A DNA stretch of 64,000 nt from an uncultured Psychroserpens sp. (GTDB lineage: Bacteria; Bacteroidota; Bacteroidia; Flavobacteriales; Flavobacteriaceae). Shown here one piece after another: positions 1 through 64,000 of the stretch. The stretch spans positions 186,001 through 250,000 of the forward strand of contig NZ_CANMVN010000004.1 in the NCBI RefSeq assembly GCF_947501425.1, given 5' to 3'. Under the pieces are notes generated by a model. It saw only the letters and a list, made by a program, of their open reading frames with translations, searched no databases and was not told the DNA's origin. Numbering within the stretch: the stretch's first letter is position 1; every line of letters starts with the position of its first letter. A program made the position numbers and the translations under genes.

Positions 1-948
1 ACTTTGGATGGTAGTTATTCATTTTATACAAATGATAATCAAATATTAAGTGCTTCAGTATCATCATCGACAAGTGTATTTAGCGCAGGAGTCAACGTTG
101 GTGAAACACAAACCAATGCTTACGAATTAGATTTGGGGTTAACACCTATTAAGACAGACGATCTCAGATGGAACTTAAATTTTGGCTATGCATCTCAAAG
201 AACCATTGCTACAAAAATTACAGACGACTCAGACATATTAGGTAGCGGATCACCAGGTATCTATGCTATTCAAGGACAAGAGTATCCTTTAATTAGAGGT
301 AGTGCTTACGAACGTGATGATGAAGGTCGAGTGGTTTTAAATCCTGATGGGTCACCAAGAACGGCTTCTGGATTGAAAGTATTAGGACGAACAACACCTG
401 ATTACATCCTAAATTTCGGAACAGATATCACATACAAAGGATTTAGACTAAGTGCTGTTGCCGATTTCAGGACGGGTCATGTATTCTATTCTAACATCTA
501 TAATAACCTAACAGGACAAGGTCGTAGTTTTATTACTGCGGAAAACGGAAGAGGGTACTTCATATTCCCTAATTCAACTGTACAAGGATCTGGTGTTACA
601 AATACCGATGTATTGACAGGACCGTCTTATGGAGGACCTTCAGCATATGCTCAGTATCAATCATTCATACAGAGTGGTGATTTTTCTGGTGTAGACGAAA
701 ACTTTATTCTAGATGCAACAGCATTCAAACTAAGAGAGGTTGCTTTGAGTTACACACTACCACGTAAATACCTTGAAAAAACTTTTATTCAAGGTTTAGC
801 TGTTGGTATTAGTGGTAGAAATCTACTTGTTGTTCTACCAAAAGAGAACAGACGATATAATGATCCTGAAATAGGATCTGGTATAGGTGGATACGGTCAA
901 ACGCCTCCAACTAAATTCTATTCAATGAACGTAAAACTTAACTTTTAA
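1..948 (+). CDS. SusC-like TonB-dependent receptor, C-terminal part (5' end outside window)
   Basis: Outer-membrane TonB-dependent transporter of the SusC/RagA type, which pairs with a SusD lipoprotein to import glycans or peptides. Only the last ~315 residues are present: the reading frame is open to the first base, so the plug and N-terminal domains lie upstream. What is visible is typical barrel: alternating aromatic and polar strands, a RTTPDYILNFG-type strand, a late FKLREVALSYTLP motif characteristic of SusC C-termini, and a terminal Phe (VKLNF) as in outer-membrane barrels. The SusD gene starts 4 bases after the stop, the usual SusC-SusD arrangement. Substrate cannot be read from this fragment. 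Confidence 0.93.
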   Translation, partial: TLDGSYSFYTNDNQILSASVSSSTSVFSAGVNVGETQTNAYELDLGLTPIKTDDLRWNLNFGYASQRTIATKITDDSDILGSGSPGIYAIQGQEYPLIRGSAYERDDEGRVVLNPDGSPRTASGLKVLGRTTPDYILNFGTDITYKGFRLSAVADFRTGHVFYSNIYNNLTGQGRSFITAENGRGYFIFPNSTVQGSGVTNTDVLTGPSYGGPSAYAQYQSFIQSGDFSGVDENFILDATAFKLREVALSYTLPRKYLEKTFIQGLAVGISGRNLLVVLPKENRRYNDPEIGSGIGGYGQTPPTKFYSMNVKLNF

Positions 949-952
949 GAAA

Positions 953-2470
953 ATGAAACATATATATAACATAAAATATACATTGTCATTAGCCCTTTTA
1001 TTTCTTACATTTTCTTGTAGTGATGTGCTAGTGAATGAAGATCCTAATGGTGTTGTGATTAATGAATTACCTCCAGAGGTAATACTTCCTGGAGCACTTA
1101 CAGTGCCTTCAAGTACTTTAATGACTACAATGAACGGACTTGGAAATACAATGGTAGCTACCTGGTCTGGTAATGCTCAACAGGTACAAGCACCATATTT
1201 TGAAGAATTCCAATACCAGTTAACTACAGATTTCTACAGCGGAATTTGGGATAACCTTATGGCCAGAACAGGAAACTTAACTCAAATCATTGAGAACGAG
1301 TATGGAGATAATTACGATTATTTCAAAGGTGCATCTAAAATTTACAGAGCATTTTATTTTCAATATTTGGTAGATCTTTATGGAGATATTCCATTTACAG
1401 ATATTCATCAACGTGGTGACCTCTTATTTCCTGAATATGATAATCAGGAAGATGTCTATGTTGCATTAATTAATGATATCAACGATGCCATTGCACAAAT
1501 TCAAAACACAGATACTAACACTGCAATTGGAATGGGAACAAACGATGTGATCATGGGTGGAAATATGGATATGTGGATTAAGTTTGGAAATACGGTCAAA
1601 CTGAGAATGTTACTACGTATCTATGATGCTGCACAATCTTCCTCAGACCTGCAATCTATTGTAAACAGTGAACTTGCCTCTCTAAATAATGCAGATTTTC
1701 TGGGTGCAGGAGAGAATGTAACTATTAATCCTGGATATTCAGATGAAGAGGATAGAATGAATCCTTTTGCAGAGGTTTTTGGTTATGATCCTGGACAATT
1801 TGGAAATGCATCTAATCAAACATTTTCAAACTTAAGAGCTGGACCAACGACATTTTTAGTAGAATTCTTGAACGGAACTACTAATGGTGTAACAGATGCC
1901 AGATTACAGCGATTATATGCGCCTAGAGGCGGACAAACAACTATTCAAGGTAATACACAAGGTGGTGGAGACCAACCCTCAAGAATTGGTCCTGGATTAT
2001 TGATCTCGCCACAACAAGATGGATATATCATGACGGCTTCTGAATCTCTATTCCTTCAGTCAGAAGCAGTATTTAAAGGATTATTAAGTTCAGGAAATGC
2101 AAAAAACCTTTTTGAGAGCGCAATACAATCTTCATTCGACAGATTAGGAGCATCCATTGGAAATTATCTCAACGACGCAAATAATGTTAATACTATTGGT
2201 TGGGATGGTAGTGCAGATAAACTAGAAGCAATAATTACTCAAAAATGGATTGACTTGGGAGGTACTAACGGAGTAGAGACATGGATAGAATTTACCAGAA
2301 CAGGCTATCCAAGTAATATGCCACTTCCCGATATTACAAATAGACCAAATAGACCATTGAGATTATTATATCCGACATCTGAGTACACAGGAAATTCAGC
2401 TAACGTAAGCATCTACAATCAAACTGTAGATACAGCTTTTGATTTACCAATTTTTTGGGATGTTAATTAA
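953..2470 (+). CDS. SusD/RagB-like nutrient-binding lipoprotein (SusD-like_2 type)
   Basis: Surface lipoprotein that caps the SusC channel and captures substrate. The 505-residue protein has a lipoprotein signal ending in FSC at Cys22, followed by an acidic stretch. The body shows SusD-like_2 features: YFKGASKIYRAFYFQYLVDLYGDIPF (a TPR-type helix pair) and a C-terminal QKWIDLGG...EAWIEF-like segment near residues 425-450 (here NGVETWIEFTRTGYP). Length is typical for this subfamily. It begins 4 bases after the SusC stop and is followed 11 bases later by a lipoprotein gene, so one operon is likely. The substrate is unknown; no glycoside hydrolase lies within the visible part of the locus. Confidence 0.93.
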   Translation: MKHIYNIKYTLSLALLFLTFSCSDVLVNEDPNGVVINELPPEVILPGALTVPSSTLMTTMNGLGNTMVATWSGNAQQVQAPYFEEFQYQLTTDFYSGIWDNLMARTGNLTQIIENEYGDNYDYFKGASKIYRAFYFQYLVDLYGDIPFTDIHQRGDLLFPEYDNQEDVYVALINDINDAIAQIQNTDTNTAIGMGTNDVIMGGNMDMWIKFGNTVKLRMLLRIYDAAQSSSDLQSIVNSELASLNNADFLGAGENVTINPGYSDEEDRMNPFAEVFGYDPGQFGNASNQTFSNLRAGPTTFLVEFLNGTTNGVTDARLQRLYAPRGGQTTIQGNTQGGGDQPSRIGPGLLISPQQDGYIMTASESLFLQSEAVFKGLLSSGNAKNLFESAIQSSFDRLGASIGNYLNDANNVNTIGWDGSADKLEAIITQKWIDLGGTNGVETWIEFTRTGYPSNMPLPDITNRPNRPLRLLYPTSEYTGNSANVSIYNQTVDTAFDLPIFWDVN

Positions 2471-2481
2471 AAAAAAAGATT

Positions 2482-3342
2482 ATGAAAAAAATTAAATTTA
2501 TTCTATTGTCAATTCTAAGTGCTCAATTAATCGTCTCCTGTAGTGTTGACGATAACCCACAGCAATTAGAAGCAGATCTTGCTAACACACCATTTGTGGT
2601 GGGTTTCAACAACAGCGAAGCCTCTCCTGCTTTTGTTACAGATGGAGAAGTTAAGATGTATAGTGAAAATATTGTATTGTTTGGTGGAGATGATTTCTCC
2701 AGTAATCCAAGTATTACAGTAAACTTCGAAGTAGATGCAAATTCTACTGCAGTCGCAGGTACAGATTATGATTTTGTAAACGGGTCTCAATCTATAACAA
2801 TTCCTGAGGATAGAGATTATGGAGAATTAAATATCAATTTTTATTCTGAAAATATTGACGTTGATAATCCAAAAACACTAATACTTAATATCACATCTTC
2901 AAGTAATGGTGAAGTGGCTAGTTCTTTTAGAACGTTAACCATTACAATCAACGGGATTTGTTTTTCTGACATAGGTGGTATCTATAGTATGACCACAACT
3001 TACGGTTATCATGACTTCTTACCTAATTTCAGCACAAACACTATAGATATAGAAGTAGAAGCTTTAGGTGATGGACAATACAGAGTTTTCGACATGTCGG
3101 GAGGATTGTATAGCAACGGTCCTTACACCACAGCCTACGGCACAGGTGCTACAAGCTTTGATGTCGTTTTTACAGAAAATTGTGGTGATATCTCTTGGGT
3201 AAACCAAAATGACCCTTGGGGATTAGTAGTTCCTCTTGATGGAGGCGTTAATGCCGTTGACCCAGATACCGGAGTCATAACCATTTCATGGTTTTGTGAA
3301 GGTTATGGAGAAAATGGAGTTTCAGTTTATACACCACTTTAA
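2482..3342 (+). CDS. SusE-position surface lipoprotein with Calx-beta-like domain
   Basis: Hypothetical lipoprotein of 286 residues; signal peptide with VSC lipobox at Cys20 followed by SVDD, resembling the acidic lipoprotein export signal of Flavobacteriaceae. Residues ~45-155 look like a Calx-beta-type sandwich (AGTDYDFVNG, SITIPEDRDYGELNINF, PKTLILNITSS). The C-terminal half (ISWV, ISWFCEGYGENG) is Cys- and Trp-containing and resembles C-terminal domains of other SusD-linked lipoproteins. Position immediately after SusD suggests an accessory substrate-binding role, which is inference; I do not recognise a named family for the whole protein. Confidence 0.75.
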   Translation: MKKIKFILLSILSAQLIVSCSVDDNPQQLEADLANTPFVVGFNNSEASPAFVTDGEVKMYSENIVLFGGDDFSSNPSITVNFEVDANSTAVAGTDYDFVNGSQSITIPEDRDYGELNINFYSENIDVDNPKTLILNITSSSNGEVASSFRTLTITINGICFSDIGGIYSMTTTYGYHDFLPNFSTNTIDIEVEALGDGQYRVFDMSGGLYSNGPYTTAYGTGATSFDVVFTENCGDISWVNQNDPWGLVVPLDGGVNAVDPDTGVITISWFCEGYGENGVSVYTPL

Positions 3343-3354
3343 TACTTAAAAGAA

Positions 3355-4401
3355 ATGAAAAATACATATAAAAAAATAAGTTATTCATTAGGTCTGGTAT
3401 TCCTGTTAGGTCTGGTCAACTTTTCTTGTCAGGACGATGACTCTATACCAAGACGAGGCAAGCCTGCTTTAACGGTAATGAGCAATTCGGTTACTGTAAC
3501 TGAAGGAGAAACCGCAGTATTTATGATTGATGTTGAATATGGTGTTTCTGAAAAAATAGATATTAGAATCGACATCTTAGATAGTGAAGGTAATCCAGTT
3601 GTTACTGCGCTTCCAACTGATGGAGATGCTACAACTGGTAATGGATTCTATGACAGAGTTGAATTTGAAGATATAGAAGTACCTTATCCTACTTGGTTTG
3701 AATCTGGTTATTTCGAATACGGATATCAAGGTGGCTCAGGTTACATTGCCTCGTTCCCTCCTTTTTCTGAAACCATCGAACTCAATATTGAAACCATTCA
3801 GGATTTTATTCCTGAAAATACGAAAACAGTCAATCTCAGATTATCATCTACATCTTTAATGGCTGCTGCTATTGAAGAAGATATTAGCATTACTATCAAT
3901 GATTTTGTTGGAAGTGATCTTGTAGCACGTTTGAATTGGGATGGTGATTATTTAGAAAGTCAAGCTGACCCTTGTGATATTGATAATGGATTAGATCTGG
4001 ATCTGGAACTGATTTTCAATGGTGATTATATCCAAACAAGCTATAATGATTGTCCAGAGGAACTCATCATTTTAGGTTCTGATGCTGATGGCACCTATAC
4101 CATTGATGCAAGTTTCTGGACCGCTAATGGTAACACGTCTTCTGATAACAGTAATGTTCCAGCTTCATTAGACTTCTTAAAAGCTGGAGTATTTGTTGAA
4201 TCTGTAGACCTTTCGGCATTATTCCCTCTTAACGATGGAGGACTTAACGACGGAAATGGTAATGCCATTACATCTTTTACTGTTGAAAAATTAGGTAACA
4301 CCTATACTATAACAGATAGCAATGATAACCAAGTAGCTCAAGGTAGACTATCAGATTATAAGATGTCTCTTAAAGAAAAAAGAGCGTTAAAAAATAACTA
4401 G
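3355..4401 (+). CDS. Surface lipoprotein with Calx-beta-like domain, SusCD-linked
   Basis: Lipoprotein of 348 residues: hydrophobic signal, Cys25 in NFSC, then QDDDS, a good match to the acidic surface-export signal described for flavobacterial lipoproteins. Residues ~38-165 form a Calx-beta-like sandwich (SVTVTEGETAVFMIDVEYG ... TVNLRLSSTS). A second, beta-rich domain follows from ~185, starting LVARLNWDGDYLE. The Lys/Arg-rich tail (LKEKRALKNN) is short. It lies 12 bases after the preceding lipoprotein and is the last gene before a terminator, so it closes the SusCD operon. It and its upstream neighbour share the sandwich layout but little sequence. Role is probably ligand binding at the cell surface (inference). 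Confidence 0.72.
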   Translation: MKNTYKKISYSLGLVFLLGLVNFSCQDDDSIPRRGKPALTVMSNSVTVTEGETAVFMIDVEYGVSEKIDIRIDILDSEGNPVVTALPTDGDATTGNGFYDRVEFEDIEVPYPTWFESGYFEYGYQGGSGYIASFPPFSETIELNIETIQDFIPENTKTVNLRLSSTSLMAAAIEEDISITINDFVGSDLVARLNWDGDYLESQADPCDIDNGLDLDLELIFNGDYIQTSYNDCPEELIILGSDADGTYTIDASFWTANGNTSSDNSNVPASLDFLKAGVFVESVDLSALFPLNDGGLNDGNGNAITSFTVEKLGNTYTITDSNDNQVAQGRLSDYKMSLKEKRALKNN

Positions 4402-4415
4402 ACTAAGTTCTTGTT

Positions 4416-4448
4416 AAAAAAGCCATCTGATCTCAGGTGGCTTTTTTT
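4416..4448 (+). terminator. Rho-independent terminator of the SusCD-lipoprotein operon
   Basis: Stem AGCCATCTGA / TCAGGTGGCT with a short loop, preceded by an A-tract and followed by seven T. It starts 15 bases after the stop codon of the second lipoprotein. Confidence 0.85.
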
Positions 4449-4514
4449 GTTAAATTTCAATTCTTGTCATTATCTTTGACATATAAATATTAGGTTTACA
4501 AAAAAAAGCAAGCT

Positions 4515-6158
4515 ATGATACGACAACTACTTCTCGTAACAGCACTCTTATTCTGTTTCAACGTAAAAGCTCAAAATACGGTTGGAACTACATTTATTAC
4601 CAATGATGTATTTGAAGCTTACACGCTAATTTCTGTGAATACCAAAGCATATTTATTTGATAATTGTGGACAAGTAATTAATGAGTGGTCCAGTGCATAC
4701 AGACCAGGAAATGCGGTTTATCTTTTACCTAATGGTAATCTTTTAAGAGCTGGTCAAGTTACTGATGGCAGTAGTAATATTACTTTTGGCGGTCAAGGTG
4801 GAATTATAGAATTATTTGACTGGGACGGAAATTTAATTTGGTCCTATTTATACAATACCAATCAATTTAGACAACACCATGATATATTTCCTATGCCTAA
4901 CGGAAATGTCCTTATTCTGGCAGCTACAGCATTAACGATGACAGAAGCTGTTGATGCGGGTAGAGATCCAAATCTAATGAGCGAAACCAGATTATACAAT
5001 GAACAAATCATTGAGGTAGAACCTGTTGGAGTTGATCAAGCCAATGTAGTTTGGGAATGGAACGTTAAAGATCATCTTATACAGGACTTTGACAATACTA
5101 AAGCTAATTTTGGTGATGTAAGTATGAGTCCGGGTAAATTAGACATCAACTTTCTTAATGGTGGTTCTGGAGCAGCCAACTGGTTGCACTTCAATTCCAT
5201 TCAATACGATGAAGGCTTAGATCAAATAGTTATTAGTAGTCGTAACTTAAGTGAAATATATATTATCGATCACTCTACAACAACTGCTGAAGCTGCAACA
5301 AGTTCTGGAGGAACTTATGGCAATGGAGGTGATTTTTTATACCGTTGGGGAAATCCGCAATCTTACAGACAAGGCACTGAAACAGACCGTCAATTGTATG
5401 GGCAACATTATCCTCATTTTATTGCTGATGGATTAGTGGATGCAGGAAAACTCATATTATTTAATAATGGTAATGGTAGATTTCCAGAATTCTCTGAAGT
5501 TTTTATCTTAATACCTCCTACATCGGCTCCAGGTGTATACAGCTACACAACTAATACAGCCTATGGACCAACAGCTCCAGACTATATCTATTCAGATCAA
5601 ACCAATACACCCTCTGATTTTTACTCTTCAATTGTGAGTAGTGCTCAACGTCTACAAAATGGTAATACCTTAATATGTGAGGGACGGACTGGAGAAATAT
5701 TTGAGATCGATGATACAGATACTGTAGTATGGAGATATGTTAATCCTGTAAGTAATAACACAGGTGTAATTGCTACTCAAGGAGATCCTGTTCCTGCAGG
5801 TAATTTAACATTTAGAGCCATCAAATATGCAACTGATTATCCGGCTTTCATAGGTAGAGATCTCACTCCCGGAGATCCAATAGAACTCAATCCAGATCTT
5901 TCACCTTGTAATAACTTAAGTGTATCAGAATTTGAATTAGCTAACGTTTCTGTATTTCCAAACCCAACTACAGATCTAATTACAGTAGCTTCTAATGATA
6001 TTATTGATAAAATTGAATTGTTTTCTACTTTAGGCAAAAAAGTTATGGAAGTCAGAAACACCAATACAATTGACCTTTCTGGTGTTGATGCAGGTATTTA
6101 TTTTATCCAAATACACGCACAAAACAGAAGCTTGAGTAAAAAAATTATCAAACAGTAA
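4515..6158 (+). CDS. Secreted arylsulfotransferase-like protein with T9SS sorting domain
   Basis: 547-residue secreted protein. N-terminal signal peptide (about 20 residues, ending KAQ), then a beta-propeller of the arylsulfotransferase (ASST) family: repeated PNGN(L/V)L blades (YLLPNGNLLRAG, FPMPNGNVLILA, RLQNGNTLICEGRTGEIFEID), HHDI, and WLHFNSIQYDEGLDQIVISSRNLSEIYIID, a segment strongly typical of bacterial ASST-like proteins. ASST transfers sulfate between phenols, but many relatives are uncharacterised, so activity is not assured. The last ~70 residues (VFPNPTTDLI ... GIYFIQI ... KKIIKQ) are a type A T9SS sorting domain, so it is exported across the outer membrane. It has its own terminator on each side and is separate from the SusCD operon. 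Confidence 0.88.
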   Translation: MIRQLLLVTALLFCFNVKAQNTVGTTFITNDVFEAYTLISVNTKAYLFDNCGQVINEWSSAYRPGNAVYLLPNGNLLRAGQVTDGSSNITFGGQGGIIELFDWDGNLIWSYLYNTNQFRQHHDIFPMPNGNVLILAATALTMTEAVDAGRDPNLMSETRLYNEQIIEVEPVGVDQANVVWEWNVKDHLIQDFDNTKANFGDVSMSPGKLDINFLNGGSGAANWLHFNSIQYDEGLDQIVISSRNLSEIYIIDHSTTTAEAATSSGGTYGNGGDFLYRWGNPQSYRQGTETDRQLYGQHYPHFIADGLVDAGKLILFNNGNGRFPEFSEVFILIPPTSAPGVYSYTTNTAYGPTAPDYIYSDQTNTPSDFYSSIVSSAQRLQNGNTLICEGRTGEIFEIDDTDTVVWRYVNPVSNNTGVIATQGDPVPAGNLTFRAIKYATDYPAFIGRDLTPGDPIELNPDLSPCNNLSVSEFELANVSVFPNPTTDLITVASNDIIDKIELFSTLGKKVMEVRNTNTIDLSGVDAGIYFIQIHAQNRSLSKKIIKQ

Positions 6159-6180
6159 ACCTCTCAGATAATAGATAAAG

Positions 6181-6208
6181 ACCATTCTAAAATTAGAATG
6201 GTTTTTTT
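6181..6208 (+). terminator. Rho-independent terminator after the ASST-like gene
   Basis: Perfect 10-bp stem ACCATTCTAA / TTAGAATGGT around a 2-base AA centre, followed by seven T including the last stem bases. It directly abuts the -7 box of rlmB. Confidence 0.88.
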
Positions 6209-6209
6209 A

Positions 6210-6217
6210 TACCTTTG
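6210..6217 (+). promoter_or_regulatory. Bacteroidota -7 box TACCTTTG for rlmB (leaderless)
   Basis: Exact match to TAnnTTTG. The rlmB ATG begins only 5 bases after the box, so transcription would start at or within one or two bases of the start codon. No clear -33 TTG at the usual distance because the terminator stem occupies that stretch. Confidence 0.55.
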
Positions 6218-6221
6218 AGCC

Positions 6222-6956
6222 ATGGAAAAAGAAACCACCATTTTTGGTATACGTGCAGTTATTGAAGCTATAAAATCTGGAGAAAACATCGATAAGATCT
6301 TTTTACAAAAAGGATTACGAGGCGAATTATTCTCAGAATTAGAGCAGCTACTTAAGAAAGAACGTTTAAATAGTTCTTATGTGCCAATTGAAAAGCTGAA
6401 CCGTTTATCAAAAAAGAACCATCAAGGTGTGGTTGCCCAAATTGCTCCTATAACCTTTCATAACATTGAAGATCTTGTTATGAGTGTTACAGAATCTGGA
6501 AAAACACCACTATTTCTGTTACTGGATCAATTAAGTGATGTTCGAAATTTTGGAGCTATCGTTCGTACAGCAGAATGCACAGGTGTTTCTGGGATTATTA
6601 TTCAGAAAAAAGGTGGCGCTCCTGTTAATGGCGATGCCATAAAAACTAGTGCAGGCGCACTTTTCAAAATGCCAATTTGTAAAGTTGATCATATCAAAGA
6701 TGCTGTATTTTATATGCAAGCTAGTGGCATAAAAGTGATTGCTGCTACCGAAAAAACAGACAACACGATCTATGATGTATCTTTTAAAGAACCATGCGCT
6801 ATCATTATGGGATCTGAAGGAAAAGGCATCAACCCATCAGTTATAAAGGTTGCCGATGAAAAAGCTAAACTTCCTCTATTAGGTGAGATAGAATCCTTAA
6901 ATGTCTCTGTTGCTTGTGGTGCATTTTTATACGAAGCGGTAAGACAACGTCTTTAA
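6222..6956 (+). CDS. rlmB: 23S rRNA (guanosine-2'-O)-methyltransferase RlmB, SpoU family
   Basis: SAM-dependent methylation of a guanosine ribose in 23S rRNA (G2251 in E. coli numbering). 244 residues, normal length. The N-terminal domain (1-75) is the L30e-like substrate-binding domain (FGIRAVIEAI). The SPOUT domain shows motif 1 (DQLSDVRNFGAIVRTAE), motif 2 (IIMGSEGKGI) and motif 3 (LPLLGEIESLNVSVACGAFLYE), including the catalytic Arg and the knot residues. Start ATG chosen because it gives the conserved MEK..(I/V)FG.(R/H)AV N-terminus and follows the -7 box at once. Its 3' end overlaps the convergent rhomboid gene by 4 bases. Confidence 0.95.
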   Translation: MEKETTIFGIRAVIEAIKSGENIDKIFLQKGLRGELFSELEQLLKKERLNSSYVPIEKLNRLSKKNHQGVVAQIAPITFHNIEDLVMSVTESGKTPLFLLLDQLSDVRNFGAIVRTAECTGVSGIIIQKKGGAPVNGDAIKTSAGALFKMPICKVDHIKDAVFYMQASGIKVIAATEKTDNTIYDVSFKEPCAIIMGSEGKGINPSVIKVADEKAKLPLLGEIESLNVSVACGAFLYEAVRQRL

Positions 6957-7699
6957 TCTTTGTTCTCTTTAAACGTATAGTTGATATCAGGACTGGTATC
7001 TTCGGAAAGTGGCTCCTCCTCTATTTCTGGCTCTAAATGTTCAATGAAGTTACCATTTTCGTCAAAATGTTTCAAGAATGGATCATCATCTTCATTATAA
7101 TCGGGTTGCTGCCATACATATCGTTCAGGCTTTGCAATAGCTTTCCTAAAAATAAGAGCAAACACAAATCCAGATATGAGTCCGCCAAGATGTCCTTCCC
7201 AAGACATGCCATCTTTAACAGGAAATACATACCAAATCATACTTCCGTAGAGAAATATAATAATCAACGACAAGGCAATTAATCTAAAGTGTTTAGCGAA
7301 TATACCTTTAAAAAAGATGAAACTCACCAAAACATAAACGAGTCCACTGGCTCCAATATGATTTGCTGGTCTGCCAATGATCCAGGTAAATAATCCCGAC
7401 AGCAATATTCCGAAGAATAACACTTTCCATGAGATCTTTCTGTAGAAATAAAACAATGCTGCAGATAAAACAAACAGCGGGATGCTATTATGGTATAAAT
7501 GCTCGATATCGGCATGAATAAACGGACTGGTAAAAATTCCAATTAGGCCTTCCAGTTTTTGCGGATACACACCCATTCTTTTAATAGATGGAAAAAACCG
7601 AACCTGCATCCAGAATACAATCCACAGTGACAACACAAAAAACACAGGATATGCAATGACTCCTGTTGAATATCTAAAATGTTGCTGGTGATTACTCAT
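6953..7699 (-). CDS. Rhomboid family intramembrane serine protease
   Basis: Inner-membrane serine protease that cleaves transmembrane helices. 248 residues, about six transmembrane segments. Catalytic Ser118 lies in the GASG motif and the dyad His170 in WEGHLGG; the oxyanion-type HxxxxHxxxN motif is seen as HADIEHLYHN (62-71). The last ~60 residues are a charged, acidic cytoplasmic tail (EIEEEPLSEDTSPD), common in flavobacterial members. It converges on rlmB with a 4-base overlap and stands alone on the minus strand. Substrate unknown. Confidence 0.93.
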   Translation of the reverse strand: MSNHQQHFRYSTGVIAYPVFFVLSLWIVFWMQVRFFPSIKRMGVYPQKLEGLIGIFTSPFIHADIEHLYHNSIPLFVLSAALFYFYRKISWKVLFFGILLSGLFTWIIGRPANHIGASGLVYVLVSFIFFKGIFAKHFRLIALSLIIIFLYGSMIWYVFPVKDGMSWEGHLGGLISGFVFALIFRKAIAKPERYVWQQPDYNEDDDPFLKHFDENGNFIEHLEPEIEEEPLSEDTSPDINYTFKENKD

Positions 7700-7788
7700 T
7701 ATCTAAATTTAAAACTTTATTAGCAAAATGCTATCCATTTATTGAAACTCTGAAATATTGTCACATTCGTTTTTTGTAATTTTACATT

Positions 7789-9069
7789 ATGAACGAACCT
7801 TTAGCAGAACGATTACGTCCACAAACGCTGGATGACTATTTAAGTCAGTCGCATTTAGTTGGCAAAACTGGCGTTTTGACACAACAATTACATCAAGGTG
7901 TGATTGCATCTATGATATTTTGGGGACCACCTGGAACTGGTAAAACAACATTAGCTAATATTATTGCTAATGAATCTCAGCGACCGTTTTACACCTTAAG
8001 TGCTATCAATTCTGGTGTTAAGGATATTCGAGAGGTGATTGATAAAGCAAAACAAAGTGGTGGTCTATTTACAACTAAAAATCCCATTTTATTCATTGAT
8101 GAAATTCATCGATTTAGCAAATCGCAACAAGATTCACTATTGCAAGCTGTTGAAAAAGGTTGGGTAACACTCATTGGCGCCACAACAGAAAATCCGAGTT
8201 TTGAAGTTATTCCTGCGCTACTCTCAAGATGTCAGGTGTATGTCCTCAATTCCTTTGGAAAAGAAGATCTGGAAGCACTTTTGAATCGTGCTCTAAAAGA
8301 AGATGAGCTCTTATTAAAGCGACATATTAAACTTAAAGAAACTGAAGCTCTTATTAGATTATCTGGTGGTGATGCGAGAAAACTTTTAAATCTTTTTGAA
8401 CTTATTGTCACCTCATTTGATGAACAAGAAAAGATCGTCATAACAAACGAGATCGTTACAAGTCGTGTTCAAAGTAATACAGTTAGATATGACAAGACAG
8501 GTGAGCAACACTACGACATTGTTTCAGCGTTTATAAAATCCATTCGAGGTAGCGATCCAAATGCTGCTGTATATTGGTTAGCACGAATGATTGAAGGTGG
8601 CGAAGATGTCAAATTCATTGCACGTCGTTTGCTCATTCTAGCCAGTGAAGATATTGGTAATGCTAATCCTACTGCATTAGTAATTGCAAACAATACATTT
8701 CAAGCTGTATCAGTTATAGGTTATCCTGAATCGAGAATCATTCTCAGTCAGTGTGTTACCTATCTGGCCACTTCTCCTAAAAGTAATGCTGCATATGAAG
8801 CTATTGGTAAAGCTCAACAATTAGTAAAAGAGACAGGAGACCTATCTGTACCATTATCGGTTAGAAATGCGCCTACAAAACTTATGAAAGAGTTAGGCTA
8901 TGGAGACAATTATCAATATGCCCATAACTATGAAAACAATTTTGTAGCTCACGAATTTTTGCCAGAAGAGATTAAAAATACTACACTTTATCAACCAGGA
9001 AATAATGCACGGGAAAATGCGCAACGTGAATTTTTAAAAGTGCGTTGGAAAGACAAATACAACTATTAG
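7789..9069 (+). CDS. rarA: Replication-associated recombination protein A (RarA/MgsA), AAA+ ATPase
   Basis: AAA+ ATPase of the clamp-loader family that acts at stalled replication forks. 426 residues, normal length. Walker A GPPGTGKTT at 46-54, Walker B LFIDEIHRF with D104-E105, sensor 1 IGATTENPSF, arginine-finger region LLSRCQVY, then the tetramerisation and C-terminal helical domains (GSDPNAAVYWLARM, ASEDIGNANP) typical of RarA/WRNIP1. N-terminus MNEPLAERLRPQTLDDYLSQ is canonical, so the ATG is secure; a near -7 box TAATTTTA lies at 7777-7784. The stop overlaps the convergent gene by 4 bases. Confidence 0.96.
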   Translation: MNEPLAERLRPQTLDDYLSQSHLVGKTGVLTQQLHQGVIASMIFWGPPGTGKTTLANIIANESQRPFYTLSAINSGVKDIREVIDKAKQSGGLFTTKNPILFIDEIHRFSKSQQDSLLQAVEKGWVTLIGATTENPSFEVIPALLSRCQVYVLNSFGKEDLEALLNRALKEDELLLKRHIKLKETEALIRLSGGDARKLLNLFELIVTSFDEQEKIVITNEIVTSRVQSNTVRYDKTGEQHYDIVSAFIKSIRGSDPNAAVYWLARMIEGGEDVKFIARRLLILASEDIGNANPTALVIANNTFQAVSVIGYPESRIILSQCVTYLATSPKSNAAYEAIGKAQQLVKETGDLSVPLSVRNAPTKLMKELGYGDNYQYAHNYENNFVAHEFLPEEIKNTTLYQPGNNARENAQREFLKVRWKDKYNY

Positions 9070-9878
9070 AATTTTAAATTAATTCTGCGAACAGTCAAGT
9101 TCTCACCACTATTTTCAGCATAGAACCAAATACCATCTTTTTTATAAACTACAGCATCTTTTCCCTGAACAATAAAGGTGCCAGGAGCTCCAGTATTTAG
9201 TAATATCATCACTTTCTTAGGTTCAGTATCTACTATTTGAAATCCGTTATCAATAGGCTGAGCGTACAAGAGGTCTTTTTTATCTGAGGCATTAACATAA
9301 GGTTTCTCTTTGGGCTCAATAACTTCTATTTCAGATGGAATCTCATTTTCAACCGCTTTGATAGCTTCTTCACCTTTGTCTTTTGAAACAGGTGTTTGAG
9401 TCTCCTTTTCAATAGCAGATCTTTCCTGTGACACCTTAGATCCATTGTATTTATAATCAAAATACTGATACGTAATAAAAGCTTCTCTTACTGCTTCAGT
9501 GTGAGCCTTCTTAAAGTCTTTAACCTTACTACTACCCACTTGTGATGTTGCAATGACATTATTTTTGCAATCCACCAAATCAATTTGAATTTTAGTCTTC
9601 AAAAATCCTCCCTTAACATCTTTTAGAATGGCTTTGAGTCCCAAACAATTATCTGCTCCAAGATCTTTTGGGTATTCTTCAGAGTCTAAAAAGGCTTCGT
9701 AGCCATATTTGTTAAATAAGAACTTGGTCAATGAATTGAGTTGGTACTGATCCTCAGATTTCTGAAAATCATATTGATTTTGAACAATAATATATTTGTA
9801 GTTATTGATTGCTTCTTGAGCTTGCGTATTGAAAGGACATAAAAAAATAATCGCAATAAAAAAGAACAGTTTATTCAT
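9066..9878 (-). CDS. Secreted hypothetical protein of Flavobacteriaceae type
   Basis: 270 residues with a cleavable signal peptide (MNKLFFFIAIIFLCPFNTQAQ). The mature N-terminal part (residues ~25-150) is a compact alpha/beta domain with YKYIIVQNQYDFQKS, two conserved Cys (in ADNCLGLKA and LVDCKNN) and an AFITYQYFDYKY end; a charged linker and a beta-rich C-terminal strand set (FQIVDTEPKKVMILLNT...GIWFYAEN) follow. I recognise the architecture as a conserved flavobacterial hypothetical but no function. ATG at 9878 is preferred to an in-frame TTG three codons upstream because it gives a standard signal peptide. Confidence 0.7.
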   Translation of the reverse strand: MNKLFFFIAIIFLCPFNTQAQEAINNYKYIIVQNQYDFQKSEDQYQLNSLTKFLFNKYGYEAFLDSEEYPKDLGADNCLGLKAILKDVKGGFLKTKIQIDLVDCKNNVIATSQVGSSKVKDFKKAHTEAVREAFITYQYFDYKYNGSKVSQERSAIEKETQTPVSKDKGEEAIKAVENEIPSEIEVIEPKEKPYVNASDKKDLLYAQPIDNGFQIVDTEPKKVMILLNTGAPGTFIVQGKDAVVYKKDGIWFYAENSGENLTVRRINLKF

Positions 9879-9928
9879 CTGAATCAAAAATTAGGTTAAT
9901 TCTGAAATGTAAAGATACACTTTGTTTG

Positions 9929-10618
9929 TTATAAATATTTTTTGAGATCAAGTAAATGCTTTACCTGTTTGATATGGTCATCTGCATCATGATTGTGGTA
10001 ATTAAACAAGATTACATCGAGACCTACATCTAAAGCCCCCAAGATATCGGCTTCGTAATTATCGCCTATCATCATGCTTTCCATGGGTTTTGCCTGTGCC
10101 AGATCTAATGCATGATTAAAAATTATTGGGTTTGGCTTTTTTACTCCTGCAGCTTCAGAGTTTGTTACCGTTTTAAAATATTGTGAGATTTTAGCATTAT
10201 TCATTTTTCGTTGTTGTGCTTCTTCAAAACCATTAGTAATGATGTGCAAATGATAGTGTTGCTGAAAATGCTCCAAAATTTCAATAGTGCCTTCAAAAAG
10301 ATGATTAAATGTGGTGAGATAATTAATATAGTCTTCTGAAAGCTTATGTATAATATCATCGGAAACATCAAAATTGACCAAATCAAACGTATCCTTTAAA
10401 CGCTTATATCTCAAGCTTTTCTTATCTATTTTTTCTTCGCGATACAATTTCCAATAATTAAGATTGATGGGTTCATAAACTGATAAGAACTCATGTGTGT
10501 TAACCTCAACATTATGGATCTCAAAGATTTTTTCAAATGTAAGTGCTGAATTTTTATCAAAATCCCAAAGTGTATGATCTAAATCAAAAAAGACATGTTT
10601 AATTCCTCTAATTTTCAT
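9929..10618 (-). CDS. yjjG: YjjG-type noncanonical pyrimidine nucleotidase, HAD superfamily
   Basis: Phosphohydrolase of the HAD fold that dephosphorylates (noncanonical) pyrimidine nucleotides; house-cleaning role in the cytoplasm. 229 residues. Motif I FFDLDHTLWDF supplies nucleophile D12 and acid D14; motif II Thr lies in IITNGF; motif III Lys in GVKKPNP; motif IV MIGDNYEADILGA. The helical cap between 20 and 90 matches the YjjG subfamily. Its start overlaps the end of the upstream polysaccharide-deacetylase gene by 11 bases, suggesting translational coupling. Confidence 0.9.
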   Translation of the reverse strand: MKIRGIKHVFFDLDHTLWDFDKNSALTFEKIFEIHNVEVNTHEFLSVYEPINLNYWKLYREEKIDKKSLRYKRLKDTFDLVNFDVSDDIIHKLSEDYINYLTTFNHLFEGTIEILEHFQQHYHLHIITNGFEEAQQRKMNNAKISQYFKTVTNSEAAGVKKPNPIIFNHALDLAQAKPMESMMIGDNYEADILGALDVGLDVILFNYHNHDADDHIKQVKHLLDLKKYL

Positions 10619-11909
10619 CTACTGAATCTAATATTTGCGTAAATAATTTTCTAAAACCTTTCCATCTAATATCACTACCAAAAGAATAGTTATGGAATAC
10701 TGGTGTAAACGTTCCATTGACCTGCTTAACAGTATTAATCAAACGTTGTAATTCTTGTTGTTTATCTAATTGCGATTGGTGTTTAAGTAACGCGAAATCG
10801 ATACAATGAAACGAATTTATAAGTAATGGTGTTGCCGTTTCATAATCGAGATCATAGAATAAAAACGGTGTGCACGTCCCTGCTCTAAAGCCAATGTAGT
10901 TCAAGTACCCCATGGTAAAATCTTCTTTAATTTCCAGTTCAATCAAATGTCGGTATGAAACCGGTAAATTAATTTTAGAAAATGAATTCCTAGAGGCTTC
11001 CAACTCATAATTAGTTACAAACTCCATTTTCTTTTTTTCCTTTTTGAGAATAGCAATACTATCTAAAGCAAAATAGGATGCTTTTAATCCAACCTTACAA
11101 TAGTCTGCAACCGATTTAATAAGCGACACAAACCTCTTTTTGTTAATGTTGATATTCTTATCATAGGTAGAATAATCTCCGATTAGAAAAAAAACAATAA
11201 ACTTAAATTGATGTTGTTTTTGCTTGTTGATGATCCATTTAAACGTATCATAAGGATCTCGCTCAAAGCCAAATAATACTAAATAGCGTTGGTACAACCG
11301 TCTTAACTTGAATCGAAATAAATCGTTCAGTGTACCACCAATAGTTCGCATTAACCCTTTTTGTTTAAAGTAATATGCCATAGGCACATCTATCACTGGC
11401 TTTACATTGTATTGACGCTTCGGAAATGTAAAACCTTCAAACTTTTGCTCTAAAACGGTTTTCAATTTGTAAGCCCAAATATCAATAACTGGCTGAGTTA
11501 AAAACTCGTGCTTATACGCCAGACTCTCCGTTGCTGTGAATCGTCCATAGGCATCCTTAACATGCGGAAGATACTCTTCATACCGACTTAAGAGATAGAA
11601 AGATGCCGCGAAAATATCAAAAGGTAAAGCACTTTTCTCACCTGTAGAAAAAAAGCATTTTGTATCATCCCATTTCTGAACATTAATATCAATATCTGAA
11701 AGCCCTTGCTCAAATAACAATTCATAATTTCTTATAAAAACTTCATTACTCAATGGTTGTCTGGTGTAGGACATTTTGATACTATCGTGTGCAATAAACT
11801 CTTCAATTGTGGTTGTAAATGACACAGGAATCCCGAGAACTCTTGTGCAAATATGCTTGAATACATATTTGACTCTGGGTGTTATTTTATGGGTGTATAC
11901 AAGTAACAA
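10608..11909 (-). CDS. Polysaccharide deacetylase family protein (DUF7033-type N-terminus)
   Basis: 433 residues. The N-terminal ~150 residues (TPRVKYVFKHICTRVLGIPVSFTT, LPFDIFAASFYLLSRYEEYLP, FGRFTA-like ATESLAYKHEFL) match the conserved domain that precedes the deacetylase barrel in many Bacteroidota proteins. The C-terminal region holds degenerate NodB-like strands (NVKPVIDVP, KFIVFFLIGDYSTYDKNI, GLKASYFALDS, MGYLNYIGFRAGTCTPFLFYDL). The classical metal-binding HxxxH is not obvious, so deacetylase activity is uncertain. No signal peptide, so probably cytoplasmic. Sits between radC and the nucleotidase on the minus strand. Confidence 0.75.
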   Translation of the reverse strand: MLLVYTHKITPRVKYVFKHICTRVLGIPVSFTTTIEEFIAHDSIKMSYTRQPLSNEVFIRNYELLFEQGLSDIDINVQKWDDTKCFFSTGEKSALPFDIFAASFYLLSRYEEYLPHVKDAYGRFTATESLAYKHEFLTQPVIDIWAYKLKTVLEQKFEGFTFPKRQYNVKPVIDVPMAYYFKQKGLMRTIGGTLNDLFRFKLRRLYQRYLVLFGFERDPYDTFKWIINKQKQHQFKFIVFFLIGDYSTYDKNININKKRFVSLIKSVADYCKVGLKASYFALDSIAILKKEKKKMEFVTNYELEASRNSFSKINLPVSYRHLIELEIKEDFTMGYLNYIGFRAGTCTPFLFYDLDYETATPLLINSFHCIDFALLKHQSQLDKQQELQRLINTVKQVNGTFTPVFHNYSFGSDIRWKGFRKLFTQILDSVDEN

Positions 11910-11924
11910 TAGAATCTTTAGTTT

Positions 11925-12623
11925 TTATAGGAGATTTTCATCTGCGAAACTAAAATATGCTTTTTCTGTGATAATCAAATGATCTAAGACTTTTATATCT
12001 AAACTTTGTGCCGCAATTTTTAATTTTTGGGTTAGGTTTTTATCGGCTTGACTCGGTTTTAAAGTCCCTGAAGGATGATTATGAGCTAATAGTAATCCTA
12101 CAGCTCCAACTTCTAAAGCCGTTTTAAGTACCAAACGCACATCGACCAATGTTCCTGTAATTCCACCTTTACTCAGTTGTTGTTTTTGAATAATGGCATT
12201 GGAATTATTAAGATAAATGATCCAAAACTCCTCGTGTGGTAATTCGCCAATTAGTGGTTGCATTAATTCAAACACAGACACACTGGAACTGATTTTATTT
12301 TTTTCCACAGCCTCCTCACCTCTTCGCCGTCGTCCTAATTCCATAGCCGCTGTGATGGTAATTGCCTTAGCTTCTCCAATACCTTTGAATTGCATGAGTT
12401 GTTTTAAGCTCAGCTTTCCGAGGGCATTCAAATTATGATTAACACTAGATAATATACGTTTACTTAAATCAACAGCACTTTCATTTCTATTACCAGAACC
12501 AATAAGAATGGCTACTAATTCGGCATCGCTCAACGCAGCAGTGCCTTTATCACGAAGCTTTTCTCTGGGTTGATCATCTTGCGACCAACTTTTTATAGAA
12601 AATGAAACAGGTTTTTTATGCAT
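11925..12623 (-). CDS. radC: RadC family JAB-domain protein
   Basis: 232 residues. N-terminal helix-hairpin-helix region (LRDKGTAALSDAELVAILIGSG, LMQFKGIGEAKAITITAAMELGRR) followed by the JAB1/MPN domain with the JAMM zinc motif LLAHNHPSGTLKPSQAD and upstream Glu. RadC proteins were named for DNA repair but their biochemical role is not established. Normal length. It lies 15 bases upstream of the polysaccharide-deacetylase gene on the same strand. A near -7 box (TATCTTTA) sits just before the start. Confidence 0.94.
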   Translation of the reverse strand: MHKKPVSFSIKSWSQDDQPREKLRDKGTAALSDAELVAILIGSGNRNESAVDLSKRILSSVNHNLNALGKLSLKQLMQFKGIGEAKAITITAAMELGRRRRGEEAVEKNKISSSVSVFELMQPLIGELPHEEFWIIYLNNSNAIIQKQQLSKGGITGTLVDVRLVLKTALEVGAVGLLLAHNHPSGTLKPSQADKNLTQKLKIAAQSLDIKVLDHLIITEKAYFSFADENLL

Positions 12624-12694
12624 CTTATAAAGATATATTGTAACTTTCTAGAGTATAAATATAATGCATAATATAGAAAAAATACTATACTGAT

Positions 12695-13138
12695 ATGAAA
12701 TCCATATTTTCTACCGAAGCACATCAAGAGATAATGAACCGCATTGAACAACTCGATGCGAATACCAAACCACAATGGGGAAAAATGAGTGTTGGACAAA
12801 TGGCACACCATTGCCAATTTCCGCTTCATATCATTTTAGAGAAAAAAGATTACAATCTGAAACCAAACTGGCTGGTCAATCTGTTATTTAAAAAATCAAT
12901 GTATAGTGATAAACCATGGCGAAAAAATATGCCAACAGTACCTCGTTTTAAAGCTAGAGAGGATAAAGACTTTTCAGAAGAAAAACCTAAACTCATCAAT
13001 TTATTAGAAGAATTACACGCTCAAAAAGATAGAGTCGATTGGCAACCTCATCCTGCCTTTGGGAAGCTTACCAAAGATCAATGGGGAAAAATGCAATACA
13101 AACATCTTGATCACCATTTACAACAATTTGGTGTATAA
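12695..13138 (+). CDS. DUF1569 domain-containing protein (DinB-like fold)
   Basis: 147-residue cytoplasmic protein. MSVGQMAHHCQFPLHIIL, KPNWLVNLLFKKSMY and the C-terminal HPAFGKLTKDQWGKMQYKHLDHHLQQFGV are the hallmark segments of DUF1569, a four-helix DinB-like family with conserved His residues likely to bind a metal. Function is unknown. First gene of a plus-strand series that runs to 17006; the next start is 17 bases downstream. Confidence 0.85.
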   Translation: MKSIFSTEAHQEIMNRIEQLDANTKPQWGKMSVGQMAHHCQFPLHIILEKKDYNLKPNWLVNLLFKKSMYSDKPWRKNMPTVPRFKAREDKDFSEEKPKLINLLEELHAQKDRVDWQPHPAFGKLTKDQWGKMQYKHLDHHLQQFGV

Positions 13139-13155
13139 ATTAAACTCATAAACTA

Positions 13156-13746
13156 TTGAAATATCCTCCAAAACATCATCAGGATGACGATCAAAACCAT
13201 ATGATTGAGGTCATGAAGACCTATCCGCTGGCGACTCTGATTTCCGTAGAGAATAATCAGCCATTAATTACACATTTACCACTCATATTTGATAACGGAA
13301 AACTCATCGGTCATATCGATATTTATAATCCGCAAGCCAACTTACTAAAAGACAATAATGCCATAACAATCCTGTTTTCTGGTCCTGAATGTTACATTTC
13401 ACCTAGTGTGTATAGTACAACACAATTACCAACATGGAACTATATTAGAGTGCATTTAAAAGGTACTGTAGAAGCTGTTGAAAGTAAAGCAGCTCTAAAA
13501 CAGTCGTTGATCACTATGACTGAGTTTTTGGAAGCACCAGATCATAAGTATGTCTTAGAACCTGATAACCCAAGATTAGATCGCAACCTGGATTATATTA
13601 AAATGTTTGAGATTACTATTACAGATTGGGAAGGAAAGTTTAAACTTTCACAAGATAAAAAGCCAAAAGACATACAAAATGCACGAGCTGAATTAATAAA
13701 AGCAAATCAAGAGAGTATCAAACAGTTTTTAGATAAAGTATTCTAA
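13156..13746 (+). CDS. PaiB-type FMN-binding negative transcriptional regulator family
   Basis: 196 residues of the PaiB family, a split-barrel FMN-binding fold named after the Bacillus protease-synthase regulator. Visible family marks are LATLISVENNQPLITHLPLIF, GPECYISPSVYSTTQLPTWNYIRVHLKG and EGKFKLSQDK (KxKLSQ, C-terminal). The start is a TTG: it reproduces the family N-terminus (M.YPPKHH) and no ATG precedes it; the next Met would delete the first strand. Despite the name there is no helix-turn-helix, so an FMN-dependent enzyme role is as likely as regulation. Confidence 0.87.
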   Translation: MKYPPKHHQDDDQNHMIEVMKTYPLATLISVENNQPLITHLPLIFDNGKLIGHIDIYNPQANLLKDNNAITILFSGPECYISPSVYSTTQLPTWNYIRVHLKGTVEAVESKAALKQSLITMTEFLEAPDHKYVLEPDNPRLDRNLDYIKMFEITITDWEGKFKLSQDKKPKDIQNARAELIKANQESIKQFLDKVF

Positions 13747-13787
13747 ATATCGTAACTTAAGCTTAGAAAAAATAAAATGCTATAACC

Positions 13788-14678
13788 ATGAACAAATTAC
13801 GAAAAGAAGATATCAGCCAGGAGGTGTTTGACCTTTACGATGATTATGCACATAACAAACTCAATCGTCGTCAATTTGTTGAAAAGCTCTCCATTTATGC
13901 TGTTGGTGGTATTACAGTTGGATCTTTACTGAGCTTTATGTCTCCTAACTACATAGATTCCCTTCTTGTAAGTCCTAATGATCCAAATTTAGATTCTGAA
14001 TACATTCATTATGATTCACCAAAAGGTGGTGGATCAATTAAAGGGCTTTTATCAAAACCTAAAGACAGCACCACAAAGCTTCCAGGTGTTATTATTGTTC
14101 ATGAAAACAGAGGTTTGAATCCTTACATTGAAGATGTTGGGCGACGAACCGCAAAAGCGGGATTTATAAGTTTAGCACCAGATGCTTTAAGTCCGTTAGG
14201 TGGTTATCCTGGAAATGATGATGATGGAAGATCCATGCAGAAAAAGCGAGATAGAGCTGAAATGTTAGAAGATTTTATTGCCGCATATCATTATCTAAAA
14301 TCACATGAGGATTGTAATGGAAATGTTGGTGTTGTTGGATTTTGTTTTGGCGGATGGATCTCAAATATGATGGCTGTACGACTTCCAGACCTTGGAGCAG
14401 CTGTTCCGTATTATGGAAGACAACCTTCAGATGAAGATGCTAAAAACATAAAAGCACCTCTCCTATTACAGTACGGAGAACTAGACACAAGAGTTAATGC
14501 TGGCTGGCCAGCGTTTGAATTGGTATTAAAAGCAAATGACATTACTTATCAAGCTTATATCTATCCTAATGTTAATCACGGATTTCATAATAACACAACA
14601 CCTCGTTACAATAAGGAAGCAGCAGAGTTATCATGGACAAGGACAATAGACTTTTTTAATACACATTTGAAGGATTAA
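13788..14678 (+). CDS. Dienelactone hydrolase family protein with Tat-like signal
   Basis: 296 residues, alpha/beta-hydrolase. The catalytic triad can be placed as Cys186 (GFCFGG), Asp233 (GELDTR) and His264 (NHGFH), the Cys-Asp-His set of dienelactone hydrolases. The N-terminal 60 residues hold NRRQFVEKL followed by a hydrophobic stretch (YAVGGITVGSLLSFM), which looks like a twin-arginine export signal, so the enzyme is probably periplasmic. Substrate is unknown; the family includes many general ester and lactone hydrolases. It lies between the PaiB-type and GyrI-like genes, 41 and 48 bases away. Confidence 0.88.
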   Translation: MNKLRKEDISQEVFDLYDDYAHNKLNRRQFVEKLSIYAVGGITVGSLLSFMSPNYIDSLLVSPNDPNLDSEYIHYDSPKGGGSIKGLLSKPKDSTTKLPGVIIVHENRGLNPYIEDVGRRTAKAGFISLAPDALSPLGGYPGNDDDGRSMQKKRDRAEMLEDFIAAYHYLKSHEDCNGNVGVVGFCFGGWISNMMAVRLPDLGAAVPYYGRQPSDEDAKNIKAPLLLQYGELDTRVNAGWPAFELVLKANDITYQAYIYPNVNHGFHNNTTPRYNKEAAELSWTRTIDFFNTHLKD

Positions 14679-14726
14679 TGTTTATAAAACTGAACAAAGA
14701 AGTCTTACGATAACTATTCTACAATC

Positions 14727-15356
14727 ATGAAACACGAGTGGCGTAAAAAAGAAAAAGACATTTACTTACCAAAGGCAAAACCAGAAGTTGTAACTATTCC
14801 TGCCTATCAGTTTCTCACGATTAAAGGTGAGGGCAATCCAAATTCCGAGCACTTCAAAACCTGTATTGAAGCTTTGTACAGTATGTCTTATGCTATTAAA
14901 ATGAATCTCAAAAAACTAGACACTCATCCCAAAAATTATATGGATTACACCGTCTATCCACTTGAAGGCATTTGGGATATAAATGATAAGGCAAAGCAGC
15001 AATTTAGCGGACAAATAAACAAAGATGATTTTGTCTACACGCTTATGATACGACAACCCGATTTTGTAACACATTCATTCTTTGAGGAGATGCTTGAACT
15101 TACAAAAAGCAAAAAACCAAATCCACTTTTGAATCAACTTCATTTTGAAACCATAACTGAAGACAAGTGCATTCAAATGATGCATATTGGAAGCTATGAC
15201 GATGAGCCTGCTAGCTTTAAGATTATGGAGGAATTTGCCAATAGTATGAAATTATCCAGATTATCAAAAAAGCACAGAGAGGTTTATCTAACCGATTTCA
15301 GGAAAGTTGCTCCAGAAAAACTTAAAACCGTTTTACGATTTAAAGTCAACGACTGA
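14727..15356 (+). CDS. GyrI-like small-molecule-binding domain protein
   Basis: 209 residues, single GyrI-like (SHS2) domain of the stand-alone type: AYQFLTIKGEGNPNSEHFKTCIEALYSMSYAIKM, YTVYPLEGIWD, FVYTLMIRQPDFVT, KCIQMMHIGSYDDEPASFKIMEEFA and HREVYLTDFRKVAPEKLKTVLRF are all family hallmarks. Relatives bind or hydrolyse small hydrophobic compounds; there is no DNA-binding domain. It ends 7 bases before the MFS transporter start, so the two are likely cotranscribed, which fits a role in handling a compound exported by the transporter (inference). Confidence 0.9.
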   Translation: MKHEWRKKEKDIYLPKAKPEVVTIPAYQFLTIKGEGNPNSEHFKTCIEALYSMSYAIKMNLKKLDTHPKNYMDYTVYPLEGIWDINDKAKQQFSGQINKDDFVYTLMIRQPDFVTHSFFEEMLELTKSKKPNPLLNQLHFETITEDKCIQMMHIGSYDDEPASFKIMEEFANSMKLSRLSKKHREVYLTDFRKVAPEKLKTVLRFKVND

Positions 15357-15363
15357 AACCTCA

Positions 15364-16560
15364 ATGCAGACAATTAAAACCATCAGAATCCTTCCTATTG
15401 TTGTGATTTCGCAGTTTTGCTGTACATCCCTTTGGTTTGCCAGTAATGGTGTGATGAGCAATCTCGTTACAGCGTTTAATCTCAATACAAATGCTATTGG
15501 TCACTTAACCTCTGCAATACAGTTTGGCTTCATAACAGGTACTTTGGTTTTTGCCATATTAACTATAGCTGATCGGTTTCCGCCATCAAAAGTATTTTTT
15601 GTTTGTGCTCTTCTTGGTGCTTTTTTTAATGTTGGCATCATTTGGACTGGTCATAACTTAACAAGCCTTTTATTACTTCGGTTTTTAACGGGTTTCTTTC
15701 TCGCAGGTATTTATCCTGTAGGTATGAAAATAGCTGCAGATCATTTTAAAAAAGGATTGGGCAAATCCTTAGGCTTCTTGGTTGGCGCATTAGTTCTCGG
15801 AACAGCATTTCCGCATTTACTTAAAGGACTTGTAGATGTCTCAATGTGGACTTCTGTCATCATCACAACATCTGGGATTGCTGTATTAGGCGGATTACTC
15901 ATGGTAATATTTGTGCCAAATGGTCCTTATAGAATAGCGGCAATAAGATTAGATATATCTGCATTTTCAAAAGTATTTATGAATAGTGATTTTCGTTCGG
16001 CTGCATTTGGTTATTTTGGACATATGTGGGAACTGTATACTTTTTGGGCTTTTGTTCCTGTGATACTCAAAACCTACAGTAATTTACATCCGGGAGTCAA
16101 TTTTAACATTCCTATACTCGCTTTTATAATTATTGGAATTGGCGCACTAGGATGTGTCCTTGCTGGTTACATTTCAGAAACACTTGGCACAAAACGAGTT
16201 GCATTTACTGCTCTTTTGCTATCTGGCATATGTTGTATTTTTTGTCCGTTTCTTTTCTCTATCACTTCGGAAATCGTCTTCATCGGATTTCTTATCTTTT
16301 GGGGAATTGTTGTTATAGCCGACTCTCCTCTATTTTCAACTCTAGTGGCACAAAATGCAAAACCTGATATAAAGGGAACAGCTTTAACAATAGTCAACTG
16401 CATTGGTTTTTCAATAACAATAGTAAGCTTACTCCTCTTTAATATGTTTGTAGATACTACAAATTCGTTAATCGTTTATATGGTTTTAGCTATCGGTCCG
16501 CTCTTTGGCTTATTGGCTTTGAGTAGTCAAAAAAAATACCGACCTTCGTCCAATAATTAA
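15364..16560 (+). CDS. Major facilitator superfamily transporter
   Basis: 398 residues, about 12 transmembrane helices, inner membrane. The start is the ATG giving MQTIKTIRILPIVVISQFCC; an in-frame TTG 57 bases upstream would overlap the preceding gene and add a polar extension. The MFS signature is diffuse (LGKSLGFLVGALVLGTAFPHLLKG; ETLGTKRVAF in the central loop). It resembles uncharacterised or cyanate/drug-type MFS proteins; substrate cannot be assigned. Confidence 0.88.
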   Translation: MQTIKTIRILPIVVISQFCCTSLWFASNGVMSNLVTAFNLNTNAIGHLTSAIQFGFITGTLVFAILTIADRFPPSKVFFVCALLGAFFNVGIIWTGHNLTSLLLLRFLTGFFLAGIYPVGMKIAADHFKKGLGKSLGFLVGALVLGTAFPHLLKGLVDVSMWTSVIITTSGIAVLGGLLMVIFVPNGPYRIAAIRLDISAFSKVFMNSDFRSAAFGYFGHMWELYTFWAFVPVILKTYSNLHPGVNFNIPILAFIIIGIGALGCVLAGYISETLGTKRVAFTALLLSGICCIFCPFLFSITSEIVFIGFLIFWGIVVIADSPLFSTLVAQNAKPDIKGTALTIVNCIGFSITIVSLLLFNMFVDTTNSLIVYMVLAIGPLFGLLALSSQKKYRPSSNN

Positions 16561-16574
16561 TAAACATTACAAAA

Positions 16575-17006
16575 ATGAAAAAATTGCTTTTACTTGCTGT
16601 ATTGGTATCTTGTATTTCTTACTCATGTATACCTGACGATAGTGATTCTGGAGCAGATCCAGAAGGTCCAATTACTGCAAATATTAGATTTGAAGTTGTA
16701 ACATCTCGAAGTACAGATGCCATAATTACAACCACTATTGATGAAACTACTGAAACAGAAAATGTTGATGAAAGTGGCCTTCCATATAGTAAAACTATTG
16801 CTGATGTAGAATTAGAAAGTGGCACATTTATAAGATTGGCCTTCTTAGAAGATGGTTCTTATGTAGTAACACCTGAGGGTTCCAGTTGGACAGACTACAA
16901 TGTTATTTTAAGCATCTTTGCTGACAACGTATTAGCAAGAACAGAAACTTTCCTTGTCACTGAAGATGACTCTGGAACAAAACAAATCATCCTGAATTTT
17001 GAGTAA
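16575..17006 (+). CDS. Small lipoprotein of unknown function
   Basis: 143 residues; signal peptide with YSC lipobox at Cys18, then IPDDSDSGADPEG, an acidic tether typical of surface lipoproteins in this family. The mature part is a short beta-rich domain (NIRFEVVTSRSTDAIITTTIDE ... GTFIRLAFLEDGSYVV ... TETFLVTEDDSGTKQIILNF), Ig-like in flavour. It is the last plus-strand gene before a bidirectional terminator, 14 bases after the MFS gene. Function not recognised. Confidence 0.75.
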   Translation: MKKLLLLAVLVSCISYSCIPDDSDSGADPEGPITANIRFEVVTSRSTDAIITTTIDETTETENVDESGLPYSKTIADVELESGTFIRLAFLEDGSYVVTPEGSSWTDYNVILSIFADNVLARTETFLVTEDDSGTKQIILNFE

Positions 17007-17021
17007 AAAAGTAACAGACAT

Positions 17022-17059
17022 AAAAAGAACCTCCAATTGTAATGATTGGAGGTTTTTTA
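17022..17059. terminator. Bidirectional terminator between convergent lipoprotein genes
   Basis: Ten-base stem AACCTCCAAT / ATTGGAGGTT with a 7-base loop, T-run on the plus side and A-run on the left that serves as a T-run for minus-strand transcripts. Confidence 0.87.
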
Positions 17060-17076
17060 TACTGTATCATTTAATT

Positions 17077-17718
17077 TTACTGAATACTATAAGAATCCAA
17101 GCGTCTTATAATCGTAGGAATATTATTAGTAATAGTTGATGACGTATCATAAATTAAACCAACACCTTCTGAGTAATAAAAGCGATCTAAACCAGAAGAG
17201 TTAGTGCCTCCTGTTAGAATTGCATAGCGTTCAGAATTGATGCAATTAAAACTTCCTGCCTCTACCATAATAGTGGTCTCTCCTTCTATTAGTTGTTCAA
17301 CTACATCTCCCCATTCATTATCGCTTATAATTCTAAGTGAATAATCATTATTTGTAAATTTTAAAGTACCGTCATCTCTTACTAGGTTACCATTATCTTC
17401 TCTCAGAAACTCAAAGTGTTCGCCATTGGGATTACATAAGGAAATACCTTCTTCATTTCCTGTGGTCAATCTTCTAAATTTAAAATAGGTTTGTCCTGAG
17501 ATATCCTCGGTAGAAACTATCGAAATAGAATCTACAACTCCTGTATCTTCGTAAATTTCAGATTGCATATTATATCTGTAATTTTTGTATACCCAAGAAT
17601 TCCCGACAGTTAAGGCATAAAAATTAGCTTCTTGGTCTGTTGGTGTTACAGAGTCATTATTAGAGCATGAAAAAAATAAAGTAAAAATACTTATACATAA
17701 AAGAAGACGTGTAATCAT
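17077..17718 (-). CDS. Hypothetical lipoprotein
   Basis: 213 residues; signal peptide with FSC lipobox at Cys18 followed by SNNDSVTPTDQEANFYALTVGNSWVYKNYRYN. The 'YxLxxGNSWxYxxY' start of the mature domain and the SFNCINSERYA / GVGLIYDTSS segments are common in Bacteroidota lipoproteins of unknown function that carry a single beta-barrel-like domain. Stands alone between a bidirectional terminator and mpl. Confidence 0.78.
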   Translation of the reverse strand: MITRLLLCISIFTLFFSCSNNDSVTPTDQEANFYALTVGNSWVYKNYRYNMQSEIYEDTGVVDSISIVSTEDISGQTYFKFRRLTTGNEEGISLCNPNGEHFEFLREDNGNLVRDDGTLKFTNNDYSLRIISDNEWGDVVEQLIEGETTIMVEAGSFNCINSERYAILTGGTNSSGLDRFYYSEGVGLIYDTSSTITNNIPTIIRRLDSYSIQ

Positions 17719-17816
17719 AACATTCTGATTGAGTTAATAATTAGTGAACGTAAAAGTGCAGTATAAATAATTGATTTTGATTGGTTTATAAGAATAACGA
17801 TATAAAATCTATTTTA

Positions 17817-19172
17817 TTATTTGATCAACTCCTTAACCTCATCAAAATCCAAACCTCCATAATTACCAGAACTCATCAATAACAGAGCTTTATTATCGAA
17901 GTTCTGTGAGAACAGATACGATTTAAATTCGTCCGGATTGGTATAAATAATCAAATCATCGCGCTCAAAGGCATTAGCAATTTGTTCGTGAGTAACTTCT
18001 TCTAATTTTTTTATCTCTACAGCATGAGGCGAGTAAAACACAACAGCTACATCTGCGGCGTCTAAAGCGCCTTTGTATTCTTTTAAAAATTCGGCATTTA
18101 AACTACTGTAAGTATGCAACTCAAGACATGCCACCAAAGTTCGATCGCTGTATTGCTCTTTAACTGCTTTTGTTGTAGCTTCTACCTTACTGGGAGAATG
18201 AGCAAAATCTTTATAGGCCACACTTTTAGAACTTTCTGCAATTTTCTCTAAGCGTTTACTTGCCCCTTTAAATGTGGAAATAGCTTCATAAAAATCATCT
18301 TCATCAATACCCATATGCTGACAAATCCACTTAGCACCTGCCAAATTATTGAGGTTGTGTTTTCCGAAAACTTCAATGGGCAAATCACCTTCTGGTGTTG
18401 CCAATAGTGTTTTTCCATTCTCTACACGATATTCTGGCGTTTGATAGGCTAATTTCCGTATCGGGTTAGTACTAGCCTCTACCACCCGTTTTACTTCAGG
18501 ATCTTCTTCATTATAATTAATACTTCCACCATCAATAATACTATCAACAAATATCGAAAACTGCTCTACATAATTCTCATAGGTTGGAAAAACATTAATA
18601 TGATCCCATGCAATACCACTCAATAACGCAATATTAGGTTTATAGAGGTGAAATTTTGGTCGCCTGTCTATTGGTGAGCTCAAATACTCATCACCTTCCA
18701 ATACAATAAAATCATTATCCTCAGTGAGCTTTACCATGACATCAAATCCTTCTAATTGAGCACCAACCATATAATCTACATCTCTATCGTGATAATGCAT
18801 AACATGTAAAATCATTGACGTGATAGTTGTTTTACCATGACTTCCACCAATAACTACTCGTGTTTTATGTTTGGATTGTTCGTATAAAAACTCAGGATAA
18901 CTGTAGATTTTTAAATTGAGTTCTTGCGCTTTTAAGAGCTCAGGATTATCAGCCTTAGCATGCATCCCTAAGACAATAGCATCTAAGTTTGATGTAATTT
19001 TTTCTGGAAACCATCCAAATGTTTCAGGAAGTAATCCTTTAGCATCTAATCTTGATTTAGAAGGTTCAAAAATAGTATCATCACTTCCTGTGACTTGATA
19101 TCCTTTATTATGGAGTGCCAAGGCTAGATTGTGCATCGCACTTCCTCCAATAGCAATAAAATGTACGTTCAT
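17817..19172 (-). CDS. mpl: Mpl-type UDP-N-acetylmuramate:tripeptide ligase (Mur ligase family)
   Basis: Cytoplasmic ATP-dependent ligase that joins recycled L-Ala-gamma-D-Glu-meso-DAP to UDP-MurNAc in peptidoglycan recycling. 451 residues. N-terminal Rossmann domain MNVHFIAIGGSAMHNLALAL, P-loop VVIGGSHGKTTITS (G109-T116), central-domain LEGDEYLSSPIDRRPKFHLYKP and AWDHINVFPT, C-terminal KDFAHSPSKVEAT, all Mur-ligase marks; the AMHN start and DEYLSSPID favour Mpl over MurC. A -7 box lies 20 bases upstream of the ATG. Its presence implies meso-DAP peptidoglycan. Confidence 0.92.
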   Translation of the reverse strand: MNVHFIAIGGSAMHNLALALHNKGYQVTGSDDTIFEPSKSRLDAKGLLPETFGWFPEKITSNLDAIVLGMHAKADNPELLKAQELNLKIYSYPEFLYEQSKHKTRVVIGGSHGKTTITSMILHVMHYHDRDVDYMVGAQLEGFDVMVKLTEDNDFIVLEGDEYLSSPIDRRPKFHLYKPNIALLSGIAWDHINVFPTYENYVEQFSIFVDSIIDGGSINYNEEDPEVKRVVEASTNPIRKLAYQTPEYRVENGKTLLATPEGDLPIEVFGKHNLNNLAGAKWICQHMGIDEDDFYEAISTFKGASKRLEKIAESSKSVAYKDFAHSPSKVEATTKAVKEQYSDRTLVACLELHTYSSLNAEFLKEYKGALDAADVAVVFYSPHAVEIKKLEEVTHEQIANAFERDDLIIYTNPDEFKSYLFSQNFDNKALLLMSSGNYGGLDFDEVKELIK

Positions 19173-19192
19173 GTGTTGAATTTTGCAGTATC

Positions 19193-19200
19193 CAAATATA
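19193..19200 (-). promoter_or_regulatory. Bacteroidota -7 box TATATTTG for mpl
   Basis: Exact TAnnTTTG match on the minus strand, 20 bases before the mpl ATG; predicted leader ~14 bases. No convincing -33 element. Confidence 0.5.
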
Positions 19201-19252
19201 CTAATTGAAGTGCTAAGTAGGAAGTTGTTAGTGAGAAGTTTTAGATGAGAAT

Positions 19253-20209
19253 CTAAAGATGTTCTATGCGACGTTTTTCAGTCTTAAACACTTTGATTTT
19301 TGGCAAACTGGTTATGGCTTTATCAATCCATTTTAAGGCTTCTTCCTTATTTTTTTTATTCTTATTAATTTGAGCTAGCCGATAATACGCCCAGGCTTTA
19401 GGCACACCGTCTTTTGCCGAATAATTTTCAATGTATGTAAGTAAACATTGTTCACCTTTATCTAACTGAATATTATATTCTGCACACACTTTACCAATTT
19501 GATAGTGCATTGCATTTCGTTGATGCTTTTTACCAGAGGCTTCCAGATTTACGATGGCCTTTTCAGGTTTCTTTTCCTTTTCGTACAAACTCGTGAGTTT
19601 GTCATAACAGTTTAATGATCCACCTTCATTAATTGCCATCTTGTAATACTTTTCAGCTTGCTCTGGTTCATCGTCATACTCGTAAATATAGCCTTTAGCT
19701 AAATAGCCATCTACTTTAGAAAGCATCTCTAACTCGTTGGCATATTTAAACGATTTGCTTTTACTGCCTCCAACAATTCCAGGTAATTGCATATATAATT
19801 CAACCAATGCCCAACGGGTATCAATATGATTTGGATCCAATCTGGCTGCAGTTAGAAAGGCATCTTTGACATCTCCAATTATACCTAGTGCCTTCAACTT
19901 ACTCACACTAAGTGCCTTCATCCCTAGAGCACCTCCATATTTGTAATGATAATTTGCGTTTCTTGGCTCAAGCTTTGTAAGTTTTTTATAATTGATTATC
20001 GCGTCATCCCACTTTTTTTGATGACCATAGGCATCTCCCAAGAGTTCAATTCCCTCTTTATCATTTTGGTTCTCCCTTACATATTCTGAAAGTAATGTTT
20101 GCGCTTTTGAAAACTTCTTACTACTCAGTAATCGCTTAGCTTCATCAAGGCTAGAAGTCTGACTAATGCCTAAAATCGGAATTAAAAGAAATAAAAAAAT
20201 ATACTTCAT
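19253..20209 (-). CDS. Secreted tetratricopeptide-repeat protein
   Basis: 318 residues with a signal peptide (MKYIFLFLLIPILGISQ). At least six TPR units are visible between ~30 and 310 (AKRLLSSKKFSKAQTLLSEYV, GDAYGHQKKWDDAIINYKKLTKLEP, AEKYYKMAINEGGSLNCYDKLTSLY, AWAYYRLAQINKNKKNKEEALKWIDKAI). TPRs mediate protein interactions; no enzymatic domain is present. Periplasmic by prediction. It diverges from the alpha-2-macroglobulin gene (start to start ~180 bases), so a functional link through shared regulation is possible but unproven. Confidence 0.85.
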   Translation of the reverse strand: MKYIFLFLLIPILGISQTSSLDEAKRLLSSKKFSKAQTLLSEYVRENQNDKEGIELLGDAYGHQKKWDDAIINYKKLTKLEPRNANYHYKYGGALGMKALSVSKLKALGIIGDVKDAFLTAARLDPNHIDTRWALVELYMQLPGIVGGSKSKSFKYANELEMLSKVDGYLAKGYIYEYDDEPEQAEKYYKMAINEGGSLNCYDKLTSLYEKEKKPEKAIVNLEASGKKHQRNAMHYQIGKVCAEYNIQLDKGEQCLLTYIENYSAKDGVPKAWAYYRLAQINKNKKNKEEALKWIDKAITSLPKIKVFKTEKRRIEHL

Positions 20210-20391
20210 GTTATTACTTACGCAAAATGTATACCAATAGTTTCAGCATTGGTATTGTTTTTGATTTTCAATTTGTAAAGATAATGAGTTTACTTATTAA
20301 ATCATTAACTTCACTCATCCAAACGAAACAATACCTAATTTCTTGTTTCATTACATTGGATAAGGGATTAAATTTCCAAAAAAAATATTAT

Positions 20392-23300
20392 ATGAAATCA
20401 TTTATAAGTCTTTTAATGATCCTATGTTTCGCTAATTTCACAAATGCTCAAACTCCTGAAGATTATTCTGAGTTATGGAAAGAAGTGAACGATTTTGAAA
20501 GTAAGGGGTTACCAAAATCTGCTCTAAAAGTTGTAAAATCCATAGAGCAAAAAGCTAAAGCAAGTAAGAATACACCTCAAGAAATAAAGACACTACTTTT
20601 TAGAAGTAAGTATGCGCTAATTCTTGAAGAGGATGCGCAATTCAGTATTGTCAACGAATTTAAAGATGCTATTTCCACAAGCGAAGCTCCTACAAAGAAT
20701 GTTTTACAAAACATCCTGGCAACCTTATATTGGCAATATTTTAATCAGAACAGATGGAAATTTTACAATCGTACTAAAACCAGTGAAAAAGTTGATGAAA
20801 CAGATTTTAGAACCTGGGATCTGGAAACCTTGTTTGAAGATATTCACCAACTCTATAAACACTCACTGGAAAACGGACTCATTTTACAACAAACCAGTCT
20901 AAAGGATTATGATGCCATCATTAACAAACAATATGATTCTAAGACTTACAGACCATCACTATATGACCTTTTAGCACATAATGCCTTAGAATTTTATAAA
21001 ACTGATGAAAACACAATCACAAAACCCGCTTATAAATTTAAGATCGATAATCCTGAGTTTTTGGCTAATGCTGAACAATTTAAATTTCTGAAATTAACGA
21101 CTAAAGACTCAAGTTCTTTACAACTTCAAGCACTTAAAATTTATCAAAATCTCATCAAGTTTCACTCAAAAAACACAAGTCCAAAAGCATTGGTTGATGT
21201 AGATATCGAACGGTTGAACTATATCTACCAAAATGCGACTTTTGAAAACAAAGACCAACTATTATTAGAAACACTAAAAGAAGAAAGTAAGCGCTGGCAC
21301 TCTAATAAAACTGATGTTGCTACATTATATGATTTTGAGATTGCTAAAATTTATCAACGTCAAGGTGCGCAATACAAACCTAAAATCAATGAAGAACATC
21401 GTTGGAAACTCAAGGAAGCCCTGGCTATTTGCGATGCTGCCATCAAGGCTTTTCCAGACAGTATAGGTGCAGAACAATGTGAGATCTTAAAAGATCTGAT
21501 TTTATCACAATCACTACAAATTTTTACTGAAGATGTAGTAGCCATTAATGTTAATGCATTGTCACGTATTACCTATAAAAACTTAGCTGATATAGATTTT
21601 AAGATTGGAAAAGTAAGTGATGGTGATTTAAAAGTACTACGCTCCTACAACAGAATTCAAGATAAGTTGAAGATCTTGAATAAAATGACAGCTATCAAAA
21701 GTTGGACATCACAACTTAAAAATGAGAATGATTATCAATTGCACAGTACAGAAATTGCGATTCCTAAGTTAACAAACGGACGCTATATCATTTTTGGTCA
21801 GGTACAAAACAAAAACAACACCTTTGCATTTAAAGAGTTTCAAATTAGTAACATAGCTTATGCTCAAAAAGAACTAAAAGGAGACATCTATTATCAATTT
21901 TTCAATAGAGACAATGGTAAACCATTAGCCAATGCCGAGGTTGAACTCTCATACATTAAGAACTATGAAGGGGGTTACAAATCTGAATCTTACACGTCCG
22001 ACAGTAATGGTGAAATCCTCATTAACAGAAAACGCTATTCTCGTTCGCAAATCAAGTTACAAGTTAGTACTAAAGACGATACGGCTATCTTTGAGAACAT
22101 CTATTTAAATCGTTATTACGATCATCGAAATGACAGGTCAACCAATCGTATCAATAAAGGATTTTTATTTACCGACAGAAGCATATACAGACCAGGACAG
22201 ACCTTATATTTCAAAGGAATTATCATGACCACTAAAAATGATAATTCTGAATTACTCACAGATACCAATGTCAGTTTGACCCTATTCAACACCAATGGTG
22301 AAGAATTGAAAAAACTAGAACTTGTGAGTAATGAATTTGGTTCTGTTTCAGGAGAATTTGTACTGCCTGACGATGGTTTAACAGGTAATTTTTCTATGCG
22401 TTTAATTGGTAGCAATCTAAATGTCTACCATTCATTTTCGGTAGAAGAATACAAACGACCTAAGTTTGAAGCCAAATTCAATCCTGTTACTGAAACGTAT
22501 AAAGTTAACGATACTGTAACGGTAAAAGGTAATGCCCTAGCCTATGCTGGCAGTAATATCACAGATGCCAAAGTCGTATATCGTGTACACAGAAAAGTTC
22601 AATATCCTCGCTGGTACTATTGGTACAGACCTTACTTTAATAGTGAACCTCAGGAGATTACAAATGGTGAAACCTTGACAGATGCTGATGGCAATTTTAA
22701 CATAGAATTCAAAGCTATTCCTGATGAAAGTGTAGATAAAACATCACTACCTATTTTTAATTATGAAGTTACCGCTGATATCACTGATATTAATGGCGAA
22801 ACACGCAGCACAACAACTATTGTTAATGTTGGATATCATGCCATGACAGCTTCCATAGCTGTAAGACCACAATTAGATAAGAATAACAAAGATCATAAAA
22901 TAGGAATCGATACCAGAAACTTAAATGGTGAATTTGTGCCTGCAACTGGAACAATCAAGATCTATAAATTAAAAGCACCAAATACTGTATTAAGACCAAG
23001 ACCATGGAGCGCACCAGATTATCAAACGTTTTCTAAAGAAGCCTTTAAATCCTTATTTCCAAATGATGCTTACGATAATGAACACGATAGCAAAAACTGG
23101 GCAAATGGTGATCTGATATTTTCTGAAACTTTTGACACCTCAAAAGACAAAGCACTGGAGTTAGGACGTATCAAACGTTGGGACTCTGGAATGTATCGTA
23201 TCGTTTTAGAAAGTGAGGATCGCTTTGGTCAAATCGTCAAAGACCAAGCACATACCAGCTTATTTAGAAATGAAGATAACACCTTAGCCGACAACCAATT

Positions 23301-26300
23301 GTTTAGTGCTACAACAAACAAAAACGATTATCAGGTCAATGACACTGTTGAGTTGACTCTTGGCTCTTCGGCTTCTGATATGTTTGTAACTTTAGAAATT
23401 GAAAAAGCTCACAAGATCGTTAGCAAACAAATTGTAACATTGAACAACAATAAAAAAACCATTTCTATTCCTGTGAATTCTAAAGACCTTGGTGGTTTTG
23501 TCATTCATTACAACTATGCATTTAAAAATAGTTTTAAAAATGGAACGGTAAACATTTCTGTTCCGTATCCAAAAACCGATTTGGATATAGAAACGCTGAC
23601 TTTTAGAGACAAACTACAACCAGGAACCGACGAAACATGGAGTTTCAAGATCAAAGGTCCGAAAGGTGATAAAGTTTCCGCAGAATTACTTGCAAGTATG
23701 TATGATGCATCTCTAGATCAATTTAAACCACACAGCTGGTTTTTTAACCCAATCCAAAGATCTAATTACTATCCTGCACTCCGATTACGAACTGGTCAGA
23801 GTTTTACTAAAAATAATTTCACAATCCATAATCTGGATCGAGGTTATGCCGATTATGATGTTCAAAACTATGATACGCTTAATTTATTCGGACTCTATTT
23901 TAGTGATTATTACTACGGAAGACAGCAGTATCTCAGACGAACACGAATGGCAACACCTTCCACCTACTCGAGCAATACCATAAGCACTATAAAAAAAGGC
24001 TATGTTGAAGGCGTGATCAAAGATGATACTGGTGAGCCATTGCCTGGAGCAAACATAATTATTAAAGGCACCGAAACAGGAGCCACATCAGATTTTGATG
24101 GTGAGTTTTCATTGCAAGCGAAGGAAGGTGACGTTCTCGTTATTTCCTATATTGGATACTCTCAGTTAGAGATTAAGATCTCTAAAGCTAATTTCTTTGC
24201 CATTACCATGAATGGTGATATGGAATTGGATGAAGTGGTTGTTGCTGGTTATGCTACAACATCGGAAATGAAAAAATCTGTAGTAGCAGATAGTGTATCC
24301 ATAGAAGCTGAATCACTCGAAGACATGCCAAACGCCTCATTTACTCAAACACTTGCTGGACAAGCTCCAGGTTTAAATATTGACGAAGGTGAATGGTCTC
24401 CCAAAAATAGCACTAAAGAAAATCAAGAACAACAAAACTTTGATGATGTTAAGATCCGTAAGAATCTTCAGGAAACTGCTTTTTTCTTTCCGCAGTTACA
24501 AACAGATAAAGACGGACATGTGAGTTTTAACTTCACAACACCTGAAGCCTTAACCAAATGGAACCTGCAATTATTAGCACATAATAAGTCTTTAGAAAAT
24601 GTGACAACAACTTTAGAAACTGTCACTCAAAAAGAATTGATGGTCTTACCTAATGCGCCGCGTTTTTTACGTCATGGAGATCAAATATACATCAGTTCTA
24701 AAATTGCGAATCTTACTGAAAAAGCACTCAAAGGAACCGCAGTACTGCAGTTGTTTGATGCGCTTACAGGAACACCTATTGATAAAAAACTGTCTAATGC
24801 AGATAATCAGTTAGGGTTTACCGTATCTGCCAAAGGAAATACTAATGTCTCATGGCATCTCAACATCCCCTTTGATGTTGATGCTGTACAATATAAGATC
24901 ATTGCAAAAGCTGGTGATTTTAGTGATGGTGAGCAAAATGCTTTACCTGTATTAAGTAATCGGATGTTGGTTACCGAAACCTTACCCATGTGGATTAGGA
25001 GTAATGAAACACGCACCTTTACTTTAGACAAATTAAAAACAACGACCTCAACATCGCTCAAGCATCATAAGCTAACGCTTGAAATGACCTCAAATCCTGC
25101 GTGGTATGCTGTACAAGCCTTACCATATTTAATGGAATATCCTTATGAATGTTATGAGCAAACGTTCAGTCGCTATTATGCCAATGCGCTTGCAAGTCAT
25201 ATTGCCAATAGCAATCCGAGAATTCAAGAGGTGTTCAATCAATGGCGAAACACAGATGCGTTACTCAGTAATTTAGAGAAGAATCAGGAATTAAAATCCA
25301 TTCTTATTCAGGAAACACCATGGTTACGTGATGCACAAAGTGAAACCGAACAGAAAAAACGAATCGCGCTCTTATTTGACCTCAATAAAATGAATAATGA
25401 GTTATCAGCTGCGAAACGTAAACTCAAAAACGGACAAATGGGTAATGGTGCCTGGTCATGGTTTAATGGTGGACGACCAAATCGTTATATCACGCAACAT
25501 ATCATTACTGGCTTTGGTCATCTGGAAAAATTGGGTGTCACTACAAACGGAGAATCTCAAATGATCAATAAGGCGATTTCATATCTGGACGCTGAGTTTG
25601 TTAGAGAGTACAAAGACATTAAAAAATACAATCCGAAAGCCGATTTATCAAAAGATTATCTGTCTTACACACAATTGCATTATCTATATATGCGTAGTTT
25701 TTTCCCTGAAAACAAACCCTCGAAAGAGGTCAAAAGCATCATGAATTATTATCAGGGTCAGATTCAGAAATACTGGTTGAGTCGTTCGTTGTATGCTAAA
25801 GGTCTGATGGCATTAGTTGTAGACAGAATGGATGATAAAACCACTTCAGAAAAGATCTTAAAATCGTTACGCGAAACGAGCATCACCTCTGATGAACTTG
25901 GTATGTATTGGAAAGAAAACAGAAGTTCATGGTATTGGTATCAGGCGCCAATTGAAACGCAAGCCTTATTGATAGAAGCCTTTTCTGAAATTGAAAACGA
26001 TACAGCCACTATTGATAATTTAAAGATCTGGTTGTTGAAGAACAAACAAACCAACCGTTGGAAAACAACTAAAGCCACTACTGAAGCAGTTTATGCATTA
26101 TTACTACAAGGCAGTGATTGGTTAAGCGTTACCGACATGGTTGATGTGGTAATAGGAGGACAATCGATAGAGCCATCCAAACTGGAAGCCGTTAAAGTTG
26201 AAGCTGGAACGGGCTATTACAAAACCTCATGGACAGCCCCTGAAATTAAATCGGATATGGCTACTGTAACGCTCACTAAAAAAGGTGATGGTATTGCCTG

Positions 26301-26778
26301 GGGAAGTTTATACTGGCAATATTTTGAAGATCTGGATAAAATCACTTCAGCCGAAACACCTTTAAAACTGAAGAAAAAGCTGTTCAAAAAAATCAACACA
26401 GACACAGGTGAAGAGATAGTAGACATCACTTCTGAAACGGATTTGAAGGTAGGAGATCTGATTAGAGTACGTATTGAATTACGCAGTGATCGTGATATGG
26501 AATTTGTACATATGAAAGACATGAGAGCTGCTGGTTTAGAACCTGTAAATGTCTTGTCGCAATATAAATATCAAGATGGTTTAGGATATTATGAGAGTAC
26601 CAAAGACGCCTCTACAAACTTCTTCTTTGATTATTTACCAAAAGGCGTCTATGTCTTTGAATACGACCTAAGAGTTAATAATGCTGGAGATATGAGTAAT
26701 GGGATTACCACTATTCAAAGCATGTATGCTCCTGAGTTTAGTAGCCATAGTGAGGGTGTTAGAATCAAAGTTGAATAG
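20392..26778 (+). CDS. Giant alpha-2-macroglobulin family protein with SusC-like insert
   Basis: 2128 residues. Signal peptide MKSFISLLMILCFANFTNAQ fixes the start; the in-frame upstream extension of 55 codons lacks one. Bacterial A2Ms are periplasmic, thioester-bearing protease traps. MG2 is seen at ~590-690 (TDRSIYRPGQTLYFKG), the A2M/MG7 region at ~1355-1420 (ETAFFFPQLQTDKDGHVSFNFTTPEALTKWNLQLLAHNK), and the thioester motif PYECYEQT with Cys1587 and Gln1590, followed by the alpha-helical thioester domain and a C-terminal MG domain. Between MG modules, ~1203-1333 hold a carboxypeptidase-D-regulatory-like domain (VEGVIKDDTGEPLPGANIIIKGTE) and the start of a SusC plug (MELDEVVVAGYATTSEMKK, LAGQAPGLNI), i.e. 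the N-terminal module of TonB-dependent receptors without the barrel. One uninterrupted frame. Confidence 0.93.
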   Translation: MKSFISLLMILCFANFTNAQTPEDYSELWKEVNDFESKGLPKSALKVVKSIEQKAKASKNTPQEIKTLLFRSKYALILEEDAQFSIVNEFKDAISTSEAPTKNVLQNILATLYWQYFNQNRWKFYNRTKTSEKVDETDFRTWDLETLFEDIHQLYKHSLENGLILQQTSLKDYDAIINKQYDSKTYRPSLYDLLAHNALEFYKTDENTITKPAYKFKIDNPEFLANAEQFKFLKLTTKDSSSLQLQALKIYQNLIKFHSKNTSPKALVDVDIERLNYIYQNATFENKDQLLLETLKEESKRWHSNKTDVATLYDFEIAKIYQRQGAQYKPKINEEHRWKLKEALAICDAAIKAFPDSIGAEQCEILKDLILSQSLQIFTEDVVAINVNALSRITYKNLADIDFKIGKVSDGDLKVLRSYNRIQDKLKILNKMTAIKSWTSQLKNENDYQLHSTEIAIPKLTNGRYIIFGQVQNKNNTFAFKEFQISNIAYAQKELKGDIYYQFFNRDNGKPLANAEVELSYIKNYEGGYKSESYTSDSNGEILINRKRYSRSQIKLQVSTKDDTAIFENIYLNRYYDHRNDRSTNRINKGFLFTDRSIYRPGQTLYFKGIIMTTKNDNSELLTDTNVSLTLFNTNGEELKKLELVSNEFGSVSGEFVLPDDGLTGNFSMRLIGSNLNVYHSFSVEEYKRPKFEAKFNPVTETYKVNDTVTVKGNALAYAGSNITDAKVVYRVHRKVQYPRWYYWYRPYFNSEPQEITNGETLTDADGNFNIEFKAIPDESVDKTSLPIFNYEVTADITDINGETRSTTTIVNVGYHAMTASIAVRPQLDKNNKDHKIGIDTRNLNGEFVPATGTIKIYKLKAPNTVLRPRPWSAPDYQTFSKEAFKSLFPNDAYDNEHDSKNWANGDLIFSETFDTSKDKALELGRIKRWDSGMYRIVLESEDRFGQIVKDQAHTSLFRNEDNTLADNQLFSATTNKNDYQVNDTVELTLGSSASDMFVTLEIEKAHKIVSKQIVTLNNNKKTISIPVNSKDLGGFVIHYNYAFKNSFKNGTVNISVPYPKTDLDIETLTFRDKLQPGTDETWSFKIKGPKGDKVSAELLASMYDASLDQFKPHSWFFNPIQRSNYYPALRLRTGQSFTKNNFTIHNLDRGYADYDVQNYDTLNLFGLYFSDYYYGRQQYLRRTRMATPSTYSSNTISTIKKGYVEGVIKDDTGEPLPGANIIIKGTETGATSDFDGEFSLQAKEGDVLVISYIGYSQLEIKISKANFFAITMNGDMELDEVVVAGYATTSEMKKSVVADSVSIEAESLEDMPNASFTQTLAGQAPGLNIDEGEWSPKNSTKENQEQQNFDDVKIRKNLQETAFFFPQLQTDKDGHVSFNFTTPEALTKWNLQLLAHNKSLENVTTTLETVTQKELMVLPNAPRFLRHGDQIYISSKIANLTEKALKGTAVLQLFDALTGTPIDKKLSNADNQLGFTVSAKGNTNVSWHLNIPFDVDAVQYKIIAKAGDFSDGEQNALPVLSNRMLVTETLPMWIRSNETRTFTLDKLKTTTSTSLKHHKLTLEMTSNPAWYAVQALPYLMEYPYECYEQTFSRYYANALASHIANSNPRIQEVFNQWRNTDALLSNLEKNQELKSILIQETPWLRDAQSETEQKKRIALLFDLNKMNNELSAAKRKLKNGQMGNGAWSWFNGGRPNRYITQHIITGFGHLEKLGVTTNGESQMINKAISYLDAEFVREYKDIKKYNPKADLSKDYLSYTQLHYLYMRSFFPENKPSKEVKSIMNYYQGQIQKYWLSRSLYAKGLMALVVDRMDDKTTSEKILKSLRETSITSDELGMYWKENRSSWYWYQAPIETQALLIEAFSEIENDTATIDNLKIWLLKNKQTNRWKTTKATTEAVYALLLQGSDWLSVTDMVDVVIGGQSIEPSKLEAVKVEAGTGYYKTSWTAPEIKSDMATVTLTKKGDGIAWGSLYWQYFEDLDKITSAETPLKLKKKLFKKINTDTGEEIVDITSETDLKVGDLIRVRIELRSDRDMEFVHMKDMRAAGLEPVNVLSQYKYQDGLGYYESTKDASTNFFFDYLPKGVYVFEYDLRVNNAGDMSNGITTIQSMYAPEFSSHSEGVRIKVE

Positions 26779-26833
26779 CGTGTTCTGATGGTGAGTATTC
26801 TGAGGATAATAAAAGATTAAGATTCTTGAAATA

Positions 26834-26859
26834 AAAAGAGGCTCAAATGAGCCTCTTTT
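26834..26859. terminator. Bidirectional terminator between A2M gene and DinB gene
   Basis: Perfect 11-bp stem AAAAGAGGCTC / GAGCCTCTTTT around AAAT; A-rich left arm and T-rich right arm let it serve both convergent transcripts. Confidence 0.88.
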
Positions 26860-27408
26860 CTAATTAATTCGTTTTGTAATGAGTGCCAGTTGTCCCATAT
26901 GATTAGCTTGATGTTCCATAACATGAAACCATGCCCAATGGTTACTCATGTTTCCATTTTTTTCCTTAAACCATTTATCATCTTTTGTTTTTAGAAGTGC
27001 TTTGGTTTTAGCTCGTACCTCATCGTAGATCTCTAAATAATAGGAAATAGGCTTGCCTTTAAACTCTTGTCGTGCCTTCTCTCCAAGATTTAAAGCTGTA
27101 TTCCATTGTCGTCGTTCCTCAGCGTTGAAACCTCTTCCTTCAAAAGTATAAACCTGATAATAAGCTTCTGTGGCAGCTAAATGGTATATAATGGCACCTG
27201 GTGTATTGGCTTTATCATCTAAGAGGAAGTCGGTACCTTCCTGATCTAAATTAATAACATTACGCTCAACGCGTTTTTTCAAATTGTCTAACATAGAGAT
27301 CATCTGACCAATATCATCAGAATATCCTTTAGGAATGTCAATAACCGATTGCGCAAATACTGTTGTAGATGTCATTAAGAATACTAATAGAATTGATGTC
27401 GTTTTCAT
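26860..27408 (-). CDS. Secreted DinB-superfamily protein
   Basis: 182 residues. A signal peptide (MKTTSILLVFLMTSTTVFAQ) precedes a DinB-like four-helix bundle, which is unusual since most DinB proteins are cytoplasmic. Putative metal ligands are His in GAIIYHLAATEAYY and the pair in FHVMEHQANHMGQL. Members include metal-dependent thiol transferases and many unknowns. Gene stands between two terminator-like gaps; transcription from its own promoter (TATTTTTA near -7 position, 7/8 match) is likely. Confidence 0.82.
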   Translation of the reverse strand: MKTTSILLVFLMTSTTVFAQSVIDIPKGYSDDIGQMISMLDNLKKRVERNVINLDQEGTDFLLDDKANTPGAIIYHLAATEAYYQVYTFEGRGFNAEERRQWNTALNLGEKARQEFKGKPISYYLEIYDEVRAKTKALLKTKDDKWFKEKNGNMSNHWAWFHVMEHQANHMGQLALITKRIN

Positions 27409-27489
27409 GGTTGCTGTTTTAAATTCATTTAAAAATAAAACAAACTTTCTCTGAAAATATTATGATTAACAGGATGTTAACGTAAACAT

Positions 27490-28014
27490 TTATTTGGTTT
27501 CAGGAGGAAACCCTTCAAGTACTTTATCGACAACGGTCTTAAAATGAGCCTCTCGTTTTTCGGGAGACCAATTCTCTCTATAATCGGCAACTGCAATAGC
27601 TTGCCAGAACAATCCAACACTACTATCATCTATGAAGTCAAAAACAATCTCTCTTTGCATTTGAGATTGACCAATGGGTAATCCTATTGAAATTCCACCA
27701 CCTACATTACGCCCTGTACCTCCAAGTCCGACAGCAACATTATTATTAGGTTGTTCCTGAAATTCTGAACTCTTAATATCAATTATAAAATTAGGCGTTT
27801 CTGATAATGAATAGCCTCTACTCTGCATGGCTTGATTCAATACATCTACAAGACGTTTGGTATCTAGCTCGCTTAATCCTGTGTTAAGATCGGTGTAGTA
27901 GTTATAGGTTTTATAGTTTTCAAAATTTGTGCTTTTCTCGTAGTCATAACTCACATGAACAGGTGCACAGGACATGATGAGAAGAAGGATTAAAAGTTTG
28001 GGTAAATGCTTCAT
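27490..28014 (-). CDS. DUF4136 lipoprotein
   Basis: 174 residues; lipobox MSC at Cys16 (LLIMSCAPVHVSYDYEKSTNFENYKTYNYY). VSYDYEKSTNFENYKTYNY, LDTKRLVDVLNQAMQSRGY, NFIIDIKSSE and the Gly-rich strand GLGGTGRNVGGGISIGLPIG are hallmarks of DUF4136, a widespread envelope lipoprotein family of unknown function. Length normal. Separated from obgE upstream by the structured element at 28070-28165. Confidence 0.88.
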   Translation of the reverse strand: MKHLPKLLILLLIMSCAPVHVSYDYEKSTNFENYKTYNYYTDLNTGLSELDTKRLVDVLNQAMQSRGYSLSETPNFIIDIKSSEFQEQPNNNVAVGLGGTGRNVGGGISIGLPIGQSQMQREIVFDFIDDSSVGLFWQAIAVADYRENWSPEKREAHFKTVVDKVLEGFPPETK

Positions 28015-28069
28015 TACTTTTTATTTTAAAGATACTAAAAAAACATCTTTAACACATAACTTTAACGTT

Positions 28070-28165
28070 ATCACTCGCGTTAGTGATTGGAATGAAAATC
28101 CTTTTTTTGAGAAAAAAGATTGAAATGAAAAGCACGACCTCAACTTCGCGAGACGCTTCGTTGAG
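28070..28165. repeat. Structured intergenic element of three hairpins
   Basis: Hairpin A: ATCACT / AGTGAT with a 6-base loop (28070-28087). Hairpin B: AATC-(C)-TTTTTT / AAAAAA-GATT with TGAG loop (28097-28121), flanked by the direct repeat AATGAAAA at 28091 and 28124. Hairpin C: CTCAAC / GTTGAG with an internal TTC/TTC loop and inner GCG/CGC stem (28139-28165), notably GC-rich for this genome. It begins downstream of obgE. It resembles dispersed repeat elements of flavobacterial genomes, but only one copy is in the window, so that is a guess. Confidence 0.5.
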
Positions 28166-28187
28166 TGAATGAGGTAACGCCCAAATA

Positions 28188-29186
28188 TTAATCGTTAAGT
28201 ATCTTCCAGAGTTTATCTTTTAATTCTGTAATCCCTTGTTGAGCTACAGATGAAATAAACATATAATCAATTGGTAAGGTTTTATCCAACTCACTTTTAA
28301 GTTCTGCTTTTAACTCCTCATCCAACATATCTGATTTAGAAATAGCAATCATACGTTCTTTATCCAGCATTTCCGGATTGTAGCGTTTGAGCTCGTCCAA
28401 TAAAATATCGTACTGCTTACGAATATCATCAGCATCGGCAGGAATTAAAAACAGTAACACTGAGTTACGTTCAATATGTCTAAGAAAATAATGTCCAAGC
28501 CCTTTACCTTCGGCAGCACCTTCGATAATTCCAGGAATATCGGCCATGACAAAAGTTTGATAATCGCGATATTCTACAATGCCTAAATTAGGTTTGAGTG
28601 TGGTAAATTCGTAATCGGCTATTTTAGGTTTAGCTGCTGTAATTACAGATAACAGTGTTGATTTTCCAGCGTTTGGAAAACCAACCAGACCAACATCAGC
28701 CAGAATTTTGAGCTCAATGGTAATATTTTTTTCTTCGAGCGGTTCTCCTGGTTGTGCATATCTTGGTGTTTGATTTCTGGAATTTTTAAAATGCCAGTTT
28801 CCCAATCCACCTCGACCACCTTTAGCTACGATTTGCTCTTCGTTGTGTTCGGTAATTTCGAAAAGCACCTCATCGGTCTCCGTATCTTTAACAACGGTTC
28901 CCAGAGGAACATCTAAATAGATATCTTCTCCATCGGCTCCAGTACTTCGGCTCTTACTTCCATGTCCGCCATGTCCTGCTCTGGCATGTCGTTTGAATTT
29001 TAAATGCAGTAAGGTCCATAGGTTAGAATTTCCGCGAATGATCACATGACCACCTCGTCCTCCATCGCCTCCATCTGGTCCACCTTTTTCGATAAATTTC
29101 TCACGATGTAAATGCGCAGAACCTTGTCCTCCTTTCCCGGAAGACACATGCACTTTTACATAATCTACAAAGTTTCCTTCGGTCAT
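28188..29186 (-). CDS. obgE: Obg-family GTPase ObgE/CgtA
   Basis: Essential GTPase involved in 50S subunit maturation and stress signalling. 332 residues: Gly-rich Obg domain (1-158, with [29 protein letters not shown]), then the G domain with G1 [10 protein letters not shown]2 TTLKPN, G3 DIPG, G4 SKSD and G5 SSV. There is no extra C-terminal OCT domain, as is usual in Bacteroidota. It follows the small PLDc_N gene by 64 bases on the minus strand and may share the hpt-adk transcript. Confidence 0.96.
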
Positions 29187-29250
29187 ATTAGTATTACCGC
29201 AGTTGCGGACTTGTTTAAATTGGTTTGAAGCTTTAACGCGTTGTTAAAAC

Positions 29251-29451
29251 TTAGAACCGCTTGTTCTTAGGTTTAGATTTTGAAATGGTAAAATAAAGGA
29301 TGCTACCAATAATTGGCATGAACAAAATAATCAAAACCCATATGAGTTTATCATTGCCTTCAAATTCAGATTTCATGATATGAATTATTGCCGTTAATGG
29401 AAATAAAATTACCGATAAGGCAATAAACGCTAAAATTAAAGGTCCAATCAT
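29251..29451 (-). CDS. Small PLDc_N-type membrane protein
   Basis: 66 residues with two transmembrane helices: MIGPLILAFIALSVILFPLTAIIHI and KLIWVLIILFMPIIGSILYFTI, followed by a basic tail. The second helix with W(V/I)..ILFMP..G.ILY is the mark of the PLDc_N (phospholipase D nuclease N-terminal) family; such stand-alone proteins have no nuclease domain and unknown function. Five bases after the hpt-adk stop, so cotranscribed. Confidence 0.85.
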   Translation of the reverse strand: MIGPLILAFIALSVILFPLTAIIHIMKSEFEGNDKLIWVLIILFMPIIGSILYFTISKSKPKNKRF

Positions 29452-29456
29452 CGTGT

Positions 29457-30566
29457 CTAAAGTTTATCAATTACACTGTTTAATCGCTTGGTAATATCTT
29501 CAATACTTCCTACACCATCTACTCCAAAATATTTATCCTGAGCAGTGTAGTAATCTTTTAATATTGCTGTCTTTTTATAGTATTCCTTGATACGGTTTCT
29601 AATGATAGATTCATCAGAATCATCTTTTCGCCCACTGGTTTTACCACGCTCCAATAAACGCCCAACCAAGACTTCATCATCAACTTCAAGAGCAATCATG
29701 GCATTGATTTGAGAGTCTTTACTGTCCATTAATTTATCAAGGGCTTCAGCTTGTGCATTCGTTCTTGGGAATCCGTCAAAAATAAAACCTTTTGCATCTG
29801 CATTTTTCTCCACTTCAGCATTAAGCATGTCTATAGTTACCTGATCTGGTACTAAAGCACCTTTGTCTATGTAAGACTTAGCTAACATACCTAATGCAGT
29901 TTCATTTTTCATATTATATCGAAACACATCTCCTGTAGAGATATGAACGAGGTTATAGGTTTCTTTTAAAAATTCTGCTTGTGTTCCTTTACCTGCACCT
30001 GGAGGTCCAAATAGCACTAAGTTAGTCATGTGTTGTGTTGTTTTTAATTGATATATAGCTGGTAAATCTCGTCCTAAACCGTTGTAATCTAATCCATAGC
30101 CAACGATAAATTTATTAGGAATTTCAATACCAACGTAATGAAGTTTATAGTCTTTCTTGTACGCTTCTGGTTTGTAGAATAGTGTAGCAATTTTAAGTTC
30201 ATCTACACCTTCATTTTTGAAAATGCGATGCACTTCTTCTAAAGTGTTTCCTGAATCTATAATATCTTCAAGAATGATTACTTTTCTACCAGACAGATCC
30301 TGAGTTAAACCAATAAGACGATGAATATCTTCGGTAGATTTTAAACCTTCATAAGATGCTAGTTTTATAAACGTCACCTCACAGGGTTTTGGATATTTCT
30401 TTACAAAGTCGCTTACAAACATAAATGACCCATTCAAGATTCCAACAAATACTGGAACTTCATCTTGAAGGTCATTAGCAATTTCATCAACCATACGTTG
30501 AACTGTAGCATCAACTTCTTGTTCAGAAATAAATGGTTTAAAGTATAAATCGTGTAGTTTAATCAC
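29457..30566 (-). CDS. Fused hypoxanthine phosphoribosyltransferase - adenylate kinase
   Basis: Single 369-residue frame with two complete enzymes. Residues ~1-172 are HPRT (IKLHDLYFKPFISEQEVD, VFVGILNGSFMFVSD, PRPP loop VIILEDIIDSGNTL at 96-109, FIVGYGLDYNGLGRDLP). Residues 180-369 are adenylate kinase (MTNLVLFGPPGAGKGTQ, HISTGDVFR, FIFDGFPRT, short LID around GRLLERGKTSGR). The chain links purine salvage to nucleotide balance. GTG at 30566 is chosen: it matches the HPRT family N-terminus, and a TTG eight codons upstream lies inside the -7 box. The adk part keeps its own Met (codon ATG at 30029), so internal initiation is possible. First gene of a transcript with PLDc_N and perhaps obgE. Confidence 0.92.
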   Translation of the reverse strand: MIKLHDLYFKPFISEQEVDATVQRMVDEIANDLQDEVPVFVGILNGSFMFVSDFVKKYPKPCEVTFIKLASYEGLKSTEDIHRLIGLTQDLSGRKVIILEDIIDSGNTLEEVHRIFKNEGVDELKIATLFYKPEAYKKDYKLHYVGIEIPNKFIVGYGLDYNGLGRDLPAIYQLKTTQHMTNLVLFGPPGAGKGTQAEFLKETYNLVHISTGDVFRYNMKNETALGMLAKSYIDKGALVPDQVTIDMLNAEVEKNADAKGFIFDGFPRTNAQAEALDKLMDSKDSQINAMIALEVDDEVLVGRLLERGKTSGRKDDSDESIIRNRIKEYYKKTAILKDYYTAQDKYFGVDGVGSIEDITKRLNSVIDKL

Positions 30567-30587
30567 TTGATTTTGATTTAGAAAATG

Positions 30588-30595
30588 CAAAGATA
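30588..30595 (-). promoter_or_regulatory. Bacteroidota -7 box TATCTTTG for hpt-adk
   Basis: Exact TAnnTTTG match followed by C on the minus strand, 21 bases before the GTG start. It excludes the upstream TTG as a start codon for this transcript. Confidence 0.55.
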
Positions 30596-30672
30596 ATCAA
30601 TAGATTGTCGATTACCGATTTTTGGATTCCATTTTTGTGCTTTAAGTCCTCTTAGCTTTCTATTTTATAATG

Positions 30673-30680
30673 TATTTTTG
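30673..30680 (+). promoter_or_regulatory. Bacteroidota -7 box TATTTTTG for purK-purE
   Basis: Exact TAnnTTTG match, about 65 bases before the purK ATG. The leader contains a small stem TTTCCA / TGGAAA around 30714-30731. Divergent from the hpt-adk promoter, so purine synthesis and salvage share this ~180-base control region. Confidence 0.5.
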
Positions 30681-30745
30681 TGTCACGAAAGCAAATATTA
30701 ATCTCTAAAAACGTTTTCCAGTAAAATGGAAACAATACAAAGTTG

Positions 30746-31900
30746 ATGAATTATTTTTCTTCTGATTTCAAACTTGGAATTCTAGGTGGCGGACAACTAG
30801 GTAAAATGATGCTTTACTCCACCAGAATGTATGACATCACTACTCATGTTATGGACGCTAGTAGCGAAGCACCATGTAAAATTGCCTGTAATCAATTTAC
30901 GATTGGTGACCTCATGGATTATGATGCCGTTTACAACTTCGGAAAGCAAGTAGACCTATTAACCTTTGAGATAGAGAATGTCAATGTAGATGCCTTAGAA
31001 ACTCTTGAAAAAGAAGGTGTTCGTGTGTTTCCATCGTCAAAGACCTTACGTACCATTCAAAATAAAGCGACGCAAAAATTGTTTTACAGGGATCATGACA
31101 TTCCAACTTCAGATTTTTCAAGATTTGCTTACCTTTCAGAAATTGAAGATGCATTAGAAAATGAAGCACTTGATTTTCCATTTGTATGGAAAGCAGCTCA
31201 ATTTGGCTATGACGGAAAAGGCGTTAAGATCGTGAGAGAATTATCAGATCTTCACGGTCTACCAGTAGGCGAATGTATTGTTGAAGAACTCATTCCGTTC
31301 AAGAATGAGTTAGCTGTTATTGTAGCCAGAACCGTGCATGGTGAAATCAAAACCTATCCTGTTGTGGAGATGGAATTTCACCCTGAGGCCAATCAAGTCG
31401 AATATGTGATCTGTCCGGCACGAATAGACGATGTAGTAGCTAAAAAAGCACAAGATGTTGCCTTAAAGGTATCTAAAGCTTTTAAACACGTAGGTTTATT
31501 AGCTGTTGAAATGTTTCAAACTGAAGATGATGAGATCTTAGTCAATGAAGTGGCTCCAAGACCTCACAATTCTGGACATCAAACTATTGAAGCGAGTTAC
31601 ACCTCTCAATTTGAACAACATATACGCGCCATTTTAAATCTTCCGTTAGGAAAAACCGAAAGTAAAGTTGGTGGTATTATGGTAAATTTAGTTGGAGCCG
31701 AAGGTCATACAGGAGATGTGATTTACAAAAACATTCAGGACATTATGAAACTTGAAGGGGTTACACCTCACATCTACGGAAAAAAGCAAACTCGCCCTTT
31801 CCGAAAAATGGGACATGTGACTATTGTCAATGAACATATTAACGAAGCCAGACGAATTGCCGAAGAGGTAAAGAAAACGATAAAAGTTATAAGTAAATAA
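30746..31900 (+). CDS. purK: N5-carboxyaminoimidazole ribonucleotide synthase PurK
   Basis: ATP-grasp enzyme that carboxylates AIR to N5-CAIR in de novo purine synthesis. 384 residues. N-terminal LGILGGGQLGKMM, ATP-grasp region FPFVWKAAQFGYDGKGVKIV, ELAVIVARTVHGEI, VNEVAPRPHNSGHQTIEA (Mg/ATP binding) are diagnostic. ATG at 30746 is used; an adjacent in-frame TTG one codon earlier adds nothing. The purE gene starts 2 bases after its stop. Confidence 0.96.
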   Translation: MNYFSSDFKLGILGGGQLGKMMLYSTRMYDITTHVMDASSEAPCKIACNQFTIGDLMDYDAVYNFGKQVDLLTFEIENVNVDALETLEKEGVRVFPSSKTLRTIQNKATQKLFYRDHDIPTSDFSRFAYLSEIEDALENEALDFPFVWKAAQFGYDGKGVKIVRELSDLHGLPVGECIVEELIPFKNELAVIVARTVHGEIKTYPVVEMEFHPEANQVEYVICPARIDDVVAKKAQDVALKVSKAFKHVGLLAVEMFQTEDDEILVNEVAPRPHNSGHQTIEASYTSQFEQHIRAILNLPLGKTESKVGGIMVNLVGAEGHTGDVIYKNIQDIMKLEGVTPHIYGKKQTRPFRKMGHVTIVNEHINEARRIAEEVKKTIKVISK

Positions 31901-31902
31901 TT

Positions 31903-32382
31903 ATGAGTAAAGTAGCTGTAGTTATGGGAAGCAAAAGCGATCTTCCTGTCATGCAAGATGCCATAGACATCTTAAAAGAATTTCACATTGAAGTTGAAGT
32001 AGATATTGTATCTGCTCACAGAACTCCTGAAAAGTTATTTGATTTTAGTAAGCATGCGCACACTCGTGGTATCAATGTGATCATCGCAGGAGCTGGAGGT
32101 GCTGCACATTTACCAGGAATGGTTGCATCACTTTCTCCACTACCTGTTATTGGTGTTCCGGTAAAAAGTAGTAATTCTATTGACGGATGGGATTCGGTAT
32201 TATCAATACTTCAAATGCCTGGAGGCGTTCCAGTAGCAACGGTAGCTTTAAATGGGGCCAAAAATGCTGGTATCTTGGCTGCGCAAATTATTGGTGCATC
32301 TCACAAAGACGTGCTTGATACCATTATATCGTATAAAGAAGGCTTAAAAGCTAAAGTGATAGCATCGTCTAAAGATCTTTAA
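31903..32382 (+). CDS. purE: N5-CAIR mutase PurE (class I)
   Basis: Converts N5-CAIR to CAIR, the step after PurK. 159 residues. VAVVMGSKSDLPVMQDA with the conserved SxSD, VDIVSAHRTPEKL with catalytic His, AGAGGAAHLPGMVAS, LPVIGVPV and LQMPGGVPVATVALN are class I PurE marks. Operon with purK; transcription ends at the terminator 15 bases downstream. Confidence 0.97.
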   Translation: MSKVAVVMGSKSDLPVMQDAIDILKEFHIEVEVDIVSAHRTPEKLFDFSKHAHTRGINVIIAGAGGAAHLPGMVASLSPLPVIGVPVKSSNSIDGWDSVLSILQMPGGVPVATVALNGAKNAGILAAQIIGASHKDVLDTIISYKEGLKAKVIASSKDL

Positions 32383-32397
32383 ACTTAACAAATAAAA

Positions 32398-32424
32398 AAA
32401 CCTCGCTGTTACACGAGGTTTTAG
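32398..32424 (+). terminator. Terminator after purE
   Basis: Stem AAACCTCG / CGAGGTTT with an 8-base loop, preceded by an A-tract; the T-run is short (TTTTAG), so efficiency may be moderate. Confidence 0.65.
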
Positions 32425-32568
32425 AGCTATTAATCAATTCTTACTAAACCTTAAAAAATAAGTTTTAATAATAGTGCAAAAGTAATAATTAATTTAACAT
32501 AGTCTTCTTAACAATTAGTTAATGAATGAGAAATTATAAACTTTAAAAAAATTCACACTGAGTAACTT

Positions 32569-33402
32569 ATGAAAATCATCACCTACTTACTTCTAATACC
32601 CTCAATATTAAGCTCTTTCTCAGTAGATTATTTAAAAATTTACACTAAAGAAGTCGCCCAATTGAAAACAGAATCTCAAAAAGATGCCTATTGGAAAACA
32701 TTGTATGATTTAGATCAAGTGACTTATATGCAAGATACAGATGACCCTGTCTCTGGAGACTCTATTTCACAAACCAATATGATGAGAACAGCTTTAATGT
32801 TTGAAATCCATGGTAATGACATTTATAAACCAAATAATACTGTACCTATTCTCAATTTCTCACATAGTTACATTGGTGATTCTAATCTGGCATTTTGGCC
32901 AATCATTCAAAAATGCAAGTCGGTTGGAGGTATCATTGAATCGTTTGGAGGTCAGTTTCCAGCCTACCAACTCGAAGGTATGTCGCTGACTTTTTATGAC
33001 TACTCATTGTTTAATAAAGCATCTGAGTATCCTAGATTACTAGAAAAATTAAATCAGAGAACATATCCCAGAGTAAGTACAGCGCTTGCTAAAATTTATG
33101 AAGAACAACAAGTACTAAATGCTTTAAAAGACATAAAAGTAATGGGTAAATGGAGGCGTCAGCACTTATCAGGTACAGATGATCAAGGTACTTTTGAATT
33201 TGTAAGGATGTCTGATGATAATTTATACTTAAGACGTAAACATAGACTTCAAAAATTAATACTCATAGATTCTGATGCGTATTCAAAGTCTTTTAGAATA
33301 GAGAACGAACCTTTTGGATGGTTTTATAAACTAGAAAACGGACAATTACGTTTGGTCGATGATCAAAACAACATATTAATTACATACAATACCTATAATT
33401 AA
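32569..33402 (+). CDS. Secreted protein of unknown function
   Basis: 277 residues with a weak signal peptide (MKIITYLLLIPSILSSFS). The region ~20-120 has helices and strands with NFSHSYIGDSNLAFWPIIQKCKSVGGIIESFGGQFPAYQLEGMSLTFYDY; the C-terminal ~75 residues (GKWRRQHLSGTDDQGTFEFVRMSDDNLYLRRKHRLQKL) form a short beta-domain. I recognise no family. It ends one base before the Dcp-type peptidase start, so the two are cotranscribed. It could be a peptidase accessory, but nothing in the sequence shows it. Confidence 0.6.
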   Translation: MKIITYLLLIPSILSSFSVDYLKIYTKEVAQLKTESQKDAYWKTLYDLDQVTYMQDTDDPVSGDSISQTNMMRTALMFEIHGNDIYKPNNTVPILNFSHSYIGDSNLAFWPIIQKCKSVGGIIESFGGQFPAYQLEGMSLTFYDYSLFNKASEYPRLLEKLNQRTYPRVSTALAKIYEEQQVLNALKDIKVMGKWRRQHLSGTDDQGTFEFVRMSDDNLYLRRKHRLQKLILIDSDAYSKSFRIENEPFGWFYKLENGQLRLVDDQNNILITYNTYN

Positions 33403-33403
33403 G

Positions 33404-35440
33404 ATGAGTATACTCAACTCTAAATTCGATACACCATATCATACTGCACCTTTTTCAAAAATTAAAAATGAGGATTACCTTCCTGCATTTTTAAAAGCTA
33501 TTGAAAAAGCCAGAGCAGAAATTGATGCCATAACTGCCAATCAGGAAGCAGCAACTTTTGAAAACACTGTTGAAGCTTTGGATTTTTCAGGAGAAGAACT
33601 AGACCGACTCTCAAGTATCTTTTTTAATTTAAATAGTGCAGAAACTAACGAACACATTCAAAAGATTGCTCAGGAAGTCTCTCCTCTACTCTCTGAATTT
33701 AGTAATGACATCACACTAAATGAAGCATTGTTTGAACGAATTAAAACGGTATATAACGACAGAAATTTACTTGACCTAACGACAGAACAAGCCACGTTGC
33801 TCAATAAGAAATACAAAAGCTTTTCCAGAAATGGTGCTAATCTTTCCGAAGATAAAAAATTACGCCTTCGTGAGATCGACAAATCATTGAGTCAATTAAA
33901 GCTCAAATTTGGCGAAAATGTTTTAGCCGAAACCAACAATTTTGAAATGCATATCACTGAAGAAGCTGATCTTTCTGGATTACCAGAAGGTGCTAAAGAA
34001 GCTGCACAACAATTAGCTGAATCAAAGAACAAAGACGGATGGTTAATCACTTTAGATTATCCAAGTTATATACCGTTTATGACTTATGCAGACAATCGTG
34101 AACTACGTAAACAATTAGCCATTGCTGCTGGTGCCAAAGCGTTCAAAGGGGACGAATTGGATAATCAGGAACATGTTATTCAGATTGCTAAACTACGTCA
34201 TGAGCGTGCTCAACTTTTAGGTTACAAAACACATGCACATTTTGTTTTGGAAGAACGTATGGCAAAAACACCTGAAAAGGTTCAGGATTTTTTAAATGAA
34301 CTTTTAGAAAAAGCCAAACCAGCTGCAGAGCGAGAATTTAATACCCTTAAGAAATTTGCTAAAGAATTGGATGGTATTGATACGCTCCAAAAATGGGATG
34401 GCGCGTATTATTCGGAAAAATTAAAACAAAAGCTTTTTGATCTGGATGATGAACAATTGAAACCTTATTTCAAATTAGAAAATGTTATAGATGGTGTCTT
34501 CACTATTGCTGAACGCTTATACGATTTGAAATTTGAGGAAATTGATAACATCGACAAATATCATGAAGATGTTTTGACTTATAAGGTTACAGATACTGAC
34601 GGAAATTTGGTATCTATTTTTTATGCTGACTTTTTCCCAAGGGAAGGAAAACGAAATGGTGCCTGGATGACGGTTTATAAACCTCAGTATGTTAAAAATG
34701 GTATTAATGACAGACCACATATTTCAATAGTTTGTAATTTTACTAAGCCAACAAAAAGTAAACCCTCATTACTCACTTTCAATGAAGTGACAACCTTATT
34801 TCATGAGTTTGGCCATGCCTTACATGGTATGTTGGCCAACACCACCTATCCTAGTTTATCTGGAACAAGTGTATTCTGGGATTTTGTAGAATTACCAAGT
34901 CAGGTGCTAGAGAATTGGTGTTACGAAAAAGAAGCATTAGAGTTATTTGCAACCCATTATGAAACTGGAGACGTCATTCCAATGGAATTAATAGACAAAA
35001 TCAAAGCCTCTGCAACCTTTCATGAAGGGATGCAAACCTTGAGGCAAATTAGCTTTGGGTTACTTGATATGTCTTGGCATGGTAGCGAATCGTTAGACAC
35101 TATCACTTCTGTCAAAGCTCATGAGTTAAAAGCATTTGAAAACACTAAACTCTATCCTGATGTTGCTGAGAATTGTATGAGCACCTCTTTCTCTCATATC
35201 TTTCAGGGAGGTTACAGCTCTGGATATTACAGTTATAAATGGGCAGAAGTTTTAGATGCTGATGCCTTTGAGTACTTCTTAGAAGAAGGTGTATTTGACA
35301 AAACGGTTGCCAAAAAATTTAAAGATCACGTCTTATCTCAAGGCGGTACTGATGACCCGATGACGTTGTATAAACGTTTTAGAGGTAAAGCACCCAAACC
35401 AGAGGCTTTACTTAGACGTGCAGGATTGATTGAGAAATAA
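33404..35440 (+). CDS. M3 family zinc metallopeptidase (Dcp / oligopeptidase A type)
   Basis: 678 residues, normal for the M3 family, which cleaves short peptides in the cytoplasm or periplasm. Zinc motif HEFGHALHGM at 467-476 (ligands H467, H471) with the downstream Glu in FWDFVELPSQVLENWCYEKE, plus the M3 C-terminal ...FSHIFQGGYSSGYYSYKWAEVLDADAFEYF. The N-terminal helical prolyl-endopeptidase-like domain starts YHTAPFSKIKNEDYLPAF. No signal peptide, so cytoplasmic by prediction. ATG one base after the preceding stop. Confidence 0.95.
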   Translation: MSILNSKFDTPYHTAPFSKIKNEDYLPAFLKAIEKARAEIDAITANQEAATFENTVEALDFSGEELDRLSSIFFNLNSAETNEHIQKIAQEVSPLLSEFSNDITLNEALFERIKTVYNDRNLLDLTTEQATLLNKKYKSFSRNGANLSEDKKLRLREIDKSLSQLKLKFGENVLAETNNFEMHITEEADLSGLPEGAKEAAQQLAESKNKDGWLITLDYPSYIPFMTYADNRELRKQLAIAAGAKAFKGDELDNQEHVIQIAKLRHERAQLLGYKTHAHFVLEERMAKTPEKVQDFLNELLEKAKPAAEREFNTLKKFAKELDGIDTLQKWDGAYYSEKLKQKLFDLDDEQLKPYFKLENVIDGVFTIAERLYDLKFEEIDNIDKYHEDVLTYKVTDTDGNLVSIFYADFFPREGKRNGAWMTVYKPQYVKNGINDRPHISIVCNFTKPTKSKPSLLTFNEVTTLFHEFGHALHGMLANTTYPSLSGTSVFWDFVELPSQVLENWCYEKEALELFATHYETGDVIPMELIDKIKASATFHEGMQTLRQISFGLLDMSWHGSESLDTITSVKAHELKAFENTKLYPDVAENCMSTSFSHIFQGGYSSGYYSYKWAEVLDADAFEYFLEEGVFDKTVAKKFKDHVLSQGGTDDPMTLYKRFRGKAPKPEALLRRAGLIEK

Positions 35441-35468
35441 TACGGACTTAAAAGCGTTAGCTTAAAGT

Positions 35469-36248
35469 ATGAGAATACTTAAGCTTTTTGGTCATATTTT
35501 AATTGTTTTAATTCTAACTACTTTAACTCAAGTTGGTGGAGTCATCTGGTTGGTTTCTGTTTTAATTTCGAATAGACTAAAAAAGAAAAAACGATTTGTT
35601 TTTCCCATCTTATACCTGACGTTTAATCTGCTAATCATTCCACCTGTGGCGTCATACTTTGGAAGAGAACGTCTTCCCGTATTTTCATATGTATTAAAAC
35701 CAAGACACTGGATGTACTCCATTTTGTGTAGAAATTATGTATCATCTGAGTTAAAAGTGTACCTCAAAAGGTCGTCTGAAAAATTATCAGCTTCTGGAAT
35801 TAGTATCACGTACCTAGATGCCAATTTCCCATTCATTGATGGATTTCCATTGTTTCCACATTTAAGTCATAATGACGGAAAAAAAATTGATATCTCATTT
35901 CAGTATTTAGATAAAACAGGTAAAGCTACAGATAAGAAGCCATCAGTTTCTGGATATGGTGCTTATGTAAAAGAAGACAGCGACTACTCATCTAAATGTG
36001 AAGTATTAGATTATTGGCAATATGATATGACAAAGTATCTAACCTTCGGAACTATTAATGATTTAAGACTAGATAAAAAAAATACAAAAGTTCTAATTCA
36101 AGAACTCTTATCACAATCTAACGCTCAAAAATTATTTATAGAGCCATATCTTAAAAGAGAGCTAGGCCTAAGTAACTATTCAAAAATACGATTTCATGGG
36201 TGTCAGGCTGTTCGTCATGATGATCATATCCATTTTCAAATAAAATAA
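35469..36248 (+). CDS. Membrane-anchored LAS-type metallopeptidase candidate
   Basis: 259 residues. Two hydrophobic helices at ~8-34 and ~43-63 anchor the protein; the remainder is extracytoplasmic by prediction. Residues 131-145 contain HLSHNDGKKIDISF and 241-257 contain RFHGCQAVRHDDHIHFQ. This gives the LAS (D-Ala-D-Ala peptidase/lysostaphin/hedgehog) zinc pattern H134-x6-D141 and H253-x-H255, seen in MepA and M15 peptidases that cut peptidoglycan cross-links. Without the motifs the protein would pass as hypothetical. Assignment rests on motif spacing only, not on overall similarity. It lies 28 bases after the M3 peptidase; its stop codon overlaps the palindrome that precedes the GbsR-type gene. 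Confidence 0.68.
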   Translation: MRILKLFGHILIVLILTTLTQVGGVIWLVSVLISNRLKKKKRFVFPILYLTFNLLIIPPVASYFGRERLPVFSYVLKPRHWMYSILCRNYVSSELKVYLKRSSEKLSASGISITYLDANFPFIDGFPLFPHLSHNDGKKIDISFQYLDKTGKATDKKPSVSGYGAYVKEDSDYSSKCEVLDYWQYDMTKYLTFGTINDLRLDKKNTKVLIQELLSQSNAQKLFIEPYLKRELGLSNYSKIRFHGCQAVRHDDHIHFQIK

Positions 36249-36272
36249 ACTTTCAATAATTATTGAAAGTTT
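36247..36272. promoter_or_regulatory. Perfect 26-bp palindrome, operator O1 of the GbsR-type regulator
   Basis: Arms AAACTTTCAATA and TATTGAAAGTTT around AT. It ends 11 bases before the -7 box at 36284 and so covers the -33 region: a position for repression. A near copy lies at 36829. Confidence 0.8.
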
Positions 36273-36283
36273 AAAATATTTTA

Positions 36284-36291
36284 TATATTTG
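36284..36291 (+). promoter_or_regulatory. Bacteroidota -7 box TATATTTG for the GbsR-type regulator operon
   Basis: Exact TAnnTTTG match, 18 bases before the GTG start; palindrome O1 occupies the -33 position. Confidence 0.6.
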
Positions 36292-36309
36292 TAATGTAAA
36301 ACAAATAAT

Positions 36310-36813
36310 GTGAATTACGAAGAAGCAAAAATAAAGTTTGTAAGTACCTGGGGAAGCCTTGGTACACTATGGGGAATCAATAAAGCTATGGCACAAATTC
36401 AGGCCTTATTATTTATCTCAACGAAACCATTATCCATGGAGGACATAATGGAAGAGCTAAAGATCTCTCGTGGAAATACCAGTATGAATTTACGCCAATT
36501 AATGGATTGGGGAATCGTAACCAAAGAGATTATTCCTGGTGAGCGAAAAGAATATTTTACTACCGAAAAAGATGTACAGGAATTAGCAAGAACTATTGCT
36601 AAAGAGCGTAGTCGTAGAGAAATTCAACCCGTTATCAAAGTTTTAAAAGACGTCTCCTCTATTAAAGATGATGGAACAGAAAAAACTAAAGAACTCATTA
36701 AACAAACTAAAGCACTTCATGAATTGACTGAAACTGCTGATGATATGATCAACAAATTAGTAAATCAAAGACAAAATTGGATCACTAAATCTTTACTAAA
36801 ATTACTAACCTAA
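36310..36813 (+). CDS. GbsR/MarR-family transcriptional regulator
   Basis: 167 residues, winged helix-turn-helix of the GbsR type. INKAMAQIQALLFISTKPLSMEDIMEELKISRGNTSMNLRQLMDWGIVTKEIIPGERKEYFTTEKD covers the wHTH (about 24-90); a C-terminal coiled helix (LIKQTKALHELTETADDMINKLV) would dimerise it. GTG start: it yields the family N-terminus NYEEAK.KFV..WG.LG..WGIN, and the ATG two bases upstream is out of frame and stops at once. Flanked by two almost identical palindromes, so autoregulation and control of the following membrane genes are likely. Confidence 0.9.
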   Translation: MNYEEAKIKFVSTWGSLGTLWGINKAMAQIQALLFISTKPLSMEDIMEELKISRGNTSMNLRQLMDWGIVTKEIIPGERKEYFTTEKDVQELARTIAKERSRREIQPVIKVLKDVSSIKDDGTEKTKELIKQTKALHELTETADDMINKLVNQRQNWITKSLLKLLT

Positions 36814-36828
36814 AAAAATTTAAATTAT

Positions 36829-36852
36829 ACTTTCAATAATTTCTGAAAGTTT
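36829..36852. promoter_or_regulatory. Imperfect palindrome, operator O2 of the GbsR-type regulator
   Basis: Arms ACTTTCA and TGAAAGT with an 8-base centre, the same arm and spacing as O1 (20 of 22 central bases identical), followed by TTTAA in both. It ends 7 bases before the next ATG. No -7 box is obvious between it and the start codon. Confidence 0.75.
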
Positions 36853-36859
36853 AATATGT

Positions 36860-37168
36860 ATGAGAACAATGAAAACAGTATTTAACATCGTAAAAGTCAT
36901 AAACATAATAGCCTTATGTTTTATCATCTTTGGTTTGTATGGATTGATCATCATTGGCATCTTACAAACTATAGCTGCATTATTATTTTTAGTTCTCTTT
37001 CCGAAGGATAAACCTATTTATATCTATTTCAGTATATCCATATTATTTTTTGTGTTTTGGAATCATACAAGCCTCGATTGGTTAATGTTAGTTCCAATTT
37101 TCTTAGTGGGTTACCTGACTTACATCATACACACAAAAAAATCCTCAATTACTAGTCATGAGCTATAA
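36860..37168 (+). CDS. Small membrane protein, first of four in the GbsR-type operon
   Basis: 102 residues, about four transmembrane helices (VVKVINIIALCFIIFGLYGLIIIGILQTIAALLFLVLF; IYFSISILFFVFW; WLMLVPIFLVGYLTYII). No enzymatic motif. A second Met three codons in is an alternative start. Its 3' end overlaps the next gene by 11 bases, implying translational coupling. The IGILQTIAALLFL helix resembles the FLGIIQLLFSLI helix of the 37946 gene, so the two may be distant relatives. Function unknown. Confidence 0.75.
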   Translation: MRTMKTVFNIVKVINIIALCFIIFGLYGLIIIGILQTIAALLFLVLFPKDKPIYIYFSISILFFVFWNHTSLDWLMLVPIFLVGYLTYIIHTKKSSITSHEL

Positions 37169-37511
37169 CATCTTAACATATACCATTTATTTACCCATCA
37201 TTGCTGTGATCATGGTCAAGGTTGGTTGGAGGTTTTACACGCATGGCGAAGTGTTTTTAATGCATGTATTTCAGCACAATACGCCTTTGGTAAAATCCAT
37301 AAACAACCTACTACTTATAGGGTATTACCTTGTCAATTTAGGATATGGCATTATCACCTTGGCCTATTGGGAAACTGTTGAATCTATACCTCAAATGCTA
37401 AATACCTTAAGTGAGCACCTTGGTATTATTATTATCGGACTCTCATTGTTGCATTACAACAATGTACTTGTACTTAACTATCTCGTAAAATCGAAAACTT
37501 TAAAACAATAA
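37158..37511 (+). CDS. Small membrane protein, tandem paralogue A
   Basis: 117 residues, three or four transmembrane helices. Pattern YTIYLPIIAVIMVKVGWRFYTHGEVFLMHVF ... SINNLLLIGYYLVNLGYGIITL ... GIIIIGLSLLHYNN. The same frame of conserved positions (YLPI, hydrophobic helix, GxxFxxxxF, NxLxxIGxYLxNxG) recurs in the next gene, so these are diverged tandem duplicates. No known domain. Starts inside the preceding gene and ends 3 bases before the next. Confidence 0.78.
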   Translation: MSYNILTYTIYLPIIAVIMVKVGWRFYTHGEVFLMHVFQHNTPLVKSINNLLLIGYYLVNLGYGIITLAYWETVESIPQMLNTLSEHLGIIIIGLSLLHYNNVLVLNYLVKSKTLKQ

Positions 37512-37514
37512 ATC

Positions 37515-37925
37515 ATGGAAAATTCAAAAATTATCATCGGCTACCTCATCTATTTACCTATAGTAATTGTACTTACTATTTATGTATCAAAGATGTTATT
37601 TAAAAATGGAAAATACTTTATGTTGGATATTTTTAAAGGTAAAGAGGATATTGCATTGGCAACCAATAAACTGTTTGAGATTGGATTCTATTTGATCAAT
37701 ATTGGTTGGGCTCTACTTATCTTAAAGATTACGTATTACAGTTCTAAAGCTATGAGCTCTCAAACACTTATCGAGATCTTAAGTAAGAAAATTGGAGGAT
37801 TTTCAATCTATTTAGGCATCATGCTCTTTATTAATCTCTTTTTCTTCTTTAGAGGTCGACGTAAATCCAGACAAGCTCAAAAAATGGTTACTAAGACACC
37901 CACTTATAATGTTCAAAACAAATAA
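37515..37925 (+). CDS. Small membrane protein, tandem paralogue B
   Basis: 136 residues, paralogue of the preceding protein: YLIYLPIVIVLTIYVSKMLFKNGKYFMLDIF ... ATNKLFEIGFYLINIGWALLIL ... GGFSIYLGIMLFINLFFFFRGRRKSRQ. It has an added basic C-terminal tail of ~20 residues (RGRRKSRQAQKM), cytoplasmic by the positive-inside rule. Function unknown; the conserved Asn/Gly in helix 2 (N..xIGxYLxNxG) may be functional. Confidence 0.78.
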   Translation: MENSKIIIGYLIYLPIVIVLTIYVSKMLFKNGKYFMLDIFKGKEDIALATNKLFEIGFYLINIGWALLILKITYYSSKAMSSQTLIEILSKKIGGFSIYLGIMLFINLFFFFRGRRKSRQAQKMVTKTPTYNVQNK

Positions 37926-37945
37926 TAACATTAAAGGATCCCCTT

Positions 37946-38281
37946 ATGAAACTGCTACACTATTCTAACGTCATATTTTACAGCGCTACTCTGTATATGT
38001 ATATATACTACGAAATTACAGTTGGGCTTCTATTTCAATTTTTCTTAGGAATAATACAGCTGTTATTTTCTTTAATATGCAGATCAAAATTGAATAATGA
38101 CAGTGTTAAGAAGCACATGAGAAATTATGCTGTTCTAGTCATGATCACATTTTTAATATATATCATCCTACTAGCTGGTCAACCTTTCTCTCCTGTAACG
38201 ACATCTAAAATATTAATCGTAGTTCCAATGAGTATTGCAACATATTTTTTGGGAATAACTTACTTAATTCAAAAATCATGA
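37946..38281 (+). CDS. Small membrane protein, fourth in the GbsR-type operon
   Basis: 111 residues, three to four transmembrane helices with aromatic-rich N-terminus (LLHYSNVIFYSATLYMYIYYEITVGLLFQFFLGIIQLLFSLI), a basic loop (CRSKLNNDSVKKHMRN) and two more helices. Its stop overlaps the ATG of the epimerase gene (4 bases), so the two are coupled. No recognised family. Confidence 0.72.
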   Translation: MKLLHYSNVIFYSATLYMYIYYEITVGLLFQFFLGIIQLLFSLICRSKLNNDSVKKHMRNYAVLVMITFLIYIILLAGQPFSPVTTSKILIVVPMSIATYFLGITYLIQKS

Positions 38282-39177
38282 ACACTATAACAATAGCTGG
38301 TGGAAGTGGATTTTTAGGACAAGTTCTTGAAAACTACTTTAACCAAAAAGGCAACACTGTATACATTCTTACAAGAACACCTAAGCAGGACAATCATATC
38401 TATTGGAATGCCAGAGACTTGGAAGATTGGACCAAGGTCTTGGAGTATACAGACGTACTCATAAATCTCACAGGCAAATCGGTAGATTGCAGGTATAATA
38501 CTGAAAATAAGAAACGTATTTTAGATTCAAGAGTGGATTCAACACATGTGCTGGGACTAGCAATCAATTTATGTGAACGTCCTCCAAAATTATGGATCAA
38601 CTCCTCTACTGCAACTATTTACAGACATTCATTGGATAAACAAATGACTGAGGATAATGGGGAAATTGGCAATGATTTTTCGATGAATATTGCTAAATCT
38701 TGGGAAAAAGCCTTCTACTCAATCACTAATCCGAAAACCAGAAAAATTACCTTACGTACATCTATTGTCATGGGAAAAGCTGGAGGTGCAATCCAACCGC
38801 TTAAAAATCTTGTACGCTTTGGTTTGGGAGGAAAACAAGCGTCTGGCGAACAAAAGGTTAGTTGGATTCATGAACTTGACTTTGCAAGAGCTGTCGAGTA
38901 TTTAATAGATACAGAAGAGCTAAAAGGAAATTTTAATCTTGCTGTACCTAAGCCAACTAATAACAGTATGCTTATGAAAAGTTTTAGAAAAGTAATGCAT
39001 ATGCCTTTCGGTATATCACACCCTAAATGGTTAATAGAACTTGGAGCAAAACTTATTGGTACAGAACCAGAGCTTGTACTCAAAAGCCGTAATGTAATCC
39101 CGAAACGCTTATTGGACAACGGATTTAAATTTATACATTCAGATATTGAAATTGCATTAGAAGACCTTTTAAAATAG
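38278..39177 (+). CDS. TIGR01777 family epimerase (SDR39U1/YfcH-like)
   Basis: 299 residues, extended short-chain dehydrogenase fold. NAD(P)-binding ITIAGGSGFLGQVLENYF, then VLINLTGKSVDCRYNTENKKRILDSRVDST (the TIGR01777 signature), WINSSTATIYRH, RTSIVMGKAGGAIQPLKNLVRFGLGGKQASGEQKVSWIHELDFARAVEYL, and the C-terminal DUF1731 region (GTEPELVLKSRNVIPKRLLDNGFKFIHSDIEIAL). Catalytic activity of this family is not established. ATG overlaps the preceding stop; next gene 5 bases downstream. Confidence 0.92.
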   Translation: MNTITIAGGSGFLGQVLENYFNQKGNTVYILTRTPKQDNHIYWNARDLEDWTKVLEYTDVLINLTGKSVDCRYNTENKKRILDSRVDSTHVLGLAINLCERPPKLWINSSTATIYRHSLDKQMTEDNGEIGNDFSMNIAKSWEKAFYSITNPKTRKITLRTSIVMGKAGGAIQPLKNLVRFGLGGKQASGEQKVSWIHELDFARAVEYLIDTEELKGNFNLAVPKPTNNSMLMKSFRKVMHMPFGISHPKWLIELGAKLIGTEPELVLKSRNVIPKRLLDNGFKFIHSDIEIALEDLLK

Positions 39178-39182
39178 AAATT

Positions 39183-39881
39183 ATGACCTTTTTAAACGCT
39201 TACTGGAAAAACTTACTTCTTATCAATTATGAGATCGATCCAAACATCTTAGAATCGTTTGTTCCAAAAGGGACTGAACTGGATTTGTTCAATGGTAAAT
39301 GCTATGTGAGTATTGTTGGATTTATGTTTATGGACACCAAAGTACTAGGCATCAAACTCCCATATAATATCAACTTTGAAGAGGTCAATCTTAGATTCTA
39401 TGTCAAGCACAATGGTAAAAGAGGTGTTGTTTTCATAAAGGAAATCGTTCCCAAACCATTGATTACTTGGGTAGCTAATTCTATGTATCATGAACATTAC
39501 CAGACCAATAAAATGAAACATAATTGGACTGAAGATGAGCATTCAAAATACTTTAAATATCAATGGAAGCTGGGTAAATCATGGCAGAACATTTCGGTAA
39601 CAACAGAAAAAGAATATTCTAAAATTGTTGATCATTCGGAAGAACAATTTATAACTGAACATTATTTTGGATATACCAAATATGGCGATAAAACTTATGA
39701 ATACGAAGTTGTGCATCCAAGCTGGAGGCAACTCAAAGTAAAAACATCTCAAATTGATATAGACTTTGAATCCAACTATGGATCTGCTTTTAAATGTTTA
39801 AGTTCTGCCTCTCCTACCTCGATCATTCTTGCAGAGGGCTCAGAAGTGAGTGTAAAAAACAAAAGAACCATACATCGCTGA
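39183..39881 (+). CDS. DUF2071 (YqjF-like) protein
   Basis: 232 residues. FLNAYWKNLLLINYEIDPNILESFVPKGTELDLFNGKCYVSIVGFMFMDTKVLGIKLPYNINFEEVNLRFYVKHNGKRGVVFIKEIVPKP is an archetypal DUF2071 sequence, related to acetoacetate-decarboxylase-like folds; function unknown. These proteins often neighbour TIGR01777 epimerases, as here. Last gene of the run that starts with the GbsR-type regulator; no terminator is visible, and an ECF promoter follows. Confidence 0.9.
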   Translation: MTFLNAYWKNLLLINYEIDPNILESFVPKGTELDLFNGKCYVSIVGFMFMDTKVLGIKLPYNINFEEVNLRFYVKHNGKRGVVFIKEIVPKPLITWVANSMYHEHYQTNKMKHNWTEDEHSKYFKYQWKLGKSWQNISVTTEKEYSKIVDHSEEQFITEHYFGYTKYGDKTYEYEVVHPSWRQLKVKTSQIDIDFESNYGSAFKCLSSASPTSIILAEGSEVSVKNKRTIHR

Positions 39882-39909
39882 AACGTTAGATAAAATCATT
39901 TTTTTACAT

Positions 39910-39917
39910 TATTTTTG
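39910..39917 (+). promoter_or_regulatory. Bacteroidota -7 box TATTTTTG for the ECF sigma gene
   Basis: Exact TAnnTTTG match, 23 bases before the ATG. This suggests the sigma gene is transcribed by the housekeeping sigma factor apart from the upstream operon. Confidence 0.5.
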
Positions 39918-39940
39918 GTACTAAATTCTCAGAAAAAGAA

Positions 39941-40492
39941 ATGCCAAAACACGTCATAGATCCTAATCAATGGATAAATCTATATTCGGATTACCTCTTT
40001 AACTACACGATTTCACGTGTGAATGACAGAGAGATTGCTAAAGATCTTGTACAAGATACTTTTGTTGCCGGACTAAATTCTATGAAGAATTTTAAAGGCG
40101 AAGCAAGTGAACGAACATGGCTCATTTCAATTTTGAAACGAAAAATTATAGATTACTATCGTAAGATTAATTCTAATAAAGGTAAAGCAGAAGTTAGAAT
40201 GTCTTACAGCAGCGATGAAAGTGAAGGGGATTGGTTAGAAGAACGTGTTGCAGATCCTTTTGATAAGACTGCAGAAGATTCTATAGAAAACACCGAACTT
40301 GGACAAGCTATTGATAATTGTTTAGAAAAATTACCAGAAAAGCAAGCTCAGGTTTTTGAAATGAAAACAATTTTAAACTACGAAACTGAGGCCATTTGTA
40401 ATGAATTAGGCATTACTGCGTCTAACCTATGGGTAATTATACATAGAGCGAGAACAGCTATGGCAAGTTGCCTTGAAAAAAATTGGTTTTAA
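39941..40492 (+). CDS. ECF-type sigma-70 family RNA polymerase sigma factor
   Basis: 183 residues. Region 2: WINLYSDYLFNYTISRVNDREIAKDLVQDTFVAGLNSMKNFKGEASERTWLISILKRKIIDYYRK; region 4: AIDNCLEKLPEKQAQVFEMKTILNYETEAICNELGITASNLWVIIHRARTAM. The linker between (NKGKAEVRMSYSSDESEGDWLEERVADPFDKTAED) is acidic. Three bases downstream lies a tiny protein with a zinc anti-sigma motif, its likely partner. Target promoters are unknown. Confidence 0.93.
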   Translation: MPKHVIDPNQWINLYSDYLFNYTISRVNDREIAKDLVQDTFVAGLNSMKNFKGEASERTWLISILKRKIIDYYRKINSNKGKAEVRMSYSSDESEGDWLEERVADPFDKTAEDSIENTELGQAIDNCLEKLPEKQAQVFEMKTILNYETEAICNELGITASNLWVIIHRARTAMASCLEKNWF

Positions 40493-40494
40493 TT

Positions 40495-40749
40495 ATGAGT
40501 AACAAATTTTTTATTCCTTGTGAAGAAGCAAATCATGTCTGTGATAAAACACAGTACAAGGAGGCTTCACTATGGGAAAAAATTAAATTAAACATACACT
40601 TGATCTATTGTAGAGCTTGTAGAAAATATACAAAGAACAATACCAAGTTAACGAAATTGGTCACTAAAAAACCTGTATCGTTAGAAGCTTCAGCTAAAGA
40701 AAGTATAAAGTCTGTATTTGAAAAAGAACTAGCTAAACACCAACATTAA
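40495..40749 (+). CDS. Small zinc-binding anti-sigma factor candidate (HxxxCxxC)
   Basis: 84 residues when started at the ATG 3 bases after the sigma stop; an in-frame TTG 12 bases upstream overlaps the sigma gene and is not needed. The core WEKIKLNIHLIYCRACRKY contains H-L-I-Y-C-R-A-C, the Hx3Cx2C motif of zinc-associated anti-sigma (ZAS) proteins, and an upstream C-x4-H-x-C (CEEANHVC) may complete a site. No transmembrane helix, so a soluble, probably redox- or zinc-responsive regulator of the adjacent sigma factor (inference). Overlaps the convergent gene by 21 bases. Confidence 0.78.
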   Translation: MSNKFFIPCEEANHVCDKTQYKEASLWEKIKLNIHLIYCRACRKYTKNNTKLTKLVTKKPVSLEASAKESIKSVFEKELAKHQH

Positions 40750-41562
40750 TAACAACCACCACATTGGTAGACTCTCTACCCAAAATGCTGTGTAATATTT
40801 GTTTTGTCTCGTCCATGAGAACAATAAAAAGCATAACACGATTACTGTAATTACTAAGTGAATAGGTAATGTGTCAGTATTAATTTCATCTTTGAAATAC
40901 TCCAAAAAGAAAAACACCACTAACAGTAGCACACCAAAAATTTTTGTGCCCTTAATTCCTATCGTTTGAGGTATTGTTGACAATTTTAAACTGTCGTAGC
41001 TTAAATCTCTAATCTCAAAAGGCAACATCAAAACAATGACAAATAAAAAACGTTGAACAGCAGTAATTATAACGTCATCATTAATACTGTAATTATTGTT
41101 AACCAAAGGTAAGAACACCGTAACTCCTGTCCATACCAAAGCAATAATATAAATTTTAAGTCCGCCAATACTTCTCAGATTTTGTTGCTCATCCAGATAC
41201 AACTTCTTAGGAACAATTGGCACAGCATACAAAAATGTAGCTGCTCCAAAAATTGAAACATAAATCAAAGTTTGAGTCTCTAACTTCACTAGATAATAAG
41301 ACATAGCAACAAAGCAGATCAATGAAAACATTTGAATAGCCTTAAGTTTTGGTGTCAAAGAGCGATGATGAAATTTGGCAATTCCAAAAAACTTGACAAA
41401 ATTATATCCAGTAATTGACGCAAAAAACACGAAGTAAAGTATATTCTTATCATAATCAACACCAAACCGCAATAAGGTTAACCATGCTAAAGCATAGACA
41501 GCTAAAGCTACATGAATGCTGCTATTGATATAAAAATCCAATACTGTTTTTAGAGGACGCAT
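40729..41562 (-). CDS. UbiA-like prenyltransferase-fold membrane protein
   Basis: 277 residues with eight or nine transmembrane helices. The helix pattern and the motif PFEIRDLSYDSLKLSTIPQTIGIKGTK resemble the second aspartate-rich loop of UbiA-type prenyltransferases (DxxxD followed by T.P...G). The first motif (NxxxDxxxD) is replaced by GYNFVKFFGIAKF, lacking both Asp, so catalysis by the usual mechanism is doubtful. Either a diverged enzyme or a non-enzymatic relative. Convergent with the ZAS gene, 21-base overlap at the 3' ends; faces away from gcvP. Confidence 0.65.
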   Translation of the reverse strand: MRPLKTVLDFYINSSIHVALAVYALAWLTLLRFGVDYDKNILYFVFFASITGYNFVKFFGIAKFHHRSLTPKLKAIQMFSLICFVAMSYYLVKLETQTLIYVSIFGAATFLYAVPIVPKKLYLDEQQNLRSIGGLKIYIIALVWTGVTVFLPLVNNNYSINDDVIITAVQRFLFVIVLMLPFEIRDLSYDSLKLSTIPQTIGIKGTKIFGVLLLVVFFFLEYFKDEINTDTLPIHLVITVIVLCFLLFSWTRQNKYYTAFWVESLPMWWLLLMLVFS

Positions 41563-41648
41563 TATACAAAAATAGACAAACTGTTAATAACCAATTCAAA
41601 TGGTTGAAAAGTTTCATTTTCATTAACATTTAAAGGTCAATAATTGCT

Positions 41649-41656
41649 TAATTTTG
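41649..41656 (+). promoter_or_regulatory. Bacteroidota -7 box TAATTTTG for gcvP
   Basis: Exact TAnnTTTG match followed by C, 30 bases before the gcvP ATG. I looked for a glycine riboswitch in the 124-base gap and see none. Confidence 0.55.
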
Positions 41657-41686
41657 CAAAAATAAAATTCAACACAAATAATTTTA

Positions 41687-44536
41687 ATGAATACAGCAGA
41701 TTTTTCACTTCGTCACATTGGTCCAAGGCAAGCGGATCAAAAGCAAATGCTAGAAACAATTGGTGTAGATTCTATGGAGCAATTGATCCAGGAAACTATT
41801 CCTGATGGAATTCGTTTAGAATCAGATCTTGATCTTGATAAACCTATGAGCGAACATGAGTATTTGCTTCATATTTATGAATTATCAAAAAAGAATAAAG
41901 TATTCAAAACCTACATAGGATTAGGATATCATCCAACAATTTTACCAGCTGTGATTCAACGTAATATTCTGGAAAATCCAGGATGGTATACAGCCTACAC
42001 ACCTTATCAGGCTGAAATTGCCCAAGGTAGACTGGAAGCGTTACTCAATTACCAGACGATGATTACCGATCTTACTGGAATGGAGTTGGCAAATGCATCT
42101 CTTTTAGATGAAAGTACTGCTGCTGCCGAAGCTATGAGCTTGCTTTATGCTGTTCGTGAAAGAGATCAGAAAAAAGCTGGAATTAATAAATTTTTTGTTT
42201 CTGAAAATATCCTTCCTCAAACATTGTCCTTATTACAGACAAGAGCAATTCCTATCGGGATTGAATTAGTGATTGGTAAAGAAGAAGATTTTGAGTTCTC
42301 CGAAGACTTCTTTGCTGCCATTTTACAATATCCAGGAAAACACGGACAAGTAACAAATATCAAGAGCTTTATCGAAAAAGCAAACACCTCTCGTATAAAA
42401 GTTGCTGTTTCTGCTGATATAATGAGTTTGATTAAACTAGAAGCTCCAGGTAAATTTGGTGCTGATGTTGTCGTTGGTACCACACAACGTTTTGGAATCC
42501 CAATGGGCTATGGGGGACCTCATGCAGCTTATTTTGCAACTAAAGAAGCTTACAAGCGTGATATTCCTGGTCGTATTATTGGTGTTACAAAAGATGCTAA
42601 TGGTAACAGAGCGCTACGTATGGCATTACAAACTCGTGAGCAACATATTAAAAGGGACAAAGCAACTTCAAATATATGCACTGCTCAAGTACTACTTGCA
42701 GTCATGGCTGGAATGTATGCAGTATATCACGGACCAAAAGGTTTACAGCATATTGCTGACCAAGTACATATGAGTGCCGTTTCTTTAGCTAAAGCATTCT
42801 CAAAAATGGGATTGAATCAAAAAAACACATCGTTTTTTGACACACTTCAAATTGAGGCAAACGCTCAAAACGTAAAAACCTTAGCAGAAAAACACAAAGT
42901 CAATTTTTACTATCCAGATACAAATACAGTTGTTATTTCAGTTAATGAAACAACAACTATAAACGATCTTAACACAATATTGTCCATCTTTGCTGAAGCG
43001 GAAAACAAACCAGTAACTAGTATTCTTCACCTAGAGGATTCTAATAACATTGAAGACAGTCTAAAGCGTCAAACTGAATTTTTACAAGAACCTGTTTTTA
43101 ACACCTATCATTCTGAGACAGAATTAATGCGTTACATCAAGTCTTTAGAACGCAAAGATCTAGCATTGAACCATTCTATGATCTCTTTGGGATCCTGTAC
43201 AATGAAACTTAATGCAGCTTCGGAAATGTTACCATTAAGTTGGTTCAAATGGGGAAATATACATCCATTTGTTCCTATCGAACAAGCCGAAGGTTATCAT
43301 ATTGTATTAAAAGAATTAGCAGATCAATTAACTGAAATTACAGGTTTTGCTGGAACTTCGTTACAACCAAACTCAGGAGCTCAAGGCGAATTTGCTGGTT
43401 TGATGGTTATTAGAGCTTACCATGAATCTCGTGGAGACCACCACAGAAACATTTGTATCATTCCATCATCTGCTCATGGAACAAATCCAGCGAGTGCTGT
43501 AATGGCAGGAATGAAAGTAGTGGTTACAAAATCTACTGATGAAGGAAATATTGATGTAGACGATCTACGAGAAAAAGCCGAATTGCACAAAGATAACTTA
43601 GCAGCCCTGATGGTAACGTATCCATCAACTCATGGTGTTTATGAATCAGCAATTAAAGAGATTACACAGATTATTCATGATAATGGCGGACAAGTTTATA
43701 TGGATGGTGCCAATATGAATGCTCAAGTAGGATTAACAAATCCAGGAAATATTGGAGCAGACGTTTGTCATTTGAATTTACATAAAACATTCGCGATTCC
43801 TCATGGTGGTGGTGGTCCTGGAGTTGGACCAATTTGTGTTGCAAAACAACTGGTACCTTTCTTACCAGGAAATCCATTAATTCAAACTGGTGGTGACCAA
43901 GCTATTACTGCTATTTCTGCTGCTCCCTTCGGCTCGTCATTAGCGTGTTTGATTTCTTATGGTTATATCAAAATGTTGGGTGCTTCAGGCTTGAAACGCT
44001 CTACAGAAGTTGCCATTCTAAACGCTAACTATATCAAGAAACGTCTCGAAGGCGCTTTTGAAACTTTATATTCGGGAGAACGAGGACGAGCAGCACATGA
44101 GATGATTATTGATTGTAGACCTTTCAAAGCCCATGGTATAGAAGTTGTTGACATCGCAAAACGATTAATGGATTATGGATTCCATGCGCCTACTGTATCG
44201 TTCCCTGTTGCTGGAACCATGATGATTGAACCAACTGAAAGTGAAAGTAAAGATGAAATGGATCGTTTTTGTAATGCTATGATCTCTATCAAGCATGAAA
44301 TCGATAATGTCTCTAAAGATGATGACAATAACATTCTAAAAAATGCACCTCATACTATGGCTATGATTACTAATGATGAATGGTTATTGCCATATACACG
44401 TCAGCAAGCAGCATTTCCTTTAGATTATGTACATGATAACAAATTCTGGCCAAGTGTTCGTCGTGTAGATGATGCTTATGGTGACAGGAACTTAATTTGT
44501 ACTTGTGCGCCCATTGAAGAATATATGGAAGCATAA
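41687..44536 (+). CDS. gcvP: Glycine dehydrogenase (decarboxylating), P protein
   Basis: PLP-dependent decarboxylase of the glycine cleavage system; releases CO2 and passes the aminomethyl group to lipoyl-GcvH. 949 residues, the single-chain form. The two homologous halves are visible; the C-terminal half holds the PLP lysine K700 in DVCHLNLHKTFAIPHGGGGPG, preceded by HGTNPASAVMAGM. N-terminus FSLRHIGPRQADQKQML is canonical. Transcribed alone, with its own promoter and terminator; gcvT and gcvH are not in the window. Confidence 0.97.
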   Translation: MNTADFSLRHIGPRQADQKQMLETIGVDSMEQLIQETIPDGIRLESDLDLDKPMSEHEYLLHIYELSKKNKVFKTYIGLGYHPTILPAVIQRNILENPGWYTAYTPYQAEIAQGRLEALLNYQTMITDLTGMELANASLLDESTAAAEAMSLLYAVRERDQKKAGINKFFVSENILPQTLSLLQTRAIPIGIELVIGKEEDFEFSEDFFAAILQYPGKHGQVTNIKSFIEKANTSRIKVAVSADIMSLIKLEAPGKFGADVVVGTTQRFGIPMGYGGPHAAYFATKEAYKRDIPGRIIGVTKDANGNRALRMALQTREQHIKRDKATSNICTAQVLLAVMAGMYAVYHGPKGLQHIADQVHMSAVSLAKAFSKMGLNQKNTSFFDTLQIEANAQNVKTLAEKHKVNFYYPDTNTVVISVNETTTINDLNTILSIFAEAENKPVTSILHLEDSNNIEDSLKRQTEFLQEPVFNTYHSETELMRYIKSLERKDLALNHSMISLGSCTMKLNAASEMLPLSWFKWGNIHPFVPIEQAEGYHIVLKELADQLTEITGFAGTSLQPNSGAQGEFAGLMVIRAYHESRGDHHRNICIIPSSAHGTNPASAVMAGMKVVVTKSTDEGNIDVDDLREKAELHKDNLAALMVTYPSTHGVYESAIKEITQIIHDNGGQVYMDGANMNAQVGLTNPGNIGADVCHLNLHKTFAIPHGGGGPGVGPICVAKQLVPFLPGNPLIQTGGDQAITAISAAPFGSSLACLISYGYIKMLGASGLKRSTEVAILNANYIKKRLEGAFETLYSGERGRAAHEMIIDCRPFKAHGIEVVDIAKRLMDYGFHAPTVSFPVAGTMMIEPTESESKDEMDRFCNAMISIKHEIDNVSKDDDNNILKNAPHTMAMITNDEWLLPYTRQQAAFPLDYVHDNKFWPSVRRVDDAYGDRNLICTCAPIEEYMEA

Positions 44537-44554
44537 CACAACATATTGAATTTT

Positions 44555-44589
44555 TAAAAAGCGTATCAGATAATGGTGCGCTTTTTTTA
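44555..44589 (+). terminator. Terminator after gcvP
   Basis: Stem AAAAAGCG / CGCTTTTT with a ~16-base loop and trailing T-run, 18 bases after the stop. Confidence 0.75.
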
Positions 44590-44715
44590 TTTCATTGAAA
44601 TTCTAGCTGATTTATTATGAATTTCATAAAAATGACAACTTATTTAGCATACATTGACTTAAAACAGTATTAATTGCTATTTTAGTAAATCGGAATGTTA
44701 TAAAAAATATTAAAA

Positions 44716-45774
44716 ATGTCGATAAAAATAACAGGAATAGGTAGCTATATACCAGGTGAAGTTGAAAAAAATGAAGATTTTCATCAGCATGAATTTTTAA
44801 ATATTGATGGTAGTCATATCGATTCGCCAAACGAAGTCATCGTCGATAAATTTAAAGCCATAACCGGAATTGTTGAACGTCGCTACGCAGATCCGCAATT
44901 AACGTCATCAGACTTAGGTTTCCTTGCTGCCCAAAAGGCCATTGAGGATGCTAACATGGATCCTGAAGAACTAGATTATATCATATGTGCACACAACTTT
45001 GGTGATGTGAAATCAAATACTGTTCAGTCTGATATTTTGCCATGTCTAGCATCAAGAGTGAAACATAGGTTACGAATAAAAAACCCTAAATGTGTGGCTT
45101 ACGATATACTTTTCGGATGTCCAGGTTGGGTTGAAGGTGTTATTCAGGCGCAAGCATTTATAAAAGCTGGTATGGCAAAAAAATGCCTAGTAATAGGATC
45201 TGAGACTTTATCTCGAGTAGTTGATAAACACGATAGAGACTCTATGATTTACAGTGATGGTGCAGGTGCTACAATTGTAGAAGAAACCGATGAAGAAGGT
45301 GGAATTTTAGCTCACGAAACAGCATCGTTCACCTATGATGAAGCGTATTATTTATTCTTCGGAAACTCTAACAACCAAGAACTTTGTCGAGATACACGAT
45401 ACATTAAAATGCATGGTCGTAAGATTTACGAATTTGCATTGAATAATGTACCATTAGCCATGAAATCATGTCTTGATAAAAGTGGTGTAGACATTAAGGA
45501 TGTGAAAAAAGTTCTGATACATCAAGCTAATGAAAAAATGGATGAAGCTATAATCAAACGTTTTTATCGTTTGTATAAAACACCAGCTCCAGAAGGCATT
45601 ATGCCAATGAGCATTCATAAACTTGGTAATAGCTCAGTAGCAACAGTCCCTACCCTTTTCGACCTAGTTGTAAACAATAAAATTGAGAATCAATCCATAG
45701 AAAAAGGTGACGTTATCATATTTGCAAGTGTTGGTGCAGGAATGCATATCAATGCTATAGTTTACAAATATTAG
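44716..45774 (+). CDS. 3-oxoacyl-ACP synthase III family protein (KASIII/FabH-like)
   Basis: Thiolase-fold condensing enzyme, 352 residues. The Cys-His-Asn triad is intact: C135 in DILFGCPGW, H269 in LIHQANEKM and N305 in LGNSSVATVPTLFD. Longer than E. coli FabH (~317) and with an N-terminal ITGIGSYIPGEVEKNEDFHQHEFLNIDG, it belongs to the KASIII-like group common in Bacteroidota beside a normal FabH, so it may prime a special fatty acid or secondary product. Stop is directly followed by the proC ATG (no gap), so tightly coupled. Confidence 0.9.
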   Translation: MSIKITGIGSYIPGEVEKNEDFHQHEFLNIDGSHIDSPNEVIVDKFKAITGIVERRYADPQLTSSDLGFLAAQKAIEDANMDPEELDYIICAHNFGDVKSNTVQSDILPCLASRVKHRLRIKNPKCVAYDILFGCPGWVEGVIQAQAFIKAGMAKKCLVIGSETLSRVVDKHDRDSMIYSDGAGATIVEETDEEGGILAHETASFTYDEAYYLFFGNSNNQELCRDTRYIKMHGRKIYEFALNNVPLAMKSCLDKSGVDIKDVKKVLIHQANEKMDEAIIKRFYRLYKTPAPEGIMPMSIHKLGNSSVATVPTLFDLVVNNKIENQSIEKGDVIIFASVGAGMHINAIVYKY

Positions 45775-46563
45775 ATGAATTCTACTGTAGCCATATTAGG
45801 AGGTGGTAATCTAGGGCAGGCAATTGCCTCTGGATTATTGAGCGAAAATTTTAAGCCTTCAGATATAGTAATCACAAGGCATAAAACACATTTGCTACAA
45901 GCTTACAAAGATCAAGGTGTTCGTATATCTTCTGATAATATAGACGCAGTTAAAAGTGCGAAAATTATAATTATTGCTGTAAAACCATATCGCATTTCAG
46001 AAGTATTACAGGAGATCTCTTCTCAACTTACATCAGATAGGCTTCTAATATCTGTCGTTAGTGATTTTTCAATAGCTCAAATAAAAAAAGAATTAGAATT
46101 TGAGCCTACAGTTTTTAGAGCTATGCCAAATACAGCGTCTTCTGTAAATGAATCAATGACATGCATTGCCTCGTCCAATGCAACTGATGACGAGACCGCT
46201 AAAGTAATTTCCATTTTTAATGCGCTTGGAGAGACCATTGTCATTAGCGAGCAACTCATGGATGCAGCTACTGTTTTAGGTGCCTGTGGAATCGCTTATG
46301 TATTGCGATTTATAAGAGGAATGATCCAAGGTGGTATAGAAATAGGATTTGATGCGCAAACAGCAACAAAAATTGCAACACAAACTGTAAAAGGAGCAAG
46401 CGAGCTTTTATTACAACAAGGCAATCACCCAGAGGCCGAAATTGATAAAGTAACAACTCCAAAAGGGTGTACCATTGCAGGATTAAATGAAATGGAACAC
46501 CAAGGTTTTAGCTCTGCTTTAATTAAAGGCATCAAAACCTCATATGATAATATTTCAGATTAA
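45775..46563 (+). CDS. proC: Pyrroline-5-carboxylate reductase
   Basis: 262 residues. N-terminal Rossmann VAILGGGNLGQAIASGLL, then ISVVSDFSIAQIKKEL, FRAMPNTASSVNESMTCI, and C-terminal GACGIAYVLRFIRGMIQGGIEIGFDAQTATKIATQTVKGASELL, TTPKGCTIAGLNEME (the P5CR signature). NAD(P)H-dependent last step of proline synthesis. Gene is sandwiched without gaps between a KASIII and a methyltransferase gene; whether that reflects a special pathway or simple compaction is open. Its stop overlaps the next ATG as TAATG. Confidence 0.92.
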   Translation: MNSTVAILGGGNLGQAIASGLLSENFKPSDIVITRHKTHLLQAYKDQGVRISSDNIDAVKSAKIIIIAVKPYRISEVLQEISSQLTSDRLLISVVSDFSIAQIKKELEFEPTVFRAMPNTASSVNESMTCIASSNATDDETAKVISIFNALGETIVISEQLMDAATVLGACGIAYVLRFIRGMIQGGIEIGFDAQTATKIATQTVKGASELLLQQGNHPEAEIDKVTTPKGCTIAGLNEMEHQGFSSALIKGIKTSYDNISD

Positions 46564-47090
46564 TGTACGAAAACACATATCCTAATAAACGCTTCAAGCA
46601 TACCGTTCAGTTTCTAAAAACCCATGTAAATACTTCTGAGTCTATTCTCGATCTCGGCGTTGAAAACCCTTTATCTGAAATTCTAAAAATCAATGGTTAT
46701 GACGTTACAAACACCTCTGGTATAGATTTAGATTTAGACACCACCGAAATTGAACAGTCTCCTGCAAGTGTAATTACTGCCTTTGAAATTTTTGAACACC
46801 TACTCTCACCTTTTACTGTATTGCAATCGATAAAAGCAGATAAATTAGTAGCCAGCATTCCTCTAAAATTATGGTTTGCATCAGCATACAGAAGCAAAAC
46901 GGATATGAGAGATCGTCATTATCACGAATTTGAAGACTGGCAATTTGATTGGTTGTTAGAAAAATCTGGTTGGAAAATAATAGCTTCAGAAAAGTGGACA
47001 AATCCAACTAAAAAAATTGGAATCAGGCCATTGCTTCGCTGGTTTACACCAAGATACTATATCGTTTATGCGCAAAAGTCTAATTCTTAA
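46563..47090 (+). CDS. Putative SAM-dependent methyltransferase
   Basis: 175 residues. A class I methyltransferase-like core: ESILDLGVENPLSEILKINGYDVTNTSGIDLDLD (motif I region, with a modified GxGxG: LGVENP), then SVITAFEIFEHLLSPFTVL (motif with FEHL) and LVASIPLKLW. The rest, DMRDRHYHEFEDWQFDWLLEKSGWKII, matches methyltransferase_11/23-type proteins acting late in the chain. The SAM-binding Gly motif is degenerate, so activity is unproven. Overlaps the convergent FG-GAP gene by 11 bases. Confidence 0.75.
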   Translation: MYENTYPNKRFKHTVQFLKTHVNTSESILDLGVENPLSEILKINGYDVTNTSGIDLDLDTTEIEQSPASVITAFEIFEHLLSPFTVLQSIKADKLVASIPLKLWFASAYRSKTDMRDRHYHEFEDWQFDWLLEKSGWKIIASEKWTNPTKKIGIRPLLRWFTPRYYIVYAQKSNS

Positions 47091-48612
47091 TTAGCTTATA
47101 TGTAAAACTACTATTTGAGAAGCTTTCATTTAAAACTACTATATACATTCCTTTAGACAACATAGATATATCGTATTGATTGGTTTGGTTAATTAAACTA
47201 GATGAAACAAGTCTGCCAGTTTGCTCATATATACGAAAAGAATAACCTGACATATTTCCTGTAAATGAAATAGAATTATTTGCTGGATTTGGATAAAGCT
47301 TGATGTCTTGTTTTGATGAAAAATCTTCTATTGACAACGCTTCTTTTTTCAATTTCAAAATCCAAATTGCTCCCTTGTTATACCCATTTACGCTATCTCC
47401 GAAAGCACCGACTGCAATAGATTGTTGCCCACCAAGATCTCCGATATTAGCTACCGAAAATCCAAAAAAATCATCTGAACCAAGTGTACCAGTAAAATTA
47501 TTTAGACCTGCCCCATATTTTTCAAAGCTATCAACTGTCCCATCAGCATTCAAATTCAATATATAAAACAAGTTACTTTGACAGCCCACTATCAATTCTG
47601 GTTTTCCATCATCATTCAAATCTCCAATGTAACTTGAAGATCTACCAAATCTTAATTCTTGGGATAAAGTATCAGATAAGCCACCATTTGTCTCGCTTAT
47701 TTTCTGGGATGAATTTACTGTTCCATCAGAGTTCATAAATAATATATATATAGCGCCTTTGTTTGTGCCTCCATCATCATCACGATAGGCACCAACAGCC
47801 AAATCAATAATACCATCTCCGTTTAAGTCTCCAAGATTTGTAACCGAAGATCCAAAATAGTCTTGAAAGTCGAAATTGAGATTTAAATTCCCACTTGTTG
47901 CGCTTATTTTTTGATGGCTATTAACTGTAAAATCGCTGTTCAAGAATAAAACCCAGACAGCTCCACTTTCTTGACCACCATCTCCATCACGTCTCGCTCC
48001 AACGGCAATATCTGAATTACCATCTCCATTTAAATCTCCTATATTAGTAATATCACTACCAAAAACATCCCAAACATCAATTATTCCAGTAAAATTACCT
48101 TGAATCTCATTAATTTTCTGATATGATGAAACTGTTCCATCACTTAATAAAGATAGTATGTAAATTCCTCCATGTCTATGTCCAGCTTCATTATCATATT
48201 CAGCTCCAACGGCAATCTCAGTAAGTCCATCATTGTTCAAGTCACCTAAATAACTTATAGATCGACCAAAATAATCCCATTCAATCAAACTAGCGTTAAA
48301 ACCGCCTTCAGTTTCACTAATCTTCTGAGTTGAATTTATACTTCCATCTTGATTCAAAAAAAGAATATATATAGCGCCTTTGTTTGTACCTCCATCATCA
48401 TCTTGATTTGCTCCAACTGCAAGATCATTAACTCCGTCTCCATTAATATCACCTATCCCTTCAACCGAGTGCCCAAACCAATCTTCATCATCTAAGATGT
48501 AGCTAAAATTTGTACTAGAAGAGTTTAATTTTTGATAAGAAAGCACCTCATACTCTTGGGCTCCTGTCATAAAAAAAAATAAACTCACTACAATAAAACA
48601 TCTTAAATACAT
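47080..48612 (-). CDS. Secreted FG-GAP repeat protein with T9SS sorting domain
   Basis: 510 residues from the ATG that gives signal MYLRCFIVVSLFFFMTGAQ; an in-frame upstream extension would run through the start of the divergent gene and lacks a signal. Six FG-GAP/integrin-propeller blades are seen with the calcium-loop pattern GD(L/I)NGDGxxDLAVGA, blade 6 degenerate (GDLGGQQSIAVGA). Blades 1 and 4 share DDDGGTNKGAIYILF and near-identical DNA. C-terminus LYPNPANNSISF ... GMYIVVLN ... YKLIKN is a T9SS type A sorting domain. Probably a surface adhesin-like or scaffold propeller; ligand unknown. Convergent with the methyltransferase gene. Confidence 0.9.
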   Translation of the reverse strand: MYLRCFIVVSLFFFMTGAQEYEVLSYQKLNSSSTNFSYILDDEDWFGHSVEGIGDINGDGVNDLAVGANQDDDGGTNKGAIYILFLNQDGSINSTQKISETEGGFNASLIEWDYFGRSISYLGDLNNDGLTEIAVGAEYDNEAGHRHGGIYILSLLSDGTVSSYQKINEIQGNFTGIIDVWDVFGSDITNIGDLNGDGNSDIAVGARRDGDGGQESGAVWVLFLNSDFTVNSHQKISATSGNLNLNFDFQDYFGSSVTNLGDLNGDGIIDLAVGAYRDDDGGTNKGAIYILFMNSDGTVNSSQKISETNGGLSDTLSQELRFGRSSSYIGDLNDDGKPELIVGCQSNLFYILNLNADGTVDSFEKYGAGLNNFTGTLGSDDFFGFSVANIGDLGGQQSIAVGAFGDSVNGYNKGAIWILKLKKEALSIEDFSSKQDIKLYPNPANNSISFTGNMSGYSFRIYEQTGRLVSSSLINQTNQYDISMLSKGMYIVVLNESFSNSSFTYKLIKN

Positions 48613-48618
48613 AATTGC

Positions 48619-48626
48619 TAATTTTG
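48619..48626 (+). promoter_or_regulatory. Bacteroidota -7 box TAATTTTG for the glycosyltransferase gene
   Basis: Exact TAnnTTTG match 10 bases before the ATG; the predicted leader is only a few bases. The whole divergent gap is 24 bases, so the two promoters overlap the opposite coding regions. Confidence 0.5.
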
Positions 48627-48636
48627 AATAAATATA

Positions 48637-49494
48637 ATGAAAAATCTGAAGTTTTATATCATCATCCCAGCACACAACGAAGAGGAATCTATTGCTCAAA
48701 CTTTAGAGTCGTTGATTACTCAAACACTACCTGCAAAACACATTGTGGTGGTCAATGATAACTCGACAGATCTTACAGAACAAATTGTTAAAACTTTAGC
48801 AAAAGAACATTCCAATATATCTTTAGTTAATGTGACCTCATCAGATGAGCATTTACCTGGCTCTAAAATCATCAATGCATTCTATAAAGGATATGAGACC
48901 TTAGATGAGGCTTATGACGTGATTTGTAAATTTGATGCAGACCTGATTTTTCCTAAACATTATTTAGAACGCTTGGCATCGCATTTCAGCAAAAATAAGC
49001 AACTAGGCATGGCTGCTGGCTTTTGTTACGTTGAGAAAAACAAAGAGTGGGTTTTAGAAAATCTTACACGAAAAGATCACATTCGCGGTGCACTAAAAGC
49101 ATATCGAAAACAATGCTTTTTAGATATTGGCAAGCTCAAACCATCTATGGGTTGGGATACTGTTGACGAACTCTTGGCTTCGTATTACAATTGGGATTTA
49201 TTAACTGATGCATCCTTGCATGTCAAGCACCTTAAACCTACAGGCATAAGTTACAATAAAGCCTCCAAATATCTTCAAGGAGAAGCGATGTATAAAATGC
49301 GTTACGGTTTTATTATCACGCTAATTTCGGCTTTAAAACTAGCTTACAAAAAGAAAAGCATAGTTCTTTTTAAAGATTATATGTTTGGTTATTTTAGAGG
49401 AAAGCAACAAAGCCTAGAACGCCTTGTCAGTAAAGAGCAAGGCCAATTCATAAGACGACTCCGTTGGAAAGGTATGTTAGGCAAATTAAAATAG
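48637..49494 (+). CDS. Family 2 glycosyltransferase
   Basis: 285 residues, GT-A fold. FYIIIPAHNEEESIAQTLESLITQTLPAKHIVVVNDNSTDLTEQIV (nucleotide-binding start and acidic DNST), then VICKFDADLIFPKHYLERL (the DxD motif as DAD), and the acceptor region MGWDTVDELLASYYNW. No transmembrane helix is evident, so a cytoplasmic or peripherally bound enzyme, likely adding a sugar to an envelope glycan or lipid. Ends 1 base before the convergent nuclease gene. Confidence 0.9.
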   Translation: MKNLKFYIIIPAHNEEESIAQTLESLITQTLPAKHIVVVNDNSTDLTEQIVKTLAKEHSNISLVNVTSSDEHLPGSKIINAFYKGYETLDEAYDVICKFDADLIFPKHYLERLASHFSKNKQLGMAAGFCYVEKNKEWVLENLTRKDHIRGALKAYRKQCFLDIGKLKPSMGWDTVDELLASYYNWDLLTDASLHVKHLKPTGISYNKASKYLQGEAMYKMRYGFIITLISALKLAYKKKSIVLFKDYMFGYFRGKQQSLERLVSKEQGQFIRRLRWKGMLGKLK

Positions 49495-49495
49495 T

Positions 49496-50305
49496 TTAAT
49501 TAAAACTCCAACCTTTATAGCTACTAGAGGATTCTAACGTATTTTCAATGCTATCCTCTAATTCTGAAAAGAAGTCAATACCTGTTAATTCCTCGATTTC
49601 ATCAACTGAAACAACAAATTCATAAAGCGGTCGTTTAGAATTTTTGTGAGGCATTAAAAATGCAATCATTTTAGTCTTTCCTATATTATTATCAATCAAT
49701 ACTTTATAAAACTGATTAGGCACACTCACCTTCTCATCACCTATGGTTTTCATGGTTCCATTTAATACACCTCCTGTAACAACAAAAACGCCATCATATT
49801 TCCTTGCCCAATAGCGTACTTTTTGCTCAAGAGTATTCCAAATTCCTGAATTGAAGTCGTGTTTTTGCGGACTTATATTACTGGTTAAAAAGGTTTCATC
49901 ATGTGCCTCTTGACTATACCTCTTATCACCTGCAGGACAGAGGTGTCCTCGATCATAACCCGATTGCTTATAATTTCTCCAATGTGCAGCTTTAGTTTTT
50001 ACTGCCTTATCAATTTCAAAATAAGGACGCTTAAAATTGGTGTTTGCAAGATGTGATTTCTTTAATTCATAAGCCACCCATTCGGCTTGTTCGTGTGGTT
50101 CGCTGTAGGATAAAGAATAGCCTTCGTGATGTATAATTTGTCCCGTTGTACTTGTTGGTAAAAAGTATTCGTTGGTATCGTCTTTTACGGTTTGTCCTTG
50201 CTTTATAATCTCGGTTGATTCTTGTTCTTTTAAAACATATTCATAACCAAAAACACATAGTATAATAATTATTGCTATGGCAGTGGAAATTGTTTTTTTA
50301 TTCAT
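49496..50305 (-). CDS. Membrane-anchored DNA/RNA non-specific endonuclease (NucA/EndoG type)
   Basis: 269 residues. An N-terminal hydrophobic segment (5-20) acts as signal anchor; the nuclease domain begins ~50. The beta-beta-alpha metal motif is DRGH at 118-121 with H121 as general base, and the metal-ligand Asn is N152 in FNSGIWNTLE; TSNISPQKHDFNSGIWNTLEQKVR and VFVVTGGVL are family marks. Lies outside the cytoplasm by prediction, for nutrient or defence DNA degradation. Directly follows the LytS-type kinase gene (2-base gap), so it is expressed with it. Confidence 0.92.
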   Translation of the reverse strand: MNKKTISTAIAIIIILCVFGYEYVLKEQESTEIIKQGQTVKDDTNEYFLPTSTTGQIIHHEGYSLSYSEPHEQAEWVAYELKKSHLANTNFKRPYFEIDKAVKTKAAHWRNYKQSGYDRGHLCPAGDKRYSQEAHDETFLTSNISPQKHDFNSGIWNTLEQKVRYWARKYDGVFVVTGGVLNGTMKTIGDEKVSVPNQFYKVLIDNNIGKTKMIAFLMPHKNSKRPLYEFVVSVDEIEELTGIDFFSELEDSIENTLESSSSYKGWSFN

Positions 50306-50307
50306 TT

Positions 50308-52200
50308 TTAAACATCTAATAAGTATGGCAAATATAATTTAACCTGCGTTCCCTGATCTTTATTTTTAATTAAATATCTGGCATCGACTTTAAACTTATT
50401 TTTTAAAATTTCTAAACGTTCTTTGATAATATCACCTGAAACCGATTTTTGCTTCTTAGTCTCTTTTAAACCTTTTGAATAGCCTACGCCATTATCATCA
50501 ATTTCACATAAGAGCAAACCTTTTTCATTTCTAGAAATCTTTATATCTACTCTACCTCTGTTATGATTAGGTTTCAAACCGTGTAAGATAGCATTCTCAA
50601 CAAAAGGCTGTATAAGCATTGGAGGAATAATAAATTCTTCCTGATCTATTGATTGATCTATATTAAAACTAAAGTCGAAATCCTTAGAAAATTGGGATTG
50701 TAATTCCAGATAGCTATTTAAGGTTGTTAGCTCATCTTCTAAGCTTACAAACTCCTCTCTAGAATTAGTTAATACCAATCTAAATAAATTTGATAATTTA
50801 TTAATGTAAGGTATGGCATCATCAGATTTCTTATTAACCAGTGCACTTACTGTATTCATGGCATTACCTATAAAATGTGGATTCATTTGAGAACGTAACA
50901 AGCGTTGTTCTAAATTTTCTTTTTCATATTTATTTTTAAGTTTTCGTTGTTTAAAAAACAAGACACCCAAAAGAAGAGCCAGTAAAAACAAACCTGCTAA
51001 TCCAAAACCAATTGTTCTTTGTTGTTTTATAATTATCCCTTGTTGTTTTTTGCTTTCCTCTAATTGTGCAATAGAGGCATCTTTTTCTTTTGTTTGGTAA
51101 GAGGTTTCCAAGTTTTGAAGTTCCTGCTGTTGTTGCTCTTTATTATATCTTTCATAAATGAGAGAGGATTCTTTTATTAGCGCTTTGTACTCAGAAGCAT
51201 TGCCTTTTTTTTGATACGCAATACCTAGTGTTTCAATAACATATGTTGCTAATTCATAATCATCTCTATTAATTTTTTCTTGACCTTTTATAGCACTTAA
51301 TAGTTCTTTTAAATCTTCAATAGCCTTGTTCGTTTTCCCTTCAAAAACTTCAACATAACATTTTAAAAAATCATAATTAAATTGTGCTCCAGGAAAATCG
51401 CCTACACCATTAGCTTTAATAGCTTCAATGGCCTGTTTAAAATATTTAGAGGCTTGGAGATACTTGTCATCTTGATGGTATGTAAATGCCAAATAAGCGT
51501 ACAATGTTGGGATATTACTTTTATAATCTGAATTGATAGATTTATCTAATCCTTTATTGTAATACTTTCTTGCTTCTTCAACATTGTTCATATCCTTATA
51601 TAGTGCTCCAATTTTAGTTAAAGTAACAACAGCTGGTCTACTAATATTCATATAGACTGAGTCTTTTTCTACTTCAAGAAAATATTTTAGGGCTAATTCT
51701 TTATTTCCCATTTGAATATGTGCATCTGCAATACCTGCTGTGACATATGATATATACTTATAAGGGTAAATCTTAGACAGATCAATTGCTGCCTGATAAT
51801 TTATGATGGAATTCTTATAATCCTTTGAAGCGGCTTTTAAACTTCTGGCTTTATTAATATAAACACCAACCAAATAATGCTCGTCCACTGGACGAGGAAC
51901 CTCTAAGTCATTATACGTTTTAATTGCCTTATCAGCATAAAAGAATACGGAGTCATACTTATTTTCTCTAGAGGCAAGTGAAGCCAAGCCTGCATAATAA
52001 CGTGTCCATCCTTTAAGTTTTTTATCAGACTCTAATATTTTTTTATAGTCTGACAATTTAATTCTTAGATTATTTTTATTAATAGAGTCAACATATTTCT
52101 GAGTATATACTTTATTTGCATCATATGTAAGTATGTCTTCATTTTGAGAATAACCAACATAATTAATTAAAAAAGTTATAAAAAAAAGAAGTATTTTCAT
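50308..52200 (-). CDS. TPR sensor histidine kinase of the LytS/YehU family
   Basis: 630 residues. Signal peptide (1-18), periplasmic TPR array (~30-360), coiled coil, one transmembrane helix (397-416), then a His_kinase domain with the phosphoacceptor H442 in RSQMNPHFIGNAMN and HATPase N-box IPPMLIQPFVENAILHGLKPN and G-box (DDNGVGYSKG). This is the cytoplasmic LytS-type kinase coupled to a sensory TPR domain, typical of Bacteroidota. The LytTR response regulator lies divergently 22 bases away and is the obvious partner. Ligand unknown. Confidence 0.93.
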   Translation of the reverse strand: MKILLFFITFLINYVGYSQNEDILTYDANKVYTQKYVDSINKNNLRIKLSDYKKILESDKKLKGWTRYYAGLASLASRENKYDSVFFYADKAIKTYNDLEVPRPVDEHYLVGVYINKARSLKAASKDYKNSIINYQAAIDLSKIYPYKYISYVTAGIADAHIQMGNKELALKYFLEVEKDSVYMNISRPAVVTLTKIGALYKDMNNVEEARKYYNKGLDKSINSDYKSNIPTLYAYLAFTYHQDDKYLQASKYFKQAIEAIKANGVGDFPGAQFNYDFLKCYVEVFEGKTNKAIEDLKELLSAIKGQEKINRDDYELATYVIETLGIAYQKKGNASEYKALIKESSLIYERYNKEQQQQELQNLETSYQTKEKDASIAQLEESKKQQGIIIKQQRTIGFGLAGLFLLALLLGVLFFKQRKLKNKYEKENLEQRLLRSQMNPHFIGNAMNTVSALVNKKSDDAIPYINKLSNLFRLVLTNSREEFVSLEDELTTLNSYLELQSQFSKDFDFSFNIDQSIDQEEFIIPPMLIQPFVENAILHGLKPNHNRGRVDIKISRNEKGLLLCEIDDNGVGYSKGLKETKKQKSVSGDIIKERLEILKNKFKVDARYLIKNKDQGTQVKLYLPYLLDV

Positions 52201-52222
52201 GTTTAAAATTAGCGGTTAATAA

Positions 52223-52978
52223 ATGATAAAGAGCAATTCTAAAATTAACACAATTATTATAGAAGACAATATTGAATCTCAAGAATATTTGACTTCTATT
52301 TTACAGAGTCAATTCAGTAATATAGATATTATTGGTTATGCTGATAATGTGATAGACTCCATATCAATTATTAATACTGAGAAACCTGAGTTGATTTTCA
52401 TGGATATTGAATTAATCGATGGTTACTCATTTGAGATTTTCAAACATCTGAAACATCATGATTTTGAAGTGATCTTTGTTACCGCCTTTGACAATTATAT
52501 GAGCAAAGCTATTGACCACTATGCGTTTAGTTATATCATTAAACCTTATGAAAAGGATAGAATGATTAAAGTTATTAATCGATATATCCATTTAAAAGAG
52601 CGCTTATTCTCAGAACATAAATTCCAACTACTTTCCAGTTTTCTGAGTTCTAAAAGTTCTCGTTTTCTTTTACATGTTGGAAATGAGCATGTATCAATTA
52701 ATATAAATGATATTATCAAATGTGAAGCTGAAGGAAACTACACTTATTTCTACCTCGCAGATCATAAAAAATACTTAGCGTCCAATTCACTCAAATATTA
52801 CGAAGAATTGTTAATCGATAAAGGCTTTTTTAAGGCACATCGATCAGTACTCATTAATATAGAGTATATCGCTTCCATATATAAAAAGGAAACCATCATA
52901 CTTACCAATAATGACAAAATAAATGTCTCTGTCAGAAACAAATCTAATCTTACTGATTTGATTAATCAATTATCATAG
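52223..52978 (+). CDS. LytTR-family response regulator
   Basis: 251 residues: receiver domain (1-125) with phosphoacceptor D61 in LIFMDIELIDGYSF, acidic pair E14-D15 (IIIEDN), T/S in VIFVTAF and K in IIKPYEK; LytTR DNA-binding domain (~150-251) with DIIKCEAEGNYTYFYLADHKKYLASNSLKYYEELL and FKAHRSVLINIEYI. LytTR proteins bind two direct repeats 21 bases apart. Such a pair lies right downstream at 53001-53030, before the next gene. Divergent partner kinase gene upstream. Confidence 0.95.
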   Translation: MIKSNSKINTIIIEDNIESQEYLTSILQSQFSNIDIIGYADNVIDSISIINTEKPELIFMDIELIDGYSFEIFKHLKHHDFEVIFVTAFDNYMSKAIDHYAFSYIIKPYEKDRMIKVINRYIHLKERLFSEHKFQLLSSFLSSKSSRFLLHVGNEHVSININDIIKCEAEGNYTYFYLADHKKYLASNSLKYYEELLIDKGFFKAHRSVLINIEYIASIYKKETIILTNNDKINVSVRNKSNLTDLINQLS

Positions 52979-53000
52979 TCATCTTAAAAAGTTATAAGAC

Positions 53001-53030
53001 AACGCTTATCATTAAAATCTTAACGCTCGT
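53001..53030 (+). promoter_or_regulatory. Predicted LytTR operator: two 9-bp direct repeats, 12-bp spacer
   Basis: AACGCTTAT at 53001-53009 and AACGCTCGT at 53022-53030 (identity continues into TCATT in both copies). Spacing of 21 bases between repeat starts equals the AgrA-type arrangement, and each repeat fits 8 of 9 positions of the published AgrA-type consensus (W M [CA] G T T N R K). The pair ends 26 bases before the promoter TTG at 53057, an activator position. Confidence 0.7.
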
Positions 53031-53056
53031 CATTTTGTTCTAGATTTTACAGGTTC

Positions 53057-53086
53057 TTGACACTACTTTTAAGTATAATACATTTG
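53057..53086 (+). promoter_or_regulatory. Canonical Bacteroidota promoter TTG-N19-TACATTTG
   Basis: -33 TTG at 53057-53059 and exact -7 box TACATTTG at 53079-53086 with a 19-base spacer. It drives the T9SS gene at 53163 with a leader of about 70 bases. The LytTR-type repeats lie just upstream. Confidence 0.72.
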
Positions 53087-53162
53087 AAAAATCTCTTTTT
53101 CATTGTCGTATTATCGCGGAAACCGAAAAGCGAATGAGTAGGCAATTAAAACTATTTCAACT

Positions 53163-55097
53163 ATGAAAAAATCTATTTTTTTAGTGCTATTAGCTTTTGT
53201 AATATTTACAAATTTTTCAATAGCTCAAGACCTTAAGCCAGAGAAAGAGTATCAAAACACAATTGATGCTATAGAGCAAACAATCGATTTTTATATTCAG
53301 CAGAATATTGATAAGAAAATTCCAATTGATTTTTCAAACGCAGCAAGAACCAGTTCTGAACTAAATGATGTTAAAAGTCGAAATTATTATATCAGATCTT
53401 TAAAGGAAGACTTTCTCCGCAAAGAATTCTTTGATAACAATCCTTCACTTAAAACTGCTTACAGAAAAGGAAAAAACGATGTGACACCTTGTACAGATGA
53501 TAATGATGATGGAACTTTTGAAAATGGCAATCCAGGAACATATAGTGCCACAAAAAATGGATCTCCAACTCCAATCGTAACTGAGTCACCATTTGTTGAT
53601 CCTCTTTCTCCTGTAGCCATTGTAAGTTCTGGAAATGACCCTATTCTATTTAGCCTTACAACAGGATTACAAGACGCCAACGCCATTACATTGTCAAGAA
53701 CAAATGGTTCTACTAAAGCAGTTAGAATCAATCAAAACAAACGCTTTTTTACTAATATGACAGACAATGCTGAAAACGATAAATTACTTAAGACTTTTGT
53801 TGCAGACGATAGATACATCACCTTAGATTATGCAGCAGTTTTAGAGAAATGGTCTCAACATTCAGTAGCTGAACACCCTTACTTTAAAGTAAATGTCTAC
53901 GTAGATGGAAGTCCGTTTGCTACAGACTCAGAAACGGTAAGAGCTTCTGACAGCGATTTAGAGTCTTTTGATGACTTTTTAGACCAAAACAATGTAAATG
54001 ACAGCTATGCTAATCTTACAAATAATTTGAATACAGACTTAAGATATTCAGGTCAATGGGAAACGATGACATTAGATATCGGCGAAGCTAATGTAGGTAA
54101 ATCTGTAGAGTTAAGATTAGAAGTAAGAGATTGTAGTCAAAGTGTTCATGCTGGTTATGTGTACATCGATAACATATCAAATTGTGGCGATGATGATCCA
54201 GATCCTTGTACTAACCCGTGTAATATAAATGCTGACATAGATATTAACAATGTTTCTGCCTGTGTAAGAGAATTTTCTGGCACAAATTTAATTGCTCCTC
54301 AATGCGAAGATATATATTCTTATACTTGGACTATCAAGAGAAACGGAGTTACCATTACAACGAATACAAATAAGGATTTCACTTATGATTTCTCTAATGA
54401 TTCTGATGGATATTACATTGTCGAATTAAGAGTTACTTATGATGACGGAAGTGTTAAGATATGTCAGGATAAAGAGTCAGTAACTATTTATATCAACTGT
54501 CAACCAGACTGTAAACCTGCAAGTTGCCTAGATATAGTAGAAGTTGAAAACTGTGTTGATTATCAAGCCTGGATGAATTGTAATGATCCTAATATAGATT
54601 ATATTAATTGGTATTATACCATTAGTAGTACATATTACCATGTTTTTGCTGGACAATCATCAGGTAATGCTGCCGGACAACATGCGCAACCAATCTATTT
54701 ACCAAGCCCTCCTGCAGGAATCTCAAGCTGGGACAATTATAATTTATACGTATATGCCGAAATTGTATTTGAAAACGGAACCGTATGTGATGAAGTATAT
54801 ACCTACATTACTCTAGATTGTGATGATAATGGTGGTATTGGAGGTAATTTCCGTAATTCACAGAACGATTTAAAATTATATCCAAATCCGATTAAACCAA
54901 ATCAAGAATTACATTTTGATGGAATTGACAAAAATGACATTGAAAACATTGAAGTTTTAGATATCGTTGGAAATATTAAATTAAGACTAAAACCAACAAG
55001 CAATACACTTAATGTTAGAAATTTAACTTCTGGAATCTACTTTGTAAAGTTCTATACATCGAAAGGAATTGAACAAAAGAAGATTGTCGTAAAATAA
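53163..55097 (+). CDS. Secreted T9SS protein, predicted target of the LytTR system
   Basis: 644 residues. Signal peptide MKKSIFLVLLAFVIFTNFSIAQ; C-terminal type A sorting domain (LYPNPIKPNQELHFDG ... GIYFVKFYTSKG...KKIVVK). The central region has a carbohydrate-binding-like beta domain (~150-350: DDRYITLDYAAVLEKWSQHSVAEHPYFKVNVYVDGSPF, MTLDIGEANVGKSVELRLEVRDCSQSVHAGYVYIDNIS) and two Cys-rich PKD-like modules (~360-560). I see no catalytic motif. Promoter carries LytTR-type repeats. Probably an adhesin or binding protein on the cell surface (inference). Confidence 0.85.
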   Translation: MKKSIFLVLLAFVIFTNFSIAQDLKPEKEYQNTIDAIEQTIDFYIQQNIDKKIPIDFSNAARTSSELNDVKSRNYYIRSLKEDFLRKEFFDNNPSLKTAYRKGKNDVTPCTDDNDDGTFENGNPGTYSATKNGSPTPIVTESPFVDPLSPVAIVSSGNDPILFSLTTGLQDANAITLSRTNGSTKAVRINQNKRFFTNMTDNAENDKLLKTFVADDRYITLDYAAVLEKWSQHSVAEHPYFKVNVYVDGSPFATDSETVRASDSDLESFDDFLDQNNVNDSYANLTNNLNTDLRYSGQWETMTLDIGEANVGKSVELRLEVRDCSQSVHAGYVYIDNISNCGDDDPDPCTNPCNINADIDINNVSACVREFSGTNLIAPQCEDIYSYTWTIKRNGVTITTNTNKDFTYDFSNDSDGYYIVELRVTYDDGSVKICQDKESVTIYINCQPDCKPASCLDIVEVENCVDYQAWMNCNDPNIDYINWYYTISSTYYHVFAGQSSGNAAGQHAQPIYLPSPPAGISSWDNYNLYVYAEIVFENGTVCDEVYTYITLDCDDNGGIGGNFRNSQNDLKLYPNPIKPNQELHFDGIDKNDIENIEVLDIVGNIKLRLKPTSNTLNVRNLTSGIYFVKFYTSKGIEQKKIVVK

Positions 55098-55119
55098 TAT
55101 GTATTATCTATTATGTAAA

Positions 55120-55148
55120 TAAGCCTCTTAAATTAAGGGGCTTTTTTA
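55120..55148 (+). terminator. Terminator after the LytTR-controlled T9SS gene
   Basis: Stem AAGCCTCTTAA / TTAAGGGGCTT with T-run. It abuts the convergent anti-sigma gene, whose stop lies in its right T-rich arm. Confidence 0.8.
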
Positions 55149-55949
55149 TTCATCATTTAATTGGCTTAATAACTCTTCGGCTTTTTTATAGTTATAAAGC
55201 TTCTTAGAAACAACAGTATTCAAAACAACTTTAGAGTCGTCAAGGCGATCTTGTTTGAGATAGAGTAAGGCTTTATACCAATAGCCCATACTCCCATCAA
55301 TAGATGGGTTGTTAATTAAATTATCATAAGTTATCTCAGCTTTCTTAAACTGATTTAACTCCACCTGAGCTAATCCTGTATATAGATATAATGAAATATT
55401 AGAGCTTTCTGTACCTAGAACTGATTCAAAAATAGCCAGTGATTCTTTATAGTTTTTCTTTTCGAAAAGAATTTGGGCATTAACAAGTTGTTTCTCTATT
55501 TCATTTGCATTACTTCTGGTAGCAAACGATGGCAACTCACTTAAGCTTACATAATCATTATACAAGGCTTTACCAGAAACACTTTGATTAAAAAATAATT
55601 GAAACCCGAGGAACACAACAATAGAAGCTGCTGCCAGATAATAAAAAAACGATTTGTTCAATTTACGTGTAGTGTTATCTTTCTGCTTACTCACTTTATC
55701 AATTGTATGCTTTAGATCCTGCATCCCACCCTCATTCAACAAAAGTTTGTATTCTTCAACCTCTGGCGACTTTTCACTAACAAAACTCCACTCTTCATCA
55801 TTAAGCGTTTCAAAAAGTTCAGCTTCTAGCTTAAATTGCTTGCTAAAATCGGCATCAACTTTTAAACGCTCTAAAACCAATTCCATTTCAGTTTCAGATA
55901 GCGTACCTTTAAGATAATTATCTATTAGTATATAGTCCTTTTCAGTCAT
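55146..55949 (-). CDS. TPR anti-sigma factor candidate
   Basis: 267 residues. The cytoplasmic N-terminal ~100 residues (IDNYLKGTLSETEMELVLERLKVDADFSKQFKLEAELFETL) are a short helical domain like that of Bacteroidota anti-sigma proteins; one transmembrane helix at 102-120; a periplasmic part with three TPR-like repeats (KALYNDYVSLSELPSF, AQILFEKKNYKESLAIFESVL, LAQVELNQFKKAEITYDNLI). The gene overlaps the sigma gene by 4 bases (ATGA), so translation is coupled. It would sense the envelope state through TPRs and hold the sigma factor (inference). Confidence 0.78.
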   Translation of the reverse strand: MTEKDYILIDNYLKGTLSETEMELVLERLKVDADFSKQFKLEAELFETLNDEEWSFVSEKSPEVEEYKLLLNEGGMQDLKHTIDKVSKQKDNTTRKLNKSFFYYLAAASIVVFLGFQLFFNQSVSGKALYNDYVSLSELPSFATRSNANEIEKQLVNAQILFEKKNYKESLAIFESVLGTESSNISLYLYTGLAQVELNQFKKAEITYDNLINNPSIDGSMGYWYKALLYLKQDRLDDSKVVLNTVVSKKLYNYKKAEELLSQLNDE

Positions 55950-56509
55950 AACTTATTCAATAAGACAAAACGTTTGTCAGCTTGTACCAACTGCTTTAAT
56001 TTGTTTTTACACTTAAAGACACTTTGTCTGGCAACTGTTTCTGTATTGTAACCAATTTTATTTACAATATCTGCATATGATACTTTATTAAAATACAATT
56101 TTAATACCTGCTTACATTTGTCAGAGATCAGTTCTAAACACTCTTTGTATAATTCCCAGCGTTTTTGTTCTAAAACAGCCATAGCAATATCTGTGCTATC
56201 ATCCTTCAGTTCACCTAGTTCATATTTTGTTACCTTATTTTTTGATTTATTTAACTCTCGACGCCATAAATTTTTGCAAACGGTAAAAAAATAAGCTTCA
56301 AAACTAGAGTGCACAGTAAACCTTTCTTTCTTATATCTTACAGCCAATTGCAGTAAAGCTTTTTGAAAAATATCTTCAGCATCCAAACTTTGACCTTTAT
56401 TATTTACAACAAACCGAAGCACCTTAGGAAACATTTCTTTATAAATCTCAACAACAATAGACTCACTATTATTTATCAATCCATTCAGGTAATAATTAGG
56501 GTCTTTCAT
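55946..56509 (-). CDS. ECF-type RNA polymerase sigma factor
   Basis: 187 residues. Region 2: LRFVVNNKGQSLDAEDIFQKALLQLAVRYKKERFTVHSSFEAYFFTVCKNLWRRELNK; region 4: CLELISDKCKQVLKLYFNKVSYADIVNKIGYNTETVARQSVFKCKNKLKQLV. The linker is short. Translationally coupled with the TPR anti-sigma gene. Diverges from the lipoprotein-CHAT genes, sharing an 89-base promoter region. Confidence 0.92.
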   Translation of the reverse strand: MKDPNYYLNGLINNSESIVVEIYKEMFPKVLRFVVNNKGQSLDAEDIFQKALLQLAVRYKKERFTVHSSFEAYFFTVCKNLWRRELNKSKNKVTKYELGELKDDSTDIAMAVLEQKRWELYKECLELISDKCKQVLKLYFNKVSYADIVNKIGYNTETVARQSVFKCKNKLKQLVQADKRFVLLNKL

Positions 56510-56555
56510 CGGCTTTTTTTGGGTAGCTTAATAAAAAAGTCTTTTTTTTATAAAA

Positions 56556-56563
56556 CAAATATA
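56556..56563 (-). promoter_or_regulatory. Bacteroidota -7 box TATATTTG for the sigma/anti-sigma operon
   Basis: Exact TAnnTTTG match on the minus strand, 46 bases before the sigma ATG. A 7/8 match (TATATTTA) on the plus strand at 56564-56571 adjoins it, inside the perfect palindrome AAATATATATATTT (56557-56570): divergent back-to-back promoters. Confidence 0.45.
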
Positions 56564-56598
56564 TATATTTATAAGATAAAGATAAATCCCTATTAATT

Positions 56599-57264
56599 AT
56601 GAGAAAACTAAATTTTAAGGTGCTCGCTATATTAGCGATCATGCTATCAATGAGTTGTTCAGTTGACAATCTCGAACAAGATTATCAAAATGAAGCTCTT
56701 GAGAGAAAAATTGATGCAGACATCAATTCTGAAAAAGATCATAGTGAAAGATCAAGGAATAATTCTTCTCAAGATGCTACGAATTCTAGTAATCTAACAA
56801 TCGTAAATGAGATGCCTGCAGGTACTGAAACACAAATTCTGTATTTTAATATGAGTGAATTGGAATACGAATTGATTCAAAGTCCATTTCAAGCTGACCC
56901 AACAGTTCCATTTAATATTTATTTCAGGAATTTAATGTCGCTTCACTATACCATATATACTATTGAAGAGAGTACGATATGTGAAAATGTTGAAAGATGG
57001 GTAGTCAATAAGCAAGAATATGATCTCTATAAGGCACTACTTGATAGTACAGGTGCTTCAGTTTTTAATCCGAATCCGGATAATACTGGAGGAGGTCAAA
57101 CGAGTAATACAGGACCAGGATTAGGTGGTGTTGATGGTACTAAAGCAGGTCCTCCTGTAAATGGTGGTGGCAGTGACGATGATGATGACGATGAAGAGGA
57201 TGATCCTGATTTAGATCCAAAAGAGCATTTAGCACAATGCTTTCCTAATAATGTAAAATTATAA
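56599..57264 (+). CDS. Disordered lipoprotein next to the CHAT protease
   Basis: 221 residues; lipobox MSC at Cys20 followed by SVDNLEQDYQNE. A long charged, low-complexity region (ALERKIDADINSEKDHSERSRNNSSQDATNSSN) tethers a small central domain (~70-150: EMPAGTETQILYFNMSELEYELIQSPFQ ... VERWVVNKQEYDLYKALLDSTGASVFNP), then a Gly-rich and Asp/Glu-rich tail (GGSDDDDDDEEDDPDLDPKEH). Function unknown. Lying between the sigma operon and a CHAT protease, it is a candidate partner or substrate of the latter (inference). Confidence 0.72.
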   Translation: MRKLNFKVLAILAIMLSMSCSVDNLEQDYQNEALERKIDADINSEKDHSERSRNNSSQDATNSSNLTIVNEMPAGTETQILYFNMSELEYELIQSPFQADPTVPFNIYFRNLMSLHYTIYTIEESTICENVERWVVNKQEYDLYKALLDSTGASVFNPNPDNTGGGQTSNTGPGLGGVDGTKAGPPVNGGGSDDDDDDEEDDPDLDPKEHLAQCFPNNVKL

Positions 57265-57270
57265 CAATAC

Positions 57271-57307
57271 AAGAGAGGTAGCTATTGACTTAGCTATCTC
57301 TTTTTTC
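57271..57307 (+). terminator. Terminator-like hairpin before the CHAT gene
   Basis: Stem AAGAGAGGTAGCTA / TAGCTATCTCTT with a T-run, ending ~20 bases before the CHAT start. Either the CHAT gene has its own promoter or this is an attenuating site. Confidence 0.72.
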
Positions 57308-57327
57308 TACTATTTTGATTTTGAAAT

Positions 57328-60060
57328 TTGAAAAATATATTATCAATTGTATTGTTTATTTCAGGTCTTGTTTGTTTTTCACAGGAACCATCTAAACGAT
57401 ATCTAAATATCTTCGAGAATAACAATTTAAGTGCTCCGGAAAAAGAGAGACAATTTGACTCACTACTTAATGCACACAAAATAAATAATCAATTAGATTT
57501 TTTAATAGAAGACACTTTTGAAGTATTTAGATGGCTGTATAAAAAAAAGCCAAGAAACATAGAAAAGGCAATCGCTCTCAATAAAAGGAATTTGTTTTTA
57601 ATGGATTCCATCAACTATAAAAATGAGCCATTCTACAGAAGAAATGTTTATAGTTTGGGTTTTTATTATAGAAAAAACATCGACCTAGATAACGCCTTAA
57701 CGACTCTAAAACTATTGCTGCGTTATGACGAGCCAGACAAAACCGTCATGCAAGGTGTATTTAATATTGCAGAAATTTATTTTGACACAGGACAATACAC
57801 CCAATCTCTTAAATATTTCGAGTTAGGCAAATCCATTTCTAATCGATTAAAACACAATAACTTAATTGTAAGAAACGCTATAGGCATAGGACAATCTAAC
57901 AAACTAATTAATACGCCAAAAAGTTTAAAAAATGGAATTGCTGAACTTACCAAAACCATAGCTTTTGTAAATTCTGTGAATAATGATGATAATTTAGACA
58001 ATGATGTTGACTTAAAACATATGCACACCCTGTACAATCAATTAGGTAATCTTTACATTGATAGAGATGACTATGATTTTGAAAATGGAAAAGTAAATCT
58101 TGACCAAGCACTTATAATTGCTATTGAACTTGATAAAAGAACGCTACTGAGAAAAACATATAACGATATTGGCGTTTTGCACCTAAAAGATGAACGTAAA
58201 GAAGCTGAATCATACTTCAAAAAAGCACTAACTTACAAGCCTAGAGCTTTAATGAAATCGATCATTCATAGAAATTTAAGTATTCATTATTTCAACTTCA
58301 AACACCATGATAAGGCTTTAGCAGAAGTACAAACTGCCATATCTACTCTTGTTCATTTAGATACTTCTGACATAAAAAATCTACCTTCCAAGTCAGACTT
58401 AGTAAATTCAAAAGTTAAATTTCAATTGATTTCTGGCCTTATAGATAAAGCATTGATTTGGACTGAGCTCGCTGAAAAAACACCTGAAGACAAAACATAT
58501 ATCAATGAAGCCCTACGTACTTTTGAACTTGCCGATTTTCTTGTTGAAAAAGCCAGATTAGAAAGTCAAGAATTTAAATCTAAATTATTTTGGAGAAAGA
58601 CCGCTACCGAAATTTATACAGGTGCTACAAAAGTCTGTTTTTTATCTGATAATCCTGAAAAAGCATTTTATTTTATAGAAAAGAACAAAGCTTTATTATT
58701 ACTGGAAGATGTGTCTCTCAAGATGTCTAGAAACACGTCTGAAATTCCTGATGATATTATCCAACAAGAATCAAAACTTAAAACTGAAATTGACAGATTA
58801 CAAAGTTTGCCTGTTACAAAAAACAAAGACTCTATTCAACGTTTAACCCTTTTAGCTAAGGATGATTACAACGAATACATCAATAGCTTAAACCCTAAGT
58901 TTAGATTTTTCTTTAAAACCAAAATACCTGCTAAAATCATTGACCTCAAATCATTTAAATCTGAATTTTTATCTGATAGCAATGTTTTTATTGAATATAT
59001 TTTAAATGAAGAAGACGGTTACGGAATAGTCATCTCAAACGAGACAACCAAACTGTTTGAAATCAAAAATTGTGAAGAATTAAAGGAAAACACTAAGTCC
59101 TACAGAACGCTTTTAGAGCAACCTTATTTAGATAACCAATCCATAAAAGATTATAATACTGTTGCGCATACCATTTATCAAACCTTATTTCCTGATGACA
59201 TTAAACCGTTGATCAAAGGCAAGAAGCTTACAATATCAGCAGATTATTACTTACAAAACATTCCATTTGAAGCACTCCAAACATCAACTGAAGGAAAGAG
59301 TTACCTTATTTATGATCATGAGATCAGCTATGCGTATTCTTTGTCGTTTCTAAATGAAAATGCAAAAATAGAACGTACAAACACTAAAAATCTAGTTGGC
59401 TTTGCTCCTATCAAATTCTCTTCAGGATTAAGCACACTGGCAAATACAGAACAAGAGCTAAACCTAATTGATGATGTATTTCCTTCAAAGATGTATTTTA
59501 ATGAAAATGCTACAAAAGAACGGTTTTTTAGTAATAGTAAAAATGCAAGAATTCTCCATATAGCATCTCATGCAGATGCTAATGATAGTATTAGTCCGTG
59601 GATTGCCTTTTACAATTCTAAAGTCGATTTGAATGAATTGTATGATTTTAACAGCACACCAGATTTGGTCGTTTTAAGTGCTTGCAACACCTCTTTAGGA
59701 GAATTAAATAAAGGTGAAGGTGTGATGAGTTTATCCAGAGGTTTTTTTAATACAGGATCGCATAGTGTGTTGCCTACATTATGGGAAGTAAACGATAAAA
59801 CATCTGTTGAATTATTACATACCTTTTATAAGAATATCGAATTAGGTCAAAATAAGTCATTAGCACTACATAATGCTAAACTTGACTATCTTGAAACTAG
59901 TGCGCCTAATCAATCGTCACCTTATCATTGGGCGTCATTTATTTTAATAGGTGATGCAGGAGAGATCGCTATTGATAATGGCTGGCCAATAATTTATAAA
60001 TACGCATTGGTTGGTATTCTCATTGTAGTTATGATATTGATGGTTAGAAGAAAAAAATAA
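57328..60060 (+). CDS. Envelope-anchored TPR-CHAT protease
   Basis: 910 residues from a TTG start; an in-frame stop two codons upstream excludes earlier starts, and the start gives a signal peptide (MKNILSIVLFISGLVCFSQ). Residues ~20-420 are TPRs (ALTTLKLLLRYDEP, FNIAEIYFDTGQYTQSLKYFELGKSI, LGNLYIDRDDYDFENGKVNL, KKALTYKPRALMKSII). A helical linker leads to a CHAT (caspase-like) domain, ~570-880, with the His-Cys dyad H748 (ILHIASHADAND) and C786 (VVLSACNTSLGELNKGEG). A C-terminal helix (~884-905: IIYKYALVGILIVVMILMV) plus basic tail anchors it, so the protease faces the periplasm. CHAT proteases cut partner proteins on a signal. Confidence 0.92.
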   Translation: MKNILSIVLFISGLVCFSQEPSKRYLNIFENNNLSAPEKERQFDSLLNAHKINNQLDFLIEDTFEVFRWLYKKKPRNIEKAIALNKRNLFLMDSINYKNEPFYRRNVYSLGFYYRKNIDLDNALTTLKLLLRYDEPDKTVMQGVFNIAEIYFDTGQYTQSLKYFELGKSISNRLKHNNLIVRNAIGIGQSNKLINTPKSLKNGIAELTKTIAFVNSVNNDDNLDNDVDLKHMHTLYNQLGNLYIDRDDYDFENGKVNLDQALIIAIELDKRTLLRKTYNDIGVLHLKDERKEAESYFKKALTYKPRALMKSIIHRNLSIHYFNFKHHDKALAEVQTAISTLVHLDTSDIKNLPSKSDLVNSKVKFQLISGLIDKALIWTELAEKTPEDKTYINEALRTFELADFLVEKARLESQEFKSKLFWRKTATEIYTGATKVCFLSDNPEKAFYFIEKNKALLLLEDVSLKMSRNTSEIPDDIIQQESKLKTEIDRLQSLPVTKNKDSIQRLTLLAKDDYNEYINSLNPKFRFFFKTKIPAKIIDLKSFKSEFLSDSNVFIEYILNEEDGYGIVISNETTKLFEIKNCEELKENTKSYRTLLEQPYLDNQSIKDYNTVAHTIYQTLFPDDIKPLIKGKKLTISADYYLQNIPFEALQTSTEGKSYLIYDHEISYAYSLSFLNENAKIERTNTKNLVGFAPIKFSSGLSTLANTEQELNLIDDVFPSKMYFNENATKERFFSNSKNARILHIASHADANDSISPWIAFYNSKVDLNELYDFNSTPDLVVLSACNTSLGELNKGEGVMSLSRGFFNTGSHSVLPTLWEVNDKTSVELLHTFYKNIELGQNKSLALHNAKLDYLETSAPNQSSPYHWASFILIGDAGEIAIDNGWPIIYKYALVGILIVVMILMVRRKK

Positions 60061-60078
60061 AATCTTAATTAGAAACAA

Positions 60079-61752
60079 TCAATCCATCACAAACTCCAAA
60101 GGCTGACCTGTAGAACCATTTGGAAAACTAATTCCTAAGAGAGCAGAGATTGTAGGTGCTATATCCGGAATGACTGTTTTTTGATACGTTTCGCCATGCT
60201 GTATCCCTTTTCCGAAGAATAATAAAGGCACATGTGTATCGTAGTTTAATCCACTGCCATGGGTAGAACCCGTTCTGCTATAAGAGATATATGCGACATC
60301 GTTCACCAGGATCACATCTCCTGATCGCTTTTGATTAAATCCATTTTGTAATAAGGCTTCAATACCAGTCACAAACTGTGTCGAATTCATAGCTGTAGCA
60401 GTGTAAGTTTTAGCTACATGATCATAACTAATCTGTTCATTAGCAATAGCTTCTCGTACATCATTGAGATTCAAGCCCATTGATTTTATTTTTTCCCGAT
60501 CTAAAAAAATCTGGTTATTACTAATATCTTCAATGATCTCATTGGTTCCGTAAGCATCAGTTAAAAACTTCTGAAATTTGGCCTTTCTTTCATTATTGTC
60601 AATATAACCAGCAGGAATGTTAACCGAATTTAGATAGGCAGGCACATCAACAGCTCCATGATCGGCTGTAAGAAAAACGGTGTATGCTCCTACTCCGACA
60701 TTGGCATCCAAATAGTTAAATAAGCGTTCCAGGTCTTTATCTAGTCTAATGTATGTATCTTCTACTTCTTTAGAATTAACTCCAAAATTATGACCTACAT
60801 AATCAGTACTAGAAAAACTTACTGTTAGTACATCTGTAATAGCATCTTTACCTAATTCTTCTCCTTTTATGGCAGCCATAGCGAAATCGGTAGTCAAACT
60901 ATTCCCATATGGTGTGGCTTTCAAGATATCAAATCCGCCATTGTCTGCTTTTAATGCTGCAAGATCATAAGGAAATGTGGCTTTTTCTTTTCCTGTAAAT
61001 CCACGTTCAAAATTATTATCATCACTACCGCTTTCTGTGTAGGTCGAAATATCATACATCGTGTCCCATTCTTTTAAATAGGATGCTGCAGTTTCCGAAG
61101 CATTGAAATCACTCACCCATTTTGGTAAAGTGTTCATGTAAAAAGTACTTGAGATCCATAGTCCTTCATCACGTCCGTGAAACCAATACGCAGCATTAGC
61201 TGTGTGACCTGCTGGTAAAATTGCACCTCTGTCTTTTATAGCTATTCCTATAGTTTTACCTCTCATTTGGGTAAATAATCTGTTTTCATCGGCAAAGCTT
61301 GTAGTTAACATTCTATGTGGTGACATTTGTCCGGCATTACTTTGTGTTCCAACAGATTGCACCGAATTATCACCTGCGCAATACACCATTTCTTTTGAGA
61401 CTTTGTCATACCAATTATTACTTATTACACCATGGTATTTTGGTGTCGTTCCTGTAAACACTGAAGCATGACCTGGACCTGTATACGTTGGTACATAATT
61501 AAAGTGATTGTTCTTGCAATTAAAACCTTCATTGATCATACGTTTAAATCCACCATCTCCAAATTTGTTATAGAATCGGGTTAGGTAATCGTAGCGCATT
61601 TGATCGACAACAATGCCAATCACTAGTTTCGGACTAGAAGATATTTCACTTTGATCGAGAACTTCATCAATAGAAGTTACAACTTCCCTTTGGGCAAAAC
61701 TGACAGTAATGCAACACAGAAACAATATTGAAAACAAAATACGGTTCATCAT
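60079..61752 (-). CDS. PafA-type alkaline phosphatase family protein
   Basis: 557 residues; signal peptide (1-20). Alkaline-phosphatase superfamily phosphomonoesterase. Metal ligand D50 in IGIVVDQMRYDYL; nucleophile T91 in YVPTYTGPGHASVFTG; N113 in SNNWYD; and K173/R175 in IKDRGAILPAGH, the Lys/Arg pair that defines PafA-type monoesterases rather than diesterases. DHGAVDVP (second metal site) is present. Periplasmic phosphate scavenging is likely. Two Met codons in a row start the gene; the first is used. Faces away from the MlaE gene. Confidence 0.92.
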   Translation of the reverse strand: MMNRILFSILFLCCITVSFAQREVVTSIDEVLDQSEISSSPKLVIGIVVDQMRYDYLTRFYNKFGDGGFKRMINEGFNCKNNHFNYVPTYTGPGHASVFTGTTPKYHGVISNNWYDKVSKEMVYCAGDNSVQSVGTQSNAGQMSPHRMLTTSFADENRLFTQMRGKTIGIAIKDRGAILPAGHTANAAYWFHGRDEGLWISSTFYMNTLPKWVSDFNASETAASYLKEWDTMYDISTYTESGSDDNNFERGFTGKEKATFPYDLAALKADNGGFDILKATPYGNSLTTDFAMAAIKGEELGKDAITDVLTVSFSSTDYVGHNFGVNSKEVEDTYIRLDKDLERLFNYLDANVGVGAYTVFLTADHGAVDVPAYLNSVNIPAGYIDNNERKAKFQKFLTDAYGTNEIIEDISNNQIFLDREKIKSMGLNLNDVREAIANEQISYDHVAKTYTATAMNSTQFVTGIEALLQNGFNQKRSGDVILVNDVAYISYSRTGSTHGSGLNYDTHVPLLFFGKGIQHGETYQKTVIPDIAPTISALLGISFPNGSTGQPLEFVMD

Positions 61753-61860
61753 AGTAATTTACTTTTGGATACCAAAAATACAGATTTTAATTCATCATCT
61801 TTTAAAGTTAAGGTTAAGAACTCAGCATATTTTTTTACTTTTACCATAACAAATTTGACT

Positions 61861-62598
61861 ATGCAATACCTCCATAATATTGGCGCTTATTTTTTAATGA
61901 TTGCCGAAATGTTTCGCAAACCCACAAAATGGTCGGTTATGCGAACGCTAATCCTAAAAGACATTGATGATCTTATCATTGGCTCTTTAGGTATTGTAGC
62001 ATTTATTTCATTTTTTGTCGGAGGTGTTGTTACTATCCAAACTGCTTTGAATATCAGCAATCCACTAATTCCTAAATATCTTGTTGGTTTTGCTACAAGA
62101 CAATCGGTTATTTTAGAGTTTGCTCCTACGTTCATTTCAATAATCATGGCAGGAAAAGTAGGATCTTTTATTACATCAAGCATAGGAACAATGAGAGTAA
62201 CTGAGCAAATTGATGCGCTTGAGGTAATGGGAATTAACTCACTAAACTACCTGGTATTTCCAAAATTCATTTCATTGATGTTATATCCATTTGTAATTTC
62301 AATTGCCATGTTCTTAGGAATATTAGGTGGAATGATTGCTGCTGTATATGGTGGATTTGGAACACTGGAAGATTATGTTACTGGTGTGCAAACCGATTTT
62401 ATTCCTTTTCATATTATCTATGCTTTTATTAAAACATTTGTTTTTGCATTTGTATTGGCAACCATTCCATCATTTTATGGCTACTATATGAAAGGTGGCG
62501 CATTAGAAGTTGGAAAAGCCAGTACAACATCTTTTGTTTGGACCAGTGTGGTGATTATACTTCTCAACTATATTCTAACTCAATTATTACTAAGCTAA
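61861..62598 (+). CDS. MlaE-type ABC transporter permease
   Basis: 245 residues from the ATG giving MQYLHNIGAYFLMIAEMFRKPTKW, the usual MlaE length; an in-frame extension 96 bases upstream would add an atypical polar segment. Five or six transmembrane helices with GSLGIVAFISFFVGGVVTIQTAL and VGSFITSSIGTMRVTEQIDALEVMGINSLNYLVFPK (MlaE signature). Inner-membrane permease for phospholipid or other lipid transport. Stop overlaps the ATP-binding partner ATG as TAATG. No MlaD/MCE protein lies in the window. Confidence 0.93.
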   Translation: MQYLHNIGAYFLMIAEMFRKPTKWSVMRTLILKDIDDLIIGSLGIVAFISFFVGGVVTIQTALNISNPLIPKYLVGFATRQSVILEFAPTFISIIMAGKVGSFITSSIGTMRVTEQIDALEVMGINSLNYLVFPKFISLMLYPFVISIAMFLGILGGMIAAVYGGFGTLEDYVTGVQTDFIPFHIIYAFIKTFVFAFVLATIPSFYGYYMKGGALEVGKASTTSFVWTSVVIILLNYILTQLLLS

Positions 62599-63365
62599 TG
62601 ATAGAAGTAAAAAACTTACATAAGTCGTTTAAAGATGCTCACATTCTAAAAGGTATCTCTACTGTTTTTGAAAATGGAAAAACAAGCTTGGTTATTGGAC
62701 AGAGTGGTTCTGGTAAAACTGTATTTCTTAAATGTTTATTGGGTTTATTTTCTCCGGAAGAGGGATCAATTTCCTATGACGGAAATATATATTCTGAACT
62801 TACCGACGATCAAAGGCGAAATCTAAGAGCAGAAATGGGAATGGTGTTTCAGGGAAGTGCACTCTTTGATTCTATGACCATTCAAGAAAATGTCATGTTT
62901 CCATTGAAAATGTTTACAAAGCAAAGTAAAAGTGAGATGGAGGATCGTGCCGATTTTGTACTGAAACGGGTTAACCTTCCTGATGCGCATCATAAAATGC
63001 CTAGTGAGGCGTCTGGTGGTATGCAAAAGCGTGTGGCTATAGCAAGAGCCATTGTAAACAATCCAAAATATTTGTTTTGTGATGAACCTAACTCTGGATT
63101 AGACCCTAAAACTGCTATTGTGATTGATAATCTTATTCAAGAAATCACAGATGAGTACAACATCACAACTGTGATCAACTCACACGATATGAATTCTGTA
63201 ATGGAAATTGGTGAAAAAATTGTGTTTTTAAAAGACGGACTCAAAGCATGGGAAGGATCAAAAGAAACCATCTTTAAAACCGACAACAAAATTGTTACTG
63301 ATTTTGTGTATTCTTCAGAATTATTCAAAAAAGTACGTAAAATGTACTTAGAGGAAAGAGACTAA
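62598..63365 (+). CDS. MlaF-type ABC transporter ATP-binding protein
   Basis: 255 residues from the ATG that overlaps the permease stop; an earlier in-frame start would lie deep in the permease gene. Walker A GQSGSGKT, Q-loop MVFQGSALFDS, ABC signature SGGMQKRVAIARA (MlaF-type SGGM), Walker B YLFCDEP, H-loop SHD. ATPase partner of the MlaE-type permease; energises lipid movement between membranes. Followed by a convergent partial gene with 1 base between stops. Confidence 0.95.
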   Translation: MIEVKNLHKSFKDAHILKGISTVFENGKTSLVIGQSGSGKTVFLKCLLGLFSPEEGSISYDGNIYSELTDDQRRNLRAEMGMVFQGSALFDSMTIQENVMFPLKMFTKQSKSEMEDRADFVLKRVNLPDAHHKMPSEASGGMQKRVAIARAIVNNPKYLFCDEPNSGLDPKTAIVIDNLIQEITDEYNITTVINSHDMNSVMEIGEKIVFLKDGLKAWEGSKETIFKTDNKIVTDFVYSSELFKKVRKMYLEERD

Positions 63366-63366
63366 A

Positions 63367-64000
63367 CTACTCTACAACTAATGTGTCTAATTTCAATTTA
63401 TCCTTAAACCAAGTTCTTAACTTTCCAAGATCCTTGTCTTTTTGTTCTTGCGTTGTAAGAGAATCTACCCATTGAAATGAAAATATAGAAAGTGTATCAA
63501 GTTTAGAAAAGTCTGAAGTAATACGCTTTGAATACGATACAGACTTCAAATTTTCATAATTAATTTTTGCTTCTCTAACCAAATCTTCAAAAGGAATTTG
63601 ATCACGCTCTAAACGTAATAATCTTGCTACACGATCCTCAAGAAATGTGATTTTCTGACTTTGGGATAGGAGATCAATAGAGTCTCTGGTACGTAACTCT
63701 TCCATATACTCTAAATTATTGATTGCTCGGTTCTTCACCTGATTGATATAGAGTTTAGCATTTTTTAAAGCGGAATAATCACTAAAACGAGATTCCAATA
63801 AGCGTTTTGTTTCATCGGATATTTCATCATTTCCAAACGGAATCAATTCAATAAATGAGTTCCCTAAAGGATCATAATTAATAGATGCGTTTTTCTTTAT
63901 GTATCCTGAATTAGGTAAGGCCTTTAATTCGTTTTCTAAATAAGCTTTAGCATCAATCTCAAATCGACTCTCTCTCAAGACATCCACAAACGTAAAACTT
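63367..64000 (-). CDS. C-terminal part of a probable DUF389/TIGR00341 protein (5' end outside window)
   Basis: The frame is open to the right edge; the visible part is ~211 residues, starting SFTFVDVLRESRFEIDAKAYLENEL. A GTG near the edge could mimic a start but sits inside the frame. The region has mixed alpha/beta and a coiled-coil stretch (YMEELRTRDSIDLLSQSQKITFLEDRVARL). The phrase (S/T)FTFVDV..ES.F...A..(Y/F)(I/L)..E(L/I) followed by a beta-rich domain is what I remember of C-terminal extensions of Bacteroidota DUF389 membrane proteins; I cannot confirm it here. Convergent with the MlaF gene. Confidence 0.5.
   Translation of the reverse strand, partial: SFTFVDVLRESRFEIDAKAYLENELKALPNSGYIKKNASINYDPLGNSFIELIPFGNDEISDETKRLLESRFSDYSALKNAKLYINQVKNRAINNLEYMEELRTRDSIDLLSQSQKITFLEDRVARLLRLERDQIPFEDLVREAKINYENLKSVSYSKRITSDFSKLDTLSIFSFQWVDSLTTQEQKDKDLGKLRTWFKDKLKLDTLVVE

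Follow-up and report, generated by a model that had tools for sequence, protein, structure and literature searches.

In BtsS/BtsR and YpdA/YpdB, a His_kinase (PF06580) protein is partnered with a LytTR response regulator, and the same partnership was found in the window, the whole 64-kb stretch of DNA that was analysed. The operators of AgrA, in the consulted part of PMC4227749, are centred at about -60, and the same part describes the DNA-contact motif of LytTR regulators as FhRhHRS-type. For the LytTR Regulatory Systems (LRS), the consulted part of PMC6193735 gives 10 bp as the commonest distance from the repeats to the -35 element and contains a Staphylococcus carnosus operator, ACCGCTTGT-12-ACCGCTTAT, which resembles the operator of the window. 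The -7 box of Bacteroidota is given as TANNTTTG in the consulted parts of PMC6847099 and PMC9723704, the latter assigning it to positions -12 to -5. In our study, comparison of related genomes suggested, with a probability that we put at roughly 0.8, that a LytTR regulator of the window acts via two adjacent direct repeats on a neighbouring gene for a type IX secretion system (T9SS) protein. The best reading is that the regulator would activate this putatively type IX-secreted protein, whose C-terminal part is common to zincin proteases in relatives.

The sensor kinase gene (50308..52200, minus strand) was found to encode TPR repeats and a His_kinase domain (Pfam PF06580, 8.1e-19), following an N-terminus that was signal-peptide-like by eye. 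The gene of the LytTR response regulator (52223..52978, plus strand) is divergent from it, with an intergenic distance of 22 bases. The regulator matched Pfam LytTR (2.8e-17) and Response_reg (2.3e-13) above the gathering scores (PF04397, 63.2 bits; PF00072, 50.7 bits), so both a receiver and a LytTR domain are present. The assignments of the regulator, the kinase and the T9SS gene in an earlier sequence-only reading of the window were upheld by Pfam and NCBIfam. The best NCBIfam match of the regulator was BtsR, at 94.7 bits and below the cut-off of 246. Among the best 60 of 68 chains of solved structures, 59 corresponded to the receiver region of the regulator and a single one, 3d6w, to its LytTR region. 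The DNA-contact motif of the window regulator was FFKAHRS, which is FhRhHRS-type with K for R (alignment A1); HRS was present in six of the nine aligned regulators and NRS or NRF in the other three. A scan of the genome contigs based on the regulator returned a single locus, which was irrelevant.

The gap between the regulator and the T9SS gene contained a distal repeat, AACGCTTAT(CATT), at 53001..53013 and a proximal repeat, AACGCTCGT(CATT), at 53022..53034, both on the plus strand, with 9-base cores at 53001-53009 and 53022-53030, respectively. Direct reading confirmed AACGCTTAT and AACGCTCGT with the 12-base spacer and 21-base period reported earlier, and the similarity was found to reach 13 bases, of which 11 are identical. 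The regulator gene and the site had been described as touching, which is slightly off, since 22 bases lie between the last base of the regulator gene and the start of the first repeat. The repeats had been recognised as a 9-12-9 arrangement with both arms agreeing with the LytTR consensus at 8 of 9 positions, and an arrangement with at least this agreement arose in 274 of 5000 dinucleotide shuffles of the 184-base gap (about 5%). A self-match of 11 of 13 at exactly 21 bases arose in 17 of the 5000 shuffles, and 309 had one when all periods between 15 and 30 were allowed. Taken alone, the repeats are weak, borderline evidence against chance, and the case must therefore rest on conservation.

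A degenerate operator pattern, WACGYTYRT-N12-WACGYTYRT, was drawn partly from the window site. It matched once in the 64-kb window with at most two mismatches (mean 0.36 by chance), and in its exact form it had a single match in the 3.7-Mb window genome, at this gap. The only copy in the window with at most two mismatches is downstream of the regulator, in a scan that a differing motif at the regulator's own promoter would escape.

Twelve regulator loci, the window included, were compared. Ten came from 397 genomes of the family (E up to 1e-45), and two were added, G010 and G444, each labelled by its genome. Draws from individual genera yielded only G010 for the window's genus, G444 for the genus of G200, and no new loci for the genera of G192 and G123. 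Another draw from the family, this time around G200 (298 genomes), gave no new match and apparently consisted of genomes that had been searched before. The regulators nearest to that of the window were found in G200, G192 and G444 (59-60% identical) and in G123a (53%), from an alignment that took in nine of the 12 loci and left out G140, G396 and G223. A divergent kinase-regulator pair was present in all four closest loci, the kinases being 44-50% identical.

A 9-12-9 pair adjoining the regulator or kinase gene was found at six of the 12 loci and at four of the five closest, counting the window in both. It adjoined the regulator in the window, G200, G444, G123a and G123b, the last being the second regulator of the G123 genome. 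Three repeat copies were present in G123b and, with a 21-base period, in G200. In G010 the pair, with two mismatches, adjoined the kinase gene instead and stood ahead of a gene that is lipoprotein-like. The site of G444 fits the pattern exactly, with no mismatches, and as this locus was first met after the pattern had been written, it is the cleanest test. The sites of the window, G200, G123 and G010 were known when the pattern was drawn, so their shuffle counts favour it. In G192, which has a regulator 60% identical to that of the window and a T9SS gene, the adjacent pair was degenerate, with four mismatches, a value that 214 of 2000 shuffles reached and that does not exceed chance. The distant regulator loci G363, G146, G140, G396 and G223 (36-40% identical) showed no adjacent site; for the last three this comes from a locus-wide scan, whose sole close match (G396) was inside another gene. 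A control set of 33 loci with other LytTR regulators was scanned as well, made up of 28 further matches of the regulator search and the five distant relatives. The best mismatch count was 1 in G396, 2 in one locus and 3 to 5 in 31 loci; the matches with one and two mismatches both fall inside coding sequence.

The repeats had been expected to be conserved where the regulator and the T9SS gene occur together, and this was so in G200 and G444 and failed in G192, with its degenerate pair. Two findings support the view that the repeats behave like a LytTR operator: in other genomes, too, the pair adjoins the genes of related regulators or kinases, and in G200 an exact match precedes an unlinked T9SS gene whose C-terminal part is similar. 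A functionless chance match would agree with the yield of the shuffled gaps and with the absence of a clear pair in G192; however, the recurrence and the fixed spacing in other genomes argue against it, and we regard such a coincidence as very improbable.

The six loci with a pair were aligned at the start of the proximal repeat, from which offsets were counted. A box similar to TANNTTTG was found at +42 in five of the six (window and G444, 5/6; G200, G123a and G123b, 6/6) and at +41 in G010 (5/6). The summed box score at +42 was 30/36, compared with a mean of 12 and a standard deviation of 3.9 over offsets 12-79, and was reached by none of 20000 independent circular shifts; the offset had first been spotted by eye, initially in four loci (G200, G123a, G123b and the window) and next in G444, before all offsets were tested. 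The predicted -7 box of the window is TACTTTTA (53064..53071, plus strand), which matches TANNTTTG at 5 of 6 positions with its offset kept across loci, and we consider it likely that this is the box used. With the box at -12 to -5, transcription is predicted to start near 53076 and the operator centre falls near -60; about 10 bases then separate the repeat from the -35 region. The centre thus agrees with that of AgrA operators, and the 10 bases with the distance preferred in the LRS. No clear -33 box was visible before the 53064 box, which would be expected if an activator takes its place.

The sequence-only reading had placed a canonical promoter, TTG-N19-TACATTTG, at 53057..53086 (plus strand). 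Its two elements, TTG at 53057 and TACATTTG at 53079-53086, do exist as described. However, TACATTTG lies at +57, 15 bases beyond TACTTTTA, and a box at +57 was found in the window only, whereas the conserved box is that at +42. As the main promoter, 53057-53086 is therefore disfavoured, its offset showing no conservation; it is possibly a second promoter that would be independent of the operator. The operator could still be correct with TTG as the -33 element (53057) and TACATTTG as the -7 element (53079), which would put its centre near -75. TACATTTG is a perfect 6/6 match and TTGACA a good upstream element, but the other five loci score just 1 or 2 of 6 at +57, and -75 misfits the geometry of both AgrA and the LRS. 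We hold this arrangement to be unlikely; it differs from the best explanation in the promoter only, so that the odds of the two overlap.

The half-site with at most two mismatches was not specific (520 matches in the window genome, 313 for the reversed pattern), nor was the operator alone with at most one mismatch in five genomes (17 matches, 10 reversed, six of the latter in G192). The exact operator was found once in each of these five genomes. The window genome and G123 have it directly at the regulator, G200 has it ahead of an unlinked T9SS gene, G192 in an intergenic position 328 bases before a lipoprotein-like gene, and G010 inside coding sequence. When the operator was combined with the box at its fixed offset, written TANNTTTR with a final R that lets the window and G444 forms fit, the 397 family genomes gave 12 matches with at most one mismatch, compared with five for the reversed control. 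Four of the 12 were beside the regulator (window, G200, G123a and G123b). Five were intergenic, upstream of other genes: two sites in G200, one before an unlinked M12B-zincin T9SS protein and the other before an open frame that spans at least 454 aa, has a start resembling a signal peptide by eye and matched nothing in Pfam; one each in G192 and G430, before genes that are lipoprotein-like by eye; and one in G064, before a small gene followed by a protein that is TPR-like by eye. The remaining three were inside coding sequence (G185 once, G178 twice) and were taken as chance.

The window genome contained 13 sequences matching the regulator with E up to 0.001, some possibly via the receiver domain only, and from so many matches kinase-LytTR pairs would appear to be common in these bacteria. 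Another LytTR regulator, or several, of the genome could accordingly use the site, and a three-copy site of G192 that lies far from its regulator agrees with such use. But the modules of operator and box without mismatches in the 397 genomes occurred only in the window and G123a, both adjoining this regulator, and the control loci of other LytTR regulators offered, apart from the two matches in coding sequence, nothing better than three mismatches. Control by a different regulator therefore seems rather improbable, and the adjacent regulator is preferred.

Two of the sites merit separate description. The operator and box match of G064 (L092) has an extra partial repeat upstream, seen by eye, and stands before a 154-aa gene; the protein that follows starts like a TPR sensor kinase, and the locus is possibly another LytTR circuit. 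In G200, the module on contig C12 (L098) has a divergent tRNA gene on one side and, on the other, a large open frame, which starts 208 bases after the first base of the site.

The T9SS-type protein encoded at 53163..55097 (plus strand) has 644 aa and contained a C-terminal type A sorting domain (TIGR04183, 6.7e-12, 45.2 bits with a cut-off of 23; PF18962, 9.4e-11). Its start was signal-peptide-like by eye, and type IX secretion of the protein is predicted. Its last 295 residues (aa 350-644, 54210..55094, plus strand) can be aligned with the regulator neighbours of G200 and G192, and also with the product of the unlinked gene on G200 contig C10 (BLASTP, 28-38% identity; alignment A2), and the G444 neighbour aligns only to residues 466-641. 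The N-terminal parts differ. HExxHxxGxxH proteases were found in G200 and G192, the G200 neighbour having a weak Peptidase_M43 match below the cut-off; the unlinked G200 gene contained an M12B reprolysin (zincin) part; and the HExxHxxGxxH motif was absent from the window protein and from the G444 neighbour. In G123a and G010, the adjacent gene was lipoprotein-like by eye instead of T9SS type. Homologs of the window protein (E up to 1e-15) were found in three of the 397 genomes, all with the regulator, among the matches listed; at most three candidates per genome were scored in this search and at most six in the regulator search, so that copies with weaker similarity could have escaped detection. 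The AlphaFold model of the protein was poor, with a mean pLDDT of 50 and residues 16-348 under 50.

The region after the T9SS gene (55146-60060) looks like a second signalling unit. An ECF sigma factor gene (55946-56509, minus strand) overlaps a TPR-containing gene (55146-55949, minus strand), for which an anti-sigma role is a guess, followed by a lipoprotein-like gene (56599-57264) and a gene encoding a TPR-CHAT protein (57328-60060). PADLOC gave no match for five neighbours. A slot between glycosyltransferase and phosphatase genes (window 48637-61752; L061, L083, L084) holds the present system in the window, whereas in G140, G396 and G223 it is occupied by another regulator of LytTR type with 36-37% identity.

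The leader of the T9SS gene was found to contain a DUF805b RNA (RF02914; 53113..53144, plus strand), detected by the Rfam covariance model at 38.2 bits (gathering score 35.6) and absent from the earlier reading. Pfam gave no DUF805 match in the T9SS gene itself. In G444, DUF805b was present at the same place above the Rfam gathering threshold, and in G192 a close copy with one mismatch to the pattern of this RNA was present below it. The distance from the end of GAGTAGG to the start codon was 20 bases in the window, 20 in G444 and 19 in G192. No DUF805b match was found in G200 and G123. G192 and G010 also have similar elements, again scoring below the Rfam threshold, ahead of other genes of secreted type, and the 300 bases upstream of these contained no operator (best 6 and 5 mismatches). 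Folding of the leader RNA was no better than that of shuffles (z -0.86 and 0.20), so the DUF805b assignment comes from the covariance model only. A search of the literature on DUF805b, in which most subscription journals were outside the scope, found no paper. Elsewhere in the window, a Flavo-1 RNA (RF01705) was found at 28068-28143, with 53.2 bits.

Alternatively, the site might repress, or transcription of the T9SS gene might come mainly by read-through from the regulator gene, with the DUF805b leader as its control. In favour, no terminator was found in 52900-53300, and Rfam classes DUF805b as cis-regulatory. However, a site upstream of a core promoter that has no clear -33 box suits activation, and the operator was also found upstream of unlinked genes in G200. 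Repression or read-through is therefore improbable in our view, and activation by the adjacent regulator is retained.

The proposed activation would proceed as follows. A signal received by the kinase would lead to a phosphorylated regulator, and a regulator dimer, as judged from LytTR biology, would bind the two 9-base half-sites, which would lie on the same face of the DNA helix, separated by two turns. Bound near -60, the dimer would help RNA polymerase at the sigma-A-type promoter with the -7 box at 53064-53071, a geometry that is based on comparison across loci. The transcript would carry the DUF805b leader and encode the T9SS-type surface protein. In relatives, the same cassette is found before secreted zincin proteases or lipoproteins (the latter label given by eye), which suggests that the switch is a small module for surface proteins and is portable. 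We tentatively propose, at a little short of even odds, that Flavobacteria-type genomes contain a portable two-layer cassette, in which a divergent TPR-kinase/LytTR pair, an operator 42 bases before the -7 box and sometimes a DUF805b leader at a fixed distance from the start codon would drive re-assorted T9SS proteins. These would have one C-terminal part in common, and their N-terminal passengers would be interchangeable (M43-like zincin, M12B zincin or a domain of unknown kind).

If the portable cassette is real, it would, as far as our searches reach, define a LytTR operator code in Bacteroidota for the first time and be the first context to link DUF805b with a signalled gene. Among the matches listed in our literature search, which left most subscription journals outside, no title defined a LytTR operator in Bacteroidota. 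The conserved half-site and the fixed distance between operator and promoter form a concrete code for target scans, and this code offers a means of studying how a sensor pair may select the surface protease or adhesin to be produced. The operator above the DUF805b leader offers a defined genetic setting for that RNA.

Compared with the AgrA operators at P2/P3 of Staphylococcus aureus (consulted part of PMC4227749), the window likewise has two direct repeats, with the centre at about -60 if the 53064 box is used, and a promoter that would be suboptimal without its activator. It differs in having a Bacteroidota-type -7 box instead of -35 and -10 elements, a regulator that adjoins its target, and a target of T9SS type. 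With HdrRM/BrsRM and their relatives among the LRS, as presented in the consulted part of PMC6193735, the 9-12-9 direct repeats are held in common, and some half-sites are similar (ACCGCTTAT). However, the LRS regulator has a membrane inhibitor, whereas the window has a kinase and a regulator with a receiver domain; with at most two mismatches allowed, the operator had just the one copy in the window. Membership of the LRS was rejected on account of the His_kinase partner and the receiver domain of the regulator. Compared with BtsS/BtsR and YpdA/YpdB, the window has a TPR input behind a signal-peptide-like start, divergent genes and a T9SS-type target. As for the DUF805b RNA (RF02914), the window copy leads a T9SS gene under a putative LytTR operator. 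The reading of the site as a LytTR operator of known kind, now a comparative one, holds, and the predicted operator is combined here with the promoter geometry of Bacteroidota.
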